A stretch of 64,000 nucleotides of DNA from Motilibacter rhizosphaerae (GTDB lineage: Bacteria > Actinomycetota > Actinomycetes > Motilibacterales > Motilibacteraceae): NCBI RefSeq assembly GCF_004216915.1, contig NZ_SGXD01000001.1, forward strand, positions 945,013 through 1,009,012, read 5' to 3'. Under the pieces are notes generated by a model that worked only from the letters and a program-made list of their open reading frames with translations, did not search any database and was not told the DNA's origin. The translations under genes and the position numbers were made by a program. Within the stretch, counting starts at the first letter, position 1, and each line of letters starts with the position of its first letter. Shown here in pieces: positions 1 through 64,000 of the stretch.

Positions 1-1634
<1,634 letters not shown>

Positions 1635-1678
1635 GACCGACCTCTCTGCTCGACGCGGCGAGCACGGGAAGGGCGCGG

Positions 1679-2275
1679 CTACCGCGCGACGGAGACGGCG
1701 AACGGCACGAACCCCTGCGCGCGGATGACGTGGGGGACGAAGAGGATCGCGGCCTCGGTGGCGCGGGCGGTGCGGATGCCGCCGAGGTCGAGGATCCACT
1801 CCGGCCGCCAGGTGAGGTCGACGAGCAGGTCGCGGACGACGCCCTTCGCCTCGTCGTCGTCGCCCGACAGGAAGGCCGTCGGCGGCTGCGCGAGCAGCGC
1901 CGGTGCCGCCATCACCGGGAAGAGCATGGTGTTGAGCGTCTTCACCACCTGCGTCTCCGGGAGCGCATCGTGTAGGTGCTCGGCCAGGCTCGAGCCCGGG
2001 TAGACCAGGTCGCCGGGGAGCCCGTCCGGACCGTCGACCGTGGCGTTCGAGACGTCGACGAGGAGCGTCCCGCGCAGCTCGTCGCGCAGTCCGGTCAGCA
2101 GGTCGAGGGCACCCGCGCCAGGAGTGGCGTTGATGACGATGCTCGCAGCACCGGCTGCCGCGGAGGCCGCCCCCGGCTCGCGGCCGGCGCTGAGCACGTG
2201 GTGGCCGGCGCCGCCGAGCGCGGTGGCGAGGGTCCCGCCGACGCGACCCCTTCCGAGGACGGCGATGGTGCTCAT
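1679..2275 (-). CDS. NADPH-dependent F420 reductase-like Rossmann protein
   Basis: The protein has 198 residues. The N-terminal dinucleotide-binding motif is VLGRGRVGGTLA, followed by a short Rossmann domain resembling NpdG/F420:NADP oxidoreductase and ProC-like folds (VVKTLNTMLFPVM, FLSGDDDEAK). Family knowledge suggests hydride transfer between NADPH and F420 or a related substrate, but this is inferred from the fold only. Its ATG overlaps the stop of the upstream IMPase-like gene (ATGA), so the two are translationally coupled. Confidence 0.7.
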   Translation of the reverse strand: MSTIAVLGRGRVGGTLATALGGAGHHVLSAGREPGAASAAAGAASIVINATPGAGALDLLTGLRDELRGTLLVDVSNATVDGPDGLPGDLVYPGSSLAEHLHDALPETQVVKTLNTMLFPVMAAPALLAQPPTAFLSGDDDEAKGVVRDLLVDLTWRPEWILDLGGIRTARATEAAILFVPHVIRAQGFVPFAVSVAR

Positions 2276-3114
2276 GAGCTCCCGCCCTGCTGCCGCTGCG
2301 TGCCGACCGCAGCCTGGAGTGCCTCGGCCGCTGTGGAGTGCACTCCTGGTGCTGCTGCGAGGAAGCTGGCGCTCCCTGTCGTCCACGGTCCGCCTGCTGC
2401 GTCGGAGATGCGTCCTCCCGACTCGCTGACGAGCAGTGCCCCGGGCAGCAGGTCGGCGCGGGCGCCGGCGTACTGCCAGAACGCGTCGACGCGACCGGAC
2501 GCCACCGCGAGCAGGTGGAGCGTCGCCGGTACGGACACACGCACTACCAGCGCTTCCTCCAGCATCGTGGCGATGGAGGCCGCGACGCGCGAGACCACGT
2601 CGGGGTCCTCGTCTGGGCGGGCCTGGCTGGTGGCCACGATGCCGAGTCCGAGACTCGAGGTGCTGGACACCTGCAGCGCCCGCCCGTCGAGGTACGCGCC
2701 GCCGCCCGCGACCGCGGTGGCGGTCTGCCCGGTCAGGGGGAGGTGGACCACGGTGATGACGGGGAGGTTGTCGCGGACGAGCGTGGCGGTGACCGCCCAG
2801 TCGGTCAGCCCGTGGAGGTGGTTGACGTTGCCCTCGGCCGGGTCGACGAGCCACCACTCGCCCTCCGGGAGCGCGCCACCGTCGAGCTCGCCCTCCACCC
2901 AGCTCGCGCCGGGCCGCAGTGCGGACAGCCTGGGGCGCAGGACCTCGAGCGCGGCCTGGTCGTTGTCGGCGAGTGCCGCCGCGAGCTCGTCGCGTGACGC
3001 GTACCGCACGGTGGTGGTCGGGTCGTAGCGCGCGCGCAGCACGTCGCCGGCGGCGCGTACGGCCGCCACGGTCTCGGGGAGCAGCTCCGCGTCGGAGTGC
3101 GTGGTCTCTGCCAT
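2272..3114 (-). CDS. Inositol monophosphatase family protein with altered metal motif
   Basis: The protein has 280 residues. The family layout is visible: WVEGELDGG (normally an EE/ED metal motif), WLVDPAEGNVNHLHG (normally DPIDGTTNF.HG) and a C-terminal ALLVSESGGRISDAAG. In the central motif the second metal-binding Asp is Glu (DPAEG) and the Thr residues are replaced. Activity towards inositol phosphates is therefore uncertain. It may be a divergent phosphatase or an inactive relative. It starts the coupled minus-strand run and is divergent from the LysR gene. Confidence 0.75.
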   Translation of the reverse strand: MAETTHSDAELLPETVAAVRAAGDVLRARYDPTTTVRYASRDELAAALADNDQAALEVLRPRLSALRPGASWVEGELDGGALPEGEWWLVDPAEGNVNHLHGLTDWAVTATLVRDNLPVITVVHLPLTGQTATAVAGGGAYLDGRALQVSSTSSLGLGIVATSQARPDEDPDVVSRVAASIATMLEEALVVRVSVPATLHLLAVASGRVDAFWQYAGARADLLPGALLVSESGGRISDAAGGPWTTGSASFLAAAPGVHSTAAEALQAAVGTQRQQGGSS

Positions 3115-3163
3115 GCGGCCGACACTAGGTCGAGGCGCTCATGACGACCAGTGCATGGTTCTG

Positions 3164-4084
3164 ATGCCAGGCATTACTGTGGCGCATGTGGACCTGAACC
3201 TGCTCGTGGCCCTCGACGCGCTGCTGGAGGAGGGCAGCGTGCAGGGCGCCGCGGACCGCCTGCACCTGACCCAGCCGGCGATGAGCCGCGCGCTCGCGCG
3301 CCTGCGCAGGGCGACGGGGGACGAGATCCTGGTGCGCACAGGGCGGACGATGACCCCGACCCCGCGCGCCGTGGAGCTGCGCGAGCAGGTCGGCGACCTG
3401 GTGGCCCGGGCGCGGGACGTGCTCAGCCCGGTGCGGGAGGTCGACCTCGCCGCGCTCACGCGCGTCTTCACCGTGCAGGGGCACGACGCGCTGGTCGCCG
3501 CGCTCGCCCCCGCTCTGGTGCAGGCGCTCTCGGACGAGGCTCCTCGTGCCGCCGTGCGCTTCCTGGGCGAGGCGCCCGCCGACACCCCTGGTCTCGCCCG
3601 CGGGCAGGTCGACCTCGAGGTCGGGGCGGGGACCTCCAGGGGGCCGGACCTGCGCCAGGAGGTGGTCGGTGAGGACCGCGTCGTCCTCGTCATGCGCGCG
3701 GGTCACCGGCTGAGCCGCGGGAGACTGACCCCGGCACGCCTCGTCACCGCCCGGCACCTGAGCGTCTCGCGCCGGGGACACCTCACCGGCGCCGTGGACG
3801 AGGCTCTGCTCACGCAGGGGCTGCGCCGCGAGGTCCTCGCCGCGCTCCCCACGAGCGGAGCGGCGCTCACCACGGTCGCGAGCAGCGACGCGGTGGCCGT
3901 CGTCGCCGAGCGGCTCTGCGGCCCCCTCATCAGCGCCCTCGGGCTGACCGTGCGCACGCTGCCGCTCGACCTCCCGCCGGCGCCCGTCGTCCTCGCGTGG
4001 CACCGCCGGTTCGACGCCGACCCCGCCCACCGCTGGCTGCGGGACCACGCGCGTACGGCGCTGGTCGCCGCGCTCGAGGGGTAG
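3164..4084 (+). CDS. LysR-family transcriptional regulator
   Basis: The protein is about 306 residues. The N-terminal winged helix-turn-helix is clear (DLNLLVALDALLEEGSVQGAADRLHLTQPAMSRALARLR), followed by a substrate-binding domain. The start is uncertain: ATG at 3164 is used, but GTG at 3179 or 3188, just before DLNLL, matches the usual family start. It is divergent from the IMPase-like/F420-reductase-like run, with about 50 bases between starts. That is the usual LysR arrangement for controlling the neighbouring operon. Confidence 0.85.
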   Translation: MPGITVAHVDLNLLVALDALLEEGSVQGAADRLHLTQPAMSRALARLRRATGDEILVRTGRTMTPTPRAVELREQVGDLVARARDVLSPVREVDLAALTRVFTVQGHDALVAALAPALVQALSDEAPRAAVRFLGEAPADTPGLARGQVDLEVGAGTSRGPDLRQEVVGEDRVVLVMRAGHRLSRGRLTPARLVTARHLSVSRRGHLTGAVDEALLTQGLRREVLAALPTSGAALTTVASSDAVAVVAERLCGPLISALGLTVRTLPLDLPPAPVVLAWHRRFDADPAHRWLRDHARTALVAALEG

Positions 4085-4092
4085 CCGCGGCG

Positions 4093-4518
4093 CTACCGGG
4101 AGGAGCCGCGCAGCGGTGAACGGTCGCCCACCGACCAGCGGTGACCGTACGGGTCGGTGAAGCCGCCCTGCCGGTGCGTCCCCCACGGCACGGCGTGGTC
4201 CTCGACCGGCGACACCGTGCTCGCCCCCGCCGCCAGAGCGCTCTCGACCACGGCGTCGGGATCGTCGACGAACAGCTCGACGCGCGTGCTCCTGGCACTC
4301 GCGCGGTCAGGGCTGGTCTCGGTGGCGCTGTCAGGGCCGGCTTCGTGGAGGAAGAAGGCCGCGCCGCCGAGCTCGAGGCCGGCGACACCGCCGAGGTCCC
4401 ACAGCACGGTCGCGCCGAGGGCGGTCTGGTACCACGCGACGGCGGCGTCCGCGTCGGGGACGATGAGCATGACGGAGACCACCGCTGTCGCGGCTCGGCC
4501 CTCGGAGTCCTCACCCAT
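4093..4518 (-). CDS. VOC-family protein (glyoxalase / PhnB-like)
   Basis: The protein has 141 residues with the vicinal-oxygen-chelate pattern. SVMLIVPDADAAVAWYQTAL at the start is the first beta-alpha-beta unit, FFLHEAGPD a mid motif, and GGFTDPYGHRWSVGDR the C-terminal metal/substrate strand. Members include dioxygenases, glyoxalases and antibiotic-binding proteins, so the function is open. It converges on the LysR gene with 8 bases between stops. Confidence 0.8.
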   Translation of the reverse strand: MGEDSEGRAATAVVSVMLIVPDADAAVAWYQTALGATVLWDLGGVAGLELGGAAFFLHEAGPDSATETSPDRASARSTRVELFVDDPDAVVESALAAGASTVSPVEDHAVPWGTHRQGGFTDPYGHRWSVGDRSPLRGSSR

Positions 4519-4646
4519 GACCCCAGCATGGCGCGGAACGGCCGCCGGTGTCGCCCCCTGGAGACTGCCTGGTGGTGCTGGCGCTACCTCGAGTCGGGCA
4601 GCCAGAGGGATGGGAGTGCCGGCGCCGGCTGCCTAGCGTCGTCGTC

Positions 4647-5879
4647 ATGACCACTTCCACGAAGAACGCCCTGGTAGCAGCGGGTGCCGCCGTCTCGGTC
4701 GCGCTCCTCGGGGGCGCGACAGCCGCGTCGGGAGCCACCACCTCGTCGACGGCCACCGCTGCGCCGGCGGCGTCCGCCAGCCCTGGCACGGGCTGGGCCG
4801 GCGTCACCCGCGAGCCCGTATCCATCGCGATGGGCCAGGGCTGGACCGCGGGCGGCGAGCTCGACTACCCCGCCGGCGCCACTGGTCGCCTGCCGGTGCT
4901 CGTGCTCCTGCACGGCAGCGGTCACAACGACCGCGACCAGACGCTGCCCGGAGGCGCGGGCTCGACGTTCGTCCCCATCGCGCAGGCCGCCGTCGCGAAG
5001 GGGTACGCGGTGCTGCGGTTCGACAAGCGCGGCGTCACCGGGGTGGGGCCGGTGCTGAGCACGGACGCGGCACAGCTGGCGCCAGCGCGTCCGTACCGCC
5101 GGATCGTGGAGGACGCGGCGGCCGTCGTGCGCTTCGCCGCGCGCTCGCCGCACGTCGACCCCTCGAAGATCTTCCTGCTGGGGCACAGCGAGGGCACGCA
5201 GGTCGCGAGCAACCTCGCCGCGCACCCGGGGACCTACGGCATCCCGAGGCCTGCGGGCGTCGTCGAGATGGGTGTCGTGGGGATCGAGGTCGAGCAGCTC
5301 ATCACGTTCCAGGTCTTCGGGGTCAAGCTCGCGCGGCTGCACGAGCAGTTCGACGTCGACGGCGACGGGACCCTGACGTACCGCGAGGCCGTGGGCGGGC
5401 TCGTCGGCCAGTCGCGGGCGAACCGCGCGCTCCTTCGCCCGGTCCTGCTCAGGGGTAGCCGCGTCAACCCGACCACCGACCGCAACCACGACGGCCGCAT
5501 CAGCATCGACGGGGAGGTCGGTCCGGTGCTGCGCAAGGCCGCCGGCGTGGACCGCTACCCGGACCTCACCGGCGTCGACGCGGCCACCCGCAGCTACCTC
5601 GCCGACATCGCGAGGTACCCGACAGCGGCGCAGGAACTGCCGCGCTACGGCGGACCCGTCCTGCTGCTCAACGGCCAGGACGACATCCAGACACCCGTAC
5701 GCGCCGCCATCGTCACCGACGCTGCGCTCAGTGCGGCCCGCGTCGAGGACCACACGCTCATCACCTACGTGGGCACGGCCCACACGATGAACCGGACGCC
5801 GAAGCTCGACCCGAAGTACGGCCCGCCGGACACCAGTGTCGTGGCCGACATCTCCCGCTGGCTCGAGGCGCACCGCTGA
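4647..5879 (+). CDS. Secreted alpha/beta hydrolase with EF-hand-like calcium loops
   Basis: The protein has 410 residues, with an N-terminal signal segment (ALVAAGAAVSVALLGG, then Ala/Ser/Thr-rich). The oxyanion motif is LLHGSGHNDRD, the nucleophile Ser181 is in GHSEGT, the acid is in NGQDDIQTP and the His in GTAHTMN. Between the nucleophile and the acid sits an insertion holding a canonical EF-hand loop, DVDGDGTLTYRE (residues 236-247), and a second loop, DRNHDGRISIDGE (278-290). This suggests an extracellular, calcium-stabilised or calcium-regulated esterase/peptidase. The ATG at 4647 is chosen because the signal peptide begins there. Confidence 0.85.
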   Translation: MTTSTKNALVAAGAAVSVALLGGATAASGATTSSTATAAPAASASPGTGWAGVTREPVSIAMGQGWTAGGELDYPAGATGRLPVLVLLHGSGHNDRDQTLPGGAGSTFVPIAQAAVAKGYAVLRFDKRGVTGVGPVLSTDAAQLAPARPYRRIVEDAAAVVRFAARSPHVDPSKIFLLGHSEGTQVASNLAAHPGTYGIPRPAGVVEMGVVGIEVEQLITFQVFGVKLARLHEQFDVDGDGTLTYREAVGGLVGQSRANRALLRPVLLRGSRVNPTTDRNHDGRISIDGEVGPVLRKAAGVDRYPDLTGVDAATRSYLADIARYPTAAQELPRYGGPVLLLNGQDDIQTPVRAAIVTDAALSAARVEDHTLITYVGTAHTMNRTPKLDPKYGPPDTSVVADISRWLEAHR

Positions 5880-5886
5880 CGCGGGC

Positions 5887-6543
5887 TCAGCTGCTGCGGA
5901 CGTGCTCGAGGTAGCGCAGGACGGCGGTGACGCGGCGGTCGACCTGCTCCGTCGGTGAGAGGTCGAGCTTGGCGAAGATGCTGCGGATGTGCTTGTGCAC
6001 AGCACCTTCGCTCACGATGAGGGTGGCGGCGATGGCGGTATTGCCGAGACCCTGGGCCATGAGGTCGAGGACCTCGAGCTCCCGCGCGGTGAGCCGCGCG
6101 AGCCCGTCGTCGGTCCGGTGGGCGGTGAGCAGCTGCGCCACGACGTCGGGGTCGATGGCGGTGCCGCCGGAGGCGACGCGGTGCAGGGCCGAGAGGAACG
6201 CCTCGACGCGGCCCACCCGCTCCTTGAGCAGGTAGCCGAGTCCCGCCGCTCCGCCGACGAGCAGCTCGCGGGCGAAGGCCTGCTCGACGTACGCCGACAG
6301 CACGAGCACGGCGAGGCCCGGCTGGCGGCGCCGGGCCTCGACGGCGGCGGCGATGCCCTCGTCGGTGTGGGTCGGCGGCATGCGCACGTCGACGATGGCC
6401 ACGTCGGGCCGGTGCTCGTCGACCGCGGCGAGGAAGGGCTCGGCGGCCTCGGCCGTGGCCACGACCTCGAGCGACTCCGCCCGCAGCAGCAGCGCGAGTC
6501 CCTCACGCAGGAGGGCGTCATCGTCCGCGATCACGATCCGCAC
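5887..6543 (-). CDS. NarL/LuxR-type response regulator
   Basis: The protein has 218 residues from GTG (VRIVIADDD). The receiver domain has acidic pocket DDD and phospho-acceptor Asp52 (AIVDVRMPP). The C-terminal LuxR helix-turn-helix is LTARELEVLDLMAQGLGNTAIAATLIVSEGAVHKHIRSIFAKL. The GTG lies 13 bases inside the end of the sensor kinase gene, so the pair is translationally coupled. Targets are unknown. Confidence 0.9.
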   Translation of the reverse strand: MRIVIADDDALLREGLALLLRAESLEVVATAEAAEPFLAAVDEHRPDVAIVDVRMPPTHTDEGIAAAVEARRRQPGLAVLVLSAYVEQAFARELLVGGAAGLGYLLKERVGRVEAFLSALHRVASGGTAIDPDVVAQLLTAHRTDDGLARLTARELEVLDLMAQGLGNTAIAATLIVSEGAVHKHIRSIFAKLDLSPTEQVDRRVTAVLRYLEHVRSS

Positions 6544-7823
6544 GGGAGCTCGACCTCCAGGGTGGTGGGCCCGCCGACCGGGCTCGTGAGCGAGAGAGTG
6601 CCGTCCAGCGCGGCGATCCTCCGGCGCATGCCGGCGATGCCGGTGCCGGCGTCCTCGTCGGCACCGCCGGCGCCGTCGTCGATGACCCGCAGCCGCAGCA
6701 GATCCCCCGTGCGCCGCAGCTCCACGTCGACGTGCGAAGCGCCGCTGTGGCGGGAGGCGTTCGTCAGGGCCTCCGCCACGACGAAGTACGCAGTGGCCTC
6801 CACCGCCGCCGCGCACCGCCCCTCGACGTCCACGGTCACCGTGCAGGGGACCGCGCTGGTCGTCGCGAGGCCGTGGAGCGCCCCCTCCAGGCCGCGGTCG
6901 GCGAGCACGGGAGGGAGGATGCTGCGGGCCACGACGCGGAGCTCGGCGAGCGCGTCCTCCGCTGCTGCCTGCGCCTTCTCGAGGATCCCGTCGGCCGCGA
7001 CCGGGTCCCGCTGCGCCGCCCGACGCGCGGCGCCCAGCAGCACGGTCACCGCCACGAGGCGGTTCTGCGTGCCGTCGTGGAGCGCGCGCTCGATCCTGCG
7101 CAGCTCCGTCGCGTGCGCGTCCAGGGCCGCGGCCCGGGTCGCCGACAGCTGGGCGACCCGGAGGGTGAGGTCCGCCGTAGGGTCGGCGGACAGCAGCCGC
7201 AGCCCCCTCCGCACCATCCACCGCGCCATCACGGGCGTGAGCCCGACGCTGAGGGCCAGCCAGCCCAGGCCGAGCAGCAGGGCAGCGAGGGCTCCCCACC
7301 CGTCGTGCACCGTCCAGAAGCTCAGCGTGGGAGTGACCGAGCCGTCGGGGAACGCCCGCCACCACAGGGGGAGCGTGATGTCGCGCAGCGCGGAGACCGG
7401 CAGCAGCAGCCCGAGCCCGGCGAGCAGCAGGCCGCCGGTCGCATGCCCGAGGAGCCAGCGGAGCTCCCGCCGCGTACCCGGGTCCGCGAGGGCGTCCCGG
7501 AGACCCGGCGGGGGTGGCGGCAGGTCGGGGAGCTCGGAACCGGCCCGGCGCAGCCGCAGCCGCTCGCGGTCCGCCGCGACGTGCACGCCGGCCAGCGCGC
7601 GCGGCAGGAGGAGGAGCCCGACGCCGACGATCGACAGCACCGCGCAGATGGCCAGCCACAGCAGCACGACGAGCGCCAGGACGGCTGTGACGAGCGCGCC
7701 GGCAACCTGCTCGAGCGACTCGAGCGCCTCTCCCGCGGCTCCGACCGTCCGCGCGTACGCACGCGAGCGGCCCGTCCGGCCGCTCTCACCGACGTCCGGC
7801 CGTCTGCCCTGCGGCACGGCCAC
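6531..7823 (-). CDS. NarL-type sensor histidine kinase, membrane-bound
   Basis: The protein has 430 residues. The N-terminal half holds hydrophobic segments at about 45-75, 128-147 and 176-197, a likely membrane sensor region. The HisKA_3 dimerisation motif ELRRIERALHDGTQNRLV carries His249. The ATPase domain includes NASRHSG and DDGAGGADEDAGTGIAGMRRR. It pairs with the response regulator that overlaps its 3' end. The signal is unknown. Confidence 0.9.
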   Translation of the reverse strand: MAVPQGRRPDVGESGRTGRSRAYARTVGAAGEALESLEQVAGALVTAVLALVVLLWLAICAVLSIVGVGLLLLPRALAGVHVAADRERLRLRRAGSELPDLPPPPPGLRDALADPGTRRELRWLLGHATGGLLLAGLGLLLPVSALRDITLPLWWRAFPDGSVTPTLSFWTVHDGWGALAALLLGLGWLALSVGLTPVMARWMVRRGLRLLSADPTADLTLRVAQLSATRAAALDAHATELRRIERALHDGTQNRLVAVTVLLGAARRAAQRDPVAADGILEKAQAAAEDALAELRVVARSILPPVLADRGLEGALHGLATTSAVPCTVTVDVEGRCAAAVEATAYFVVAEALTNASRHSGASHVDVELRRTGDLLRLRVIDDGAGGADEDAGTGIAGMRRRIAALDGTLSLTSPVGGPTTLEVELPCGS

Positions 7824-7847
7824 CTCCCGTCGTCGGCCCGGTGCTGA

Positions 7848-8726
7848 TCACCCTAGGCGAGCGTCGATCCCCTGCGTGTCGCCGCGTTCCCGCTCGCGCC
7901 AGGGCCGCGGTGCCAATCCGGTGTGGGCGGTGAAGAACGCCGTGAAGCCGGCGGGCTGGCTGAAGCCGAGAGCGGCGGCGCACTGCGCGACGGTCATGTC
8001 CGTGTGGGCCAGGAGGCGCTTCGCCTCGAGCGCCACCCGCTGGTCGAGGAAGCGCTTCGCGCCGACTCCTGCCGCGGCCCGCGTCGCGCGGGAGAGGGTC
8101 CTCGGGCTCCAGCCGAGCGACGAGGCGTAGTCGGAGACCTGCCGCCACTGCCGGAAGTGCTCCTCCACGGCCTCCCGGTAGGAGCGGAACACCGCGTGCT
8201 CCTCGCCAGGTGCCACCGCGGAGCCCAGAGCGTCCGCCCGCAGGACGAGGGCGGCGAGCGTGTGCTCGAGGATGCCGCTCGGCGCGGGCGTTGTCCGCGC
8301 GGCCTCCCACTCGCGCCGCAGGTGCGCCGTGGCAGCGCGCAGCAGCCTCCACTCGGCGTCGTCGGCCCGGGACGTGCTGCTGGCTGGCCCGTACGCCGAA
8401 GGGAGGTCGGCGGCGGCTGGGGTGAACAGGACCAGCAGCCCGTCCACGGCATCGACATCGCTCCACTGGTGCACGACGCCAGGACGCAGGTGCACGACGG
8501 TCCTCGGTCCGAGCGGGTGGTCCACGAAGTCGGCGCGGTGCGCGCCGGACCCGCTCTCGACGAGCGCGAGCACGTGGAACGCGGGCCGTTGCGGGCGCCG
8601 GCGTCGTCCGCCCGGGTCCATGGCGCGCAGCTGCCGGAACGACAGGAGCTCGACCGGCAGCCGGAGGATCCCGGGCGGGGCGTACGGCACCTGCCAGATG
8701 CCGGCACCAGCCTGACCGATTCCCAT
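7848..8726 (-). CDS. AraC-family transcriptional regulator
   Basis: The protein has 292 residues from ATG (MGIGQAGAGIWQ). A cupin-like N-terminal sensing domain (VVHLRPGVVHQWSDVDAVDGLLVLF) is followed by a double helix-turn-helix ending DMTVAQCAAALGFSQPAGFTAFFTAHTGLAPRPWRE. It is divergent from the alpha/beta hydrolase at 8821, with about 95 bases between starts, so that hydrolase is the natural target. A longer upstream start exists but would add non-family residues. Confidence 0.88.
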   Translation of the reverse strand: MGIGQAGAGIWQVPYAPPGILRLPVELLSFRQLRAMDPGGRRRRPQRPAFHVLALVESGSGAHRADFVDHPLGPRTVVHLRPGVVHQWSDVDAVDGLLVLFTPAAADLPSAYGPASSTSRADDAEWRLLRAATAHLRREWEAARTTPAPSGILEHTLAALVLRADALGSAVAPGEEHAVFRSYREAVEEHFRQWRQVSDYASSLGWSPRTLSRATRAAAGVGAKRFLDQRVALEAKRLLAHTDMTVAQCAAALGFSQPAGFTAFFTAHTGLAPRPWRERERGDTQGIDARLG

Positions 8727-8820
8727 ATGAGGACGTCCGCTTCCCGTCTCCTCGAGCAGATGCGCAGAACCTAGCGTGGCACGCACGAAGGGCGAGACGA
8801 GGACCGAGGAGGACACCACG

Positions 8821-9600
8821 ATGACCACCACCCCCGAGTACCAGATCCCGGTGTACGACCACCGCCCGGGCGCCGGCCCCACCCTCGTGCTCCTGCACTA
8901 CTGGGGTGGTTCGGCGCGCACGTGGGACCCGGTGGTCGACCGGCTCCCCGGCCGCAGCACCCTCACCATCGACGCCCGCGGCTGGGGCCGCTCGCGCGAT
9001 CTGCCCGGCCCGTACGACCTGGAGCAGCTTGCCGAGGACACGCGCCGGGTCGTCGAGACCGTCGGGCTCGACGACTACGTCCTGGTCGGGCACTCCATGG
9101 GTGGCAAGGTGGCCCAGCTCGTCGCCGCCGCACGCCCCGCCGGCCTGCGCGGCCTGGTCCTCGTCGCCCCAGCCCCCGCCGAGCCTCCGGCGCACGTCAC
9201 GCCGGACTACCAGGACGCTCTCTCCCACGCGTACGACTCGGCGGACGCCGTCGAGGGGGCCCTCGGCGCGGTGCTCACCGCCGCACCGCTGCCCGCGCAG
9301 GTGGTGGCGCAGGTGGTCGAGGACTCTGTCGCCAGCACCCCGCAGGCGCGCGCCGAGTGGCCGTTGCACGGCATCGCGAGCGACATCACCGCGCAGACCC
9401 AGCGCATCGGCGTCCCTGTGCTCGTCCTCGCGGGAGAGCGGGACGAGGTCGAGCCCCCGCACGTCCTCGCCGACCACCTGGTGCCCTACCTGGCCGACGT
9501 GGAGCTCGTCGTCGTGCCCGGCAGTGGGCACCTCCTGCCGCTCGAGGCGCCCGTCGAGGTCGCGGCCCGGCTGGCGGCCTTCACGGCAGTGGCAGCCTGA
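8821..9600 (+). CDS. Alpha/beta hydrolase
   Basis: The protein has 259 residues from ATG (MTTTPEYQIPV), preceded by a good GAGGAG ribosome site. Motifs are LLHYWGGSARTWD for the oxyanion hole, GHSMGGK for the nucleophile Ser, AGERDEVEPP for the acid and PGSGHLLPLEAP for the catalytic His. Resemblance is to the 3-oxoadipate enol-lactonase/esterase branch, but the substrate is unknown. It is divergent from the AraC gene. Confidence 0.88.
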   Translation: MTTTPEYQIPVYDHRPGAGPTLVLLHYWGGSARTWDPVVDRLPGRSTLTIDARGWGRSRDLPGPYDLEQLAEDTRRVVETVGLDDYVLVGHSMGGKVAQLVAAARPAGLRGLVLVAPAPAEPPAHVTPDYQDALSHAYDSADAVEGALGAVLTAAPLPAQVVAQVVEDSVASTPQARAEWPLHGIASDITAQTQRIGVPVLVLAGERDEVEPPHVLADHLVPYLADVELVVVPGSGHLLPLEAPVEVAARLAAFTAVAA

Positions 9601-9625
9601 CCACGTGTGCGGGAGCGGGTGCGCG

Positions 9626-10369
9626 CTAGCCGTGCGGGCGCACGCGCACCCGGACGGAGCGACGCGCCTCGCGAGGCTCGTCGCCCAGGTCGTCGACGGA
9701 GTGCAGGACGGCCGCGGCGCGACGGACGTCGTCCATCACGGCCGCGGTCAGCCGGGCTGGCCGGGTACGCGGCAGGTGGCGCACGAGGCTCGTGCTCCGC
9801 ACCTGCCACAGCCCGAGCAGGGCGTGGGCGCCGATCTGCGGCTCGGGTTCGGCGGGCCCGAGTCCGGCGCGCTCCGCCAGTGCCGCGGCGAGGACCGAGC
9901 CGAGCCCGTCGACGGCGTCGCGCTGGTGGGCGCGCAGGGAGGGGGTGCTGCGGAGCATGAGCCCGAAGCGGCCGAAGGCCTCGACGGCACCGGCCTGGTC
10001 CTCCTGCTCGGAGAGCCAGCGGGCGACGGCGTCGAGCTCCGCGGTCAGCACGTCGAGGACCGCCTGCAGGACAGAGGTCCCTGCCGCCAGGGCATCCCCC
10101 AGTGACGCGCGCGTGCTGTCCCAGCGGTCGAGGACGAGCGACTCCTTCGTCGGGAAGTAGTTGTAGACCGTCTTCTCCGAGACACCGCAGGCGGCGGCCA
10201 CCTCAGTGACGCGCACGGCGTCGAACCCGCGCTCGAGGAACATCTGCGTAGCCGTGCTGGAGAGCAGCTGGCGAGTCTCGCGCTTCTTGCGCTCGCGGGC
10301 CCCCTCCGCTCCCGCGGGAGGCTCGGCGAGCGCGGTGGTCCAGTCGACGGTGGAACCACGGGACGTCAT
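9626..10369 (-). CDS. TetR-family transcriptional repressor
   Basis: The protein has 247 residues. The helix-turn-helix is near residues 30-80: QLLSSTATQMFLERGFDAVR then TEVAAACGVSEKTVYNYFPTKE. The rest is an all-helical ligand domain. It is divergent from the SRPBCC gene, and a strong inverted repeat lies between the two starts, so autoregulation and repression of the neighbour are likely. Confidence 0.9.
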   Translation of the reverse strand: MTSRGSTVDWTTALAEPPAGAEGARERKKRETRQLLSSTATQMFLERGFDAVRVTEVAAACGVSEKTVYNYFPTKESLVLDRWDSTRASLGDALAAGTSVLQAVLDVLTAELDAVARWLSEQEDQAGAVEAFGRFGLMLRSTPSLRAHQRDAVDGLGSVLAAALAERAGLGPAEPEPQIGAHALLGLWQVRSTSLVRHLPRTRPARLTAAVMDDVRRAAAVLHSVDDLGDEPREARRSVRVRVRPHG

Positions 10370-10371
10370 GG

Positions 10372-10401
10372 TTGCATCTTACAGCGACTAGAACTTATAG
10401 T
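10372..10401 (+). promoter_or_regulatory. Candidate sigma70-type promoter for the SRPBCC gene
   Basis: TTGCAT at 10372-10377 and TATAGT at 10396-10401 are separated by 18 bases. The start codon lies 27 bases beyond the -10. The -10 box is inside the palindromic operator. This is seen in sequence; promoter activity is inferred. Confidence 0.5.
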
Positions 10402-10410
10402 CACTGTAAG
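10378..10410. promoter_or_regulatory. Palindromic operator between TetR and SRPBCC genes
   Basis: Two 13-base arms, CTTACAGCGACTA and TAGTCACTGTAAG, form an inverted repeat with one mismatch around a 7-base centre. It lies 9 bases before the TetR start and 18 before the SRPBCC start. Its AT-rich content stands out from the background. Position and symmetry fit binding by the adjacent TetR protein. Confidence 0.75.
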
Positions 10411-10427
10411 AACACATGGGAGGCGTC

Positions 10428-10898
10428 ATGAGCAGCATCGAGATCGTCCGGGAGTACCCGTACCCGGTGGCCACCGTGTGGCAGGTGATGACCGACCCTG
10501 CCCTCGTCCCGCGCTGGACCGCGACCGGAGCGGGAGCGCGGCCCGAGGGGTTCCAGCCGGTCGTCGGCACGCGGTTCCAGTTCGTGGCCGGGCCGAAGCC
10601 CGGCTGGAGCGGCATCGTGGACTGCGAGGTCCTCGAGGTCGATCCTCCCGCGGTGCTGCGCTACACGTGGACCGACGGCGGAGGTGGAGCGACCACCGAG
10701 GTGGTCTACCGCCTCGAGCCCGTCCCCGGCGGCACGCGGTTGACCTATGAGCACACGGGCTTCACAGGCCCTGGCGGGTTCGTCATGGCCCGCCTGCTCG
10801 GCCGCATCCGGCGCCGGATGCTGGACGAGGGCGTCCCGGCCGTGCTCAGCGATGTCGCCGACCAGGTACTGCCGGGGGAGGACCACCGGCCGGGCTAG
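10428..10898 (+). CDS. SRPBCC-family (polyketide cyclase/START-like) protein
   Basis: The protein has 156 residues from ATG (MSSIEIVREYPY). The ATG at 10428 is chosen over 10416 because GGGAGG lies just before it. The fold signature is the N-terminal strand SIEIVREYPYPVATVWQVMTDPALVPRW and the C-terminal long helix after GGTRLTYEHTGF. These helix-grip proteins bind hydrophobic ligands or act as AHSA1-like proteins. The TetR neighbour probably controls it. Confidence 0.85.
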   Translation: MSSIEIVREYPYPVATVWQVMTDPALVPRWTATGAGARPEGFQPVVGTRFQFVAGPKPGWSGIVDCEVLEVDPPAVLRYTWTDGGGGATTEVVYRLEPVPGGTRLTYEHTGFTGPGGFVMARLLGRIRRRMLDEGVPAVLSDVADQVLPGEDHRPG

Positions 10899-10960
10899 GA
10901 CGTCCACGCAGGGGTCGCCGCCCCCTGGATAGCGCAGGGCGCACGCGGGAGACTGGCGGC

Positions 10961-11803
10961 ATGGACCTCGCGGAGCTCGGCGCCTTCCTCAAGTCCCGGC
11001 GCGACCGCATCCGACCCGCTGACGTGGGTCTCCCGGCGGGGCCGCGCCGCCGCGTACCAGGTCTGCGTCGCGACGAGGTGGCGTCGCTCGCCGGGGCCTC
11101 CGTCGACTACTACATCGAGCTCGAGCGCGGGACTGCCCAGCCGTCCGACCAGATGCTCGCCGCCATCGCCCGCGCCCTGCGGCTGACCATCGACGAGCGG
11201 GACCACGCGTTCCACCTGGCCGGCAGGGCGGTGCCGGTGTCCGGCACTCCCGCCTCGCACGTCCACCCGGCCCTGCTGGACCTGCTCGACCGGCTGGCCG
11301 GGACACCGGCCCAGGTCATCACCGACCTGCACGTCACGCTCGTGCAGAACCCGCTGGCGCGCGCCCTGCTCGGACCGCCCGTCGAGGGAACGGGCTACCA
11401 GGCCAGCCTGGTGCACCGGTGGTTCGTGGACCCGTCGGTGCGCGCGATGTACCCCGCGGAGGACCACGAGCACCACACGCGGACCTTCGTCGCGGACCTC
11501 CGGGCGGCTGTCGCGCGGCGCGGCCAGGACCCCGGGGACGCCGGCGCCCTCGTGCGCGACCTCCTGCAGCGCAGTCCCGAGTTCGCCGAGCACTGGGCGC
11601 GGCACGAGGTGGCCGTCCGGCGGCAGGACACCAAGCGGATCGTCCACCCGTCGGTCGGGGTCGTCGACGTCACCTGCCTCAACCTGTTCAGCGAGGACGG
11701 TCGCCAGCGACTGCTGTGGTTCACCCCGGTGCCGGGGACGACGGCCGTGGAGCAGCTGGAGCTGCTGGGCGTCGTCGGGACGCAGGACCTCGCGCCGCGC
11801 TAG
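10961..11803 (+). CDS. XRE-type helix-turn-helix regulator with MmyB-like domain
   Basis: The protein has 280 residues. The N-terminal HTH carries the MmyB-family signature (RRRVPGLRRDEVASLAGASVDYYIELERG). The C-terminal half is the PAS-like MmyB ligand-binding domain (FSEDGRQRLLWFTPVPGT). Such regulators often control a divergent or adjacent oxidoreductase, but none is adjacent here. Confidence 0.85.
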   Translation: MDLAELGAFLKSRRDRIRPADVGLPAGPRRRVPGLRRDEVASLAGASVDYYIELERGTAQPSDQMLAAIARALRLTIDERDHAFHLAGRAVPVSGTPASHVHPALLDLLDRLAGTPAQVITDLHVTLVQNPLARALLGPPVEGTGYQASLVHRWFVDPSVRAMYPAEDHEHHTRTFVADLRAAVARRGQDPGDAGALVRDLLQRSPEFAEHWARHEVAVRRQDTKRIVHPSVGVVDVTCLNLFSEDGRQRLLWFTPVPGTTAVEQLELLGVVGTQDLAPR

Positions 11804-11820
11804 CCCTGCTCGTCGGCAGC

Positions 11821-11855
11821 CTCCTGACCGGCCGCTCACGCGGACCGGCCAGGAG
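11821..11855. terminator. Hairpin between convergent genes
   Basis: Arms CTCCTGACCGG and CCGGCCAGGAG pair with one mismatch around a 13-base loop. It lies between the XRE regulator stop and the DUF4832 gene stop, so it could act as a bidirectional terminator. No U-tract is seen. Confidence 0.5.
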
Positions 11856-11868
11856 GGCTTCCGCGGGT

Positions 11869-13386
11869 TCAGCCCAGCTTCACCGGAGCCGCGCCCGAGC
11901 AGGCGAGCAGGCCGGAGGCGTGCACGTCCTGCTGGAGGTCGTTCCACCCCGTCGCCGGCTGCCAGGTGCCGGTGTTCGCAGTCTGCACGGCGTAGTCGGG
12001 GTTGCTCGCCAGCGAGGCGTCGGCTGAGGGCAGGTCGAGGTAGGCGTGGTACGTGCCGGTGGGCACGCCGCACACGTCCGCGCTCGCGGTGGACGTCGTT
12101 CCCGGGGCCCAGCTCCGCGCGTCGACGGCCGTGCCGTCGGCCGAGGTGAACGGCACGCTCCAGGTCCCGCTGCGGCCCTTGAGGACCAGCCGCGCAGGCC
12201 GCTCGTTGTACGGCGCCGCCCACCCGTCGTTGCGGACCGACATCTGCACCGAGAGCGACTTCACGCCCTGCGCGCGGTTCTTGGTCACCTGGCTCTGCGT
12301 CAGCACGAAGCGGTAGCCCAGCTTCTTGCTGACCTCGGTGAGGGCCGCCGGGCCCCACGAGTCGAGCACGTCGGTGTTGTAGTCGGCGTGCAGGTAGCTG
12401 TAGTGGTAGCGCGAGAGCTCGGCCTCGGCACTGGGCCACTCGGACCGCGGCGGGTCGACGTTGCAGGTCTCGCCGCCCACGGGGACGTAGCGCGAGTCCG
12501 CGGCGAGGTAGTCCTGGTCGAGCGAGAGCGGGTCGGAGAGGAACGTCCCGTAGTCGTCGGGGCTCGCGAGCAGGCAGTCGTTGTGGTGGCCGACCCGGGA
12601 GAGGTCGGAGCCGTCGTACGCCTGCGCCGGCGTCAGTGCTCCAGCGGTCCCCGTGGGGACACCGAGGATCTTCTGCTTCATCAGCATCGTCCGAACCTGC
12701 ACGGTGCGGCTCGGCGGCAGCGCGTCGAGCAGGGCGTGCAGGACCGTCGCGCGCTTGTCCCAGTCCTCCTGGGTCAGCGTGCCGGGGTCGGCAGGGTCGG
12801 AGGCGAACCAGTCCGTGTAGTAGCCCTCGCCCCACAGCCCGATGAAGCCCTCCTGCACCGTGGCGATGACGTCGGAGTTCGCGCGCAGCAGCGGCTTCAG
12901 CTGCGCGATGTGGCTCAGCACCCGGGAGAGCGGGGCGTCGCCGTACGGCGGGGAGTACGGCCAGGCGCCGCCTTCGACGTAGGCGAACCGCACGATGACC
13001 GAGACTCCCGCGCGGCGGGCCGTGTCGAAGTCGCGCTGCACCTGCGCGAGGAGCTCCGGATCCAGGGTGTCCTGCGTCGCGTACTTCTCGAGGTACCACT
13101 CACGCAGGATCTGGGTCACCCCGGACGCCCGGTAGCTGCGCAGGGTCTGCTCGTCGAGGGGGACGTAGCCCGAGCCGTCGGCCCGCGAGTGCGTGTCGAA
13201 GGCGTGGTACCAGCCCCGCTCCGGGTTGGGGATCACGGCGTCGCTGGCGGAGTACGCCACGGTCGAGAGGACCCGCGTGCGGTCGTCGTGCCCTGCGGCG
13301 TAGGCAGGAGTGGACAGCCCGGCGAGCAGGGCGACGCCGAGGGCGGCACCCCCGACGCGGAGGGCGTTTCGTGGGGGATTGGTCAT
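11869..13386 (-). CDS. Secreted DUF4874/DUF4832 protein
   Basis: The protein has 505 residues with a signal peptide (VGGAALGVALLAGLSTPAYAAG). The N-terminal DUF4874 region shows NPERGWYHAFDTHS and a TIM-barrel-like core (FAYVEGGAWPYSPPYGD, QEGFIGLWGEGYYTDW). The C-terminal DUF4832 region follows with KKLGYRFVLTQSQVT. These domains occur in secreted proteins of carbohydrate loci. A glycosidase-like role is likely but not shown. It is divergent from a DeoR regulator. Confidence 0.8.
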   Translation of the reverse strand: MTNPPRNALRVGGAALGVALLAGLSTPAYAAGHDDRTRVLSTVAYSASDAVIPNPERGWYHAFDTHSRADGSGYVPLDEQTLRSYRASGVTQILREWYLEKYATQDTLDPELLAQVQRDFDTARRAGVSVIVRFAYVEGGAWPYSPPYGDAPLSRVLSHIAQLKPLLRANSDVIATVQEGFIGLWGEGYYTDWFASDPADPGTLTQEDWDKRATVLHALLDALPPSRTVQVRTMLMKQKILGVPTGTAGALTPAQAYDGSDLSRVGHHNDCLLASPDDYGTFLSDPLSLDQDYLAADSRYVPVGGETCNVDPPRSEWPSAEAELSRYHYSYLHADYNTDVLDSWGPAALTEVSKKLGYRFVLTQSQVTKNRAQGVKSLSVQMSVRNDGWAAPYNERPARLVLKGRSGTWSVPFTSADGTAVDARSWAPGTTSTASADVCGVPTGTYHAYLDLPSADASLASNPDYAVQTANTGTWQPATGWNDLQQDVHASGLLACSGAAPVKLG

Positions 13387-13435
13387 GGCCGCAGCGTAGG
13401 TAGCAGCGGTCCGTGAGGACCAGGCTCGGACGTCA

Positions 13436-13458
13436 AACGCGCAGCGGCGATGCGCGTT
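13436..13458. promoter_or_regulatory. Inverted repeat upstream of DeoR gene
   Basis: Perfect 8-base arms AACGCGCA and TGCGCGTT surround a 7-base centre. The repeat lies between the divergent DUF4832 gene (start 13386) and DeoR gene (start 13512). It is a candidate DeoR operator. Confidence 0.5.
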
Positions 13459-13511
13459 CTTCGATGCCGCGCAGGCTAGAAGTGCCGTCCACCACGTGGA
13501 AGGATGTGCCT

Positions 13512-14321
13512 GTGGGAGCCCCCGCGCAGCGCCGTCCGCAGGTGCCGGGAGCAGCGCGCCGGACGCGGTTGCTCGCCGTGCTCGACCTGCTCCGGACGCG
13601 CGAGGACATCAGTCCGGGCCTGCTCGCCTCCCGGCTGGGGGTGTCCGAGGCGACCGTACGCCGCGACCTCGCCGAACTCGCATCGCAGCAGCTGGTCCTG
13701 CGGTCCTACGGTCGGGCGCGGGCCAACCAGGCGAGTCCGGAGGTTCCGGTGGCGCTGAGGAGCGCCTTCCACGAGGAGAGGAAGCGGCGCATCGCGCAGA
13801 CCGCCGCGACGCTGGTGCCGGCGGGGTGCCGCACGCTGGCGCTCAACGGCGGGAGCACGACGGCGGAGGTGGCCGGGGCCCTCGGCGGGCGGGAGGGGCT
13901 CACGGTGGTGACGAACTCGATGACCGCGGCGCAGCGGGCGAGCGCGTACCCGCAGGTGAGTGTCGTGCTCGTCGGTGGTTCGCTGCGCCCCAGCTCCTCC
14001 GAGCTCGTCGGACCGATGGCCGAGCGCGCGCTGGCACGGCTGACGTTCGAGGTGGCCCTCATCGGGGTCGACGGCTTCAGCGCGGTCGCCGGTGCGACGA
14101 CCCATGACGCGGTGGAGGCGCGGACCAACCGGGAGATGGTCGTCCACGCCGACCGCATCGTCATCGTCGCCGACGGGTCCAAGGTCGGGCGGGTGACGAG
14201 CGCCCGGATCGCCGGCACCGCAGAGGTCGACGCCCTCGTCACCGACGACTCAGCGGCACCCGGCGAGCTGGCCCGGCTGCGCGCGCTCGGGGTGCGCGTG
14301 CACGTCGTCCGCGGCGGCTAG
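13512..14321 (+). CDS. DeoR-family transcriptional regulator
   Basis: The protein has 269 residues from GTG, about 7 bases after the ribosome site GGAAGGA. The HTH is LLASRLGVSEATVRRDLAELASQQLVLRSYG. The DeoRC sensor domain has TLALNGGSTTAEVAGAL, VVTNSM, GGSLRPSSSELVGP and GVDGFS, the usual sugar-phosphate binding pattern. It is divergent from the DUF4832 gene and convergent with the sugar importer operon. Either could be its target. Confidence 0.88.
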   Translation: MGAPAQRRPQVPGAARRTRLLAVLDLLRTREDISPGLLASRLGVSEATVRRDLAELASQQLVLRSYGRARANQASPEVPVALRSAFHEERKRRIAQTAATLVPAGCRTLALNGGSTTAEVAGALGGREGLTVVTNSMTAAQRASAYPQVSVVLVGGSLRPSSSELVGPMAERALARLTFEVALIGVDGFSAVAGATTHDAVEARTNREMVVHADRIVIVADGSKVGRVTSARIAGTAEVDALVTDDSAAPGELARLRALGVRVHVVRGG

Positions 14322-14334
14322 GGGCGAACCCCTA
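14319..14334. terminator. Compact hairpin shared by two convergent stop codons
   Basis: TAGGGG and CCCCTA pair perfectly around CGAA. The first three bases are the TAG of the DeoR gene and the last three are the TAG of the permease gene on the other strand. A GNRA-like tetraloop and symmetry suit a bidirectional terminator. Confidence 0.5.
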
Positions 14335-15249
14335 CTTGAGCCCCGAGCTCGCCAGCCCGTCGATCACCCTGCGCTGGAGCAGGATGAAGAGGACCAGCAC
14401 CGGCGCCATGGCGAGCAGGCTCGCGGCCATGACGACCGGGTAGTTGATCGTCCGGTCGCTGATCAGCGTCGCGAGTCCGGCGGAGAGCGGCATGTGGTCG
14501 CTGTAGGTCGTGACCACCAGCGGCCACAGCAGCTCGTTCCAGGACCAGAGCACGGACGTGATCGCGAGCACGCTCATCGTCGGCCGCACGAGCGGCAGCA
14601 TCACCCGCCAGAAGATCTGGAAGGGGTTGGCGCCGTCGAGCCGCGCCGCCTCCTCGAGCTCCTGCGGCAGGGCGAGGAACGCCGTCCGCATGAGGTACGT
14701 GCCGAACGCGCTGAACAGCCCCGGCAGCACCAGTCCGCCCAGGCTGTCGAGCAGCCCCAGGCCCTTGACGATCTGGTACTGCGACAGCAGGTAGACCTGC
14801 GCCGGCACCATGAGGATCGACAGCACGATGCCGAGCAGGGCACCCCGGCCGCGGAAGCGCATGCGGGCGAACGCGTACCCGGCGAGGGTGCAGAGCAGCA
14901 GCTGCGCCGCGGTGCGTATGACCGTGATGACGACGGACGTGCGCAGCTGGTGCAGGAACGGCAGCTGCTCGAACACCTGGTGGTAGTTGCCCCACTGCAG
15001 GCGGTGCGGCCACACGTGCGGCGTGACGCTCTGCACCTCCGCGTTGGTGGACAGCGACATGATCACCTGCCACACGAACGGGAAGGCCATGATGACCGCC
15101 CCGCTCAGGAGGACCACGTGGGCCAGCACGTGCGAGCCGTTCCGGCCGCCGCGCCGACGGCGTACGGGCACCGGGGGCGGCGTCACCGTCGTCGCGCGCG
15201 AGGGACGGGGCGCCGGCTCGAGCGCCACCCCGCTGTCGCTGTCAGCCAC
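14332..15249 (-). CDS. CUT1 sugar ABC transporter permease (MalG type)
   Basis: The protein has 305 residues from GTG (VADSDSG), with GGAGGTGG upstream. About six membrane segments and the EAA loop (EEAARLDGANPFQIFWRVMLP) typical of carbohydrate permeases are present. It overlaps the partner permease gene by 8 bases. It forms the channel with the next permease, and the substrate is set by the binding protein encoded upstream. A cytosolic Pro/Arg-rich N-terminus precedes the first membrane helix. Confidence 0.92.
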   Translation of the reverse strand: MADSDSGVALEPAPRPSRATTVTPPPVPVRRRRGGRNGSHVLAHVVLLSGAVIMAFPFVWQVIMSLSTNAEVQSVTPHVWPHRLQWGNYHQVFEQLPFLHQLRTSVVITVIRTAAQLLLCTLAGYAFARMRFRGRGALLGIVLSILMVPAQVYLLSQYQIVKGLGLLDSLGGLVLPGLFSAFGTYLMRTAFLALPQELEEAARLDGANPFQIFWRVMLPLVRPTMSVLAITSVLWSWNELLWPLVVTTYSDHMPLSAGLATLISDRTINYPVVMAASLLAMAPVLVLFILLQRRVIDGLASSGLK

Positions 15250-16168
15250 CGTGGACCCACCTCCGCTGCAGGCGGAACTGCACCGCCGTCGTCGCACCGA
15301 TGATGAAGAGGATGACGACCGCGATGGCCGCGGCGTAGCCCTTGTCGTTGGTGACGAAGCCCGAGCGGTAGAAGAAGTAGACGAGGGACATGCTCTTGGA
15401 CAGCGTGGGGTTGGTGCTGCCCAGGATCGCGTAGAGCAGGTCGAACAGCTGCAGGCTCGTGATCACCGTGATGATGACGAGGAAGGCGATCGTCGGCGTC
15501 AGGAGGGGCACCGTGACCGAGCGGAACTGCCGCCAGCGCGAGGCCCCGTCGAGCTGAGCCGCCTCGTACAGTTCCTGGGGGATCGTCTTCAGGCCCGCGC
15601 CGAGGACGATGATGGAGAACCCGAGGTTCGACCACAGGCCGACCACGGCCACGGCGACGATCGCCGCTCCCGGCGTGCTGATCCAGTACGGGCCGTTGAT
15701 GCCGACCAGGCCCAGCAGGTAGTTGAGCACGCCGAAGTCGCCGTTGTAGATGATGCGCCACACGAACGCCACGGCCGTCGGCATCGCGACGAACGGCAGG
15801 AAGTAGATCACGCGGTAGACCGAGGCGAAGCGCAACCCCGGCATGTTCATCAGGCTGGCGAGGTAGAGCGCGATGGGGATGTTGAGCAGGACGATGAGCG
15901 TGTAGAGGAGGGTGTTCAGCAGCGACCGGTAGAGCGAGGGGTCCGTCACGAGCTGGCGGTAGTTGTCCAGGCCGGAGAAGGTCGACCCGCCGAAGACCCC
16001 GAACGTGGTGAACGAGTAGTAGACCGTCTGCGCGATCGGCCAGAGGTAGAAGACCCCGATCCCCAGCAGCAGGGGCGCGATGAACAGCCACGGCCAGACG
16101 CCGTCGCCGCGGCGCCGGGGCCGGCGGGCGATGCCCACCGACCCCGGCACCTGGACCTGGCTACTCAT
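15242..16168 (-). CDS. CUT1 sugar ABC transporter permease (MalF/UgpA type)
   Basis: The protein has 308 residues with six predicted membrane helices starting at WPWLFIAPLLLGIGVFYLWP. The EAA loop is YEAAQLDGASRWRQFRSVTVP. Its ATG lies 8 bases inside the end of the binding-protein gene and its stop overlaps the second permease, so the three are translationally coupled. No ATPase gene is adjacent. Confidence 0.92.
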   Translation of the reverse strand: MSSQVQVPGSVGIARRPRRRGDGVWPWLFIAPLLLGIGVFYLWPIAQTVYYSFTTFGVFGGSTFSGLDNYRQLVTDPSLYRSLLNTLLYTLIVLLNIPIALYLASLMNMPGLRFASVYRVIYFLPFVAMPTAVAFVWRIIYNGDFGVLNYLLGLVGINGPYWISTPGAAIVAVAVVGLWSNLGFSIIVLGAGLKTIPQELYEAAQLDGASRWRQFRSVTVPLLTPTIAFLVIITVITSLQLFDLLYAILGSTNPTLSKSMSLVYFFYRSGFVTNDKGYAAAIAVVILFIIGATTAVQFRLQRRWVHGG

Positions 16169-17495
16169 GCCCGAGCGCCGTGTCCATCTTGGCGGCCAGC
16201 TCCTTCGTCACGTCCGCCACCGGCCGCGCGCCGGAGAAGGCGTCGGGCAGCAGGTCGGTCTCGAGCGCGTTCCAGGCCGCGGTGTTCGCGCTGACCGGCA
16301 GCGGCTTGGCGTAGGCGAGCGCATCGAGGAAGACCTGCAGGTCCGCGCCCGGCATCGACGCGGCGAACGTGCTCTGCGTGCCGGTGTACGCCGGGATGAC
16401 CGACCCGGCGCTCCCGAGCGTCTGCTCGGCCTCCTGGCTGGCGAAGTAGTCCTGCAGGGCCTGCGCGGCCTCCTTGTTCTTGCTGCTGGCGGCGACGACG
16501 TTGGCGACGCCGTGGATGACGGTCGCCTTCTGCTTGCCCATCGGCAGGGGCAGGACCTTGACGCTCGAGGAGACGGGGCCCTTGGTGAGGGCGGACCTGA
16601 ACCAGCTGCCGCCCTGGTACATCGCGAGCTTGCCCGAGGTGAACCACTGGTCCGCGGTCGTGTCGGTGAGCTGCTTGACGCTGGGGGAAGCGCCGCTCTT
16701 GATGAGGTCGGTCCAGAACTGGATGCCCTGCTGGGAGGCGGCCGAGTCGTAGCCCGACTTCTTCCCGTCCACGACCGTGCCGCCCGCCTGGAAGATCGTG
16801 TCGTAGTACGTCGTCTGCCCGTCCATGCCCGCGGCAGCGCCGTAGATCCCCTTGCTCTTCAGCTTGTCGGAGATCTGCTTGGCCGTGTCCTGGAACTGCT
16901 GCCAGGTCCAGTCACCGGTGGGAAGAGCGACCCCGGCCTCCTTGAACAGCGCGGTGTTCGCCCAGATGGCGATGGTGTCGAAGTCCTTGGGCACGCCGTA
17001 CTGCACGCCGTCGAGGGTGTAGAGGTCGTCCAGGGCCTTCGGGTACTTGGTGGGGTCGATCGCCCCGCTCTTCACCTGGTCGGTGATGGGCGCCAGCTGC
17101 TTGTTGGCGGCGTAGAGCTGGAAGTTCGGGCCGTTCATCCAGAAGACGTCGGGCAGTGTCTTGCTCGAGGCCTGCGTCTGCAGCTTGGTCCAGTAGTCGG
17201 CGTACGGCGTGACGTTGACGTTGACCTTGACGCCGGGATACTTCGCGTTGAAGCCGGCGAGCACCTTCTGGACCGCGGGGACCTGCGTCTGGTCCCAGAG
17301 GCCGTAGGTGAGCGTCGCCTTGAGGTCCGTCGACGCACTCGCCGCTCCGGCGGCGCCGCTGGCGGCACTCGACGACGTGCTCTGGCTCGTCGAGCTGCCG
17401 CCGCAGGCCGCGAGACCGAGGGCGAGGACGCTCGCGGCGAGGACGGCCTTGGCCGGCCGGCCCAGCGGCGAGGTGGAGCGTGGTGCCTGGTGCAT
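16161..17495 (-). CDS. Sugar-binding lipoprotein of CUT1 ABC transporter
   Basis: The protein has 444 residues with a lipoprotein signal (AVLAASVLALGLAACGG; lipobox LAAC). A Ser/Ala-rich tether is followed by an SBP_bac_1 type domain (LTYGLWDQTQVPAVQKVLAGF near the start, MYQGGSWF in the middle). It captures a sugar outside the membrane for the two permeases. It lies 17 bases after the Gfo/Idh/MocA gene and is probably in the same operon. Confidence 0.92.
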   Translation of the reverse strand: MHQAPRSTSPLGRPAKAVLAASVLALGLAACGGSSTSQSTSSSAASGAAGAASASTDLKATLTYGLWDQTQVPAVQKVLAGFNAKYPGVKVNVNVTPYADYWTKLQTQASSKTLPDVFWMNGPNFQLYAANKQLAPITDQVKSGAIDPTKYPKALDDLYTLDGVQYGVPKDFDTIAIWANTALFKEAGVALPTGDWTWQQFQDTAKQISDKLKSKGIYGAAAGMDGQTTYYDTIFQAGGTVVDGKKSGYDSAASQQGIQFWTDLIKSGASPSVKQLTDTTADQWFTSGKLAMYQGGSWFRSALTKGPVSSSVKVLPLPMGKQKATVIHGVANVVAASSKNKEAAQALQDYFASQEAEQTLGSAGSVIPAYTGTQSTFAASMPGADLQVFLDALAYAKPLPVSANTAAWNALETDLLPDAFSGARPVADVTKELAAKMDTALGHE

Positions 17496-17512
17496 GGGGG
17501 CAGTCCCTTCGT

Positions 17513-18727
17513 TCAGCGCGGTGCGCTGGTGCTGGGCGGGTGGGGGGTGAAGTGCGCCGCGACCGCGGCGGGGAGCGGGGGGACGTCGAGCGGGACGGAG
17601 CCCGAGCGCAGCGACTGCGCGGCGAGGGCTCCCGCCGCCACGGCCTGGCGTGCGGCCACGGGAGAGACGACGGTCGGGGCGCCGTCGGCCAGGTGGTCGA
17701 GGAACTCCCTCATCGTCAGCAGGTCTGCGTCGGCATGGCCGGTGGCGACGCCGCTGATGGGGTACTCGCGGTCTCCCTGCGCCTGCCACGCCTCGTGCCG
17801 GTGGTCCCACACGCGGACGACGCCGCCCGCGGTGTCCCCGATGTTCTCGAGACGGCCCTCCGTGCCGATGACCGTGTAGTTCCGCCAGTAGTCCGGGGTG
17901 AAGTGGCACTGCTGGTAGCTCGCGAGCACGCCGTTGTCGAGGGCCATCAGCATCATCGAGACGTCCTCGACGTCGACGACAGGGTTCAGCCCGGTCAGCG
18001 AGCGGGGCGGCCAGTTGTCGACGGAGAACCAGTCGAGCACGGTCTCGCCGGGCCGCTCCCGGCGGTCGGTGATGGCGCCGTAGACCATGAGGTCACCCAT
18101 CGCGACCACGCGGCTCGTCCAGCCCGAGGCGAGGTAGTGCACCACGTCGATGTCGTGGCTGGCCTTCTGCAGCAGCAGGCTGCCCGTCCGGCTCCGGTCC
18201 GCGTGCCAGTCCTTGAAGTAGTAGTCCCCGCCGCTGCCGACGAAGTGGCGCACCCAGATCGTCTTCACCTCGCCGATCTCGCCGCGCTCGATGACCTCCC
18301 GCATGAGGCGCACGACCGCGGCGTGGCGGAAGTTGTGCCCGACGTAGAGGGGCACCCCGGTCTCGGCGGCCGCGACCAGGACGCGGTCGGCGTCCTCGAG
18401 CGTCGTGGCCAGCGGCTTCTCGAGGTAGACCGCGACGCCCGCACGCAGCAGCTGGACGGCGATGTCCGCGTGGGTGTCGTCGGGGGTCGTGATGATGGCG
18501 GCGTCCGGCGCACCTGCCGCGAGCAGCTCCTGGACCGAGGAGTGCACTGCGGCGTCGGGGAAGCTCGCGCGGGCGCGCTGCCGGCCCACGGGGTCCGTGT
18601 CCACCGCGGCGACGAGGCGTGCGCCGGGCCGTGCCCGGGCGACGTGGTGCGCGATGTCGGCCCGCTGCCCCGTGCCGATGACGGCGACGGTGAGGGCGTC
18701 GTTGACGGTGTGGGTCTGCGCAGTCAT
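17513..18727 (-). CDS. Gfo/Idh/MocA-family oxidoreductase
   Basis: The protein has 404 residues from ATG (MTAQTHTVNDAL). The Rossmann motif is VAVIGTGQRADIAHHV, the catalytic EKP motif is in VAVYLEKPLATT, and the substrate-domain HDIDVVHYL motif carries the family His/Asp. It oxidises or epimerises a sugar or inositol with NAD(P). As the first gene of the importer operon it likely acts on the imported compound. GAAGTTG direct repeats just upstream may be an operator. Confidence 0.88.
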   Translation of the reverse strand: MTAQTHTVNDALTVAVIGTGQRADIAHHVARARPGARLVAAVDTDPVGRQRARASFPDAAVHSSVQELLAAGAPDAAIITTPDDTHADIAVQLLRAGVAVYLEKPLATTLEDADRVLVAAAETGVPLYVGHNFRHAAVVRLMREVIERGEIGEVKTIWVRHFVGSGGDYYFKDWHADRSRTGSLLLQKASHDIDVVHYLASGWTSRVVAMGDLMVYGAITDRRERPGETVLDWFSVDNWPPRSLTGLNPVVDVEDVSMMLMALDNGVLASYQQCHFTPDYWRNYTVIGTEGRLENIGDTAGGVVRVWDHRHEAWQAQGDREYPISGVATGHADADLLTMREFLDHLADGAPTVVSPVAARQAVAAGALAAQSLRSGSVPLDVPPLPAAVAAHFTPHPPSTSAPR

Positions 18728-18739
18728 GAGTGCCCCGCA

Positions 18740-18760
18740 GAAGTTGTGAGCGAAGTTGAT
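18740..18760. promoter_or_regulatory. Direct repeat, candidate DeoR operator upstream of importer operon
   Basis: GAAGTTG occurs at 18740-18746 and again at 18752-18758, 12 bases apart, and the second copy extends to CGAAGTTGAT. A near copy, CGAAATTGAT, lies in the SIS/DeoR divergent promoter at 19785. The site begins 13 bases before the oxidoreductase start. Confidence 0.4.
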
Positions 18761-18945
18761 GCGCGAGGGGGTAAACCGAGCATGAAGCGACAGTAGCGGC
18801 GGAACGGCTGCGCGCCTAGACCCGAAACCGAACCGCAACATCCGCCCGTGCCGGGGCACACCGGGCAGGGGAGGGCGAGCGGGTGAGCAGCGCGGGGAGG
18901 CGCCCCGGCCCTCGGTGCGGCCGTGCGCGTGGGGTCAGTGGACGG

Positions 18946-19740
18946 TCAGCGAGGGGTGGCCACGATGACCTCGACGCCCGCGGCGGCGAGGTCGTGGGCG
19001 ACGGAGGTCTCGACATCGACGTCGGTGACGAGGACGTCCACGGCGTCGAGGGGGCAGATGCGGGCGAACGTCGTGCGCCCCAGCTTGCTCGAGTCCGCCG
19101 CGACGACGACGCGCTGCGCGACCGAGGCCAGCTGTCGGCTGGCCTCAGCCTCGCCTTCGTGCACGGTGGTCGCGCCGAAGCGCGCGGTGATGCCGTCCAC
19201 CCCCAGCACCGCGAGCTCGAGGCTGAAGTCCCGCAGGGAGGAGCCGACGAGCGGTCCGACCAGCTCGTAGCTCTGCCGTCGCGGGACGCCCCCGGTGACG
19301 ACGATCTTCACGTGCTCGCGCACCGAGAGCTCGTAGGCGATGTTGAGCGCATTGGTCACGATCGTGACGCCGGGGGCGTCGCCGGAGCCGGCGAGGCGGT
19401 CCGCCCGGGCCAGGACGCGGGCGACCTCGGTGGTCGTGGTTCCGCCGTTCAGCCCCACGGAGTCGCCCGGGGAGACGAGCTCGGCCACGGCGGCGGCGAT
19501 CGCCTTCTTCGCCTCGGCCTGCCGGGCGATCTTGTACTGCAGCGGGAGCTCGTAGCCCGAGCCGAGGGCGGCCGCGCCCCCGTGCGTACGCGTGACCAGG
19601 CGCTGCTCGGCCAGCGTGTTGAGGTCCCGGCGCACGGTGGCGGTCGACACCCCGAGCGACTCGCAGATCTCCGCGATGGAGACGTTGCCCTGCTGGATCA
19701 CCAGCTCGAGCACCTGGTTGAGCCGCTGCTGCGCCGTCAC
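18946..19740 (-). CDS. DeoR-family regulator (AgaR/GlpR-like)
   Basis: The protein has 264 residues. The HTH is VSIAEICESLGVSTATVRRDLNTLAEQRLVTRTHGG and the DeoRC domain contains VGLNGGTTTTEVARVL and VVTGGVPRRQSYELVG. It is divergent from the SIS-domain enzyme and its gene is followed by the importer operon on the same strand. Both carry a CGAARTTGAT motif, so it may regulate both. Confidence 0.9.
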   Translation of the reverse strand: MTAQQRLNQVLELVIQQGNVSIAEICESLGVSTATVRRDLNTLAEQRLVTRTHGGAAALGSGYELPLQYKIARQAEAKKAIAAAVAELVSPGDSVGLNGGTTTTEVARVLARADRLAGSGDAPGVTIVTNALNIAYELSVREHVKIVVTGGVPRRQSYELVGPLVGSSLRDFSLELAVLGVDGITARFGATTVHEGEAEASRQLASVAQRVVVAADSSKLGRTTFARICPLDAVDVLVTDVDVETSVAHDLAAAGVEVIVATPR

Positions 19741-19780
19741 GGTCCGTCTCCCTCGTCATGGTCATCATAGGGGACCGCGG

Positions 19781-19809
19781 TTGACGAAATTGATTGCTCC
19801 TGCTCGTAT
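19781..19809 (+). promoter_or_regulatory. Candidate promoter and operator of SIS gene
   Basis: TTGACG at 19781-19786 and TCGTAT at 19804-19809 are 17 bases apart. The CGAAATTGAT motif shared with the importer operon overlaps the -35 and spacer. The region also holds the divergent DeoR promoter. Confidence 0.4.
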
Positions 19810-19874
19810 TGGCGGTGCAGCGAGCACGATCGATCTTCCCTCTGCTCGCCACGACCGAGCACCGGGAGACAGCC

Positions 19875-20759
19875 TTGAGCACCACGACGTTCGTCGACGC
19901 CGAGATCGAGACCCAGCCGGAGGTCTGGCGGGAGGCTGCCGAGCTCAGCCGGTCCGTCCGGTCCGCGCTGCCGCACCCCGGCGAGCGGGTGGCCGTGGTC
20001 GGCTGCGGCACCAGCTGGTTCGTCGCGATGAGCTGGGCCGCCCTGCGCGAGGCGGCGGGCCACGGGGTGACGGACGCGTTCTCCGGATCGGAGTACCCGC
20101 TGGGCCGGACGTACGACCGAGTCGTCGTCATCTCCCGCTCCGGCACGACCACGGAGATCGTGGACCTGCTGGCGGCGCTGCACGGGACGCCGACGACGCT
20201 GCTCACCGCCGTCCCGGACTCCCCGGCCGCGGCGGGTGCTGCCACGACCGTGGCGTTGCCGTTCGCCGAGGAGCGCTCCGTCGTGCAGACCCGGTTCGCG
20301 ACGAGCGCGCTGACGCTCCTGCGCGTCCACGACGGCGCCGACGTCGCGGCCCTCGCGGCGGACGGCGAGCGCGCGCTGCAGGTGCCGGTCGACGACCTCC
20401 TCGACGCGGAGCAGTGCACGTTCCTCGGTCGCGGTTGGACCATCGGCCTCGCCAACGAGGCAGCCCTGAAGACCCGTGAGGCAGCACAGTTCTGGGCCGA
20501 GGCGTACCCCGCGATGGACTACCGCCACGGCCCGATCGCCATCGCGGAGCCCGGTCGCCTGGTGTGGAGCATCGGTCGCGCCCCGACCGGTCTCGCCGAC
20601 GAGGTGGCGAGCACCGGCGCCACCTTCGTCGAGCACGCGGACCTCGACCCGCAGGCCGCGCTCGTCGTGGCGCAGCGCTTCGCCGTGGCCATGAGCAAGC
20701 GGCGCGGCCTCGACCCCGACCGCCCGCGCTCGCTGTCCCGCTCGGTCATCCTCGCCTGA
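19875..20759 (+). CDS. SIS-domain sugar-phosphate isomerase/deaminase (AgaS/GlmS-C-like)
   Basis: The protein has 294 residues from TTG, preceded by GGGAG. Two SIS domains are visible: VAVVGCGTSWFVAMSW with ISRSGTTTEIVDLLA, then FLGRGWTIGLANEAALKTREAA with FWAEAYPAMDYRHGP. The last motif is typical of GlmS C-terminal and aldose-ketose/deaminase proteins acting on amino-sugar phosphates. With the DeoR gene and importer nearby it suggests amino-sugar use. Confidence 0.85.
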   Translation: MSTTTFVDAEIETQPEVWREAAELSRSVRSALPHPGERVAVVGCGTSWFVAMSWAALREAAGHGVTDAFSGSEYPLGRTYDRVVVISRSGTTTEIVDLLAALHGTPTTLLTAVPDSPAAAGAATTVALPFAEERSVVQTRFATSALTLLRVHDGADVAALAADGERALQVPVDDLLDAEQCTFLGRGWTIGLANEAALKTREAAQFWAEAYPAMDYRHGPIAIAEPGRLVWSIGRAPTGLADEVASTGATFVEHADLDPQAALVVAQRFAVAMSKRRGLDPDRPRSLSRSVILA

Positions 20760-20789
20760 GCCGCCCGACCCGGCCTGGTCCGGTTCAGG
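20755..20789. terminator. Hairpin between SIS and SDR genes
   Basis: CCTGAGCCG and CGGTTCAGG pair with one mismatch across a 17-base loop. The hairpin spans the stops of the two convergent genes. Confidence 0.4.
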
Positions 20790-21504
20790 CCTGCGAGACG
20801 GGGCTGATGACGAGCTCGTCGATGCGGACGTGCGCCGGCGACTCGAGGACGAACCGCACGGCGCGCGCGACATCGTCGGGCGACAGCATCCGTGCCCGGG
20901 CCTCCGCGCCGGGCTCCGCCGGTCGTAGCCGGAGGAACTCGGTGTCGACGTCGCCGGGGCACAGATGGGTGGCGCGTACGCCGTGCGCCGCCTCCTGGGC
21001 GTTGAGCGTCTGGCAGACCGCCGAGAGTGCCGTCTTGCTGGCGCTGTACGCGACTCCCGCTCCCGGGCTGAACCGCCAGGCGGCGTACGACGACACGACG
21101 ACCACCTGGCCGTGCGACGTCCGCAGGTCGGGGAGCACCGCGTCGACCGCGCGGACGACAGCGCTGAAGTTGGTGTCGAGGACCGCCTGCACGTCCGTCA
21201 TCGACTGGTCCGCCCACGTGCGCCGCGGGGCGTTGAGGCCCGCCGAGAGCACGACGTCACCGACCGCGCCCCAGCGCGAGCGGATCTCGTCGTGGGCATC
21301 AGCGAGGGCAGCGGGGTCGCGCGCGTCGAGGGGCAGGACGAGGGCCTCCCCGCCCGTCTGCTCGACGAGGGCGGCGACCTCCTCGAGCCGGTCGCGGCGC
21401 CGCCCGCTCAGCGCGACCCGCCGGCCGGCCGCGACCGCGACGGCGCTCGCCCGGCCCATGCCGCTCCCGGCCCCGGTCACCCAGAGGACGCGCGGGTCCG
21501 CCAT
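20785..21504 (-). CDS. Short-chain dehydrogenase/reductase
   Basis: The protein has 239 residues. The cofactor motif is VTGAGSGMGRAS and the active site is Ser plus YSASK (VVSSYAAWRF, AYSASKTALS). ALSGRRRDRL after beta-2 suggests NADP. Its ATG shares one base with the stop of the upstream SDR gene, so both are made together, presumably acting in the same pathway. Confidence 0.88.
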   Translation of the reverse strand: MADPRVLWVTGAGSGMGRASAVAVAAGRRVALSGRRRDRLEEVAALVEQTGGEALVLPLDARDPAALADAHDEIRSRWGAVGDVVLSAGLNAPRRTWADQSMTDVQAVLDTNFSAVVRAVDAVLPDLRTSHGQVVVVSSYAAWRFSPGAGVAYSASKTALSAVCQTLNAQEAAHGVRATHLCPGDVDTEFLRLRPAEPGAEARARMLSPDDVARAVRFVLESPAHVRIDELVISPVSQA

Positions 21505-22298
21505 CACCGACCGCCCGCGATCTCGTACGCGCGCTGCGGCAGCTGGGTCGCCAGCTTCCCGCCGCTGACGTCGACCAGCGTGCCCGTGATGTAGCCCGCC
21601 GCGTCGCTCGCCAGGAAGCAGACGAGGTCCGCGACCTCCTCGCCCCGACCCCACCGGCGCAGCGTCAGCGTGTCGAGCAGGCGGTCCTGCACGGCCTGCT
21701 CCTTCTCGGTGAAGCCGTTGAGCTCCGTCGGGACCATGCCCGGCGCGTACGCGTTGACCGTGACGTCCCAGGGGCCGAGCTCGCCGGCCAGCACCCGGGT
21801 GAACTGCACGACCGCGGCCTTCGAGGCGGCGTACGCCGCGCTCCCGACGCTCGGCACGATCGCCGCGAACGACGCCGCGTTGATGATCCGCCCGCTGCGC
21901 TGCTCCTTCATGGCCGGCAGGACCGCCTGGCATATGCGGAACGTGCCGGTGACGTTGACGTCGAAGACGCGGTTCCAGGTCGCATCGTCCGTCTCCTCGA
22001 CGAGCCCCTCGCCGAGGATCCCCGCGTTGTTGACGAGGACGTCGACCCGGCCGAACCGGTCGAGGACCGCAGCGACGGCGGCGCGGACGGACTCCGTCGA
22101 CGTCACGTCGCAGGCCAGGGCCAGCCCGTCGGTCCCTGCTGCCGCACGGGCGGGCTCGAACCACGCGAGCCCCGCCTCGTCGACGTCGAGGACGACGACC
22201 CGTGCGCGCTCCTCCAGGAGCCGCTCCGCGATGGTCCTGCCGATGCCCCGGCCCGCGCCGGTGATGAGGGCGACGTGGCCGATGAGGTCGAGCTGCAT
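21504..22298 (-). CDS. Short-chain dehydrogenase/reductase
   Basis: The protein has 264 residues. Cofactor motif ITGAGRGIGRT, VVLDVDE after beta-2 (Asp, favouring NAD), NNAG, and active-site residues in INAASF and YAASKAA are all present. Closest in pattern to sugar and polyol dehydrogenases such as KduD. The promoter should lie in the 106 bases before it, next to the DevR-like stop. Confidence 0.9.
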   Translation of the reverse strand: MQLDLIGHVALITGAGRGIGRTIAERLLEERARVVVLDVDEAGLAWFEPARAAAGTDGLALACDVTSTESVRAAVAAVLDRFGRVDVLVNNAGILGEGLVEETDDATWNRVFDVNVTGTFRICQAVLPAMKEQRSGRIINAASFAAIVPSVGSAAYAASKAAVVQFTRVLAGELGPWDVTVNAYAPGMVPTELNGFTEKEQAVQDRLLDTLTLRRWGRGEEVADLVCFLASDAAGYITGTLVDVSGGKLATQLPQRAYEIAGGR

Positions 22299-22404
22299 GC
22301 CCCCTCCGTTCCCGGAACGCGGGCGGTTGCACCTCGCTACCCGTCGGTGTCGAAGTCCCCGGCCGCGCCGGCCTGCACCTGCTCGGCCCGGCGCACGAGG
22401 GGGG

Positions 22405-23058
22405 TCACCCCCGCGGCGGCTGCAGCCCCTGGACGTGCGCCCCGTAGACGGCCGCCTGCGTCCTGCGCTGCATGCCGAGCTTGGCGAACAACCCGGAGAC
22501 GTAGTTCTTGACCGTCTTCTCCCGCAGGAGCAGCCGCTCGCTGATCTGCCGGTTGGTCAGGCCGTCCGCGATGAGCAGCAGCACCTCGCGCTCCCGCTCG
22601 CTCAGGGAGGCGAGCCGAGCGTCCTCGGCCTCCCCGGTGCGCAGCCGGGCGCGCAGCCGCTCGGTGCCCGGGCCGGCGAGCACGTGACCGCCGGCCACGT
22701 CGCGGACGGCGTCGACGAGCGCCGCACCGCGCACGTCCTTGAGCAGGTAGCCCGCGGCCCCGGCCATCACCGCAGCGACCACCGCGTCGTCCTCGTCGTA
22801 CGACGTCAGCACCAGGCAGCGCACCGCGGGGGACGAGGAGCGGATCTCCCGGCACACCTCGATCCCGCTGCCGTCGGGGAGCCGCACGTCGAGCAGGGCG
22901 ACATCGGGGCGCAGGGCGGAGATGCGGACGAGCGCCTCGTCGGCGGTACGCGCCTCCCCGACCACGGCGATGTCCTCGTGCCCCTCGAGGACGTCGCGGA
23001 TGCCGCGGCGCACGATCTCGGAGTCGTCGAGGACGAACACCCTGACGCACGGCGTCAC
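22405..23058 (-). CDS. DevR/NarL-type response regulator
   Basis: The protein has 217 residues from GTG. The receiver has DDSE and phospho-acceptor Asp57 (ALLDVRLPDGSG). The LuxR HTH is LSEREREVLLLIADGLTNRQISERLLLREKTVKNYVSGLFAKL, matching DevR/DosR-type proteins. Its GTG overlaps the kinase stop (GTGA). A universal stress protein gene is nearby, a typical target of such regulators. Confidence 0.9.
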   Translation of the reverse strand: MTPCVRVFVLDDSEIVRRGIRDVLEGHEDIAVVGEARTADEALVRISALRPDVALLDVRLPDGSGIEVCREIRSSSPAVRCLVLTSYDEDDAVVAAVMAGAAGYLLKDVRGAALVDAVRDVAGGHVLAGPGTERLRARLRTGEAEDARLASLSEREREVLLLIADGLTNRQISERLLLREKTVKNYVSGLFAKLGMQRRTQAAVYGAHVQGLQPPRG

Positions 23059-24122
23059 AGCGGCACCGTCCACCGGAGGCGCGTGCCCGGCGCCGGGTCT
23101 CGTCCCGGCGCAGTGGCGGGTCGGTCGAGCGCGAGGTGTCCGCCGTGCGCCTCGGCGCGCCGCCGCAGGTTGTCCAGCCCGCTGCGACGCTGGGTGGCTC
23201 CCAGGCCAGCGCCGTCGTCGTCGACCAGCACGACGAGCTCGCTCCCGGTCGCGGTCACGCTCACGGTCGCGCTCGTGGCCCCGGCGTGCTGCGCGACGTT
23301 GCTGAGCGCCTCCCGCAGGACAGCCGCCAGGTCGTCCACCAGCCCGCTTGGCACGACGGCGTCGATGGGCCCCACGAAGCGCAGAGCGGGGTCGAAGCCG
23401 AGCTCCGCGGCGGCCGCGGCGGCGACGGCGAGCAGCCGGGAGCGCGTGCCACCGACGGGAGCGAGCAGCGGGCCACGCAGCTGGAAGATCGAGGTCCTGA
23501 TCTGGGCGATCGTCTCGTCGATCTCGTGCACGACGGCAGCGAGACGGCGCGCGCGCGGGTCGGTCCCGAGGCCGGCGGCGATGCTCTCGACCGTGAGCCC
23601 CGCACCGAACAGGCGCTGCATCACGTGGTCGTGGAGGTCGCGGGCGATCCGGTCGCGGTCGGCCAGCAGGGCGCCGCGCTCCCGGGAGGCGCGGGCGTCG
23701 GCCAGCTCGAGTGCGGCCCCCGCCTCCCCGACGAACGCGACGGCGAGGTCGCGGTCGTCGCTGTCGAAGGGAGGCCGTGCGGGCAGCCTGCTGGCCACGA
23801 GCACGGCCAGCTCTGCTCCGTCGCGGCTCAGGTGGAGGACCATCAGGGGGCGGTCGTCCTGGCCACGCGCCCCGGCCTCCGGCGTACCAGCGCCAAGGGC
23901 CTCCACCGCGTCGGCGTCGAGGAGCTCCTGCAGCCGGCGGGCGATGACGCGCGTCGGCTCGGCGCCGTCGTCGGAGAGCAGCGAGCGGGTGACCTCGAGG
24001 GACGCCTGCACCCATGCGCAGCGGCGGAGGGCGAGCCCGAGCGCCCGGTCGGCAGGAGCGCGGGGACCCCCGTGAGCGGCGGATCCGGGCGTGAGGTCCA
24101 CGTCTCGAACAGTAGTGGGCAT
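23055..24122 (-). CDS. DevS-like GAF-domain sensor histidine kinase
   Basis: The protein has 355 residues and no membrane segment. A GAF-like region covers roughly residues 40-145. HisKA_3 motif DRDRIARDLHDHVMQRLFG holds His164, with ATPase motifs NVAQHAGA and DDDGAGLG. In known DevS proteins the GAF domain binds haem and senses oxygen or redox state. With only one GAF seen here, haem binding is not established. It is divergent from the slipin/USP genes. Confidence 0.88.
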   Translation of the reverse strand: MPTTVRDVDLTPGSAAHGGPRAPADRALGLALRRCAWVQASLEVTRSLLSDDGAEPTRVIARRLQELLDADAVEALGAGTPEAGARGQDDRPLMVLHLSRDGAELAVLVASRLPARPPFDSDDRDLAVAFVGEAGAALELADARASRERGALLADRDRIARDLHDHVMQRLFGAGLTVESIAAGLGTDPRARRLAAVVHEIDETIAQIRTSIFQLRGPLLAPVGGTRSRLLAVAAAAAAELGFDPALRFVGPIDAVVPSGLVDDLAAVLREALSNVAQHAGATSATVSVTATGSELVVLVDDDGAGLGATQRRSGLDNLRRRAEAHGGHLALDRPATAPGRDPAPGTRLRWTVPL

Positions 24123-24346
24123 GGACGGGCGGCGGTGGTGCCGAGCGGAGGGCCCATGGGGCGCAGCCTGGCACGCTGGGGACGCCCCTCCCAGAGGAGA
24201 AGGTCACCTCCGCGGGCAGCCTCGCCGACACCGGCCGGTGGGACGTTCGCCTCTGCCGGCAGCGCCGCGCACCTGCGCACGATGGTCCAGCCGGTGCGCT
24301 GCGCCGGCAGGACAGGCGCCGCTCGCCGGCGCCGAGGAGCCCCACC

Positions 24347-25231
24347 ATGCACGCCTTCGTCACCGTCGCCGTCACCGTCCTGGCCGTGCTCGCGGTGCTC
24401 ACCCTGCTCGGCATCGCACTGTCGGCGAAGGTGGTCAAGCAGTACGAGCTCGGCCTGCTGTTCCGCCTGGGTCGCGTCCGCGGAGTCCGCACACCAGGGC
24501 TCCAGCTCATCATCCCGTTCGTCGACGTCCTGCACCGCGTGACAATGCGCATCATCACGCTGCCGATCCAGTCGCAGGGGATCATCACCCGCGACAACGT
24601 CAGCGTCGACGTCTCGGCCGTCGCGTACTACCGCGTGGTCGACGCCATGAAGTCCGTCGTGGCGATCGAGAACATCCGCGCCGCCATCGACCAGATCGCA
24701 CAGACGACCCTGCGCAAGGTCGTCGGCCAGCACACCCTCGACGAGACGCTGTCCGAGACCGACCGCATCAACCTCGACATCCGCGAGATCCTGGACGTCA
24801 CCACCGTGGCCTGGGGCGTCGAGGTGGCGCTGGTGGAGCTCAAGGACATCCAGCTTCCCGACAGCATGAAGCGGGCGATGGCCCGCCAGGCCGAGGCGGA
24901 GCGGGAGAAGCGCGCGAAGATCATCAACGCCGAGGGCGAGTCCCTCGCCGCGGCGGCGCTGGGCGAGGCGTCTGACATCATGGTCGCGCACCCGCTCGCC
25001 CTCCAGCTGCGCAACTTGCAGAGCCTCGTCGAGATCGGGGTCGACAAGAACACCACCGTGGTCTTCCCCGCCCCGCTCATGAGCACCATCGCCGAGCTCG
25101 GCTCCTTCCTCGCCCGCGAGACCGCAGCAGCCGACGCCGCCGTGCCGGTGGCCGAGGTCAGCGCTGCTGCACCGCCGGTCCCTGCGATCCGCCTGCCCGC
25201 GAGCAACGGCACCGAGCGGCCCCCGTCATGA
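24347..25231 (+). CDS. Slipin / SPFH (band 7) membrane protein
   Basis: The protein has 294 residues. An N-terminal membrane segment (FVTVAVTVLAVLAVLTLLGIAL) precedes the SPFH core (VKQYELGLLFRLGRVRGVRTPGLQLIIPFVD, SVDVSAVAYYRVVD). A charged coiled coil (AMARQAEAEREKRAKIINAEGE) and an Ala/Pro-rich tail follow. Such proteins form membrane scaffolds. It overlaps the USP gene by ATGA and faces the DevS/DevR-like pair, so it may be under that control. Confidence 0.92.
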   Translation: MHAFVTVAVTVLAVLAVLTLLGIALSAKVVKQYELGLLFRLGRVRGVRTPGLQLIIPFVDVLHRVTMRIITLPIQSQGIITRDNVSVDVSAVAYYRVVDAMKSVVAIENIRAAIDQIAQTTLRKVVGQHTLDETLSETDRINLDIREILDVTTVAWGVEVALVELKDIQLPDSMKRAMARQAEAEREKRAKIINAEGESLAAAALGEASDIMVAHPLALQLRNLQSLVEIGVDKNTTVVFPAPLMSTIAELGSFLARETAAADAAVPVAEVSAAAPPVPAIRLPASNGTERPPS

Positions 25232-25713
25232 GCCAGCGCGACCAGTTCGAGGACGCCATCGTCGTCGGTGTCGACGGTTCACCGTCGTCACAGGCGGCCC
25301 TGCGCTGGGCGGCCTTCGAGGGAGCGGCGCTCGACTGCGAGGTCGTCGCGATACAGGCGTGGCTCGACGTCATCCCCTCCAACGGCATGGTCGTGGCAGG
25401 GATGTTCACCGACCAGTCGTGGGACCCGGCCCTGGAGGCCGAGAAATCCCTGGTGGCGACGGTCGACGAGGTGTTCGGCGAGCACCGGCCCCTCCGCCTG
25501 AGCGCCATGGTCCGTGCCGGCGGAGCTGCCGAGGTCCTGCTCGCGGAGAGCCGTGGTGCACGCCTGCTGGTCCTCGGCAGCCGTGGCCACGGCGGCTTCC
25601 GGGGAATGCTCCTCGGCTCGGTCAGCTCGGCCTGCGCCGAGCACGCGACATGCCCGGTCCTCGTGGTGCACGGCGACCGCGTGCCGGCGCGCGCCGACGG
25701 CAGCGTCGCGTAG
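25228..25713 (+). CDS. Universal stress protein
   Basis: The protein has 161 residues. A single USP domain has VGVDGSPSSQAALRWAA at the N-terminus and the ATP-binding signature GSRGHGGFRGMLLGSVS near the C-terminus, then CPVLVVHG. The ATG overlaps the slipin stop. It is followed by the ribosome site of the broken gad gene. Confidence 0.93.
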   Translation: MSQRDQFEDAIVVGVDGSPSSQAALRWAAFEGAALDCEVVAIQAWLDVIPSNGMVVAGMFTDQSWDPALEAEKSLVATVDEVFGEHRPLRLSAMVRAGGAAEVLLAESRGARLLVLGSRGHGGFRGMLLGSVSSACAEHATCPVLVVHGDRVPARADGSVA

Positions 25714-25722
25714 GAGGTCGCC

Positions 25723-26746
25723 GTGACCCTCGACGCGACCCGCCACCTGCTCGACGACGACGTGTAGCGCTGCCGACACCGCGAAGGCCCTGCCCACAAG
25801 CAGCTCTCAGCTCCTCGAGTCCGCCCCGGAGGCCGTCCATGCCATGGTCCAGGACGAGCTGATGCTGGACGGGACCTCGCGGATGAACCTCGCGACGTTC
25901 TGCACCACGTGGGTCGGACCGGCCGTGGCGCAGTTGATGGCAGCATCCCTGGACAAGAACATCGTCGACAAGGACGAGTACCCGCATACGGCGGAGCTGG
26001 AAGCCCGGTGCGTCCAGATGCTCGCCGACCTGTGGTGCGCGCCCTCTGCCGAGCGGGCGGTCGGCACCTCGACGACCGGCTCGAGCGAGGCCGCCATGCT
26101 CGGGGGCCTGGCCGCGAGGTCACGCTGGCGCAGCAGGCGACGCGCCGCAGGACTCGATGCGGGCAAGCCCAACCTCGTGTGCGGTCCGGTCCAGGTGTGC
26201 TGGGAAGGAGCCCTCGGCGGCGCCCTCGCGTGGATCGGCGGGCCGAGCCGCGCGCTACTCGTCACAGCGGAGGACGGTGCCCTCCCGCCGTTCCTCGACC
26301 GCACAAACCGCTACGGCGCCCAGCGCAACATCCTGCTGGTGCAGGGTGCGGTGGTGACGGCGATCTCCGTGCTCCACCTCGTGATGGACGACGTCAGCTC
26401 GGCGTCCTTCCCCATCTCCGCGCTCGTCGTCAGCCTCTACATCGTCATGTACATGATGCTGTTCGCCGCCGCCATCCGGCTGAGGCACAGCCAGCCCGAC
26501 CTCCCGCGTGCGTACCGGATCGCTGGAGGGACCCCGGGGATGTGGCTCGTCGCGGGGACTGGCCTCCTCGCCGTGGGGTTCGCCCTCGTCCTGGCCTTCG
26601 TGCCGCCGGACCAGCTTCCCATCGGCAGCGCCGGCGGCTACGTCGCGCTGGTCGCGGTCGGCACCCTGCTGTTCACCGGCCTCCCGCTCGTGCTCGACCG
26701 CTACCGCCGCCCCGAGTGGCGCGTGCCCTCGGCCGAGGGGGCGTGA
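25723..26746 (+). pseudogene. Glutamate decarboxylase remnant fused to GadC-type antiporter tail
   Basis: GTG at 25723 follows a perfect AGGAGG site, but this frame stops at TAG 25765. The gad frame resumes one base later and runs to 26746. From 25844 it reads 300 residues: about 1-120 match glutamate decarboxylase (ELMLDG, KDEYPHTAELEARCVQMLADLW, GSSEAAMLGG, KPNLVCGPVQVCW). From about residue 128 it matches the second half of a glutamate/GABA antiporter (WIGGPSRALLVTAEDGALPPFL, PPDQLP) with four membrane segments. The PLP-binding Lys region and the antiporter's first half are missing. A deletion between adjacent gad and gadC genes explains this. It is unlikely to make a working enzyme. Confidence 0.85.
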
Positions 26747-26750
26747 AGGG

Positions 26751-27761
26751 ATGTGCCGCATGCTGGCGCTGTTCGCTGGGCACTCCAGCATCTCCGCCCG
26801 GTACTGGTTGCTCGACTCACCGAACGGCCCGGACGAGCTCGGTTCCTCCAACCCCGACGGAGCGGGCATCGGGTGGTTCGAGGAGGAGGGCGCGCCACAC
26901 CTCGACCGCGCTCCGGTGGCGGCCCTCGACGACCCTGGTCTCGCGTGCGACGCGCGCACCCTGCGCAGCGGCTCGCTCGTCGCCCACGTCCGGCGTTCCA
27001 CCGGTACAGCACGTAGTCTGGACAACACCCAGCCCTTCGAGAGGGAGGGCCGGCTCTTCGCCCACAACGGCGCTCTCGGCGGACTCGCCGACGTGGAGGA
27101 GCTCGCCGGACCGTGGGCCGACCACTTCGCCGGCGACACGGACTCCGAGCGCTTCTTCGCGCTCGTGAGTCGACGCGCCGACGAGTGCCATGACCTGAGC
27201 CAGGGACTCATCCGGGCGGTCACCGAGATCGCGTCCCTGGTCCCTGTGTCCAGCCTGAACTGCGTCATCGCAACCCGCGATGAGCTCCTCGCGCTGCGCT
27301 ACCCGGCCACGGACACGCTGTGGTGGCTCGAACGCGCTGCCGGTCCGGGTATCCGCAGCACCGGCAGAGATGGTTCGATGCGCGTGGAGGGGGACGCTGC
27401 TCGCGTCCCTCACGTCGTCGTGGCGAGCGAGCCCCTCGATGACGATCCGCGCTGGCACTCGCTGGCGCCCGGGGAGCTGCTCCGGGTGGACGCCCGGATG
27501 AGGATCAGGCGCGGCGTCGCCCTCAGCGGAGTGCCTGCCGAACAGGAAGAACTGCGGGAGTCGTGGAGCGCGGACAGTGGTACCCTGGTGTCAGCCTCAC
27601 CTCGAGGTCCAAGCCCTTCCGCTAGCGGGAGGAGATCGGCGGTCCCGCCATGGGACCCGAGAAGACCACTTCTAGACGCCGGGTCGGCCCCGTGTCCGCG
27701 CCCGCACGAGACGTGCCTGCGAGCGAGCCAGGAGCGCGCCCCCCGTCATCCACCCGCGTGA
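26751..27761 (+). CDS. Class II glutamine amidotransferase (YafJ/EgtC-like)
   Basis: The protein has 336 residues from ATG with Cys2 as N-terminal nucleophile (MCRMLALF), which fixes the start. The GATase_2 features are SNPDGAGIGWFEEEG, VAHVRRSTG and NTQPFEREGRLFAHNGAL. It hydrolyses glutamine to donate ammonia or acts as a gamma-glutamyl hydrolase, as in the EgtC branch. The last 70 or so residues are low-complexity and overlap the next gene, so the true C-terminus may be shorter in function. Confidence 0.85.
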   Translation: MCRMLALFAGHSSISARYWLLDSPNGPDELGSSNPDGAGIGWFEEEGAPHLDRAPVAALDDPGLACDARTLRSGSLVAHVRRSTGTARSLDNTQPFEREGRLFAHNGALGGLADVEELAGPWADHFAGDTDSERFFALVSRRADECHDLSQGLIRAVTEIASLVPVSSLNCVIATRDELLALRYPATDTLWWLERAAGPGIRSTGRDGSMRVEGDAARVPHVVVASEPLDDDPRWHSLAPGELLRVDARMRIRRGVALSGVPAEQEELRESWSADSGTLVSASPRGPSPSASGRRSAVPPWDPRRPLLDAGSAPCPRPHETCLRASQERAPRHPPA

Positions 27762-28021
27762 CCCGTCGACTTCCGTCCAGCTGGGTGGGACGTACGTGGA
27801 CCGCTCTGCTGCCCACGGCCGTGGTCGTGGTCGTGGTGCTCGTCTTCGTGCTCGAGAACTCGCGGCACACGAGAGTGAACGTGCTCTTCTGGTCCGCCGC
27901 GCTCCCGCTCGGTGTCGCCCTGCTGGGCGCAGCCGCGCTGGGGGGTCTCGCGGTCTTCCTGCTCGGGTCGGTCCGGATCGTGCAGCTGCGCCGCCTCGCC
28001 TCGCGCCGCTCATCGCGCTAG
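27650..28021 (+). CDS. LapA-domain (DUF1049) membrane protein
   Basis: The protein has 123 residues with a basic N-terminus and two membrane helices separated by VFVLENSRHTRVNVLFW. This is the LapA/DUF1049 pattern (in other bacteria linked to lipopolysaccharide assembly; role in Gram-positives unclear). The ATG start overlaps the amidotransferase gene by 112 bases. GTG at 27692 is an alternative that shortens the overlap. Confidence 0.75.
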   Translation: MGPEKTTSRRRVGPVSAPARDVPASEPGARPPSSTRVTRRLPSSWVGRTWTALLPTAVVVVVVLVFVLENSRHTRVNVLFWSAALPLGVALLGAAALGGLAVFLLGSVRIVQLRRLASRRSSR

Positions 28022-28049
28022 CCGTGCGGCCGTGACACGCGCTCGACCC

Positions 28050-28490
28050 ATGGCACCAGGAGAGGCAGAGCAGTTGGACACCACGCATGAGGACTTCGGC
28101 ACCGACAGCATCATCACCCTGCGCGGAGCGGTCACCCCGACCGACACCCGCCCGCTACGTCGCGCGCTCGTCTCCGCCCTCGACGGCGGGTCCGGCGATC
28201 TCCTGCTGGATGCCCGAGCAGTGACGGGGTTCGACGACCAGGCACTCGCCGCCCTCGTAGCCGCGCGTACGCACGGAAAGTCGCGCCAGCAGCGGTTGGT
28301 CGTCCTCGACGTCGAAGGCGGCCCCCTCGCCACGCTCCTGCGGCGTACGGGGCTCATCTTCCCCCTGCCGGTCTACGCGGACCGGGACGACGCGGAGGCG
28401 GGGCTGGCCGCTGACCGGCAGACCGTCGCCCTCCGATCGGGCGCTTTCGGCGCTGATGCCGTCGGCGCCGACAAGCGCGCGGCGGGCTAG
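28050..28490 (+). CDS. STAS-domain protein (anti-sigma factor antagonist-like)
   Basis: The protein is about 146 residues. It shows a STAS-like layout (IITLRGAVTPTDTRPLRRALV, DLLLDARAVTGFDDQALAALVAARTH). The usual phospho-Ser position in the DLS motif is not conserved (LDARAVTGFDD). The start could be ATG 28050 or TTG 28074, the latter having AGGAGAGG upstream. It abuts a second STAS gene. Confidence 0.65.
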   Translation: MAPGEAEQLDTTHEDFGTDSIITLRGAVTPTDTRPLRRALVSALDGGSGDLLLDARAVTGFDDQALAALVAARTHGKSRQQRLVVLDVEGGPLATLLRRTGLIFPLPVYADRDDAEAGLAADRQTVALRSGAFGADAVGADKRAAG

Positions 28491-29111
28491 GTGTCCGTCA
28501 CGACCAGGGCCACCCGGCGTGCCGGTGCGACCGTCATCACCGTGGAGGGCGAGCTGGCCAACGCCGATGTCGTTGCGTGGAGGCAGGCGCTCAACGAGCA
28601 CGTGGAGGCAGCCCCCGGGCCGGTCGTCGTCGATCTCTCCGCCCTGAGTGGCTGGGGTACGCAGGCGCAGGCGGTGCTGCTCCAGCTCCTGCGCCACGAG
28701 CGCGCTGCCGGCCGCGTCGTCTCGGTCACCGGGTTGAACGGAGCGGTCGCCCGCCAGGCGCACGAGTCCGGCATGACCAACCTGCTCATCCGACCGCCCG
28801 GTCGCGGCCCCGGCTGGTTGACCGGTCTCGCCTTCCCTGCTCTGGCCAACCGGGCGCGGGGCACCGTACCCGCCGCCCGCGACCACGACGAAGAACCAGG
28901 CACACCCGCCCTCCAGCCACGAGCAACCGGAGAACCCCCCATGACGAGCACCGCCTCCTCCCACCGCGTCACCGGCACGCAGTACCAGCGCCGAGTGGAC
29001 CTGGCCACGCAGGCGCTGGTCGACCACTCCGAGCTCTCCGAGGCGGTAGCCCGGGTGCTCGCCGTCCACGTCCTCGACGCGGTCGACCGGATCCCCGAGC
29101 GGGTGCGCTGA
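28491..29111 (+). CDS. STAS-domain protein with C-terminal extension
   Basis: The protein has 206 residues from GTG directly after the previous stop. The STAS domain covers about residues 1-100 (VITVEGELANADVVAWRQAL, VVVDLSALSGWGTQAQAVLL). Here Asp-Leu-Ser is kept, as in phosphorylatable antagonists. The tail from MTSTASSHRV (28941) is a helical 56-residue segment in the same frame with a GGAG upstream, so it could also be made as a separate small protein. Likely partner is an anti-sigma kinase not in this window. Confidence 0.65.
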   Translation: MSVTTRATRRAGATVITVEGELANADVVAWRQALNEHVEAAPGPVVVDLSALSGWGTQAQAVLLQLLRHERAAGRVVSVTGLNGAVARQAHESGMTNLLIRPPGRGPGWLTGLAFPALANRARGTVPAARDHDEEPGTPALQPRATGEPPMTSTASSHRVTGTQYQRRVDLATQALVDHSELSEAVARVLAVHVLDAVDRIPERVR

Positions 29112-29214
29112 GCGGCTCGCCGGTCAACCGGCAGGTCCGCGACGAACGGAGCCGGGGATCGCGGGTGGCGGACGAGGCCACCGCGCTCATCGGCGCTCCT
29201 TCGACGGCGCGACC

Positions 29215-30318
29215 GTGACGCCCGCCCCCGAGCGGCTCAGGATCGCCGTGCTCGCCTCGATCGCGCACCGCACTCCACCGCGGTCGTACGGGCCGTGGGA
29301 GCAGGTCGCTTCCACGCTAGCCGAGGGCCTCGTCGCGCTCGGCCACGACGTCACGCTCTTCGCGACCGCCGAGTCGCGGACGACGGCGCGGCTGCACGCG
29401 GTGGCGCCCCGCGGGTACGAGGAGGACCCGACCCTCGACGCGAAGGTCCACGAGTGCCTGCACGTCGCAGCGGCGTTCGAGCGTGCGGCGGAGTTCGACG
29501 TCATCTCCAACCAGTTCGACTTCCTGCCGTTGAGCTACAGCCGCCTCGTCAGGACTCCGGTCGTCACGACCGTGCACGGCTTCTCCTCCGAGCGGATCGT
29601 GCCGGTCTACCGCGAGTACGACCGCACCGCGCACTACGTCGCCATCAGCGACGCGGACCGGCACCCCGACCTCGGCTACGACGCCACGATCCACCACGGC
29701 ATCGCCCTCGAGCAGTTCAGCCTCGTGCTCGAGCCCGGGACGTACCTGCTGTTCCTCGGCCGCATCTCCCCGGACAAGGGGACGCACGCCGCGATCGAGG
29801 TGGCACGGCGTGCGGGTCTGCCCCTCGTCATCGCCGGCGTGGTGCAGGACGAGCGCTACTTCGCCGAGCGCGTCGCCCCGCTTCTCGGTCCAGGTGTGAC
29901 ATGGGTCGGGGCGGTGGAGCCCCACGAGCGCGACGCCCTGCTGGGCGGGGCGATCGCCCTCCTGCACCTCATCGCCTTCGCCGAGCCCTTCGGCCTCGCC
30001 GTCGTCGAGGCCCTGGCGACCGGGACGCCGGTCGTCGCGCGCCGGCTCGGCTCCATGCCGGAGATCATCCGCGACGGCGTCACGGGAGTCCTCGTGGACG
30101 GCGTCGACCAGGCGGTCGACGCCGTCGCGCGAGTGCCCCTGCTGCAGCGGGCAGAGTGCCGGCGCGACGTCGAGGAGCGCTTCAGCGCTGCGCGGATGGT
30201 CGCCGACTACGCACGGCTGTTCGCGGGGGTCGCCGCCGGCGCCCCCGCCGTCAGCCGCTCGAGCAGGGCGTCGAGACCGACGGTGGCGAAGCCCACGGAG
30301 CGGTCGCTCACGCCGTAG
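29215..30318 (+). CDS. Glycosyltransferase family 4
   Basis: The protein has 367 residues from GTG. The N-terminal Rossmann domain has RTPPRSYGPWEQVASTLAEGL. The C-terminal GT4 domain has LLFLGRISPDKGTHAAIEVARRAG and the nucleotide-sugar EX7E motif AFAEPFGLAVVEALATGTPVV. It retains the anomeric configuration using a nucleotide sugar. The last 112 bases overlap the 3' end of the GH130-like gene on the other strand. Confidence 0.9.
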   Translation: MTPAPERLRIAVLASIAHRTPPRSYGPWEQVASTLAEGLVALGHDVTLFATAESRTTARLHAVAPRGYEEDPTLDAKVHECLHVAAAFERAAEFDVISNQFDFLPLSYSRLVRTPVVTTVHGFSSERIVPVYREYDRTAHYVAISDADRHPDLGYDATIHHGIALEQFSLVLEPGTYLLFLGRISPDKGTHAAIEVARRAGLPLVIAGVVQDERYFAERVAPLLGPGVTWVGAVEPHERDALLGGAIALLHLIAFAEPFGLAVVEALATGTPVVARRLGSMPEIIRDGVTGVLVDGVDQAVDAVARVPLLQRAECRRDVEERFSAARMVADYARLFAGVAAGAPAVSRSSRASRPTVAKPTERSLTP

Positions 30319-31706
30319 GGCAGCAGCAGGACGCCGTCGTGGACGAGCCCTCCGCACGAGTAGACGACGTTCGGCACGTAGCCGTCGCGTTCCTCCTGCG
30401 CGGGGCGCAGCAGTGGCCCGCGCAGGCGCCCGAGCACCTGCGACGGGTCGTCGAGGTCGAGGAGGAGCGCGCCCATCGCGTACTCCCGCATCGGCCCGAC
30501 TCCGTGGGTGAGCACCAGCCAGCCCGCGGCGGTCTCGATCGGGGGCCCGCAGTTGCCGGTCTGGATGAGCTGCCAGGGCTCCACGGGGCCCAGCACGGTC
30601 TCCGGGAAGTCCCACCGCCGGCCGTCGTCCGACACTGCCACCGCGGAGGTCTCGCGGTCCCACCGCGACAGCGCGTAGTGACGGCCCCCCACCGTGCGCG
30701 GGAACAGCGCGAGGCCCTTGTCGCGGGCAGCCGGTCCGGACAGCGGCGAGACGCGGAACTCCGCGAAGTCGTCCGTCTCGAGCAGCTGCGGGGCGATCCG
30801 CTCCCCGTCGTACGCGGTGTAGGTCGCTCGGTAGGACACGCCACCGTCCTCGTCCACGAAGCGGAGGAGGCGGGCGTCCTCCATGCCGGCGCGCTCGGCG
30901 GGGGCGTGCGGCCCGAGCACGCGCTCCGACAGCGTCGAGGCCGGGTCGAAGGTGACGGCGTAGCCGCAGCTGAGCAGGTGCCGGGCCAGGCCTGCGACGT
31001 GACTGCCGCCGGACCTGGTGAGCCGCTGCGCTGCGAGGGCGCCGAGTGCCGTCTCGAGGTCGGCCGCCCGGAAGGGGTCGGGCAGTCGGCCCACCACGAA
31101 GGCGGAGCTCTCCGCATCCGCCCCGAGGTCGGCGAGCCTGTCCTCGAACACCCCGCGGTCGTGGGAGGTGGGCCCGTGCGCGCCCTCCTCCACGTGGGGG
31201 CTGGGCGCGTCCATGCGCAGCTCGGCACCGGGGCCGAGCACGCCCGTGCGGAAGCCGATCGAGGACACGTGGCCCTCGCCGACGGCGCGGACGCTCAGCA
31301 GGAGGCGCAGCTCGCCCGGCCCGAGCCCCGCCTGGTCGGGGTGCGGCACCGCCGAGGGGTTGGTCAGGGCGGCGCCCTCGACGGCGACCTCGCTGGTGAA
31401 GTACGCGCCCACCAGAGCGCGCCGCGCCGGGGTGAGCTCCGCGTCAGGCGGGACGCGGTGGGCGACCTGGGCGTAGTGGCGGGCGAGCACGGCCTCCAGG
31501 TCCCGGTGCCGGCGCGCGTAGCGGGCGCGGACGTCGGCGACCACGACCTCGACCTCGTCCTCCGGGAGGGCGAGGGCGCGGGCCAGCACACCCGTCGCCC
31601 GCGAGCCCCGCTCCGGGCTCAGCTCGCTGCCGGGGACGAACAGCCGGGCCAGGACGCGCGAGGCGTCGGGCACCAGGACCGCGTCGCAGCGGTGGGCGAG
31701 CGGCAT
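30207..31706 (-). CDS. GH130-like glycoside phosphorylase/hydrolase
   Basis: The protein has 499 residues from ATG (MPLAHRCDAVLVP). GH130 hallmarks are AGMEDARLLRFVDEDG (family E-D-x-R region), YTAYDGERIAPQLLETDDF, ARDKGLALFPRTVGGRHYALSRWD, ETVLGPVEPWQLIQTGNCGPPIET and YSCGGLVHDGVLLLPYGVSD. GH130 enzymes cleave beta-mannosides, usually with phosphate. It is the last gene of a four-gene coupled operon with a GT4, so it may take part in building or recycling a mannose-containing glycan. Confidence 0.82.
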   Translation of the reverse strand: MPLAHRCDAVLVPDASRVLARLFVPGSELSPERGSRATGVLARALALPEDEVEVVVADVRARYARRHRDLEAVLARHYAQVAHRVPPDAELTPARRALVGAYFTSEVAVEGAALTNPSAVPHPDQAGLGPGELRLLLSVRAVGEGHVSSIGFRTGVLGPGAELRMDAPSPHVEEGAHGPTSHDRGVFEDRLADLGADAESSAFVVGRLPDPFRAADLETALGALAAQRLTRSGGSHVAGLARHLLSCGYAVTFDPASTLSERVLGPHAPAERAGMEDARLLRFVDEDGGVSYRATYTAYDGERIAPQLLETDDFAEFRVSPLSGPAARDKGLALFPRTVGGRHYALSRWDRETSAVAVSDDGRRWDFPETVLGPVEPWQLIQTGNCGPPIETAAGWLVLTHGVGPMREYAMGALLLDLDDPSQVLGRLRGPLLRPAQEERDGYVPNVVYSCGGLVHDGVLLLPYGVSDRSVGFATVGLDALLERLTAGAPAATPANSRA

Positions 31707-32728
31707 CACGGGGCCGGGGGGCGCGGCGCGGGGAGAGCGCAGGCACGGGCGTGCTGCCGGGTGGAGAGCAGGGCGAGCGTCGACTCGGCGCCCTGGTTGG
31801 CGTTGCGGCCGCCGGGCTCCAGCCCGTCGTAGCCGCCTCCGCTGTGGGGGTCGTGCAGCGCGGTGCCGGAGTCGTTGGCGCCGTCGAACCACGCCGCGGC
31901 GCGCGCCACCTCCTCCGCCCACCTCCGGTCCCCCGTCACAGCCCACGCGCTGGCGCAGGCGTCGGCGAGCGCGGCCGCCTCGATGGGCTGCTGGTCGAAG
32001 CCGGGACCGCCCTCCCCCCTCGCGCGCCCCTGCGCGGGGACGAGCGAGAGCACCGACCCGCGCGTCTGCACGCGCAGCAGCCAGTCGAGCAGCAGCACGC
32101 CGTCCGCGACGAGCGCGGGGAGCCCGAGCGCGCTGCCCGCGGCCAGGAGCACGTGGGGCAGCACGGCGTTGGCGTAGCGCAGCCTCGGCTCCGGCCACGG
32201 CCAGACCGGGTCGTCCGCGGGGCGGCCCACGGCTGCCGCCGCGTCCCGCAGCAGGTCGCGGGCGGCCTCGTCCGCGGGGTGCAGCTCCTGCAGGGCGGCC
32301 GCTCCGAGCGCCGCGAAGCAGGTGGCCCGCAAGTGCGGCGAGCGCCAGCCGACCCCGCGCCGGAAGGCCTCGCGCGCCCGCGCCTGGGAGGCGACCGGCA
32401 CGGCAGGCGACGCTGCCGCGACGCCGAGTCCCCAGAGCGCCCGGCCCCAGCAGTCCTCCACGCCCGCCTTCCCGTGCCAGCGCAGGTCGGTGCTGCGCCT
32501 GTTGCGGAAGGTGCCGTCCGGGTCCTGGGCGGAGAGGACGAAGGCGAGATAGCCCTCGAGCAGGTCATCGGCGGCGCCGGGCTGCTCGCGCGCGAGGACC
32601 ACCAGCGCGCGGGCGACGTCGTCGACGCAGTACCCGTGCTCTCGACGCGGGCGCGTGCCCTCAGCGTGCTCGAACAGGCCGCCCGCGTCCGTGAGCCGGC
32701 GCAGGTGGGTGAGCGGGACCGTCGTCAC
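31706..32728 (-). CDS. Six-hairpin glycosidase-like protein
   Basis: The protein has 340 residues from GTG (VTTVPLTHLRR). Repeated helical hairpins such as REHGYCVDDVARALVVLAR, KAGVEDCWGRALWGLG and FDGANDSGTALHDP suggest an alpha/alpha toroid found beside GT4/GH130 genes. Catalysis is not proven. Its GTG overlaps the GT4 stop (GTGA) and its stop overlaps the GH130 start by one base. Confidence 0.7.
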   Translation of the reverse strand: MTTVPLTHLRRLTDAGGLFEHAEGTRPRREHGYCVDDVARALVVLAREQPGAADDLLEGYLAFVLSAQDPDGTFRNRRSTDLRWHGKAGVEDCWGRALWGLGVAAASPAVPVASQARAREAFRRGVGWRSPHLRATCFAALGAAALQELHPADEAARDLLRDAAAAVGRPADDPVWPWPEPRLRYANAVLPHVLLAAGSALGLPALVADGVLLLDWLLRVQTRGSVLSLVPAQGRARGEGGPGFDQQPIEAAALADACASAWAVTGDRRWAEEVARAAAWFDGANDSGTALHDPHSGGGYDGLEPGGRNANQGAESTLALLSTRQHARACALPAPRPPAP

Positions 32729-33867
32729 CGGCCCACCTCGGTCCTGGCGCGCGCCGCGACCAGCGTGCCGGCGGCGCGCTGGTAGCGCTCGGCCACCGCG
32801 GCCCAGGACAGCTCCGCGGCGCGGTCGGCGGCGCTCGCGCCGAGCGCGGCGGCCAGGCCGGGCTCCGTGAGGACGCGGCGCAGCGCCAGCTCGATCGCCC
32901 GTGGGTCCTGCCGGGGCACCACGAGCCCCGGACCGCCGGTGAGCAGCTCCACCGCGTGCGGGAAGGCGGTCGAGACGACGGGCCGCCCGGCGGCGACCGC
33001 CTCGGTGAGCACGCCGGAGGTGACCTGCTCCTCGGAGTCGTAGGGCAGGAGCACCACGTCGGCCGACGCCACCAGCCGGGCGAGCTCCCCGGTGCTGAGG
33101 TACCGCTCGTCGAGCTCGACGAGGTCCTCGACGCCCCTGGCGGCGATGCGGCGCCGCAGGCCGTCGCGGTAGGCCTCCCCGTCGCGCTCGAGCACCTTGG
33201 GGTGGGTCTGCCCCGACACGAGGTAGCGCGGGTCCAGGTCGCGCAGCCCCGGGAGGGCGTCGACCGCCCACTCGATCCCCTTGCCCGGGCCGAGCAGGCC
33301 CCAGGTCAGCACCAGCGGGCGGCGACCCGGGAGGCGCGGGTCGGGCAGCGGTGCGGCCGTGGGTACGCCGGACCGCCACGCCCCGTGCGGGATCACCGCG
33401 AGCCGCGCCGGGTCCGCGGCGTACGTGCTGACCAGCCGCTCGCTCGCCGTCCTCGTCATCGTGACGACGAGGTCCGCGCGCTCGAGGAGCCGCTCGAGGA
33501 TGTGGCGCTGGCGCGCGGTGGGCCCGCGCAGGACCGTGTGCAGGACGACCACCACCGGCGCCGCGAGCAGGTCCACGACGTCGAGCACGGCGAGGCCGTC
33601 CTGGCCGCCGTAGATGCCGTACTCGTGCTGGACGACAGCGACGTCGAACCGGTCCAGCAGCTCCGCGGCGGCGCGCGCGCTGCTGCGCGACCCCGCGACG
33701 AGCTCACCGACCACCCGGCCGTCGTCGACGGGCTCCGCGCGCTCGACGACCCGGACGACACCGGCTCCCGGCGCGAGCTCGTCGAGGAGGGCCGCGGTGA
33801 AACTGGCGAGGCCGCACTGGGTCGGAGGGAAGGTGCTGAGCAGGCCGATCCGCGCGGGCCGGGGCAC
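32725..33867 (-). CDS. Glycosyltransferase family 4
   Basis: The protein has 380 residues from GTG (VPRPARIGLLS). N-terminal TFPPTQCGLASFTAAL and VVQHEYGIYGGQDG, C-terminal LTWGLLGPGKGIEWAVDAL and the donor-site region LLPYDSEEQVTSGVLTEAVAAGRPVVS are typical of GT4. It starts 2 bases after the stop of a 40-residue protein and is coupled to the glycosidase-like gene. Confidence 0.9.
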   Translation of the reverse strand: MPRPARIGLLSTFPPTQCGLASFTAALLDELAPGAGVVRVVERAEPVDDGRVVGELVAGSRSSARAAAELLDRFDVAVVQHEYGIYGGQDGLAVLDVVDLLAAPVVVVLHTVLRGPTARQRHILERLLERADLVVTMTRTASERLVSTYAADPARLAVIPHGAWRSGVPTAAPLPDPRLPGRRPLVLTWGLLGPGKGIEWAVDALPGLRDLDPRYLVSGQTHPKVLERDGEAYRDGLRRRIAARGVEDLVELDERYLSTGELARLVASADVVLLPYDSEEQVTSGVLTEAVAAGRPVVSTAFPHAVELLTGGPGLVVPRQDPRAIELALRRVLTEPGLAAALGASAADRAAELSWAAVAERYQRAAGTLVAARARTEVGR

Positions 33868-33869
33868 GC

Positions 33870-33992
33870 CTAGGTCTTCGCGGGGTGGGCGAGCACGTGC
33901 ACGGTGGGCGAGGGCGTCCGGCCCTTGACCTTCGTGCTGCGGTCCTGCTCGGGCTCGCGGGCCTCGCGGCCGTCCTTGTTCTTCTGCGCCAT
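33870..33992 (-). CDS. Small charged protein, 40 residues, first gene of GT/GH130 operon
   Basis: ATG at 33992 with GAGGTG six bases upstream gives 40 residues rich in Lys, Arg, Asp and Glu (begins MAQKNKDGREAREPEQDR) and ends with TAG two bases before the GT4 GTG. Spacing and ribosome site support a real gene. It has no membrane segment and I do not recognise it. It could couple translation of the GT4 gene or act as a small partner protein. Confidence 0.65.
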   Translation of the reverse strand: MAQKNKDGREAREPEQDRSTKVKGRTPSPTVHVLAHPAKT

Positions 33993-34228
33993 GGTCAGCA
34001 CCTCGTCCGGGTGGGAGCGCGGGGGGAGAGACACGGTCGACCTCGGGGGCGGGCCGCCCTGGTCGGGTACGCCGGCGCAGAGGGGCCGGCGCTGAGCCGG
34101 ACTGACGCTGCCGGCGACGCGGCGGCACCGGAGGGGCCGCAGGACCGACAGTACGCGCTCGCTGGCTCGGCCGGTGCCGCGTGGGCGACACTGCTACCGC
34201 GGGAGCACACCCCAACCCGGGAGGCGAC

Positions 34229-35218
34229 GTGCGGGTCGTGGTGATCGGTGGCAGCGGCCACATCGGGAGCTACCTCGTCCCGCGGCTCGTCCGCGCCGGG
34301 CACGAGGTCGTCAGCGTCAGCCGCGGCCGCAGCACGCCGTACGTGCCGGCGCCGGAGTGGGAGCAGGTGCAGCAGGTCTTCGCGGACCGTGAGCAGGAGG
34401 ACGCCGACGGCAGCTTCGGCGGTCGCATCTCGGGCCTGCGCCCGGAGGCGGTCGTCGACCTCGTCTGCTTCACGCCGGAGTCCGCGGCGCTGCTGGTCGA
34501 CCGGCTGCGCGGAGAGGTGGGGCACCTCGTCCACTGCGGCTCGATCTGGCGCCACGGGGCGAGCCGCAAGCTCCCCATCACCGAGGACGACCCCTCGTCG
34601 GCCGGGCCGGCGTTCGGCGCGTACGGCATCGCGAAGGAGCGGATCGCCCGCCTCCTCGCAGCGGAGACGGCGGCGGGCGGGCTCGTCACCACCTCGCTGC
34701 ACCCGGGCCACATCGTCGGCCCGGGGTGGCACCCGATCGGCCCGCTCGGCAGCCTCGACCCGGGGGTCTGGCGCGCGCTCTCGGCGGGGGAGGCCCTCCG
34801 GGTCCCGGGCAGCGGGGCGGAGTCGATGCACCACGTCCACGCCGACGACGTCGCGCAGGCCTTCGAGCTCGCGCTGCTGCACCGCGAGGCCGCGGCGGGG
34901 CAGGACGTCAGCGTCGTCGCGCCGACCGCGCTCACCGTGCGGGGCTACGCCGAGGTGGCCGCGGGCTGGTTCGGCCAGCAGGCGGTCCTCGAGACCGTGT
35001 CGTGGGAGTCGTTCCGCAGCTCGACGACGCCGGAGCACGCCGAGTCCAGCTGGGGCCACCTGCACCGCAGCCACTGCTTCAGCATCGCCAAGGCGGTCGA
35101 GCGACTCGGCTACGCCCCGGCGTACGAGCCCGAGCAGGCGGTCCTCGAGTCGGTGCGCTGGCTCGTCGAGCGGGGGCGCCTCGAGGTCGCGAACCCCCTG
35201 GTCGCCGGCGCCCGCTGA
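34229..35218 (+). CDS. NAD-dependent epimerase/dehydratase (extended SDR)
   Basis: The protein has 329 residues from GTG, preceded by GGGAGG. The cofactor motif is VIGGSGHIGSYL, the catalytic region AYGIAKERIA (Tyr...Lys) and the substrate part VHADDVAQAFELALLH. It resembles nucleotide-sugar epimerases and RNA-binding CSP41-like SDRs. It is divergent from the GT/GH130 operon by about 236 bases, which hold both promoters. Confidence 0.85.
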   Translation: MRVVVIGGSGHIGSYLVPRLVRAGHEVVSVSRGRSTPYVPAPEWEQVQQVFADREQEDADGSFGGRISGLRPEAVVDLVCFTPESAALLVDRLRGEVGHLVHCGSIWRHGASRKLPITEDDPSSAGPAFGAYGIAKERIARLLAAETAAGGLVTTSLHPGHIVGPGWHPIGPLGSLDPGVWRALSAGEALRVPGSGAESMHHVHADDVAQAFELALLHREAAAGQDVSVVAPTALTVRGYAEVAAGWFGQQAVLETVSWESFRSSTTPEHAESSWGHLHRSHCFSIAKAVERLGYAPAYEPEQAVLESVRWLVERGRLEVANPLVAGAR

Positions 35219-35222
35219 CGGG

Positions 35223-36539
35223 CTACGCCCCGGGCAGGGCCGTCGCCACGCCACCCCCGGCGGCCTTCGCCCGGTAGAGCGCGGCGTCCGCCCGGGCGAC
35301 GAGCTCGGGCAGGGTCACCCGCGGCGGCGCGCCGCTCGCCGCGCCGATGCTCGCGCGCGGAGCGGCGGCGTCGGGGTGCGCGCCCGCGGGGCCACCGGCC
35401 TCGAGGGCGTCGAGCAGGCGGCGACCGGCGGCGACCGCCGCGTCGTCGTCCGCGCGGTCGAGCACGACGACGAACTCGTCGCCTCCGACCCGGGCGAGGA
35501 ACTCCCCGCTGCGCACCGAGGAGCGCAGCCGCAGAGCGACGTCGCGGAGGACCTCGTCGCCGGCCGCGTGCCCGTGGCTGTCGTTGACCTCCTTGAAGCC
35601 GTCGAGGTCGATGAAGAGCACGGCGACGGGCTCCTCGTGGCGCAGTGCGCGCGCCTCGGCCTGGCGCAGCTCCTCCAGCAGCGCGCGCCGGTTCGGCAGC
35701 CGGGTGAGCTCGTCCTCGAGGGCGGCGGCCTCGGCCGTGCTGAGCTCGGCGAGGCGCTGCGTCACGTCGGTCTGCACCCCGACGAACCGGGACACCCGGC
35801 CGTCGCTGCCGTGGACGGGGTCGATGGCGAGGTGGTTCCAGAACGGCCGCCCGTCGGCGCGGTAGTTCAGCACCTCGACCTCGACCGGCTGGCCCTCCCG
35901 CAGCGCCTCGCCGAGGGCGCGGACGACGGCGCGGTCTGTCCCGGGGCCCTGGAGGAAGCGGCAGTTGCGGCCCAGGACCTCCTCCCGGCGGTAGCCGGTG
36001 AGCCGCTCGAACTCGCCGTTGACGTAGACCACCGGGTCGTCGGGCAGCCCCGGGTCGCTGATGCAGAAGGCCGCGCGGGCGGTGTCCAGCATGCGCCGCA
36101 GCAGCGACACCTCGCGCTCGAGGCCCTCGCCCGCGAGCGCGGCCGCGGCGTACTGCAGCGCGACGTCCATGAGCATGGCGCCGGCCGCCCCACCGGTCGA
36201 GCGCACGTGCCAGACGTGGGTCGCGCCGGCCTCGAGCAGGGCGAGGTCGCCGGTGCCGTCGGGCTCGTCGGTGAGCACGATGACGAGGGGCACGGCCTGC
36301 GCCTCCCGCCACGCCGCGAGTGCCGGGTCCCCGAGCAGGCGGAGCAGCGGGAGTGGACCCCCGGCCGGGACGCCGAGGACGAGCCCGTGGACGTCCTGCC
36401 GGACGAGGAGCTCGACCAGCGCGGTCGCCCCCGATGCCGTGCCGCCGGCGAGCGCGACGACCTCGTGCCCGTGGCGCTCGAGCTCGCCGGTGACCACGGA
36501 GCGCCGCTCCTCCGCCGCGTCCTCCAGCGCGAGCCTCAC
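35223..36539 (-). CDS. LOV-GGDEF protein: blue-light-regulated diguanylate cyclase
   Basis: The protein is 438 residues from GTG 36539. Residues 1-130 form a receiver-like domain lacking a clear phospho-acceptor. Residues about 145-265 form a LOV/PAS domain with the photoactive motif GRNCRFLQGP (Cys193) and NYRADGRPFWNHLAI. Residues about 275-430 form a GGDEF domain with VGGDEF at 351-356. The inhibitory RxxD site is R-S-G-E here. Flavin-Cys adduct formation by blue light should control c-di-GMP synthesis. Upstream start choice is uncertain, as the frame is open further. Confidence 0.88.
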   Translation of the reverse strand: MRLALEDAAEERRSVVTGELERHGHEVVALAGGTASGATALVELLVRQDVHGLVLGVPAGGPLPLLRLLGDPALAAWREAQAVPLVIVLTDEPDGTGDLALLEAGATHVWHVRSTGGAAGAMLMDVALQYAAAALAGEGLEREVSLLRRMLDTARAAFCISDPGLPDDPVVYVNGEFERLTGYRREEVLGRNCRFLQGPGTDRAVVRALGEALREGQPVEVEVLNYRADGRPFWNHLAIDPVHGSDGRVSRFVGVQTDVTQRLAELSTAEAAALEDELTRLPNRRALLEELRQAEARALRHEEPVAVLFIDLDGFKEVNDSHGHAAGDEVLRDVALRLRSSVRSGEFLARVGGDEFVVVLDRADDDAAVAAGRRLLDALEAGGPAGAHPDAAAPRASIGAASGAPPRVTLPELVARADAALYRAKAAGGGVATALPGA

Positions 36540-36715
36540 CCGCGGTCGTCGCGGACCTGCATGCCCGGACCCTCCTGCCGCCCTCGCGTGGTCCGGGCCC
36601 AGCGCGCGCGACCAGGCCGCCGCCTCGGCGACGAGCTGGTCCGAGCATGCCAGGTGACCCTGCGTCGCGTACGTGCTCCCCGCAACACCAGTCGGACGAT
36701 CGGCGCACGCGGTTG

Positions 36716-36733
36716 CGAAGTGCTTCGGTAAAG
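36716..36733. promoter_or_regulatory. Candidate LacI operator 1 (upstream of lacI-type gene)
   Basis: The site reads CGAAGTGCTTCGGTAAAG and has the AAGYGCTT core of LacI-family operators. It shares CGAAGTGCTT and CTTCGGTAAA with the site at 37800. It lies about 55 bases before the regulator's start, so autoregulation is likely. Confidence 0.6.
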
Positions 36734-36788
36734 TCCGCACATCCTTCAGGCCGGGCGCCGCTCCGGCCGGGTCGGGCGGGGGAGCCGC

Positions 36789-37793
36789 ATGGGCAAGCAG
36801 GTCACGATCTACGACGTCGCACGCGAGTCCGGGGTCTCGATCTCCACGGTGTCGAACGCCCTCAACCGACCCGAGCGGGTGAGCTCCGCGACCCGCGGGC
36901 GGGTGCTGGAGGCCGCCGACCGGCTGGGCTTCGTGCCCAAGCCGGCTGCGGTCTCGCAGGCGCGGGCCGGTGCGGGGTGCATCGGGATCCTCGCGCCCTT
37001 CTCGTCGTACGCGTCGTACTACGCGCGCCTCACCGGCGCGCTGCGCGCCCTGCGCGACACCGGGCTGGAGACGCGCGTGGTCGACATCGAGTCGGCGGCG
37101 GCCGCCACGTCGCCCGTGCTCGCGGCCTCGGCGATCCGTGGCCACCTCGACGGTCTCATCGTCATGGGCGAGCGCATCGAGGACGCCGTCGAGCGCCGCC
37201 TCGCCGAGCGCGGGATGCCGACGGTGCTGGTGGACGCCGCGAGCGAGCGCTTCAGCGTCATCGTGAGCGACGACTTCCGCGGGGGTGCGCTGGCGGCGCG
37301 GCACCTGCTGGAGCTCGGCCACCGGTCCATCGGCTACCTCATCGAGCAGCAGGAGTCGGACTACGAGTCCCAGGCGCGGCAGCGGCTCGACGGCTTCCGC
37401 CACGCGCTCGAGCAGGCCGGGGGAGCGACGCTGGTCGTGCGCCCGACGGGGTCGAGCGCCGAGGAGGCGCGGGCCGCCGCCCGCGACGTGCTGGCCGGGC
37501 CGGACCGGCCCACCGCGGTGATGGCGCACTTCGACGAGCTGGCCGTGGGCGCGCTGCGGGCCGCTGCCGAGCTCTCGCTCAGCGTGCCCGGTGACGTCTC
37601 CGTCATGGGGTACGACGACGGCCCGGCCGCGGACGCCGTGGGACTGACCACCGTGCGCCAGCCCTTCGAGCAGTCCGGCGCGGCGGCCGTGGGCGTGCTC
37701 GCCGCCCGCATGGCCGACCCGGCCGCTCCGCGCACGGTCACCGTCCTCGACTGCGCCCTCGTGCCCCGGCTGACGACGGGCACCCCGCGCTGA
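36789..37793 (+). CDS. LacI-family transcriptional regulator
   Basis: The protein has 334 residues. The HTH is VTIYDVARESGVSISTVSNALNRPERVSSATRGRV with hinge helix, then a periplasmic-binding-like domain (GCIGILAPFSSYASYYARLTGAL, MAHFDELAVGALRAA, VMGYDDGPAADAVGLTTVRQP). It precedes the importer operon on the same strand, with paired candidate operators before both. The effector is probably the imported sugar. Confidence 0.93.
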   Translation: MGKQVTIYDVARESGVSISTVSNALNRPERVSSATRGRVLEAADRLGFVPKPAAVSQARAGAGCIGILAPFSSYASYYARLTGALRALRDTGLETRVVDIESAAAATSPVLAASAIRGHLDGLIVMGERIEDAVERRLAERGMPTVLVDAASERFSVIVSDDFRGGALAARHLLELGHRSIGYLIEQQESDYESQARQRLDGFRHALEQAGGATLVVRPTGSSAEEARAAARDVLAGPDRPTAVMAHFDELAVGALRAAAELSLSVPGDVSVMGYDDGPAADAVGLTTVRQPFEQSGAAAVGVLAARMADPAAPRTVTVLDCALVPRLTTGTPR

Positions 37794-37799
37794 CCGGGT

Positions 37800-37850
37800 C
37801 GAAGTGCTTTTACCGAAGGCCTTGGCAGGCCAGGGTGGCTGTGCTCTACT
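37800..37850 (+). promoter_or_regulatory. Candidate LacI operator 2 and importer promoter
   Basis: CGAAGTGCTTTTACCGAAG starts at 37800, has the same core as operator 1, and carries its CTTCGGTAAA in inverse orientation. It is followed by TTGGCA (37822) and TCTACT (37845) 17 bases apart. An operator just upstream of the -35 fits repression of the importer. Confidence 0.55.
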
Positions 37851-37924
37851 CAGGGGGCAGGGGTCCTCGCGGCCGTCCCGCCGCCCGGTCCCCGCCCTCG
37901 TCCGTGCCGGCCACAGGAGTCCGC

Positions 37925-39373
37925 ATGCCCGCCCTCCCCACCCCTCCCGTCCCCTCGTCCCGGCGCACGCGGGCAGGCGTGCTCGCGGTCGCCGCCCTGG
38001 CCGTGACGGCTGCGTGCAGCAGCCCGGGGAGCGGCAGCTCGTCCGCTGCTCCGAGCTCCGGTGCGGGCAGCGCTCCCGCCGCCGCCGGTGGCGCGACGGC
38101 GGGAGCCGCCCAGGGGAGTGCCTCCACCGGCGCCTCCGGTGCCGCCGGTGCTGCTCCGTCGTGCGGCACCGCCCCGGTGACGATGACGGGCTACTTCGAG
38201 ACGGGATTCCCGCTGCCGAAGGCGCTCACCGACGAGTTCACCAAGCAGTACCCCAACGTCACGTGGTCGATCCGGGAGGACCAGTTCGCCGTCATCACGC
38301 AGAACGCCCCCCGCACGCTGGCCGACAACCCGCCCGACCTCATGCGGCTGCCGCAGATGTCCGAGCTCGCCAAGGACCACCTGCTGCTCGATCTCGACAG
38401 CTACGCCAAGGCGTTCGGCTGGGACCAGTGGCCCGCCTCGCAGCTCGAGCAGCTGCGCATCTCCGCCGACGGGAGCCGTGGCACCGGCCCGCTCTACGCC
38501 AACGGGCTGAACTTCAGCATGACCGGCATCTTCTACAACAAGAAGCTCGCCGCGCAGATCGGCATGACGAAGCCGCCGGCGACAGTCGCGGAGCTGGACT
38601 CCCTGCTGCAGAAGGCGAAGAGCGCGGGCATCACGCCCATCGCGCAGTTCAACGGCGGCGCCACGGGCGGCTTCGCGTTCCCGCTGCAGAACCTCATGGC
38701 GGCGTACGGGCCGGCCGGCCCCATCAACGACTGGATCTTCGACAAGCCGGGCGCCACGATCGACACGCCGAGCAACCAGCAGGCCGCTGCGCACCTGCAG
38801 GAGTGGATCTCCAAGGGCTACTTCGCCAAGGACGTCAACTCCTTGGACTACGCGGCGATGATGAGCCGCTTCATCGGGGGCAAGAGCCTGTTCATCTTCG
38901 ACGGTGACTGGGAGTCGGGGAACCTCGACAAGCAGATGGCCGGCAACGTGGGCTTCTTCCTCATGCCCCCCGCCCAGGCGGGCGGCAAGCAGGCGGCGAT
39001 GTCGGCTCCGCTGACCTACGGCATCGCGGCCAAGGCGAAGCACGCCGACTGCGCGGCGTTCTTCCTCAACTGGGTGGCGACGAACCAGCAGGCCCGCACG
39101 ATCGCCGTGCAGGTGGGCGGTTCGCACCCCATGGGGGCGGCCGACGCGTACATGCCTCCGGTGAAGGCGGGCACGGTCACGGCGGCGACCCTCGCCGCCG
39201 GTGCGAAGATCGGCCAGGACAACGGCGCCATGGACTTCATCGCCAACGCGACCGGAGCGGTCTACGCGAAGAGCTGGACGCCGAACCTGCAGCGGATGGT
39301 GGGTGGCCAGCAGACCGGGGCGAAGATGCTCGCCTCCGTGCAGAAGGACTACCAGAGCCAGCTGGGGCACTGA
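37925..39373 (+). CDS. Sugar-binding lipoprotein of second CUT1 ABC transporter
   Basis: The protein has 482 residues from ATG with AGGAG upstream. The lipoprotein signal is GVLAVAALAVTAACSS. A long Ser/Ala/Gly tether leads to an SBP_bac_1 domain (PVTMTGYFETGFPLPKALTDEF, FDGDWESGNLDKQM). It delivers a sugar to the next two permeases and is under a candidate LacI operator. Confidence 0.92.
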   Translation: MPALPTPPVPSSRRTRAGVLAVAALAVTAACSSPGSGSSSAAPSSGAGSAPAAAGGATAGAAQGSASTGASGAAGAAPSCGTAPVTMTGYFETGFPLPKALTDEFTKQYPNVTWSIREDQFAVITQNAPRTLADNPPDLMRLPQMSELAKDHLLLDLDSYAKAFGWDQWPASQLEQLRISADGSRGTGPLYANGLNFSMTGIFYNKKLAAQIGMTKPPATVAELDSLLQKAKSAGITPIAQFNGGATGGFAFPLQNLMAAYGPAGPINDWIFDKPGATIDTPSNQQAAAHLQEWISKGYFAKDVNSLDYAAMMSRFIGGKSLFIFDGDWESGNLDKQMAGNVGFFLMPPAQAGGKQAAMSAPLTYGIAAKAKHADCAAFFLNWVATNQQARTIAVQVGGSHPMGAADAYMPPVKAGTVTAATLAAGAKIGQDNGAMDFIANATGAVYAKSWTPNLQRMVGGQQTGAKMLASVQKDYQSQLGH

Positions 39374-39376
39374 GCC

Positions 39377-40330
39377 GTGAGCCCCGACACCCGGCAGCAG
39401 GCCCGGAGGGCCGCCCCTCGGCAGTCGGAGGAGGTGGAGCGCCGTCCGCGCCGCGGGCGGCGCTCCGCCCGGCGAGCGGTGACCGGGTGGCTGTTCGTGG
39501 CGCCGGCGTTCCTCGTCTACGCCGTCTTCGTGCTGCGCCCCATGGTGATCAGCGTCCAGTACTCGCTGTACGAGTGGGACGGCGTGGGGGCCTCGACCTG
39601 GGTGGGGCTGCGCAACTACGGGCGGCTGTTCACCGAGTCGGCGCTGTCCGGCTCGATCGTCAACGCCTTCAAGCTCATCGTCTTCTTCAGCTTCGTGCCG
39701 GTCGTGCTCGGCCTGCTCATCGCCGCGTCGATCCGGCAGATCGCCGCGAGCCGCTTCGCCGGCGTGGCGCGTACGGTGCTGTTCCTCCCGCAGGTCATCC
39801 CGTTGGTGGCGGCGGGCATCGTGTGGAGCTGGCTGCTGTCCTCGACCGGCTTCGTGAACCAGGCGCTCGGCTGGGTCGGCCTCGGGTCGGTGGCGCGGGC
39901 CTGGCTGGGGGACTTCACCTTCGCGCTCCCCGCGGTGGGGGTCATCGGGGCATGGGTGCTGCTGGGGCTGTGCACCCTGCTCCTGCTGGCCGGCATGACG
40001 AAGATCGACCCCTCGCTCTACGAGGCGGCCCGCCTCGACGGTGCCGGCCCGGTGCGTGAGTTCCGCTCCATCACGCTGCCGGCGCTGCGCCAGGAGATCG
40101 GCGTCTGCGTCACCGTCACGGTGATCGCCGCGCTCGCGAGCTTCGACATCATCTACATCTCGACGCAGGGCGGCCCGGGGAACTCCACGATGGTCCCCGG
40201 CCTCGAGATCTACTACCTGGCCTTCACCGAGCGCCAGGTCGGGCAGGCCTCCGCGCTGGGCGTCGCGCTGATGGTGCTCGTGCTCGCCTGCGTCCTGCCC
40301 ATCCAGTGGCTGACGAAGGAGCGCGACTGA
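39377..40330 (+). CDS. CUT1 ABC transporter permease
   Basis: The protein has 317 residues from GTG. A basic N-terminus is followed by six membrane helices (WLFVAPAFLVYAVFVLRPMV) and the EAA loop YEAARLDGAGPVREFRSITLP. Its gene lies 3 bases after the binding-protein stop. Its stop shares one base with the second permease start. Confidence 0.92.
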   Translation: MSPDTRQQARRAAPRQSEEVERRPRRGRRSARRAVTGWLFVAPAFLVYAVFVLRPMVISVQYSLYEWDGVGASTWVGLRNYGRLFTESALSGSIVNAFKLIVFFSFVPVVLGLLIAASIRQIAASRFAGVARTVLFLPQVIPLVAAGIVWSWLLSSTGFVNQALGWVGLGSVARAWLGDFTFALPAVGVIGAWVLLGLCTLLLLAGMTKIDPSLYEAARLDGAGPVREFRSITLPALRQEIGVCVTVTVIAALASFDIIYISTQGGPGNSTMVPGLEIYYLAFTERQVGQASALGVALMVLVLACVLPIQWLTKERD

Positions 40331-41154
40331 TGCTCGTCCACCAGCGCGAGGCCGTGGTCGGTCGCGGGCTCCTCATCCTGCTCATGCTCATCACCGTGCT
40401 GCCGTTCCTCAGCCTGGTCGTGACGGCGCTCCACCCGTCGGGCACCTACCCGGAGGGCATCTCCTGGCCGCACAGCCCCCACTGGGGGAACTTCGCGGAC
40501 GCCTTCCGCGCGGCCGACATGGGCAAGCTGCTCCTCTCGAGCGTGCTCATCGTGCTGGGCGTCGTGCCGGCGTCCCTGCTGCTCGGCACCATGGCGGGCT
40601 TCGCCTTCGGCCACCTGCGGATGGCGGGGCACCGGGTGGTCTTCCTGCTGTTCGTCCTCGGGCTCACCCTGCCCTTCGAGGGCATCCTGACCCCGCTCTA
40701 CTACCAGGTCCGCGACATGGGGCTGCTCAACACCAGATGGGCCATCATCCTGCCGCTCATCGGGCTGTTCATGCCGTTCTCCGTGCTCTGGATGCGCGCG
40801 CACTTCGTCAACGTGCCGGCCGAGCTCTCGGAGGCCGCCAGTGTTGACGGAGCTTCGACGTGGCAGCAGTTCTGGCGGATCCAGGTGCCGCTCGCGACGC
40901 CGGCGCTCTCGTCGCTGGCGATCCTGCTCTTCCTCTGGACGTGGAACCAGTTCCTCCTCTCCATCGTCCTGGTCGACGACCCGACCAAGCGCACGATGGC
41001 GGGTGCGCTGGGCGCCTTCCAGGGTCAGTACGGCACCGACATCCCCTTGCTGTGCGCGGGTTCGGTGCTCATCCTGCTGCCGACGCTGGCGGTCTTCCTC
41101 GTCTTCCAGCGCCGCTTCGTCTCCGCCCTGCTCCAGGGCTCGGTCAAGGGCTGA
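40330..41154 (+). CDS. CUT1 ABC transporter permease
   Basis: The protein has 274 residues from ATG (MLVHQREAVVGRG). Six membrane helices and the loop SEAASVDGASTWQQFWRIQVP are seen. The start overlaps the previous stop by one base (TGATG). No ATPase follows. An SGNH esterase comes next, 4 bases later. Confidence 0.92.
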   Translation: MLVHQREAVVGRGLLILLMLITVLPFLSLVVTALHPSGTYPEGISWPHSPHWGNFADAFRAADMGKLLLSSVLIVLGVVPASLLLGTMAGFAFGHLRMAGHRVVFLLFVLGLTLPFEGILTPLYYQVRDMGLLNTRWAIILPLIGLFMPFSVLWMRAHFVNVPAELSEAASVDGASTWQQFWRIQVPLATPALSSLAILLFLWTWNQFLLSIVLVDDPTKRTMAGALGAFQGQYGTDIPLLCAGSVLILLPTLAVFLVFQRRFVSALLQGSVKG

Positions 41155-41158
41155 GGGA

Positions 41159-42055
41159 ATGGGCGACGAGCCGATGGGCGACCTCGTGGAAGAGCAGGCA
41201 CGCAGGGGGAACGGCGCCCCGCCGTGGTTGGACGCGGCCACCATCGCGCGCTACACGCACTTCGAGCGGCTGCCCCAGCACGCCATGGTGGGGCTGGAGC
41301 CGGAGCTCGGGCTGCTGCTCGACGCCCACTTCGTGGGGTGCCCTCCGCAGCAGCTGCAGGCGATCCGCGACGAGCACGCCCGCGCGGTGACCGCCGCGGC
41401 CGAGGACCTCCTCGCCGAGCCGGGGTTCGCCGACGACCTGCTACGGGCGGTGGCGGTCACCGGCCCGCGGATCGTCGTGCTCGGCGACTCCATCACGGCG
41501 GACAGCCTGAGCTGGGCCAACCTGCTGGCGGCCTGCGTCACGCTGGTCTCCGCGCTCGACGGAGCGAGCGTCGTCAACCTGGCCGTCAGCGGCTCCACCA
41601 CGAGCGAGACGATCCCGATGTTCGACCTGGTGGCGCGGGAGGAGCCGACCGCGGTCCTCGCCATGCTCGGCACCAACGACGGGCGCCGGCAGGGGAGCAC
41701 CGCGGGCGTGCGCACCGTCAGTGCCGGCGAGACCCGCCGCAACCTGCTGGCGCTGCAGCAGCTCACCGAGGACGAGGTCGGGGCGCGGTTCTTCGCCGTG
41801 GCGCCGCCGCCGATGGACCAGCAGCGCTACCTCGCCGTGACCCCCGAGGCGTCGCCGACCCGCTTCACCACCGAGGACCTGGACGACACGCTCGCCGTCC
41901 TGCGCGGGACGCTGCCCGGCCTCATCGAGCTGCCCGACCTCCCCGACGACGGGCAGGCCGACGAGTTCTGGCTGCCCGACGGCCTCCACCCGACGCTCGC
42001 CGGGCAGCGCGCGCTGCTCCGGCGGATCGCGTACGGGCTGGCGCGCGCCGCCTGA
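41159..42055 (+). CDS. SGNH/GDSL hydrolase
   Basis: The protein has 298 residues. Block I is VVLGDSITADS (Ser111), the block III region is MLGTNDGR, and the C-terminal catalytic dyad is LPDGLHPT. A 100-residue N-terminal helical part precedes the domain. No signal peptide is seen, so it acts inside the cell, perhaps deacetylating the imported sugar. It is the last gene of the LacI-controlled operon. ATG 41174 is an alternative start. Confidence 0.85.
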   Translation: MGDEPMGDLVEEQARRGNGAPPWLDAATIARYTHFERLPQHAMVGLEPELGLLLDAHFVGCPPQQLQAIRDEHARAVTAAAEDLLAEPGFADDLLRAVAVTGPRIVVLGDSITADSLSWANLLAACVTLVSALDGASVVNLAVSGSTTSETIPMFDLVAREEPTAVLAMLGTNDGRRQGSTAGVRTVSAGETRRNLLALQQLTEDEVGARFFAVAPPPMDQQRYLAVTPEASPTRFTTEDLDDTLAVLRGTLPGLIELPDLPDDGQADEFWLPDGLHPTLAGQRALLRRIAYGLARAA

Positions 42056-42070
42056 CCGGCGGCGGTCAGG
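42051..42070. terminator. Perfect hairpin between convergent operons
   Basis: CCTGACCG and CGGTCAGG pair perfectly around GCGG. The left arm holds the TGA of the SGNH gene and the right arm the end of the mutarotase gene. It is a good candidate for a bidirectional terminator. Confidence 0.6.
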
Positions 42071-42407
42071 GGACCGCCGGACCCTGCCGCTGGTCGGCGA
42101 AGCTCCACACCGGGGCCATCAGCAGCTCGCGCGGGTGGCCCTCCTCGTCCACCGGCTGCTCGAGGTGCTGGCCGATGTGCTCCTGCCAGACGGCCTCGAC
42201 GGGCTCCGTGGCCATCGAGGCCCGGGTCTGCGCCCAGTCCTGGCACTCGACGACGTGGAAGAGGTCGAGCCCGCTGCGCCAGATGTGCCAGTCGGTGACG
42301 CCGGCGCGGAGGAGGGCGTCGAACAGCTCGTCCGGGACCCGCGCGTGGTCCCGGCCGTAGGCCTCCTCGTGGCCGACCCTCAAGCGGGTGCGCAGGGCGA
42401 CGATCAC
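42066..42407 (-). CDS. L-rhamnose mutarotase-like protein (RhaM/DUF718)
   Basis: The protein has 113 residues from GTG (VIVALRTRLRVGHE). The family pattern YGRDHARVPDELFDALLRAGVTDWHIWRSGLDLFHVVE and the C-terminal RhaM region PVWSFADQ are seen. It interconverts anomers of a 6-deoxy sugar. GTGA overlap with the aldo/keto reductase places it at the end of the coupled catabolic operon. Confidence 0.82.
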   Translation of the reverse strand: MIVALRTRLRVGHEEAYGRDHARVPDELFDALLRAGVTDWHIWRSGLDLFHVVECQDWAQTRASMATEPVEAVWQEHIGQHLEQPVDEEGHPRELLMAPVWSFADQRQGPAVP

Positions 42408-43486
42408 TGGTGATCCTCCGTGGGCGTGGTGGCCAGGGTCGAGGTGATGCGGGTCGCTGGTGCCCAGCTCCGCAGCAGCCCGCGCTCCTCGAGCTCGGCC
42501 CACAGCTCCGCGGGCACGGGGGCGGCGGCGCGCGCGAGGTTCCCCTCGACCTCGGCCGGTGTCCGCATGCCGAGGGTGACGCTGACGACGGCGGGGTGGC
42601 GCAGCGGGAACGCGATGGCCGCGGCGGGCAGCGTCGTCGCGTGCCGGCGGCACACCTCGGCGATCTGCCGGGCCCGGGACAGCAGCTCCGTCGGCGCCTG
42701 CCGGTACTCGTAGGTCGCATCGTCCGGCACGTCGTCCTGCGCGAGCAGGCCGGAGTTGAAGACGCCCGCCGCGACCACGGACTTCCCGGTCTCGATCGCC
42801 GCGGGGAGGACGTCGTCCAGCGCACCCTGCTCGAGCAGCGTGTAGCGGCCGGCGAGCATGACGAGGTCGACGTCGGTCTCGCGCAGGAACCGCGTGAGCA
42901 TCGCGGACTGGTTCATCCCCGCGCCCACGGCGCCGACGACGCCCTGGTCGCGCAGCTCGACGAGGGCGGGGACCGCCTGGTGCGCGGCCTCGTCCCAGTG
43001 CTCGTCGGGATCGTGCACGTAGACGACGTCGAGCCGGTCGAGCCCGGTGCGCTCCAGCGTCTGCTCGAGCGAGCGCAGGACGCCGTCGCGGCTGTAGTCG
43101 AAGCGGCGGACGAGGTCCCCCGGCACCGCGAAGCCGTCGTCATCCTGCGGCAGCGGCGGGAGGCGGGGCTCCAGCAGCCGCCCGACCTTCGAGCTGACGA
43201 CCGCCTCCCCCCGCCCCGCGGAGGCGAGCAGCGGGCGCAGGGCGGCTCCGAGCCTGCGCTCGGACAGCCCCAGCCCGTAGTGCGGAGCAGTGTCGAAGGT
43301 GCGGATCCCGCCGTCCCAGGCGGCGCGTACGGCGCCCGCGGCGGTCTTGTCGTCGACCTCGCGGTAGAGGTTGCCGATCACCGACGCCCCGAAGCCCAGC
43401 TCGGTCACCTCGACCGCGGTCCCCGCGATGCGCCGTCTGCCCAGTGCCGTCACAGCCGTCCTCCTGCTCGTCTCACCGTCGGACAT
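42404..43486 (-). CDS. Aldo/keto reductase (L-fucose / D-threo-aldose 1-dehydrogenase type)
   Basis: The protein has 360 residues from ATG (MSDGETSRRT). Catalytic tetrad segments are FDTAPHYGLGLSE (Asp, Tyr) and VVSSKVGRLL (Lys). YEYRQAPTELLSRARQIAEVCRRH is typical of the D-threo-aldose dehydrogenase/pyridoxal dehydrogenase branch. It would oxidise the free sugar at C1 to a lactone. It overlaps the kinase gene by 14 bases. Confidence 0.85.
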   Translation of the reverse strand: MSDGETSRRTAVTALGRRRIAGTAVEVTELGFGASVIGNLYREVDDKTAAGAVRAAWDGGIRTFDTAPHYGLGLSERRLGAALRPLLASAGRGEAVVSSKVGRLLEPRLPPLPQDDDGFAVPGDLVRRFDYSRDGVLRSLEQTLERTGLDRLDVVYVHDPDEHWDEAAHQAVPALVELRDQGVVGAVGAGMNQSAMLTRFLRETDVDLVMLAGRYTLLEQGALDDVLPAAIETGKSVVAAGVFNSGLLAQDDVPDDATYEYRQAPTELLSRARQIAEVCRRHATTLPAAAIAFPLRHPAVVSVTLGMRTPAEVEGNLARAAAPVPAELWAELEERGLLRSWAPATRITSTLATTPTEDHQ

Positions 43487-44531
43487 GCGCCGTGCCACCC
43501 CTCGCGAGGGCCTCGACCTCCGCTGCACTGGCGCACAGCGAGTCTCCCGGGGTGCTCATCGTGAGGGCCCCCGCCGCCACGCCGAGCGCCAGCCCCTCGC
43601 GCAGCGCGTCGGCGCCCGGGTCCCGGTGGTCCTCGGCATCGAGCAGCCGGTGCAGCACGCCGGCGGCGTACGCGTCGCCGCTTCCGATCCGGTCGAGGAC
43701 GGGGACACCCGCGAGGACCGGGCCCGTCACCGCGCCCGTCGCGCGGCTCCAGGCCGCGCCGGAGAAGTCGTTGGCCACCGCGCTGGGCACCCGACGCCAG
43801 CTGCTGACGAGGAGCTGGTCGTGCCCGCGCGACTCGCCGAGCCGGGCCAGTGCCTCCGCGAGCTCGTCGACCGTGGCCAGCTCGCCGTGGTCCTCCGCGT
43901 CCAGGCCGAGCGCGCCGAAGACGACGTCGGCGCGGGAGGCGAGCCGCTCGTCGAGGAGCAGCGCCGCCTCTCGCCCGCCGCGGTGCCGCCACAGGCTCGG
44001 CCGGTAGTTGGTGTCGTAGGACGTCCGCACGCCGTGCCGGGCCGCCGCGTCGAGCGCCTGCTCCGCGACGAGGGCTGTCGTGTCCGACAGCGCGGCGAAG
44101 ACCCCGCCGGTGTGCAGCCAAGAGGCGCCCGTCAGCAGCAGGTCCCAGTCGAGGTCCTCCGGGCGCAGCTGCGAGGCCGCCGAGGAGGAGCGGTCGGAGA
44201 CGCCGAGCGCGCCGCGCACCCCGGCGCCCCGCTCGACGAAGTTGAGGCCGGTGCGCGCGTGGCCCAGGGGTCCGTACGCCGGCACCCAGCGCACCGCGCT
44301 CGTGTCGACACCTCCGGCCCGCGCCTCGCGCGCGACGAGCTGCCCGAGGGGGTCGTCGACGAGGGCGGTGACGACGCGGGCGGGGCGACCGAAGCAGGAG
44401 GCGAGCGCCTTGGCCACGTTGTACTCGCCGCCGCCCTCCCACACGCGGAAGGACCTGGCCGTCGCGATGCGCTCCTCGCCGGGGTCGAAGCGCAGCATGA
44501 CCTCCCCGAGGGCGAGCACCGGGCCGCTCAC
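43473..44531 (-). CDS. PfkB-family sugar kinase (2-keto-3-deoxygluconate kinase-like)
   Basis: The protein has 352 residues. Substrate motif GGGEYNVAKALA, TSYDTNYRPSLWRHR (the KdgK signature region) and the C-terminal PfkB signature DRIGSGDAYAAGVLH with catalytic Asp are visible. It phosphorylates a 2-keto-3-deoxy sugar acid, feeding the aldolase encoded just upstream. GTG/ATG overlaps place it firmly in the operon. Confidence 0.87.
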   Translation of the reverse strand: MSGPVLALGEVMLRFDPGEERIATARSFRVWEGGGEYNVAKALASCFGRPARVVTALVDDPLGQLVAREARAGGVDTSAVRWVPAYGPLGHARTGLNFVERGAGVRGALGVSDRSSSAASQLRPEDLDWDLLLTGASWLHTGGVFAALSDTTALVAEQALDAAARHGVRTSYDTNYRPSLWRHRGGREAALLLDERLASRADVVFGALGLDAEDHGELATVDELAEALARLGESRGHDQLLVSSWRRVPSAVANDFSGAAWSRATGAVTGPVLAGVPVLDRIGSGDAYAAGVLHRLLDAEDHRDPGADALREGLALGVAAGALTMSTPGDSLCASAAEVEALARGGTAHVRR

Positions 44532-45172
44532 GCCACCGCCCCGACGGCGGTCCGGACGCTGTCGACGAGCGCGGCGTAGGCAGTGGGACCACCCAGCCCG
44601 TCGACGAGCGCGGGCGGCACGAACCAGCTGCCGCCGACCCCGACGACGTTGGGCAGCTCGAGGTAGGAGCGCGCGTCAGCGGCCGAGATGCCCCCGGTCG
44701 GTACGAAGCGCATGGCGCCGAAGGGCCCGCCGAGGGCCGCGACGGCACGGGGTCCGCCGCTCGTGGCGGCGGGGAAGAACTTCAGCAGCCGCAGGCCGGC
44801 CCGGTGCGCGCGCTGCACCTCGCTGGCGGTCTGCACCCCCGGGACGGCGGCGAGCCCGCGGGCGTGCGCCCGCTCGACGACCTCCAGGTCGAGTCCCGGG
44901 CTCACGACGAAGCGGGCACCGGCGGCGGCGGCGGCATCCACGTCGTCCGGGTCGAGGACCGTGCCGGCGCCGACGAGCAGGTCCTCCTGCCCGGCGCAGG
45001 CGGCCAGCACGTCGAGCGCCTGCGGGGTGCGCAGCGTGACCTCGGCGGCGCGTACGCCCCCCTCGCGCAGCGCTCGGGCGAGCTGCGCGCCGTCGGTCCC
45101 GCCGACCACGAGGACGGGGAGCAGGGGGCACGGCGCGAGCGCCTGGACGAGCTCGGTCCCGGGGTCGCTCAC
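44528..45172 (-). CDS. KDPG/KDPGal aldolase
   Basis: The protein has 214 residues from GTG. It shows Glu44 in AAEVTLRT, VGAGTVLDPDDV, Schiff-base Lys131 in LLKFFPA and PTGGIS, the full class I KDPG aldolase signature. It splits a 2-keto-3-deoxy-6-phospho sugar acid to pyruvate and a triose phosphate. GTGA overlap with the SDR and a 4-base overlap with the kinase gene. Confidence 0.92.
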   Translation of the reverse strand: MSDPGTELVQALAPCPLLPVLVVGGTDGAQLARALREGGVRAAEVTLRTPQALDVLAACAGQEDLLVGAGTVLDPDDVDAAAAAGARFVVSPGLDLEVVERAHARGLAAVPGVQTASEVQRAHRAGLRLLKFFPAATSGGPRAVAALGGPFGAMRFVPTGGISAADARSYLELPNVVGVGGSWFVPPALVDGLGGPTAYAALVDSVRTAVGAVA

Positions 45173-45930
45173 CGCGCGAGCCACCCGCCGTCGACGGGGA
45201 GCACGACGCCGTGGACGTACGCCGCGGCGGGGCTCGCGAGGAAGACCACTGCGCCCGCGACGTCCTCCGGTGTCGCCCACCGCCCGGCCGGGATGCGGTC
45301 GAGGATCGCCTGCGAGCGGGCAGCATCCTGCCGCAGCGCCTCGGTGTTGTCGGTGACGACGTAGCCGGGCGCGACCGCGTTGACGTTGACGCCGCGCGAC
45401 GCCCACTCGTTGGCGAGCGCCTTGGTGAGCCCGGCGATGCCGTGCTTCGCCGCGGCGTACCCGGGGACCGTGATGCCGCCCTGGAAGCTCAGCAGCGACG
45501 CGGTGAACACCACCTTGCCGCCCCCGCGCTCGAGCATCGGCCGCGCGAGCGCCTGGGCGAGGACGAACTGGCTGGTGAGGTCGATCGCGAGGACGTCGTC
45601 CCAGTCGTCGAGCGCGTGGTCCGCGGCCGGTGTGCGGCGGATCGTGCCCGCGTTGTTGACGAGGATGTCGGGCGTCCGCTCCCGGCCGACGAGCTCCGCG
45701 GCGAGCGCGGTGACGGCAGCGCGGTCGCGCAGGTCGCACGCCAGCCCCTCGAAGCTGCGGCCGTGGGAGCGCACGGCCTGCTCCACGTCCGCCCCAGGCG
45801 CTCGCGTGGAGCCGAGCCCGATGACGTCGGCCCCGGCGGCCGCGAGGGCGGTCGCGACAGCGGCACCGATCCCGCGGGTCGCCCCGGTGACGACCGCCAG
45901 CCGACCGGTGAGGTCCTGTCCCGCGCTCAT
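45169..45930 (-). CDS. Short-chain dehydrogenase, KduD-like
   Basis: The protein has 253 residues. VVTGATRGIGAA, NNAG, the active-site Ser in FTASLLSFQGG and YAAAKHGIAG, plus VPGYAAAKHG, match 2-keto-3-deoxy sugar acid 5-dehydrogenases. It would oxidise or reduce the keto-deoxy intermediate. The ATG overlaps the MDR stop by ATGA. It could instead be the 2-keto-3-deoxy-L-fuconate dehydrogenase of an oxidative deoxysugar route. Confidence 0.87.
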   Translation of the reverse strand: MSAGQDLTGRLAVVTGATRGIGAAVATALAAAGADVIGLGSTRAPGADVEQAVRSHGRSFEGLACDLRDRAAVTALAAELVGRERTPDILVNNAGTIRRTPAADHALDDWDDVLAIDLTSQFVLAQALARPMLERGGGKVVFTASLLSFQGGITVPGYAAAKHGIAGLTKALANEWASRGVNVNAVAPGYVVTDNTEALRQDAARSQAILDRIPAGRWATPEDVAGAVVFLASPAAAYVHGVVLPVDGGWLAR

Positions 45931-46976
45931 GCCGACCGCTCCGTCGCGCCGCCGCAGTCGACGAGGACCTTGACGACCCCGCCGCCCCCCGCGAGCGCCG
46001 CGAACGCGTCCGCGACCTCCGCCAGCGGCACCACCCGGCTGATGAGCCCCTCCACCGGCAGCGTGCCGCCGGCGACGAGGTCGACCGCCTCCTGCCAGTC
46101 GGCGCGCGTGTAGAGCCGCGCCCCCAGGAGCTCCAGCTCGCGCCAGAAGAACCGGTGCACGTCGATCGTGCGGGGTGCGGCGTGGATGCCCACCTGGCAG
46201 ACGCGGCCGCGGACGGCGAGCGCGGCGACGGCGGTGTCGAGCCCCGGCTGGGTGCCGGACACCTCGAAGGCGACGGCCGCGCCGGCGCCGTCCGTGCGGT
46301 CCAGCACCGCGGCCGTGACGTCCTCGCTCGTCGGGTCGAGCACGGCCAGCCCGACGGCCTCGGCCGCCGCGCGCCGGGCAGCGTCCGGCTCCACGACGGT
46401 CACGGCAGCACCGGCCTGCCGGGCGACGAGGGCGATGAGCAGGCCGACCGGGCCGCCGCCGACGACGAGGACGGCCTCCCCGGCGGCGACCCGCGCACGG
46501 CGTACGTCGTGCACCGCGACCGCCGTCGGCTCGAGCAGCGCGGCGGTGCGGATGTCGAGGCCGTCGGGCAGGCGCAGCAGCGCCTCCGCCGGCACGACCC
46601 ACCGCTCGGCCAGGGCGCCGGTGGAGTCGATCCCGAGGAAGTCCAGGTGCTCGCAGACGTGGCCGTTGCCGGCGCGGCAGGCGGGGCACGTGCCGTCCGC
46701 CGCGAGCGGGACCACGGTCACCGCGTCACCGGGCGACCATCCCTCGACGCCCTCCCCGACCTCCACGACGTAGCCGGCGGTCTCGTGCCCGATGACGGCC
46801 GGCGGCGTGACGCGCCGGTCCATGTCGCCGTGCAGCACGTGCAGGTCGGTGCCGCAGATCCCCGTGTAGGCAGGCGCGATCTCCACCTGGCCGGGGCCGG
46901 GCGCTCGGCGCTCGACGGGGACGGCGGCGATGACCTGCGCACCCTGGTACTGCGCGGACAGGACGGTGGGGGGCAC
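45927..46976 (-). CDS. Zinc-type medium-chain dehydrogenase
   Basis: The protein has 349 residues from GTG with AGGAG upstream. Catalytic zinc motif ICGTDLHVLHGD and GHETAGYVVEVGEGV, structural-zinc region GTCPACRAGNGHVC (three Cys visible) and Rossmann motif VVGGGPVGLLIAL are present. It resembles sorbitol/threonine/galactitol dehydrogenases. It lies 41 bases after the amidohydrolase gene. Confidence 0.88.
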   Translation of the reverse strand: MPPTVLSAQYQGAQVIAAVPVERRAPGPGQVEIAPAYTGICGTDLHVLHGDMDRRVTPPAVIGHETAGYVVEVGEGVEGWSPGDAVTVVPLAADGTCPACRAGNGHVCEHLDFLGIDSTGALAERWVVPAEALLRLPDGLDIRTAALLEPTAVAVHDVRRARVAAGEAVLVVGGGPVGLLIALVARQAGAAVTVVEPDAARRAAAEAVGLAVLDPTSEDVTAAVLDRTDGAGAAVAFEVSGTQPGLDTAVAALAVRGRVCQVGIHAAPRTIDVHRFFWRELELLGARLYTRADWQEAVDLVAGGTLPVEGLISRVVPLAEVADAFAALAGGGGVVKVLVDCGGATERSA

Positions 46977-47017
46977 GGCTGCTCCTGGTGCTCGGGGTCG
47001 GGAAGGTCTGTGCTGGG

Positions 47018-47884
47018 TCAGCGATCGAGCGCGTACGCCGTGGTGGCGGTCGCGCGCAGCACCTGGTCCTGCTCGGTGGGGGAGAGCGGGTCGACCAGCT
47101 CGGCGACGACCGCGGCCCAGCGCTCCCACGTGGCGGCGAGCAGGCAGTAGGGCCAGTCGGAGCCGAAGGCGATCCGGCTCGGGCCGAAGGCCTCGAGCAG
47201 GGTGTCCCACGCGGGCGCGATGTCGCCCGGCGACCAGTGCGCGTGGTCGGCCTCGGTGACGAGCCCGGAGAGCTTGACGACGACGCCCTCGTGCTCGGCC
47301 AGCCGGGAGATGCCGGCACGCCAGCCGGCGAGCTCCCCGCCGGCGAGGTCGGGCTTGCCGGCGTGGTCGAGGACGAGGCGCAGGCCGGGCAGCGTACGGG
47401 CCAGCTCCTCAGCGGACGCGAGCTGGTGAACGCGGACGAGGACGTCGTAGGCCAGGCCGGCGTCCTCCACCGCGCGCAGGCCGCGCAGGACGTCGGGCCG
47501 CAGGAGCCACCGCGGGTCCTCCTCCGACTGCACGAGGTGGCGCAGACCCCGGAGGGCGTCGCCGCCCGGCCCCGACTGCAGTGCGGCGAGCTGGGCCGGC
47601 ACGTCGCCGGTCAGGTCGACCCACCCGACGACCGCGGCGAGGAGGTCGTCGTCGGCGGCGGTGGCCAGCAGCGCGGCGGTCTCCTCGGTGGTGGCGACGG
47701 ACTGGACGACCACGCTGCCCGCCACGGGCACACCGCCCACGCCGTTGGTGCTGGCGCTGCGGAACTCCTGCATCCCGAACGGCGCACGGATCCGCTCGAG
47801 GCCCGGCTCCGCGAGCCACTCCTGGCCGGGGTCCTGCGGGTGCCAGAGGTGGTGGTGGGCGTCGATCACATCGCGCTGGGGCAC
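47018..47884 (-). CDS. Amidohydrolase_2 lactonase (L-fuconolactonase-like)
   Basis: The protein has 288 residues. Metal motif VIDAHHHLWHP at the N-terminus, VLDHAGKPD in the middle and the catalytic FGSDWPYCL near the C-terminus match sugar-lactone hydrolases of the COG3618 group. It would open the lactone made by the aldo/keto reductase. It is the first gene of the coupled catabolic operon, divergent from the GH141-like gene. Confidence 0.88.
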   Translation of the reverse strand: MPQRDVIDAHHHLWHPQDPGQEWLAEPGLERIRAPFGMQEFRSASTNGVGGVPVAGSVVVQSVATTEETAALLATAADDDLLAAVVGWVDLTGDVPAQLAALQSGPGGDALRGLRHLVQSEEDPRWLLRPDVLRGLRAVEDAGLAYDVLVRVHQLASAEELARTLPGLRLVLDHAGKPDLAGGELAGWRAGISRLAEHEGVVVKLSGLVTEADHAHWSPGDIAPAWDTLLEAFGPSRIAFGSDWPYCLLAATWERWAAVVAELVDPLSPTEQDQVLRATATTAYALDR

Positions 47885-47932
47885 TGGCCCTGCTCCTCTC
47901 GTGCGCCGAGACGCATCGGTGCGTCGGCAGGG

Positions 47933-47964
47933 TTGACGCTATACGTTAAACGTCGTACGTTCAA
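47933..47964. promoter_or_regulatory. Promoter and palindromic operator between lactonase and GH141-like genes
   Basis: TTGACG at 47933 and TACGTT at 47956 are 17 bases apart, directed to the GH141-like gene. A palindrome, TTAAACGT-CGT-ACGTTCAA (47946-47964, one mismatch), covers the spacer and -10. An 11-base direct repeat TACGTTMAACG overlaps it. The symmetry suits a dimeric regulator controlling both directions, possibly the GntR protein at 53.4-54.2 kb. Confidence 0.55.
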
Positions 47965-48038
47965 CGAGCCGCGTGGTGTGACACCTCTCCCGCGAGCTCC
48001 GCTGCACACAGAACCACTGAGACCACGGAGGTCCAGTC

Positions 48039-50108
48039 TTGAGAAGTGCCAGCCGCCACCCCCGGACCATCCTCGGCCTGCTGACGGGCAGTGCCGCCGT
48101 CGCGCTCGTCGCCACGGCGGGCGCCGCACCCGCCCGGGCCGACACCGGCTCCTCCGGGCAGGTCCCCGGGCTCACCATCGTCGTGTCGCCCACGGGCAGC
48201 GACACCGCCGCGGGTACGCGGCGCGCACCGGTCCGTACGCTCCCCGAGGCGCAGCTGCGCGCCCGGCAGGCGCTCGCGCACGGCACCGCCGTGACAGTGG
48301 TGCTGGAGGACGGGACCTACCCGCTCGACGCGCCGCTCCAGTTCGGGCCGGCGGACTCCGGGACCCCGGCCCACCCCGCCCACTGGGAGGCCGAGCGGGG
48401 CGCCAAGCCCGTCATCTCCGGTGGGTCACCGGTCTCCGGCTGGTCGGTGCACGACGCCGCCAAGGGCATCTGGGTCGCCGACGTCCCGAAGGGCCAGGAC
48501 AGCCGCCAGCTCTTCGTCGACGGCAGGACCGCGCCGCGTGCCGCCGTGGCGATCAGCCGCTCGGGCGCGACGGTCACGACCTCCGGCATCTCCAGCGCCG
48601 ACCCCGTCATCGCGGGCCTCGCCGCCGAGACGGACCAGAAGCGCATCGAGATCGAGAGCATCGACTCGTTCACCGACCGGTACGACCCGGTCGACCACGT
48701 CGACGGCAACACGCTGGTGATGCAGCAGCCGGGCTGGCAGAACAACAACTTCGGCTACGACACGCTCGCCCACCCCTTCGCGGGAGGCCAGCTGCTGGTG
48801 GAGAACGCCTACTCCCTGCTGCAGCCGGGCCAGTGGTACCTCGACCCCACGGGTGGCCACCTGTACTACCGCGCCACTGCGGGCGACAGCCCGGCGAGCC
48901 ACTCCGTCGTGCTGCCGCGCCTGGAGTCGCTGGTGCAGATGGCCGGCACCCCGCAGTCGCCGGTGCACGACATCACCTTCGACGGGCTGCAGTTCAGCTA
49001 CACCACCTGGCTGCGCCCGGGGACGAGCATCGGCTACGCCGACCAGCAGAACGGCACCTTCATCCCCGTCGCCGTCCCGCAGCCCGCGGACTACCTGACC
49101 TCCTGCCAGAGCGGCTGCAAGGAGTTCGAGGGGGCCCGCAACCTCTGGGACCAGATGCCCGCAGCCGTCCAGGTCGCCGCCTCGACGCGGATCGCCTTCC
49201 GTGACGGGACGTTCGCGCACCTCGGGCAGGTCGGCCTCGGCATCGGCAACGACGCGGACGCCAACGGCTCCGGCGTCGGGCTCGCCGCCTCCTCGATCGA
49301 GGTGCAGCACAACCTCTTCACCGACCTCTCCGGTGCCGGCGTGGTCGCCGGCGGCGTCCAGCCCGACGCCCACCACCCGTCCGACCCGGCGATGGCGCTG
49401 AAGGACATCACGATCGAGGACAACCTCGTGACCGACGTCGCCAAGGACTACAAGGAGATGTCCGGCATCCTCTCGACCTACGCCGACCACACGGTGATCC
49501 GCCACAACGAGGTCTCGAACCTCGCCTACGACGGCATCGACATCGGCTGGGGCTGGGGTGCCAACGACCCGGGCGGCAGCCAGGACTACCAGAACCGCGG
49601 GCTGTACGCGTACCAGCAGGTCTACACCACGCCCACGACCTTCCGGGACAACGTGGTGGAGGACAACCTCGTGCACGGCACGAAGAAGGTCTTCCACGAC
49701 GGCGGCAGCATCTACAACCTCTCGGCCAGCCCCGGCACGGTCATCACCGGCAACTACATCTACGACAACCTGCACACCGTGGGTCTCTACCTCGACGAGG
49801 GTTCCCGCTACGTCACGGCCAGCGAGAACGTCGTGCAGGACTCCGGCGCGTGGGTCTTCACCAACGCGTACGGGCCGAACCACACGGCGGACAACCTGAT
49901 CGCGCACAACTGGTACAACTCCGGGGTCGCGCAGACGCCGAACGCCGCCCAGCGCAACAACCGGCTGGTGGACAACGTCGCGGTCCAGGGGACTGCCTGG
50001 CCCGCTGGGGCTCTGCACGTGATCCAGCACGCCGGTGTCAAGGCCAGCGACCGGGTGTTCCCCCTGGCCGGGCAGCCCGACGTGCTCGCCACGACGCCCG
50101 CGCCGTAG
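48039..50108 (+). CDS. Secreted right-handed beta-helix glycosidase (GH141-like)
   Basis: The protein has 689 residues from TTG with GGAGG upstream. A signal peptide (TILGLLTGSAAVALVATAGAAPARAD) is followed by the beta-helix entry (VVSPTGSDTAAGTRRAPVRTLPEAQ, LEDGTYPLDAPLQF) and VISGGSPVSGW with QLFVDGRTAPRAA, typical of GH141 proteins. Later coils have HNEVSNLAYDGIDIGWGW and DNVVEDNLVHG. GH141 includes alpha-L-fucosidase and xylanase activities. It would release the sugar imported by the following transporter. Confidence 0.75.
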   Translation: MRSASRHPRTILGLLTGSAAVALVATAGAAPARADTGSSGQVPGLTIVVSPTGSDTAAGTRRAPVRTLPEAQLRARQALAHGTAVTVVLEDGTYPLDAPLQFGPADSGTPAHPAHWEAERGAKPVISGGSPVSGWSVHDAAKGIWVADVPKGQDSRQLFVDGRTAPRAAVAISRSGATVTTSGISSADPVIAGLAAETDQKRIEIESIDSFTDRYDPVDHVDGNTLVMQQPGWQNNNFGYDTLAHPFAGGQLLVENAYSLLQPGQWYLDPTGGHLYYRATAGDSPASHSVVLPRLESLVQMAGTPQSPVHDITFDGLQFSYTTWLRPGTSIGYADQQNGTFIPVAVPQPADYLTSCQSGCKEFEGARNLWDQMPAAVQVAASTRIAFRDGTFAHLGQVGLGIGNDADANGSGVGLAASSIEVQHNLFTDLSGAGVVAGGVQPDAHHPSDPAMALKDITIEDNLVTDVAKDYKEMSGILSTYADHTVIRHNEVSNLAYDGIDIGWGWGANDPGGSQDYQNRGLYAYQQVYTTPTTFRDNVVEDNLVHGTKKVFHDGGSIYNLSASPGTVITGNYIYDNLHTVGLYLDEGSRYVTASENVVQDSGAWVFTNAYGPNHTADNLIAHNWYNSGVAQTPNAAQRNNRLVDNVAVQGTAWPAGALHVIQHAGVKASDRVFPLAGQPDVLATTPAP

Positions 50109-50182
50109 TGCGCCGGCTCCCGCTCCGGCCGGCACCCCCGGGTGCCTGCTCGTCCCCCGACCGACCTCGCGAAGGAAGCCCC

Positions 50183-51553
50183 ATGCCCTCCCGATCGATC
50201 CTCCCCGGCAGGTCCCGGCTGGCCGCAGCGGGCCTCGCCGTCACCGCCCTGACCCTGGCGGCCTGCGGCTCCGGCTCGAGCTCCGGCTCCGCGTCGGGGG
50301 GCGGCGGGAGCTACGGCTTCAAGCAGGCCAAGCAGTCCGCGGGCAGCGGCATCACGGTCTGGATCGACGCCGACCGGTCGGCGGCGGCCGCGGCGTACAA
50401 GGCGGCGAACCCGTCCGACAAGGTCACGGTCGTCACCTACGACGGCTCCGCCAACGGCTCGGGGTCGTTCAAGACCAAGATGGCGCTCTACGACCGCTCC
50501 GGGAGCGGTTGGCCGGACGTGGTCTTCTCGAGCCAGAACAACGACGCCTCCTGGGCGAGCCAGGGCAACGGCGGCAAGCAGCCGTACGCCGCGGTGCTGA
50601 ACCAGGGGCTGGTGCCGCAGGGCACGATCTCCAGCTTCACGCAGGGGTCGCTCGACCCCTGCACCGTGGGCGGGAAGGTCTACTGCCTGCGCAACGACCT
50701 CGCGCAAGTGGTGCTCTGGTACGACAAGTCGCTGATGACGAAGTTCGGCTACACGGTCCCCACGACCTGGGAGGAGTTCCAGCAGCTGGGGGCCAAGGTG
50801 GCCAAGGAGCACCCGGGCTACATCGTCGGCGACGTCGGCGACACCTGGACCCCGGAGATCTACATGTGGGGCAGCCAGTGCCAGGCCAACCAGGTCACCG
50901 GTGCCCGGTCGGTGACGGTCAACACTGCGACGCCCGAGTGCCAGCGCGCCGCTGCGCTCATCGACGCGGGTGTGGCGAACAAGTCGCTCAGCACGACGAG
51001 CGTCTTCACCCCCGAGTTCGTCAAGCAGTTCAGCGGCAAGGTGCTGGCGATGCCCGGACCCGCGTGGTTCGCCGGCGCCATCTTCAACAACCCGTCGTCG
51101 CTCAACCTGCCCAAGGGACGGCTGGGGGTCGCCCCGCCGCCCGCGTGGGGCAGCTCGGCGGCAGTGACCGGTGACGTCGGCGGCGGGACGTGGTTCGTCT
51201 CGAGCCACTCGAAGGACCTGGCCCTGGCCTCCAAGTTCGCGCAGTTCGTCACCACGGCCGATGCGTACCAGGTCGAGAAGGCGCCGGGCTACCCGGCGTA
51301 CGGTCCGGCCGCGCAGAAGTGGCTCGCTAAGCAGGAGTCCAGCGGCTACTACGCCACGGACCTGTCCGCGCTGACCGCGGCCGGCAAGGCCATCTGGTCC
51401 GGGTGGGGCTCGCCCGCCTTCAGCCAGGAGGCCGTCTGGGCCAAGGTCATGTCCCCGATCGTCACCTCGGGCGGCTCGGTCGCCAGCAACCTCGACAAGT
51501 GGGGGCAGGCGATCAAGGACCAGGCCAAGATCACCGGCTACGACGTGAAGTGA
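50183..51553 (+). CDS. Sugar-binding lipoprotein of third CUT1 ABC transporter
   Basis: The protein has 456 residues from ATG with GAAGGAAG upstream. Lipoprotein signal LAAAGLAVTALTLAACGS, Ser/Gly tether, then an SBP_bac_1 domain (ITVWIDADRSAAAAAYKAANP, YCLRNDLAQVVLWYDKSLM). It lies 74 bases after the GH141-like gene, and its stop shares one base with the first permease start. Confidence 0.92.
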   Translation: MPSRSILPGRSRLAAAGLAVTALTLAACGSGSSSGSASGGGGSYGFKQAKQSAGSGITVWIDADRSAAAAAYKAANPSDKVTVVTYDGSANGSGSFKTKMALYDRSGSGWPDVVFSSQNNDASWASQGNGGKQPYAAVLNQGLVPQGTISSFTQGSLDPCTVGGKVYCLRNDLAQVVLWYDKSLMTKFGYTVPTTWEEFQQLGAKVAKEHPGYIVGDVGDTWTPEIYMWGSQCQANQVTGARSVTVNTATPECQRAAALIDAGVANKSLSTTSVFTPEFVKQFSGKVLAMPGPAWFAGAIFNNPSSLNLPKGRLGVAPPPAWGSSAAVTGDVGGGTWFVSSHSKDLALASKFAQFVTTADAYQVEKAPGYPAYGPAAQKWLAKQESSGYYATDLSALTAAGKAIWSGWGSPAFSQEAVWAKVMSPIVTSGGSVASNLDKWGQAIKDQAKITGYDVK

Positions 51554-52473
51554 TGGCTGCTGTCCAGTCGTTGGCCGCTCCGGGAACCCCGGAGCGGCCG
51601 CGGCGGCGGCGGCCACGCGCCACCGGTGCCGTGTTCGTCGTGCCGTACGTGCTCTTCCTCGCCGTGTTCGGCGTCGCCCCCGCGCTCTACGCACTCGGCC
51701 TGGCGTTCACCCGCGGGGCCGGGGGCTTCGCCGGCTTCGCCAACTTCACCAAGGTCATCGGCGACTTCCGCTTCTGGCCGGCCGTCGAGCACGTGGCGCT
51801 GTACGTCCTCGCCTGGCTGGTCGCCCTGGTCGTGCTCGTCGTGACCCTGGCGATCCTCGTGCACGGCGTCGGTCGGCGGTGGCTGGGCGCAGGTCTGCGG
51901 TTCCTCTACTACCTCCCCGGCGCCCTGGCCGGGGCGTCGAGCGTGCTGCTCTGGCTGTTCGTGCTCAACCCCGTGGCCAGTCCGGTCGGGCCGCTGCTGC
52001 GCGCCCTGGGGCTGCACACCTTCAACAGCACCATCGCTCCAGGGCACCTCCCCGTGGTCTTCGCCATCATCGCCTTCTGGACGGGTGCCGGCGGCTGGGT
52101 CCTCGTGATGTACGGCGCCCTCAACGGCATCTCGGACGACATCATCGAGGCGGCCCGCATCGACGGTGCGGGCCCGCTCCAGGTCGCCCTGCGGATCCAG
52201 CTCCCGTTGCTGCGCAAGTGGATCAGCTACATGGCGGTGCTGTCCCTCGCCGCAGGCACGCAGCTGTTCGTCGAGCCCACGCTGCTCTCGCAGGCCAGCA
52301 ACGCGGTCGTCCCCAACGACTACTCGCTCAACCAGCTCGCCTACCAGTACGCGTTCGACCTCGGCGACTTCAACGGGTCCGCAGCGATCTCCGTGCTGCT
52401 GCTCGTCGTCTCCCTCGCCCTGGCAGCGCTGTTCGTCCTGCGGGGCGGTCTGTTCGACACGGAGGTGCCATGA
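51553..52473 (+). CDS. CUT1 ABC transporter permease
   Basis: The protein has 306 residues from ATG (MAAVQSLAAPG). Six membrane helices starting at VFVVPYVLFLAVFGVAPALYA, and EAA loop IEAARIDGAGPLQVALRIQLP. Overlaps with neighbours at both ends (TGATG, ATGA) show coupled translation. Confidence 0.92.
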   Translation: MAAVQSLAAPGTPERPRRRRPRATGAVFVVPYVLFLAVFGVAPALYALGLAFTRGAGGFAGFANFTKVIGDFRFWPAVEHVALYVLAWLVALVVLVVTLAILVHGVGRRWLGAGLRFLYYLPGALAGASSVLLWLFVLNPVASPVGPLLRALGLHTFNSTIAPGHLPVVFAIIAFWTGAGGWVLVMYGALNGISDDIIEAARIDGAGPLQVALRIQLPLLRKWISYMAVLSLAAGTQLFVEPTLLSQASNAVVPNDYSLNQLAYQYAFDLGDFNGSAAISVLLLVVSLALAALFVLRGGLFDTEVP

Positions 52474-53420
52474 GCGGCAGCACGACGACGAGGCCCACGC
52501 GACGCTCGCCCGCCGCGACGGCGGAGCCGCGGTCGCGGTCGTCGCGGGGGAGCGGGAGCTCGCGCGTGGGCGCCGGCCTGGCTGGGGTCCTCCTCGTGGG
52601 GTTCGCGGTCTTCTTCGCGCTCCCCCTGCTGTGGCTGCTGCTGGCGGTCACCAAGTCCGGTGGGGCACTGATCCGGCGGAGCCCGTTCGCCGTCGGCTCC
52701 TGGCACGACCTCTCGGCGAACTGGCACCAGCTCATGGCGTTCCAGGACCACGCGGTCGGCAGGTGGGTCGCGAACTCCGCGGAGTACTCCCTCGCCGCCC
52801 TCGTGCTCACCCTGCTGATCTCCATCCCGGCGGGCTACGCCCTGGCGCTGACGAGCTTCCGCGGCAGGAAGACGCTGCTCGCCATCACCCTCGTCGTGAT
52901 GCTGATGCCGAACACCGCGCTCGTGCTGCCCGTGTTCCTGGAGATGAACAAGGTCGGCCTGGTGGGCAACGCGCTGTCGGTCATCCTGCCGTTCTCGTTC
53001 TACCCCTTCGGGGTCTACCTCGCCTACATCTACTTCTCGTCCAGCATCCCGGGCAGCCTGCTCGAGGCGGCGCGGCTCGACGGGTGCAGCGAGCTCGCGG
53101 TCTTCGTCCGGATCGCACTGCCGCTCGCGGCGCCGATCGTGGCGCTGGTGGGCTTCTTCAGCTTCGTGCAGAACTGGAACAACTACTTCCTGCCGTTCGT
53201 CATGCTGCCCTCGAGCAACCAGTACCCCGTCCAGGTAGGGCTGTCGACACTGCTCTCGTCGACGCCGGCGTTCAACCCGAGCTCGGCGGGGTCGGACCCC
53301 GTGCAGCTGCCGACGCTGGCGCTGGCCACGGTCGTCTCGGTCCTGCCCGTGCTGCTCGTCTTCCTGTTCTCGCAGCGGTTCCTGGTCTCGGGGATGACCG
53401 CCGGCGGGACGAAGGAATGA
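52470..53420 (+). CDS. CUT1 ABC transporter permease
   Basis: The protein has 316 residues. A Ser/Arg-rich cytosolic N-terminus precedes six membrane helices (GVLLVGFAVFFALPLLWLLLAV). The EAA loop is LEAARLDGCSELAVFVRIALP. It ends 2 bases before the stop of the convergent GntR gene. No ATPase gene is adjacent. Confidence 0.92.
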   Translation: MSGSTTTRPTRRSPAATAEPRSRSSRGSGSSRVGAGLAGVLLVGFAVFFALPLLWLLLAVTKSGGALIRRSPFAVGSWHDLSANWHQLMAFQDHAVGRWVANSAEYSLAALVLTLLISIPAGYALALTSFRGRKTLLAITLVVMLMPNTALVLPVFLEMNKVGLVGNALSVILPFSFYPFGVYLAYIYFSSSIPGSLLEAARLDGCSELAVFVRIALPLAAPIVALVGFFSFVQNWNNYFLPFVMLPSSNQYPVQVGLSTLLSSTPAFNPSSAGSDPVQLPTLALATVVSVLPVLLVFLFSQRFLVSGMTAGGTKE

Positions 53421-53422
53421 GC

Positions 53423-54187
53423 TCAGCAGGTCCGTCGCGCGGCGTCTCCCGGCCGGCGGCGCTTCCAGGACTCGGTGATGTGCTGGGTCATCAGCTCCGC
53501 GGCGCGCTCGGCCTCGCCGGCGGCGATGGCAGCGAGGATCGCCTGGTGCTGGCGGTTGCTCTGCCGCCGCAGGCTCGGGGTGGAGTGGCCGCTGTAGCGC
53601 TGGCTGCGCCGCGCCTCTGCGTGCACGGTGCGGACGATCGCCCGGCCGAGCTGGTTGCCCGACGCCAGCATGATGCGCTCGTGGAAGGCGACGTCCACGT
53701 CGTCCATCCGCTCGGGGGTCCGGACCAGCCCGTCGAGCTCGCGCATCAGCTCGCTGAGCTCCCGCAGGTCCTCCTCGGTGGCCAGCCGCGCGGCGTCCGC
53801 CGCCATCTGGGACTCGAGGGCCGTGCGCACGCTGATGAGCTGGTCGAGGACCTCGTACTCCTCGTCGTGGCGGACGATCGCCGCGAGCACCTCGGTGTCG
53901 AGCAGGTTCCAGTGGTCCTGCGGGCTCACGAGGGTGCCGATGCCCTGCCGGGCGGTGACGAGTCCCTTCTGCTCCAGCAGCTTCACGGCCTCGCGGACGA
54001 CGGTGCGGCTCACGCCGTACGCCTCGACGAGCATGGGCTCGGTCGGGACGGGACTGCCGGGTGCGAGCTCACCGGCCACGATCTGCTCGAGCAGTCCGTC
54101 GAGGACCGCGTCCGCCCGGCGCGCAGGGCGCGGACCGCGCCCGCGCGGCAGGAGCGCCGGTGGCAGGGCGGGAGCGGGGTCGGCCAC
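53423..54187 (-). CDS. GntR/FadR-family regulator (FCD domain)
   Basis: The protein has 254 residues. The GntR HTH is LAPGSPVPTEPMLVEAYGVSRTVVREAVKLLEQKGLVTARQGIGTLV. The FCD domain has VLDQLISVRTALESQMAADAA, DVAFHERIMLASGN and RQHQAILAAIAAGEAERAAELM with the metal-binding Asp/His pattern. It is divergent from the enolase-superfamily dehydratase and probably senses a sugar acid. Confidence 0.9.
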   Translation of the reverse strand: MADPAPALPPALLPRGRGPRPARRADAVLDGLLEQIVAGELAPGSPVPTEPMLVEAYGVSRTVVREAVKLLEQKGLVTARQGIGTLVSPQDHWNLLDTEVLAAIVRHDEEYEVLDQLISVRTALESQMAADAARLATEEDLRELSELMRELDGLVRTPERMDDVDVAFHERIMLASGNQLGRAIVRTVHAEARRSQRYSGHSTPSLRRQSNRQHQAILAAIAAGEAERAAELMTQHITESWKRRRPGDAARRTC

Positions 54188-54291
54188 CGGGCCACCTCCG
54201 AGCAGTAGTCGCGCCGCGGGCCGCCCGGGTGGGCGGCTGGCCGCAGGCTACCGCAGATCATCATATGTTTGGTAACCCCGGAAGGACCGCA
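54188..54291. promoter_or_regulatory. Divergent promoter of GntR and dehydratase genes
   Basis: A short AT-rich island (AGATCATCATATGTTTGGTA, from 54255) stands out of a very GC-rich background. It is the likely site of the GntR operator and promoter boxes. No clean palindrome was seen. A ribosome site GGAAGGA precedes the ATG at 54292. Confidence 0.35.
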
Positions 54292-55461
54292 ATGAAGATC
54301 GTCGGCTACCGGAGCCACCTGGCCCAGCACGAGTGGGGCCGCCGCATCGGCGACGTGAACTACACGAGCACCGCCACGCGCACCCCCGTGCCGGTCCTGG
54401 TCCTGCTCACCGACGAGGGGATCGAGGGCGTCGGGATCGGTGCGCACGAGGACATCGAGCGCATCTTCCCTGCTCTTGACGGTGAGGACCCGCGCTCCGT
54501 CGTCGCGCTCTACGACCGCATGTGCAGGTACTCCTTCAAGCTCGGCCACCAGGGTGCGGTCGCGACCACCATCGGCGCGCTCGACATGGCCCTCTGGGAC
54601 ATCAAGGCGAAGAGCGCGGGCGAGCCGCTGTGGCGGCTGCTCGGCGGCCGTGACCGCTTCGTCCCGGGCTACGCCTCCGCGCTCGACGCCCCGCTCGACG
54701 ACGACGCGCTGGTCGCGGTGCACGAGGAGTTCGCTGCGCGCGGCTTCAGCGCGGTGAAGCTCAAGGGTGGCCGGCACCTCGACCGCGACCTGCAGCGCCT
54801 GCGCCTCGTCCGCGACGTCTACCGCTCGGGGGGCGCGGAGCCCGCGCTGATGCTGGACGCCAACGAGGTGTGGCACCGCTCGCAGGCGGTCCGCTACATC
54901 GCGCGCCTCGAGCAGGAGCTCGACCTGACCTGGATCGAGGAGCCGGTCCGGCGCTGGGACGCCGCCGGTCTCGCGGCCGTCCGTCACGGCGTACGCGCCG
55001 GGGTCGCGAGCGGGGAGAACCTCACCGGGCTCGAGCAGTTCGCGCCGCTGTTCGCGGCGGACGCCCTCGACGTCGTGCAGGTCGGCTGGGGCTGGGGCAC
55101 GACGCTCGCGCTGCGCGTCGCCGCCGCGGCGCACAGCCGGGACCTCCCGATCAGCCCGATCGGCTTCACCCCCGCCATCACGCCGGCGGCCACCGCGATG
55201 CCGAACATGCTCACGATCGAGGTGCAGGACCTCGCCTTCCCGCTGGGCCTGCACGTCGACCAGACCATCGCCGACGGCGGCTTCGTGCTCGGAGACGCTC
55301 CGGGCAACGGCATCAGCCTGGACGAGCCCGCGCTCGCGGCGCTCGCGCAGGACCCGCTGTCCCGCGCCGCCGCCGACGTGCAGGTGCGGCCGGGGCGCGC
55401 CGGGCTGCGCGTGACGGCGGAGGACGACCGCAGCGAGGACCGGCCGCCCCGGCTGCCCTGA
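54292..55461 (+). CDS. Enolase-superfamily sugar-acid dehydratase (mandelate racemase branch)
   Basis: The protein has 389 residues. Catalytic Lys in VKLKGG (156 and 158), metal ligands Asp189 (LMLDAN), Glu216 (WIEEP) and Glu242 (ASGEN) are all kept. The cap includes GHQGAVATTIGALDMALWDIKAKSAG. It removes water from an aldonate or uronate-derived acid to give a 2-keto-3-deoxy acid, the step between the lactonase and the kinase/aldolase. Substrate could be fuconate, rhamnonate, galactonate or similar. Confidence 0.87.
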   Translation: MKIVGYRSHLAQHEWGRRIGDVNYTSTATRTPVPVLVLLTDEGIEGVGIGAHEDIERIFPALDGEDPRSVVALYDRMCRYSFKLGHQGAVATTIGALDMALWDIKAKSAGEPLWRLLGGRDRFVPGYASALDAPLDDDALVAVHEEFAARGFSAVKLKGGRHLDRDLQRLRLVRDVYRSGGAEPALMLDANEVWHRSQAVRYIARLEQELDLTWIEEPVRRWDAAGLAAVRHGVRAGVASGENLTGLEQFAPLFAADALDVVQVGWGWGTTLALRVAAAAHSRDLPISPIGFTPAITPAATAMPNMLTIEVQDLAFPLGLHVDQTIADGGFVLGDAPGNGISLDEPALAALAQDPLSRAAADVQVRPGRAGLRVTAEDDRSEDRPPRLP

Positions 55462-55506
55462 CCGGCCGGCCTCCTCGAGCGCCGCACGGCCCGCCAGACT
55501 GTCGGC

Positions 55507-56640
55507 ATGGAGGACTGGGACGTCATCGTCGTGGGCGCGGGTCCGGCCGGCTCGCTCGCCGCCCTCGGCGCGCTGCGCGCCCGGCCGGGGGCGCGCGTGC
55601 TGCTGCTCGACCGGGCCGACTTCCCGCGCGACAAGGTCTGCGGCGACGCGCTGGGGCCGGCCTGCCTGAGCCTGCTCGCCGCGGTCGGCCTCGGCTCGGT
55701 GACGGACGGCTACCCGGAGCAGGGGCAGTTCGAGCTGGCCTCCCGGCGCATCTCGGCCCGGCACCCGCTCGCCAGCCCGGTGACCGTCGTGCCGCGGGCC
55801 GTGCTCGACGCGCGGCTGCGCGACGCGGCGGTGGCGGCCGGGGCAGTGGCGCGTACGGTCCGCGTCCGCGACGTCGCCGCCGGCCCGGACGCGGTGGTGC
55901 TCGACGGTCAGCTGCGCACACCGGTGCTCGTCGGCGCGGACGGCGCGGAGTCCGTCGTCCGTCGGGCGGTGCTGCCCGCCGCCCGGCGCTCCGCCCCCGT
56001 CGCCGTCTCCGTCCGCGGGTACGGGCCCACTCGGCGCGACGTCCCGCTCATCATGTCCGCGGGGAGCGACTGGCCGTCCTACGCGTGGGAGTTCCCGCTC
56101 GGCGACGGCACGGCCAACATCGGCTACATCGCGACGCCGGCCCCGGGCACGCACCCCAGCCGCGCGGAGATGCTCGAGCAGGCCGTGGCGCTGCTGCCCG
56201 ACAGCGCCCCGGGCGTGACGGAGTGGCGGGGCCACCGGCTGCCGATGGCGCCGGCCCGGCCGTACCTCCCCGACGGGCGCGTCCTGCTGGTCGGCGACGC
56301 CGCGGCGCTGGTGAACCCCAGCAGCGGCGAGGGGATCTTCGACGCACTGCTCAGCGGCTGGCTCGCCGGGGCGTCGGCGCACGAGGGGGCGGGAGCGGGG
56401 GCGGCGTACCGGACGCGGCTGCGGCGGGCCCACGGCCGGCACCAGCGCCACGCGGCCCTGGTGGCGCGCGCCTGCCGGAGCGACCGGCTCGCCGAGGCGG
56501 GGCTGCGCCTCGCCGCCCGCGACGCGGGCTTCTTCCGCAGCATCTCCGGGGTCGCGCTCGGGGACGGCGCCCTCGGCCCGCTGGTGACGGCCCGCGCCGT
56601 GGTGCGCGACCGGGTGGCGCTGCTGTCGCGCCGGTCCTAG
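55507..56640 (+). CDS. Geranylgeranyl-reductase-family flavoprotein
   Basis: The protein has 377 residues. FAD motif VIVVGAGPAGSLAAL, family motif FPRDKVCGDAL, and the second FAD motif LLVGDAAALVNPSSGEGI. These enzymes reduce polyprenyl double bonds or oxidise small molecules. It lies 45 bases after the dehydratase gene but no pathway link is evident. Confidence 0.85.
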   Translation: MEDWDVIVVGAGPAGSLAALGALRARPGARVLLLDRADFPRDKVCGDALGPACLSLLAAVGLGSVTDGYPEQGQFELASRRISARHPLASPVTVVPRAVLDARLRDAAVAAGAVARTVRVRDVAAGPDAVVLDGQLRTPVLVGADGAESVVRRAVLPAARRSAPVAVSVRGYGPTRRDVPLIMSAGSDWPSYAWEFPLGDGTANIGYIATPAPGTHPSRAEMLEQAVALLPDSAPGVTEWRGHRLPMAPARPYLPDGRVLLVGDAAALVNPSSGEGIFDALLSGWLAGASAHEGAGAGAAYRTRLRRAHGRHQRHAALVARACRSDRLAEAGLRLAARDAGFFRSISGVALGDGALGPLVTARAVVRDRVALLSRRS

Positions 56641-56649
56641 CGTCGCGGC

Positions 56650-56919
56650 GTGGACCGCGCACCAGGTGATTCGTCGTACGTCGAGGGCGAGCGTGTCTTC
56701 GCTCCGCCGCAGGGCTCCTTCGACCTCGACTGGGCCGCGTCGCTCGCCGCCGAGCGGCTCGGCCGGCCGGTCGACCGCGAGGCGCTGCTCGATGCCGTAC
56801 GCGACGCCTGGACCGCCTTGCGGACCGGCACTCCTTCGGCGACGGAGGATCCGGAGCTCGCCGCGGCCGCGGCGGCCGCGGTGCGCGACTTCATCACGGC
56901 ATACGCGGTGGAGCCGTGA
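56650..56919 (+). CDS. Hypothetical protein, 89 residues
   Basis: GTG start 9 bases after the flavoprotein stop, on the same strand and within the same run of genes. The sequence is acidic and Ala-rich with helical propensity (LDWAASLAAERLGRPVDREALLDAV). I recognise no family. The close spacing suggests it is co-transcribed with its neighbours. Confidence 0.55.
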   Translation: MDRAPGDSSYVEGERVFAPPQGSFDLDWAASLAAERLGRPVDREALLDAVRDAWTALRTGTPSATEDPELAAAAAAAVRDFITAYAVEP

Positions 56920-56959
56920 GTGCGCGTCGATCCGTCGCGCGCGGGGGAGGAGCCGGGGC

Positions 56960-57730
56960 ATGACCGCCAACACGTACGCGTTCCAGGGCTCCAGCGTCCT
57001 CGTGACCGGGGGCGGCTCCGGCATCGGCCGGGCCATCGCGAGGGCCTTCCTCGACAACGGCGCCAACGTCGCCGTGAGCGGCCGGCGCGCTGACCGGCTC
57101 GCGGAGACGCTCGAGGGCTACCCGGCGGAGCGCGGGCTGGCCGTGCAGGCCGACGTCGCGGACGACGCCTCGGCCGCCGCGATGGTCGCGCAGGTGGTCG
57201 AGCGCTTCGGGCGGCTCGACGTCGTCGTCAACAATGCCGCGGCGTACGTGGGCTCGCCGTTCGACGAGCTGTCGCTGGACGCGTGGCACGCGATCAGCAG
57301 CACGAACATCGACGGCTTCGTGCACGTCGCCCGGCACGCCCTGCCGGAGCTCGAGCGCAGCGGCGGGAACCTCGTGGTCGTCGGCTCCGTCTCCGGCATG
57401 CGCGGCGACTGGGGGCAGTCGGCGTACAACGCCACCAAGGCCGCCATCATGAACTTCGTCCAGTCGCTCGCGCTCGACTACGGCCCGCGCGGGGTGCGCC
57501 TCAACGCCGTCGCGCCGGCGCTCACCATCACCGAGATCACCCAGGGCGTCGCCGACGACGAGCAGGCGCTGGCGGCGGCGACCAACCGCATCGCCCTCGG
57601 CCGACCGGGGCGACCGGAGGACATCGCCCCCGCGGTCCTCTGGCTCGCGAGCCCGGACGCGGCGTACGTCACCGGGGCGTGGCTCGCCGTCGACGGCGGG
57701 ACCTCGGCCAGCACCGGCCAGGCGCACTGA
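56960..57730 (+). CDS. Short-chain dehydrogenase/reductase
   Basis: The protein has 256 residues from ATG with GGGGGAGGAG upstream. VTGGGSGIGRA, NNAAAY, VVGSVSG and YNATKAA give the cofactor and catalytic sites. VAVSGRRADRL suggests NADP. It ends the sugar-catabolism block and may act on a sugar or sugar acid. Confidence 0.88.
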   Translation: MTANTYAFQGSSVLVTGGGSGIGRAIARAFLDNGANVAVSGRRADRLAETLEGYPAERGLAVQADVADDASAAAMVAQVVERFGRLDVVVNNAAAYVGSPFDELSLDAWHAISSTNIDGFVHVARHALPELERSGGNLVVVGSVSGMRGDWGQSAYNATKAAIMNFVQSLALDYGPRGVRLNAVAPALTITEITQGVADDEQALAAATNRIALGRPGRPEDIAPAVLWLASPDAAYVTGAWLAVDGGTSASTGQAH

Positions 57731-57760
57731 GCCCGTGCGCTGGGGCTGGGACGTCCCGGG

Positions 57761-59266
57761 TCAGCCCTTCACCACGACGTAGGCGCGGTGACCGAGGACC
57801 GCGCGGAGCGCGCTGCCCCCGCGCACGGCCTTCGCCACGGGCGTCGGGAGCGCCACGGTGGCATCACCCTTGCCGTTCAGCCGCACCCGCACGGCGGACA
57901 CCCACCGGTGGTGCGCGCGGTACTGCACGACGACGTACGCGCCGTGCGCGCGGGTCGGGAAGTCGAGCGCCACGCGGGTCGCGCGGAGCAGCCGCAGGAT
58001 CGGCTCCGGTGCCGGTCTGCCGTCCTTCGCCACGCTGCCGGCCGGGAGCGTCGACGACGCGCTGGGGGAAGGTGCGGCGGTCGTGGTGGGGGTCGTCGCC
58101 GGCGGCTGCGGCACCTCGGGAGCCGACGGCGGCGTGGCCGGCGGGCTCGCGCCCACGGTGGGCGACGGGCTCGCGGCCACGCTGGGCGTCGGGCTCGCGG
58201 ACTCGGTGGGCGTCGGGCTCGATGACGCCGTGGGAGCCGGCGGGAGCGTGACGACCGGGCTCCAGACGTCGCGTCCGGCGCGGTCCGGCAGCTGGTCGAT
58301 GCCGGTCGTGCCCGGCAGGAAGACATCGTCGATCACCGACAGCGAGGTCGCCGGTCCCAGTGCACTGACCGGGAAGCTCATCGACAGCGTCCGGGCTGCG
58401 GCGTCGCGCACCACGGCCGTCTCGGTGCCGGCCACCGCGTACCCGGCGGACGTGGTGAGCGCCGCCTTGCCATCCGGACCATAAGGGGCGGCGTAGAAGT
58501 CGGTCGTCCCGTCCCCGTCGACGTCGATGTCCGTGAAGAACAGGAGGTTCGCAGTGTCCGGGCTCCAGTCCGCCAGCCGGACGGAGAAGGTCACCACACT
58601 GCCGTCGCTGGTGACGGAGTGGGTGACGGCGTCGGCGGCCGGGGCCGCGACCACGTCGCCGGTCGGGTCGCTCCATCCCGTCGCGCGGACGACCTTGGGG
58701 TCGACGACGCCGGCAGGCCGCACCAGGGGGGTCCATGCCGTGATGTCGTTGGGGCAGCAGCCGTCCGGCGGCGAGAGCGAGGCGCGCGCCGCCGCCGCCG
58801 CGGGACTGCCGATGCAGTGCTCAGGCAGGGACACCGAGAGCGTGCGTGTCGCCGGGTCGGCGGAGAAGGGCTTCTGGCACTCCGGCGGGTAGTAGTAGCC
58901 GCCTTGCTGGGGCCTCGGGACGTTGGCGACGGGAGGGGATCCCTTGGACGCGACGAGCCGCACGTCGGCGGCTCCGTCCCCGTCCACGTCGACCTCCGCG
59001 TCGAGGAGGTCTCGCGGGCTGGCCGACGGGTCCCACGCGGCGAGCGTGGCTGTGAAGGTCACCGTGCCGTCCGCCAACGAGAAGGTGAAGCCGCTCACGT
59101 CAGCCCCGGGCGCGCCGTCGCCGACGGGATCCACCACCGACCCGCTGCCGGTGGCCGAGGGCGGGGGTGCAGCGGAGGCGGTGCCCTGGGCCGCGACCAG
59201 CGTCGCTGCTGCGGCGACGCCTCCTGCAGCGATGAGTGCTGCAACGGCCTGCCGTGCTCGTCCCAC
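57761..59266 (-). CDS. Secreted protein with DxDGDG motifs and Pro/Ser/Thr linker
   Basis: The protein is about 501 residues from GTG (VGRARQAVAAL). A signal peptide is followed by two similar beta-rich segments, each with an acidic DVDGDG motif (AEVDVDGDGAADVRLVA and TDIDVDGDGTTDFYAAP), then a linker of repeated S-P-T-P-type octamers and a C-terminal domain ending HRAYVVVKG. The DGDG motifs suggest calcium binding. I do not recognise an enzymatic domain. It converges on the SDR gene. Confidence 0.7.
   Translation of the reverse strand: MGRARQAVAALIAAGGVAAAATLVAAQGTASAAPPPSATGSGSVVDPVGDGAPGADVSGFTFSLADGTVTFTATLAAWDPSASPRDLLDAEVDVDGDGAADVRLVASKGSPPVANVPRPQQGGYYYPPECQKPFSADPATRTLSVSLPEHCIGSPAAAAARASLSPPDGCCPNDITAWTPLVRPAGVVDPKVVRATGWSDPTGDVVAAPAADAVTHSVTSDGSVVTFSVRLADWSPDTANLLFFTDIDVDGDGTTDFYAAPYGPDGKAALTTSAGYAVAGTETAVVRDAAARTLSMSFPVSALGPATSLSVIDDVFLPGTTGIDQLPDRAGRDVWSPVVTLPPAPTASSSPTPTESASPTPSVAASPSPTVGASPPATPPSAPEVPQPPATTPTTTAAPSPSASSTLPAGSVAKDGRPAPEPILRLLRATRVALDFPTRAHGAYVVVQYRAHHRWVSAVRVRLNGKGDATVALPTPVAKAVRGGSALRAVLGHRAYVVVKG
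58143..58238. repeat. Four tandem 24-base repeats (minisatellite inside a gene)
   Basis: Units begin GGGCTCG at 58143, 58167, 58191 and 58215, each 24 bases and about 75-90 percent alike. On the coding strand they give the 8-residue Ser-Pro-Thr linker repeat. Such repeats can vary in number between strains. Confidence 0.8.
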
Positions 59267-59778
59267 GTCCCCGCCCTCCCGTCGGCCCGCTGGTACGGGC
59301 GCCAGGGCCACTCAAGCGCATCAGTGGCACCTTCCGCGACGACTCGTGGAGGGAGTGGCGGCGTGACCGGTGATGGTGTGCGGATTCGTCACCAAAGGTC
59401 CGTTCTTCCTGGTGCGCGCGTGGACCAGCAGCTCGAGCCCACCGCGCGCTGGCGCCCGGGCGCCTGCACGAAAGGCAACGCTGTTGCCGTCGCGCTGCAT
59501 GATGCTGGGCTCGTCGCCGCGTACACCTTCTGCCGGGAGCTCTCGCAGGCTTCGCGCCTTCGCAACCCACGCACGAACTCCGGGTCCTGGAGTCCTCCGG
59601 CCGCCTGCGCCACCTCACGAGCAGGACCAGCGGTGCGCGTGTGCTCACCGTCGACGCCGTCGGCTGGCCGCAGCGTCGCTCGGCCGTTCGGCGAGCCGGC
59701 CAGGGCGTGAGGGCGCGATGAGGGGCAGGAAGACCTAGCGAGGCCGCCGGCTCCGCGCTCGCGGAGCCATCGTGCTGG
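59267..59778. other. Gene-poor stretch, possible decayed gene
   Basis: No open frame here looks convincing on either strand. Several short frames exist on both strands, but none has a good start, ribosome site and family match. The plus strand around 59420-59710 gives protein-like pieces in different frames, which would suit a decayed gene, but this is weak. Confidence 0.3.
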
Positions 59779-60162
59779 TCACTCGTCCTCGACGAGCAGC
59801 GACCAGCGCGGAGACCCGGCAAGCACACGTACGCTCACGGAAGCTGCGCGCCGCTCCACGCTGATGAAGTCTGATGGTGCGCCCGTGCATGCGCCTCGGG
59901 CGCTCCCACCCGAACCCCCTCGTCCCGTCAGTGTCATCTCGAGCTCGGCACCCGAGCCGATGCAGACGACCTGGGCGACCAGCTCGTGGGTGCCGGTCCT
60001 CCCCGCCACGTGGTACGTGCGGGACCCGGTTGCCGCGCGGACGCTGAGGACATGGTGGAGGCCGTCCCGGTCCAGGCGTGGGAGCGGAGCGGGATCGGCG
60101 CGCGCGGCGGTCGGGGAGAGCTGGACGAGGAGGACCAGGCCGACGGCCAGCCGGAGCTTCAT
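59779..60162 (-). CDS. Small secreted protein of unknown function
   Basis: The protein has 127 residues from ATG (MKLRLAVGLVLL), with AGGAAG upstream. A signal peptide is clear (GLVLLVQLSPTAARAD). The mature part has two Cys (VVCIGSG, GACTG) that could form a disulphide. No family recognised. An earlier ATG at 60183 would add 7 residues. Confidence 0.6.
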   Translation of the reverse strand: MKLRLAVGLVLLVQLSPTAARADPAPLPRLDRDGLHHVLSVRAATGSRTYHVAGRTGTHELVAQVVCIGSGAELEMTLTGRGGSGGSARGACTGAPSDFISVERRAASVSVRVLAGSPRWSLLVEDE

Positions 60163-60549
60163 GACCCCGATCTTCCTAGACATGCAGGCCTTGTGTGAAC
60201 GTCGCGGGACTCCGGTGGTGGCCGAGCGCGCGCGACCCACTGTGAGGTGCGCGGACGGCCCGCACGAGCACCCGCATCGTCCAGAAGCGGACGTACTGGT
60301 CTGACGGGTCTGCGAAGCCGCACGACTGGGGGCGGTGCTGAGCCGCGGCGTGGGCGGGTCAGACGCGCGCTGCGGCACGACCGGATGTCGGGCTCACCGC
60401 TCTGGCTATGACGCATCCGGTACGCCGGCTACGACCTCGAGGACCAGGAGGAGGACGGCCAGCGCGGCCCCCGTGCTTCTGGCGGGAAGCTACGGCTCTG
60501 TGGACACGGTGACTCCGATGTGCTCGTGGCCACGGCGCCAGCCGGTCCG
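60163..60549. other. Intergenic stretch without recognised gene
   Basis: Frames here are short and lack family features. The region should contain the promoter of the small secreted protein at 59779-60162. I see no repeat or RNA gene. Confidence 0.4.
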
Positions 60550-61047
60550 CTAGGTGAGGTCGACACCGTCGACCTGCACGGGGCTGGCCGTGCCGCGAAC
60601 GATGGTGGCGACGATCTGGAGGTCATGGCGGGGGGAGCCGCTGGGGACGTGGAAGCCGGGGAGCGGAGTGAGCTGGAGGCACTCACTGGGGGCGCCGAGG
60701 GTCCCCCCTAGCAGGTTGGTGCCTGGTGCGACCCGGCAGACGAGGACCTCGACGCGGTCGCCGGGATGGCGTGCGGTGACGCGGGGGTGAGCGCCTTCGA
60801 GCACGATGCCGGGCGGCAGCGTGTCGGCGATCCCGAACGTGGCGAGGCGACCGGCCGGAACGCTGCTCATCCCTCCCGCGGTGCTCCCGGCCGGAGGGAA
60901 CAGGTCTGGAGAGGTCCAGGCCCACATTGCCCGAGCGAGAAGAGCGCAGGCGGCTGCAACCAGGACGACCGTGGCTCGTCGGCGGCGGGCGACGGTGTGC
61001 GTGGTCACCGTGCTGGGGCGCGCGTTCCGGTCACTCATGCGGGTCAT
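60550..61047 (-). CDS. Membrane-anchored protein of unknown function
   Basis: The protein has 165 residues from ATG (MTRMSDRN), preceded by GGAGG. A basic N-terminus and one membrane segment (ATVVLVAAACALLARAMWAW) are followed by an extracellular part with two Cys (VLVCRVAPG, SECLQL). No family recognised. ATG at 61038 is an alternative start. Confidence 0.6.
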   Translation of the reverse strand: MTRMSDRNARPSTVTTHTVARRRRATVVLVAAACALLARAMWAWTSPDLFPPAGSTAGGMSSVPAGRLATFGIADTLPPGIVLEGAHPRVTARHPGDRVEVLVCRVAPGTNLLGGTLGAPSECLQLTPLPGFHVPSGSPRHDLQIVATIVRGTASPVQVDGVDLT

Positions 61048-61234
61048 CCTGCCTCCCGCTCCAGCTCGGCTGTCGTGGAATCGGCGCCTCCGTTGGTGGC
61101 GGCGGCGACGCGGTCGTCCTCGGCATGGACGGAGGCCGGCGACCGCGACGAGCCGCATCAGCGGACGTCGTCAGTCCTACTGCGCCGCTCGTCGGTCGTC
61201 CGTTCCGATGGGTGCAGCGCCGTAGGGGCCAGCA

Positions 61235-61615
61235 GTGCCGGCGGAGGCGGAGGTCCTGTCGGCGCAGTTCGCGCTCGACGTCGACGGGGTCCAGGCGATG
61301 CGGAGCATCACGGAAGCGCCCCACCTCGGCGACTACTACTGGCACCTGCCAGTCCAGACCGCCTAGGCGACGGACGACGACCCCGGCCTGGCGATCGAGG
61401 CGGTCCTCCCCTCGGATGACCTGGCCGTCCTCGCCGATCCCGAGCCACCAGAGCCGAGCCACGCGTGGCAGCAGGGTGGAAGCCGGCCGCGCTGGATTCT
61501 GTCGCCGCCCTATTCGTCCTCCCGGGCCAAGCCGGAGCGGCTTCTGGTCGGCGACGACCTGCCGGTAGACCGGGCTCGGGGGACTGCTCGTGCTCGGACG
61601 AGTGAAGCGGGGTGA
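61235..61615 (+). pseudogene. Interrupted reading frame of unknown function
   Basis: From GTG 61235 the frame reads 43 residues (AQFALDVDGVQAMRSITEAP, HLGDYYWHLPVQTA) and hits TAG at 61364. The same frame then continues open for 82 codons with protein-like composition (LAIEAVLPSDDLAVLADPEPP) to TGA at 61613. This suits a gene broken by a nonsense mutation. No family is recognised, so confidence is low. Confidence 0.35.
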
Positions 61616-61661
61616 CGTCGCGGGCAGCGGTTGCCAGGGGTGCCAGCGGGTGCGACGGCAC

Positions 61662-62150
61662 CTACGCGGGCAGCTCGACGAGTCGGAGCCAGGCGCCTGG
61701 GAGCGCTTGATCGTCAGGCAGGTCGAGCTGGACCTGCCCTGAGATGGGCAGGTGGAGGATCTGCGCCGCCCGCTTTCCCGTGCACGAGAGGGTTCCTTGG
61801 AGGAGCACCACGGGATCGCCGGTGTGCTGGTACGGGCCCTGCCTCACGTCCAGGAGTCTCCAGACCAGCGCGTGTGCGCTGGCGTCGCACACGCCGTCAA
61901 GGCGTGCTCGAGCGCCCTTGTGGGCCGCGGCATCACTTCGTGATGTCAGCGTTCCGGTCGAGGGTGAGTACATCGCCAGGGACAGCTCTCTGCGCATCAG
62001 CGGCGGCGGTGAGGGGTCTGGCCGGAGGGACGCCGTGCCGACAGTCGAAGCGCTCACGGGTACGGCATGCGGGGGATCCGAGTGCGCGCTGCAGCCAGCG
62101 ACGGCGAGCATCCCGGCGCAGATGCTCAAGACCCGCGAGCGCGTAGACAC
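61662..62150 (-). CDS. Putative lipoprotein of unknown function
   Basis: The protein has 162 residues. The lipoprotein signal is VLSICAGMLAVAGCSAH (lipobox VAGC). The mature part has two Cys (GVCDASAH, LSCTGK). It is one of three small exported proteins in this stretch and may sit on the cell surface. No family recognised. Confidence 0.65.
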   Translation of the reverse strand: MSTRSRVLSICAGMLAVAGCSAHSDPPHAVPVSASTVGTASLRPDPSPPPLMRRELSLAMYSPSTGTLTSRSDAAAHKGARARLDGVCDASAHALVWRLLDVRQGPYQHTGDPVVLLQGTLSCTGKRAAQILHLPISGQVQLDLPDDQALPGAWLRLVELPA

Positions 62151-62576
62151 CGGCGCACGCTAGCAGTCCTGTCCCCGCCTACAAGGACAAGGGCTGTGAA
62201 ATCCCTGGATCGGAGCGACGAGAAGGCTCCTCATCGGCGGCAGCGGACGTGCGCCGTCAGACGGCTAGCGCTTGACCGAGTTGGGGAGCGGCATGGCCAG
62301 GCAGGCGAGGAGTGCGAGTACGAGGACGCCTCGCGCCGAGGCTGCGACGTCACCCTTGGTCAGGCGACCCACCGTCAACGCACACCAGCGCGACCAGGTG
62401 CGTGAGGAGGACTCGCTGAGGCGTGGTCGAGCGCACGGGCGGCCGACGGTGAGGGCCGCCAGTTGGGGACGTCACGGCCGGGAAGTGCCCTCGCCGGTCG
62501 GCCTACATCGGCAGCTGCGGGCGCGAGAGCGCGCGCAGAGCGGCATGTGCGGACGTTCGAGGGGCAGGGCTGGGAG
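62151..62576. other. Intergenic stretch with one possible tiny membrane peptide
   Basis: No standard gene. On the minus strand, GTG 62372 to TAG 62265 would encode 35 residues with a hydrophobic stretch (GVLVLALLACLAMPLPN), but the start and ribosome site are weak. Other frames look like shadows. Confidence 0.3.
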
Positions 62577-63158
62577 ATGAGCGCTTGGCGTTGGCAGCCG
62601 CCGCCGGGCTGGCCGGAACCGCCCGATGGCTGGGCGCCGCCTCCAGGTTGGCGCCCAGACCCTGCGTGGCCCGCTCCGCCCGGGGGGTGGCAATGGTGGC
62701 GCCGCGACAGCGCATGGCGGGCAACTCCGCGGTGGGTGTACGTGGGCGGGCTGCTCTGGCTGGTCGGGTTAGTCCTCGCCTCCGGCGTGGCAGCACTTGG
62801 TGTCCGAACGGCGGGCTCCGCGAGCGACGTGCGCTGGGGGACAGTGACGGCGGGGGCCGCGCTCGCGCTCGGGTTGACCGTCGGGTGGGGGGCGTTGCTG
62901 GGTGCGGCCGCACGCTGGCGTGACCTGGCATGCAGCGTCGCCGCGGCGACGGCGGTGCTCATCGCGCTCTACGTCGGGGCGATGCTCTTCTGGCCGCGTG
63001 GAGACGACGTCAGCTCAGACGACGCGGCCGGCGCGGGTGTGGTGCTGCTGATCGTACCGATGGCGGTGAGCGTGGCCCTTTGCCTCGGGCTGGGTGCCGT
63101 GCCTGCCGCCCTAGTGCGACGCGGCCTCCAGCGCGGACGCGCCCGCAGGGCGGCATGA
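62577..63158 (+). CDS. Multi-pass membrane protein with Pro/Trp-rich N-terminus
   Basis: The protein has 193 residues from ATG (MSAWRWQPPPGW). Residues 6-40 are a Pro/Gly/Trp repeat (PPPGWPEPPDGWAPPPGW), similar in style to DUF2510-type cytosolic leaders. About four membrane helices follow (VGGLLWLVGLVLASGVAAL, AGAALALGLTVGWGALLG). Function unknown. Confidence 0.65.
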   Translation: MSAWRWQPPPGWPEPPDGWAPPPGWRPDPAWPAPPGGWQWWRRDSAWRATPRWVYVGGLLWLVGLVLASGVAALGVRTAGSASDVRWGTVTAGAALALGLTVGWGALLGAAARWRDLACSVAAATAVLIALYVGAMLFWPRGDDVSSDDAAGAGVVLLIVPMAVSVALCLGLGAVPAALVRRGLQRGRARRAA

Positions 63159-63171
63159 GCGGCCGTTGCTC

Positions 63172-63432
63172 CTACCGATTGCGGTGTCGTGTGTCACCCC
63201 GGAGGATTAGTTCGACCATGCGAGTCAGGGCGCCGGCGAGCAGCGCGAACATCACGGCCTGCAGCGGCGAGGTGATGCCGGTCAGATGCGCTACGGACCA
63301 CACGATGGACCCCGCGATCACGGCGCGCGCAAGTCCTCCCAGTCGGCGCAGGAGGCTGGACGACCTCGACGCTTCCGGCAGCCGGCTCATCTGCACATGC
63401 TCCCCGATGAGTCCGACCTCCGAGGGCGGCAT
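63172..63432 (-). CDS. Small membrane protein of unknown function
   Basis: The protein has up to 86 residues. Two hydrophobic segments (AVIAGSIVWSVAHLTGI, LQAVMFALLAGALTRM) are separated by a short loop. ATG 63432 is used; ATG 63390 (MSRLPEASRS) is an alternative. No family recognised. It converges on the preceding membrane protein. Confidence 0.5.
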   Translation of the reverse strand: MPPSEVGLIGEHVQMSRLPEASRSSSLLRRLGGLARAVIAGSIVWSVAHLTGITSPLQAVMFALLAGALTRMVELILRGDTRHRNR

Positions 63433-63459
63433 GCCGCACGGCGGCTACTTGTGGTCGAC

Positions 63460-63676
63460 GTACGGCTCCAGCCCGGCCAGGCTGGGGTCGAGGTGTTCGG
63501 CGGGGTCGCTCTCACAGCGGCTGCCCACGGCTGGGTTGGTGTGGCTCTCTCATGGCGTGCGTCCCGCCGGGCACCGTGACGAGGTCGTGGCTCAAGAAAG
63601 GTCTGTCCCGCTCGAAGTAGCACTGCCCCCCTCGTCGACCCGTGGTGCGTCCGGCTCTTCAGGCGAGGAGGCAGCG
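63460..63676 (+). ncRNA. Candidate bridge RNA region of IS110 left end
   Basis: IS110-group elements encode a structured bridge RNA in the non-coding end upstream of the transposase. Here this stretch is non-coding and holds a clear hairpin (CCAGCC/GGCTGG, 63468-63485). Guide loops were not identified. The call rests on position and known biology of the family. Confidence 0.3.
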
Positions 63677-64000
63677 GTGAGCAGGGTTGTCATCGGGGTG
63701 GACCCGCACAAGAGGTCCTCCACCATCGAGGTCATCGACGACGGCGAGAACGTCCTCGCCGTCGGCAGGTACGGCACCGACCGCGACGGCTACCAGCAGA
63801 TGCTCGCCGCCGGCAGAGCGTGGCCGGACCGGCTGTGGGCGGTCGAGGGCTGCCAGGGCGTGGGCCGGTACCTGGCGCAGCGGCTGGTCGCTGACGGCGA
63901 GCTGGTGGTGGATGTGCCGGCGAAGCTGTCGGCGCGGGCGCGGGTGTTCTCCACCGGCCAAGGCCGCAAGACCGACGCCGCCGACGCGCACGCTGTCGCG
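63677..64000 (+). CDS. IS110-family transposase (DEDD), N-terminal part
   Basis: GTG at 63677, with GAGGAGG upstream, gives 108 residues to the window edge. The RuvC-like DEDD domain shows Asp in VVIGVDPHKRSS, Glu in LWAVEGCQGVG and the pair of Asp in GRKTDAADAHAVA. The C-terminal Tnp_20 domain with the Ser nucleophile lies outside. It catalyses RNA-guided recombination in studied members. Confidence 0.88.
   Translation, partial: MSRVVIGVDPHKRSSTIEVIDDGENVLAVGRYGTDRDGYQQMLAAGRAWPDRLWAVEGCQGVGRYLAQRLVADGELVVDVPAKLSARARVFSTGQGRKTDAADAHAVA

Follow-up and report, generated by a model that had tools for sequence, protein, structure and literature searches.

Calcium sites in alpha/beta hydrolases are already known. 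The PepX of lactic acid bacteria is an alpha/beta hydrolase with calcium, and a single DxDxDG calcium loop is reported in its catalytic domain, with a double mutant of the loop being inactive (PMC10536834). MHETase and the feruloyl esterases also contain calcium, which is termed structural, and MHETase and feruloyl esterase B combine this site with an inserted lid of alpha-helices (PMC6461665). More generally, proteins of many folds bind calcium through Dx[DN]xDG loops, with the last ligand 2 to over 100 residues away (Rigden et al. 2011, PMC3123361). Where EF-hands are mentioned in two lipase reviews, the mentions concern PI-PLC, plus a broad statement that calcium activates some lipases via an EF-hand motif. 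In open-access PMC text, we found no description of an esterase of this kind with EF-hand loops in its lid. Family I.3 lipases of Serratia and Pseudomonas are RTX proteins with a beta-roll, and their calcium site is unrelated. To our knowledge, the calcium site of MHETase and feruloyl esterase B is not an EF-hand pair. A calcium-gated lid has reportedly been described for a Serratia lipase by Meier et al. in 2007.

In this study, we analysed a 64,000-nucleotide stretch of Motilibacter rhizosphaerae DNA (the window), in which the lid of one hydrolase carries two EF-hand-type loops. The features of this gene are as follows.

4647-5879, + strand: ORF of 410 aa encoding an alpha/beta hydrolase (Hydrolase_4/S33-like), the carrier of the loops (ORF and translation, Pfam)
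4647-4775, + strand: N-terminal signal-like region and low-complexity linker, aa 1-43 (translation read by eye)
5181-5195, + strand: nucleophile elbow GHSEG, aa 179-183, with presumed Ser181 (invariance in the ten-protein alignment)
5289-5618, + strand: lid insertion, aa 215-324 (alignment of relatives with and without loops; elbow-to-acid distances)
5352-5387, + strand: loop 1, a canonical 12-residue EF-hand loop DVDGDGTLTYRE, aa 236-247 (motif position; Pfam EF-hand_1 at aa 233-247)
5478-5516, + strand: loop 2, a 13-residue EF-hand-like loop DRNHDGRISIDGE, aa 278-290, with the acidic ligand at position 13 (motif position, conservation)
5682-5684, + strand: presumed catalytic acid Asp346 (invariant in the ten-protein alignment; role assigned from the fold)
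5781-5783, + strand: presumed catalytic His379 (invariant in the ten-protein alignment; role assigned from the fold)

The ORF starts with ATG and has a GC content of 93% at third codon positions. In Pfam, its product matched Hydrolase_4 (S33) with an E value of 4e-9 (36.5 bits against a curated cut-off of 27) and Peptidase_S9 with an E value of 1e-6; Hydrolase_4 was matched by all ten loop-bearing proteins described below, at E values up to 1. Ser181, Asp346 and His379 stand in the order of the alpha/beta-hydrolase fold, and elbow residues G179, S181, E182 and G183 are invariant in 10/10 loop-bearing proteins. A sequence-only reading of this DNA had called the product a secreted alpha/beta hydrolase, and the Hydrolase_4 score above the cut-off and the invariant elbow, presumed acid and His bear out the hydrolase identity. 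The top NCBIfam model was esterase EstD (NF041096). The window protein has the core fold in common with EstD-type and other S33-like hydrolases; however, it scores 57.7 bits, far under the EstD cut-off of 600, which places it outside EstD, and its loop-free relatives have shorter lids. Judging from the signal-like N-terminal sequence read by eye, this serine hydrolase is probably secreted. N-termini resembling signals were also present in its relatives in the alignment. An AlphaFold model of the mature protein, made with six remote relatives, had a core that could be recognised, with blocks reaching pLDDT 89, and aa 210-332 (model residues 167-289) at a pLDDT under 50; the insertion predicted alone reached a pLDDT of 35 overall. 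A fold search with the mature-protein model, whose lid is without confidence, returned many esterases, a result that is silent on the lid.

The same reading had placed two EF-hand-like loops at 5352-5516, between nucleophile and acid, and both exist in the window hydrolase at exactly these coordinates. They sit in an insertion between the elbow and D346: the elbow-to-acid distance is 153-167 residues in the ten loop-bearing proteins versus mostly 102-145 in the relatives without loops (three at 77-80, one at 156, four not measured). Loop 1 consists of D1, D3, D5, G6, a hydrophobic residue at 8 and E12, and is the only one of the two that satisfies the definition of a 12-residue canonical EF-hand loop. 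Loop 2 has D1, N3, D5, G6 and I8, followed by Gly at 12 and Glu at 13, and needs 13 residues to reach its acidic ligand. Both share the ligand pattern and the following acidic residue with the EF-hand and Dx[DN]xDG loops (PMC3123361), but here they are located in the lid of an alpha/beta hydrolase, and the acid of loop 2 lies six residues past the motif in 9/10 proteins. The single PepX loop, in contrast, is found outside the lid, between strands 1 and 2 of the hydrolase, and its last Asp is four residues further along (PMC10536834). MHETase and feruloyl esterase B differ from the window protein in having a far larger lid of about 215 residues and disulphides (PMC6461665).

When aa 46-410 were shuffled 20,000 times with the composition preserved, a PROSITE-style 12-residue EF-hand-type pattern appeared in 0.3% of the shuffles and a pair of Dx[DN]x[DN]G cores in 0.02%. 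These frequencies, together with the conservation of the ligands, led us to reject a chance occurrence of the loops. Repeated DNA was looked for in the insertion and none was found. At 42 residues, the spacing between the two loops in the window protein is wider than in calmodulin loop pairs, where it is roughly 36 residues. The two loops may pair with each other. The entering helix of loop 2 is doubtful because Pro and Gly are present in the stretch directly ahead of it.

Pfam EF-hand_1 matched the whole protein with an E value of 2.3e-4 and 20.9 bits, under the cut-off of 25.4; when the insertion was scanned alone, the score was 25.0 bits over two stretches against the same cut-off. The lid stretch of a loop-2-only Deinococcus protein (L006) had no Pfam match. 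When a profile of the insertion was compared with solved structures, EF-hand proteins came first. NCS-1 had a whole-sequence E value of 7e-7, a score that is a sum of repeated matches, the best single stretch having an E value of 0.025. In this comparison, loop 2 was aligned to canonical EF-hands with one added residue before the Glu. Dockerins have two 12-residue loops with D or N at position 12. Loop 2 had been described as dockerin-like in the initial reading, a description that did not hold: its conserved acidic ligand is at 13 and not 12, position 12 is Gly, and dockerin families were absent from the Pfam scans of the protein, the other members and the insertion. By its sequence, loop 2 is an EF-hand-type loop with one extra residue. 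The scores under the EF-hand cut-offs would also fit acidic turns that merely resemble EF-hand loops and work without calcium, for instance in substrate binding or as helix caps. We regard this as very improbable, since the ligand pattern is kept over large evolutionary distances and two motifs are so rare in the shuffles.

Homologues were collected with loop-bearing queries, which biases the collection towards finding the loop-bearing group. After the removal of duplicate loci and long neighbourhood loci, 68 relatives remained at E 1e-10, and 62 had a recognisable elbow. The motif was present after the elbow in 10/62 and absent from the other 52, and all ten came from one group; the loops are therefore unusual for the family, as had been supposed. 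Six relatives had no recognisable elbow and were left out of this count; an earlier scan of the whole proteins with a more permissive pattern found no motif in five of them and nothing but an Asp-rich tail in the sixth. In a maximum-likelihood tree made without the lid from 58 of the 68 relatives (leaving out the six that lacked an elbow and four in which no acid was recognised), the ten loop-bearers fell on one side of a branch with 100/99 support. Within this group, the two-loop clade was supported at 100/100 and the one-loop clade at 98/86; the placement of Polymorphobacter is unsure because its branch is very long (3.15).

The search of homologues for the insertion, which had been proposed with the sequence-only reading, found both loops in four relatives and loop 2 alone in five. 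The four two-loop relatives belong to one genus of a second family and are 52-54% identical to the window protein over the full length. The five loop-2-only relatives come from another actinobacterial family, Deinococcus (the laboratory strain D. radiodurans has a one-loop member on its MP1 plasmid) and Polymorphobacter. Pairwise identity among the ten proteins is as low as 20-26%, and only 19 of the 254 ungapped columns of their alignment are invariant, among them the elbow, the presumed acid, the His, and D278, G283 and E290 of loop 2. These three loop 2 residues are present in 10/10 proteins, N280 and D282 in 9/10, and the acidic residue stands at position 13 in 9/10. The exception is Polymorphobacter, where a one-residue alignment gap puts the Glu at position 12. 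Because the ligand positions are kept across such distant proteins, loop 2 is likely to bind calcium. The Polymorphobacter gene (L017 2258-3241, + strand) has no matching N-terminal third, and an IS630 transposase gene lies nearby; this gene may be truncated, yet its loop 2 is intact with the Glu at position 12. In the loop-free relatives L012 and L039, a DRDGN-type motif compatible with a loose Dx[DNS]x[DNS]G-like pattern is found about 81 residues before the elbow. Stretches resembling GSGPTDRDGN recur in many relatives after the first core strand.

Loop 1 is restricted to the clade of the window protein. D236, D238, D240, G241 and E247 are shared by the window protein and all four two-loop relatives (5/10), whereas the other five proteins do not retain the full set. 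In these five proteins, the two loops have the same spacing from the elbow, at +57 and +99. Ligand columns of the five two-loop proteins are identical in 9/10 cases against 47/110 for the whole insertion (p about 0.003 relative to the rate of the insertion itself), a comparison in which the proteins are not five independent samples because identity among the four relatives themselves is 82-87%. Within this clade, the conservation of the ligands makes calcium binding by loop 1 likely.

The lids of the loop-free relatives bear on the origin of loop 1. A turn of the form G-x-[LIVF]-[TDS]-x-x-[EQ], which corresponds to the second half of an EF-hand loop, was found at +47 to +54 from the elbow in 12/52 of them against 0.6 expected, and none of 2000 shuffles reached 12; the twelve are not independent events because most fall in a few clades of the tree. 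The second half of loop 1 is similar, with G-x-L-T at +62 and E as the sixth residue after the G, and the turn pattern is not strictly the same in every row. This resemblance points to an origin of loop 1 in place, at an old helix-turn, which is a lead and not proof because such a turn is also a common helix cap. Taken with the retention of loop 2 in all ten proteins and of loop 1 in half of them, the turn would also fit a reading in which only loop 2 functionally binds calcium and loop 1 is a recent, weakly binding or neutral elaboration of a helix-capping turn. That reading seems improbable to us: loop 1 is more canonical than loop 2, and all of its ligands are kept in five proteins from two families, among which the window protein is just 52-54% identical to the other four.

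We consider it fairly probable that calcium structurally braces the enlarged lid of a secreted esterase or hydrolase through loops 1 and 2. The product would be a serine esterase or peptidase-like hydrolase that is secreted and has gained about 35-50 residues in its lid. Loop 2, with its ligand shifted to position 13, would be the calcium loop common to the whole subfamily, and the clade of the window protein would have added the canonical loop 1 at a helix-turn already present in other lids of the family. Each loop would most likely hold one calcium ion and fix the lid helices over the active site, and this brace would operate in the calcium-rich medium outside the cell. A calcium-stabilised lid is likely because one of the loops, loop 2, is kept in distant relatives.

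The sequence-only reading had gone further and proposed calcium control of the lid; genuine regulation by calcium, although possible, is less likely. In its explicit form, the lid would be closed or disordered without calcium and would open or become ordered outside the cell, so that calcium would act as an on-switch after secretion. The position of the canonical loop 1 in the lid, between elbow and acid, is consistent with such a gate, and the idea has reportedly been published for a Serratia lipase lid. The loops of the window protein are of the EF-hand type instead, and no RTX repeats were seen in its translation by eye. The outside medium usually fills such sites, leaving little to regulate. 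In addition, the activity of PepX is unchanged by calcium or EDTA, though one double mutant was inactive (PMC10536834). We therefore regard the gate as unlikely; for a secreted protein with plenty of calcium around it, it is simpler to assume a structural role. A stepwise assembly of an EF-hand pair in the enzyme lid, from a helix-turn through one 13-residue loop to a full EF-hand at the turn and a calcium-controlled lid, is doubtful as a complete scenario. If the structural brace or the switch is true, EF-hand-type loops in a hydrolase lid would be a simple device for extracellular esterases and useful in enzyme engineering. The graded series of no, one and two loops in one family would also be a good test case for the origin of EF-hands in a new place.

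The gene is sparsely distributed. In its own family and order, a match was found in 1/5 genomes, namely that of the window itself, and in its own class in 6/393 genomes at E 1e-12, the window genome included. The second family had matches in 4/294 genomes, all from one genus (4/49 genomes of that genus), and a third family in 1/35. Profile searches for looser relatives found them in 57/393 genomes of the class and 25/396 of the phylum. Among plasmid records, 45 matched, of which 17 were Deinococcus; three different Deinococcus proteins were taken from these, and the Polymorphobacter relative was also found there. No close second copy was found in the same genome, where other hydrolases match weakly. 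Spread by phages or viruses was considered and rejected, since four scans of viral contigs were without any relative and a phage collection gave one partial match, to the core only. Next to the gene in the window, the opposite strand carries a glyoxalase-like gene as well as a two-component system, and neighbours differ among three of the four near relatives and from the window (crude gene calls, by eye). Because the neighbours vary and the occurrence is patchy within one genus, the gene behaves like an accessory gene that has no constant partner.

Two other genes of the window were noted. A second alpha/beta hydrolase gene, without EF loops, lies at 8776-9600 on the + strand and adjoins an AraC-type regulator on the other strand. 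An ORF of 516 aa at 57761-59311 on the - strand, whose product is probably exported, had a weak match to FG-GAP_3 only (E 0.061). It contains two DxDxDG-type motifs in two similar-looking halves, as well as a Ser/Pro/Thr-rich linker, and its product is possibly another calcium-binding surface protein.

Follow-up and report, generated by a model that had tools for sequence, protein, structure and literature searches.

GGDEF domains, alone or together with EAL domains, are carried by ~18% of bacterial LOV proteins (PMC4844311). All four characterised LOV-activated diguanylate cyclases (LadCs) are activated by light, and they are classed by the length of the linker between the LOV and GGDEF domains (PMC10396304). 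MsLadC and SfLadC have a 35-residue linker, GGDEF domains that are caged in the dark and >10,000-fold activation; AoLadC and DpLadC have a 21-residue linker, no compact dark state and ~15-fold activation (PMC10396304). At the I-site, RxxE is one of the replacements that relieve autoinhibition with activity maintained, and MsLadC-D221E is near wild type with slightly raised dark activity (PMC12805367). PleD, WspR and DgcR are response regulators in which a GGDEF domain is preceded by an N-terminal receiver.

A LOV-GGDEF protein was analysed from a 64,000-nucleotide window (the whole stretch of DNA examined here) of the actinomycete Motilibacter rhizosphaerae (contig NZ_SGXD01000001.1, positions 945,013 to 1,009,012). 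Its best PDB match was 8c05 (E=7.7e-44, residues 139-434), named in Foldseek as the dark-state structure of MsLadC from Methylotenera sp. and ranked first there over the same residues. The two proteins share the order LOV then GGDEF and the same motifs, but MsLadC has the long, dark-caging linker, an RxxD I-site and no N-terminal domain, whereas the Motilibacter protein has a 21-residue linker, RxxE and a receiver-like N-terminus. AoLadC and DpLadC, likened here by linker length and not by sequence, differ from it in host and in lacking the added N-terminal domain. PleD, WspR and DgcR differ in that the Motilibacter protein has a LOV domain interposed and has neither a phospho-acceptor Asp nor the conserved Lys. 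The protein is thus of a kind already known and studied, and existing knowledge of the class is unchanged by it; its N-terminal domain is the one unusual part of an otherwise ordinary protein. It probably works as a soluble dimer, a short-linker LadC whose diguanylate cyclase is activated by blue light and to which a degenerate receiver has been added.

Gene and LOV domain

The complete coding sequence lies on the minus strand (36539 to 35223), begins with GTG at 36539-36537, ends with a stop at 35223 and encodes 438 aa with codon composition of the coding type. The coordinates and residue numbering given in the earlier note were correct, with Cys193 located in GRNCRFLQ. On inspection of the sequence, no Shine-Dalgarno motif was found for the GTG. 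An 8-codon ATG mini-ORF (36536..36562, minus strand) was read from the sequence upstream, with a good Shine-Dalgarno motif, AGGAGG (36576-36571), eight bases 5' of its ATG and a TGA stop that overlaps the GTG start as GTGA. One reading is that the two frames may be translationally coupled; another is that the true start lies elsewhere or that the sequence holds an error.

The LOV domain (~residues 145-262, including an A'alpha helix; 35754..36105, minus strand) was delimited by Pfam PAS_9 (E=9.1e-22, far past chance), the NCBIfam profile of YtvA-family blue-light LOV proteins, alignment to YtvA and MsLadC, and the structural model. The NCBIfam profile matched residues 147-270 with 144.7 bits; this falls short of its full-length cut-off, as would be expected from the different architecture. 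The domain was compared in one alignment with YtvA, MsLadC, two further LOV proteins from the same genome and twelve actinobacterial LOV-GGDEF proteins. Cys193 occupies the position of the adduct Cys (GXNCRFLQ motif), and the match to YtvA and MsLadC extends over NCRFLQ, both Asn positions in NYR..G.FWN and the Gln in VGVQTD that serves in signalling. In the full-length AF2 model, the LOV and GGDEF domains mostly had pLDDT >90 and a helix was placed at 261-274.

At one site the Motilibacter protein departs from these references, with Gly in place of the basic residue of YtvA (Arg) and MsLadC (Lys). This site presumably corresponds to AsLOV2 Arg467, a second contact to the FMN phosphate, so that FMN affinity may be lower, and confidence in flavin affinity is tempered by this putative contact site. 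Ala or Gly is common here among related LOV-GGDEF proteins and is found in short-linker EAL-DICT-LOV-GGDEF relatives; the substitution is therefore a trait of the group and not plainly a defect.

GGDEF domain, linker and N-terminus

The GGDEF domain (approximately 35251..35718, minus strand) was matched by Pfam at E=1.3e-40, far past chance. The GGDEF motif begins at residue 352 within an intact VGGDEF, the A-site is intact, and the GGDEF residues invariant in 24 relatives are all present, as are the metal and GTP residues DLDGFK..ND and GH..GD. In the C-terminal GRN motif, Arg is replaced by Gly. Motifs, Pfam matches and the PDB match together bore out the earlier proposal that a full LOV signature, GRNCRFLQ with its Cys, is fused to an intact GGDEF domain.

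The I-site reads RSGE, beginning at residue 343, nine residues ahead of the GGDEF motif; RxxD is absent. An RxxD I-site is common in diguanylate cyclases and is not obligatory for activity. By motif script it is present in at least 31 of the 54 GGDEF domains of the genome, a lower bound, since the script mis-reads ~10 of the 54, among them the LOV-GGDEF protein itself. Product feedback is probably weakened by RxxE, as the earlier note had proposed and as the I-site variants of PMC12805367 would suggest by analogy. RxxE was also seen in another actinobacterial LOV-GGDEF protein (L225, as RAEE), which has a 60-residue linker.

Between the LOV and GGDEF domains, the linker DVTQRLAELSTAEAAALEDEL (approximately 35701..35763, minus strand) is exactly 21 residues long by the rule of PMC10396304, in which counting begins at the Asp in D(I/V)(T/S) and stops at the Leu in DxLT. 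This length places the protein in the short-linker LadC class, a point missed in the earlier note. The best prediction from the short linker is moderate light activation through a change of coiled-coil register, with neither caging nor a compact dark state.

The N-terminal domain (~residues 1-136; 36132..36539, minus strand) was assigned by hhalign and by strand and helix order in the AF2 model. No Pfam match above cut-off was obtained for these residues, and a whole-genome scan with PF00072 returned 47 receivers without this N-terminus among them. Alignment to a REC profile built from receivers of the same genome and CheY scored 25.5 over 96 columns (probability 24%); the maximum was 17.7 for 30 composition shuffles and 24.6 (next 17.2) for 113 fragments of other genes in the window. 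In that alignment VLGVP stands where the acceptor Asp is expected, with Gly at the position itself; VLT retains its Thr and EAGATH its AGA, and no conserved receiver Lys follows EAGATHVWHV. The full-length AF2 model shows a receiver-like alternation of strands and helices in this region, but at pLDDT 40-66. The model of the isolated domain was poor, at pLDDT 54.5, and Foldseek and VIA matched it to generic, non-specific alpha/beta folds. Structural alignments of the full-length protein to PleD, WspR and DgcR start at residue 1 with large rmsd because the domains are placed differently. The earlier description of a receiver-like domain without a phospho-acceptor holds for the missing Asp, and the receiver fold itself is plausible from the weak signals of hhalign and the model; the domain would be a degenerate receiver with neither phospho-acceptor Asp nor conserved Lys.

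Other candidates for this region were rejected. A PF13579 match (E=0.008) was under the cut-off and was taken as chance, and assignment as a DICT domain scored 9.4 by hhalign, lower than the shuffles. No convincing homologue of the N-terminus was found in 393 genomes of the class; matches to the N-terminus only, at E 5e-4 to 0.01, were chance-like, and those re-scored locally were mostly partial and of low complexity.

Relatives and readings of light control

The 4.3-Mb genome carries a very large c-di-GMP network, with 54 GGDEF domains, 33 EAL domains and 4 PilZ matches beside its 47 receivers. It encodes five LOV proteins, three of them LOV-GGDEF proteins. The other two of these three are EAL-DICT-LOV-GGDEF proteins (C1:656559-657437 and C4:62883-63794, LOV-GGDEF half 45-47% identical), which differ in having EAL and DICT before LOV, whereas the N-terminus studied here is not DICT-like. 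Their domain order was taken from Pfam for C4 (L033:1549-3807, plus strand, i.e. C4 ~61575-63809) and from an EAL genome match and sequence similarity for C1 (L031/L041, C1:656559-658706). Their linkers measure 21 residues in C1 and 35 in C4; the C1 protein has YSGDEF in place of the GGDEF motif. A search of a library of papers returned no report of DICT, LOV and GGDEF in combination. The two remaining LOV proteins (L032, C3:867527-867937; L034, C1:370888-371307) have C-termini that, read by eye, resemble SpoIIE-type phosphatases, one of them with an extra ATPase-like end. In a genome_contigs scan, most of the matches were PAS-GGDEF proteins that lack the LOV motif.

At the thresholds used, searches gave no orthologue sharing this N-terminus in five genomes of the family and order (one of them a congener), in 393 genomes of the class or in 396 of the phylum. 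Other LOV-GGDEF proteins occur across the phylum, some with almost nothing N-terminal of LOV. In a 14-row tree the protein grouped with the EAL-DICT proteins with weak support (80/86), on a branch of 1.09 against a median of 0.4. That branch length, the lack of an orthologue in the five family genomes, the loss of some motif residues and the GTG without a Shine-Dalgarno motif would all suit a gene in decay. This reading is given the least credence, since the 438-aa frame is open, its codons are of the coding type and the catalytic and photochemical motifs are kept.

Under the favoured reading, a light-activated cyclase of the short-linker type, blue light would cause FMN in the LOV domain to form an adduct with Cys193, and the conserved Gln of VGVQTD would relay this to the interface between the LOV domains of the dimer. 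A register shift in the short coiled-coil linker would then let the two GGDEF domains meet, and c-di-GMP synthesis would rise moderately (on the order of 10-fold) over real dark activity, with product feedback loosened by RxxE. The receiver-like N-terminus would not be phosphorylated and would probably aid dimerisation or dock a partner. Three features weigh against this reading: Gly at the putative phosphate contact, Gly instead of Arg in the C-terminal GRN motif, and the lack, in the genomes searched, of a close orthologue by which conservation could be judged.

Light may instead have no control over the cyclase, the LOV domain being intact and the GGDEF domain either constitutively active or controlled chiefly through the N-terminal domain or a partner protein. 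Truncated LOV-GGDEF constructs with a 21-residue linker have been reported to lack light regulation (PMC10396304), the added N-terminal domain could be another input, and RxxE cuts feedback. This outcome is nevertheless considered unlikely, as two natural LadCs with the same linker length are activated by light (PMC10396304) and the LOV domain retains its complete signalling set with the Gln. Very little credence is given to an inverted switch in which blue light turns the cyclase off because the N-terminal domain reverses the register preference: register switching could in principle go both ways and the linker sequence has diverged, but light activation was the outcome in every characterised LadC (PMC10396304).

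Within the preferred reading, an orphan, non-phosphorylatable receiver placed before LOV might serve as a second input or partner dock in a light-regulated cyclase, a suggestion that is only tentative; if true, blue light and another cue would be integrated within one protein. The protein adds an actinomycete with this large network and five LOV proteins to the hosts of LOV-activated diguanylate cyclases, allows the effects of a short linker, RxxE and an added N-terminal domain on light control to be studied in a natural protein, and could be of use in optogenetics.

Gene neighbourhood

Two GT4-type glycosyltransferases, a GH130-type enzyme and an NAD-dependent epimerase lie on one side of the gene, with a LacI regulator and two ABC permeases on the other; the product encoded at 37835, probably a solute-binding protein, was unmatched in Pfam at 1e-5. 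The epimerase gene is convergent and ends at 35218, and the LacI gene is divergent and starts at 36789, so that the LOV-GGDEF gene is monocistronic. No PilZ gene was found near it, all four PilZ matches of the genome lying elsewhere. The earlier observation that the neighbours are glycan and sugar genes was correct, but the output link drawn from it was not supported: there is no common operon and no nearby PilZ, and with 54 GGDEF and 33 EAL domains in the genome adjacency is weak evidence for a c-di-GMP output. As called, one GT4 gene (29215-30318, plus strand) and the minus-strand GH130-type gene overlap convergently by ~112 bases (30207-30318).
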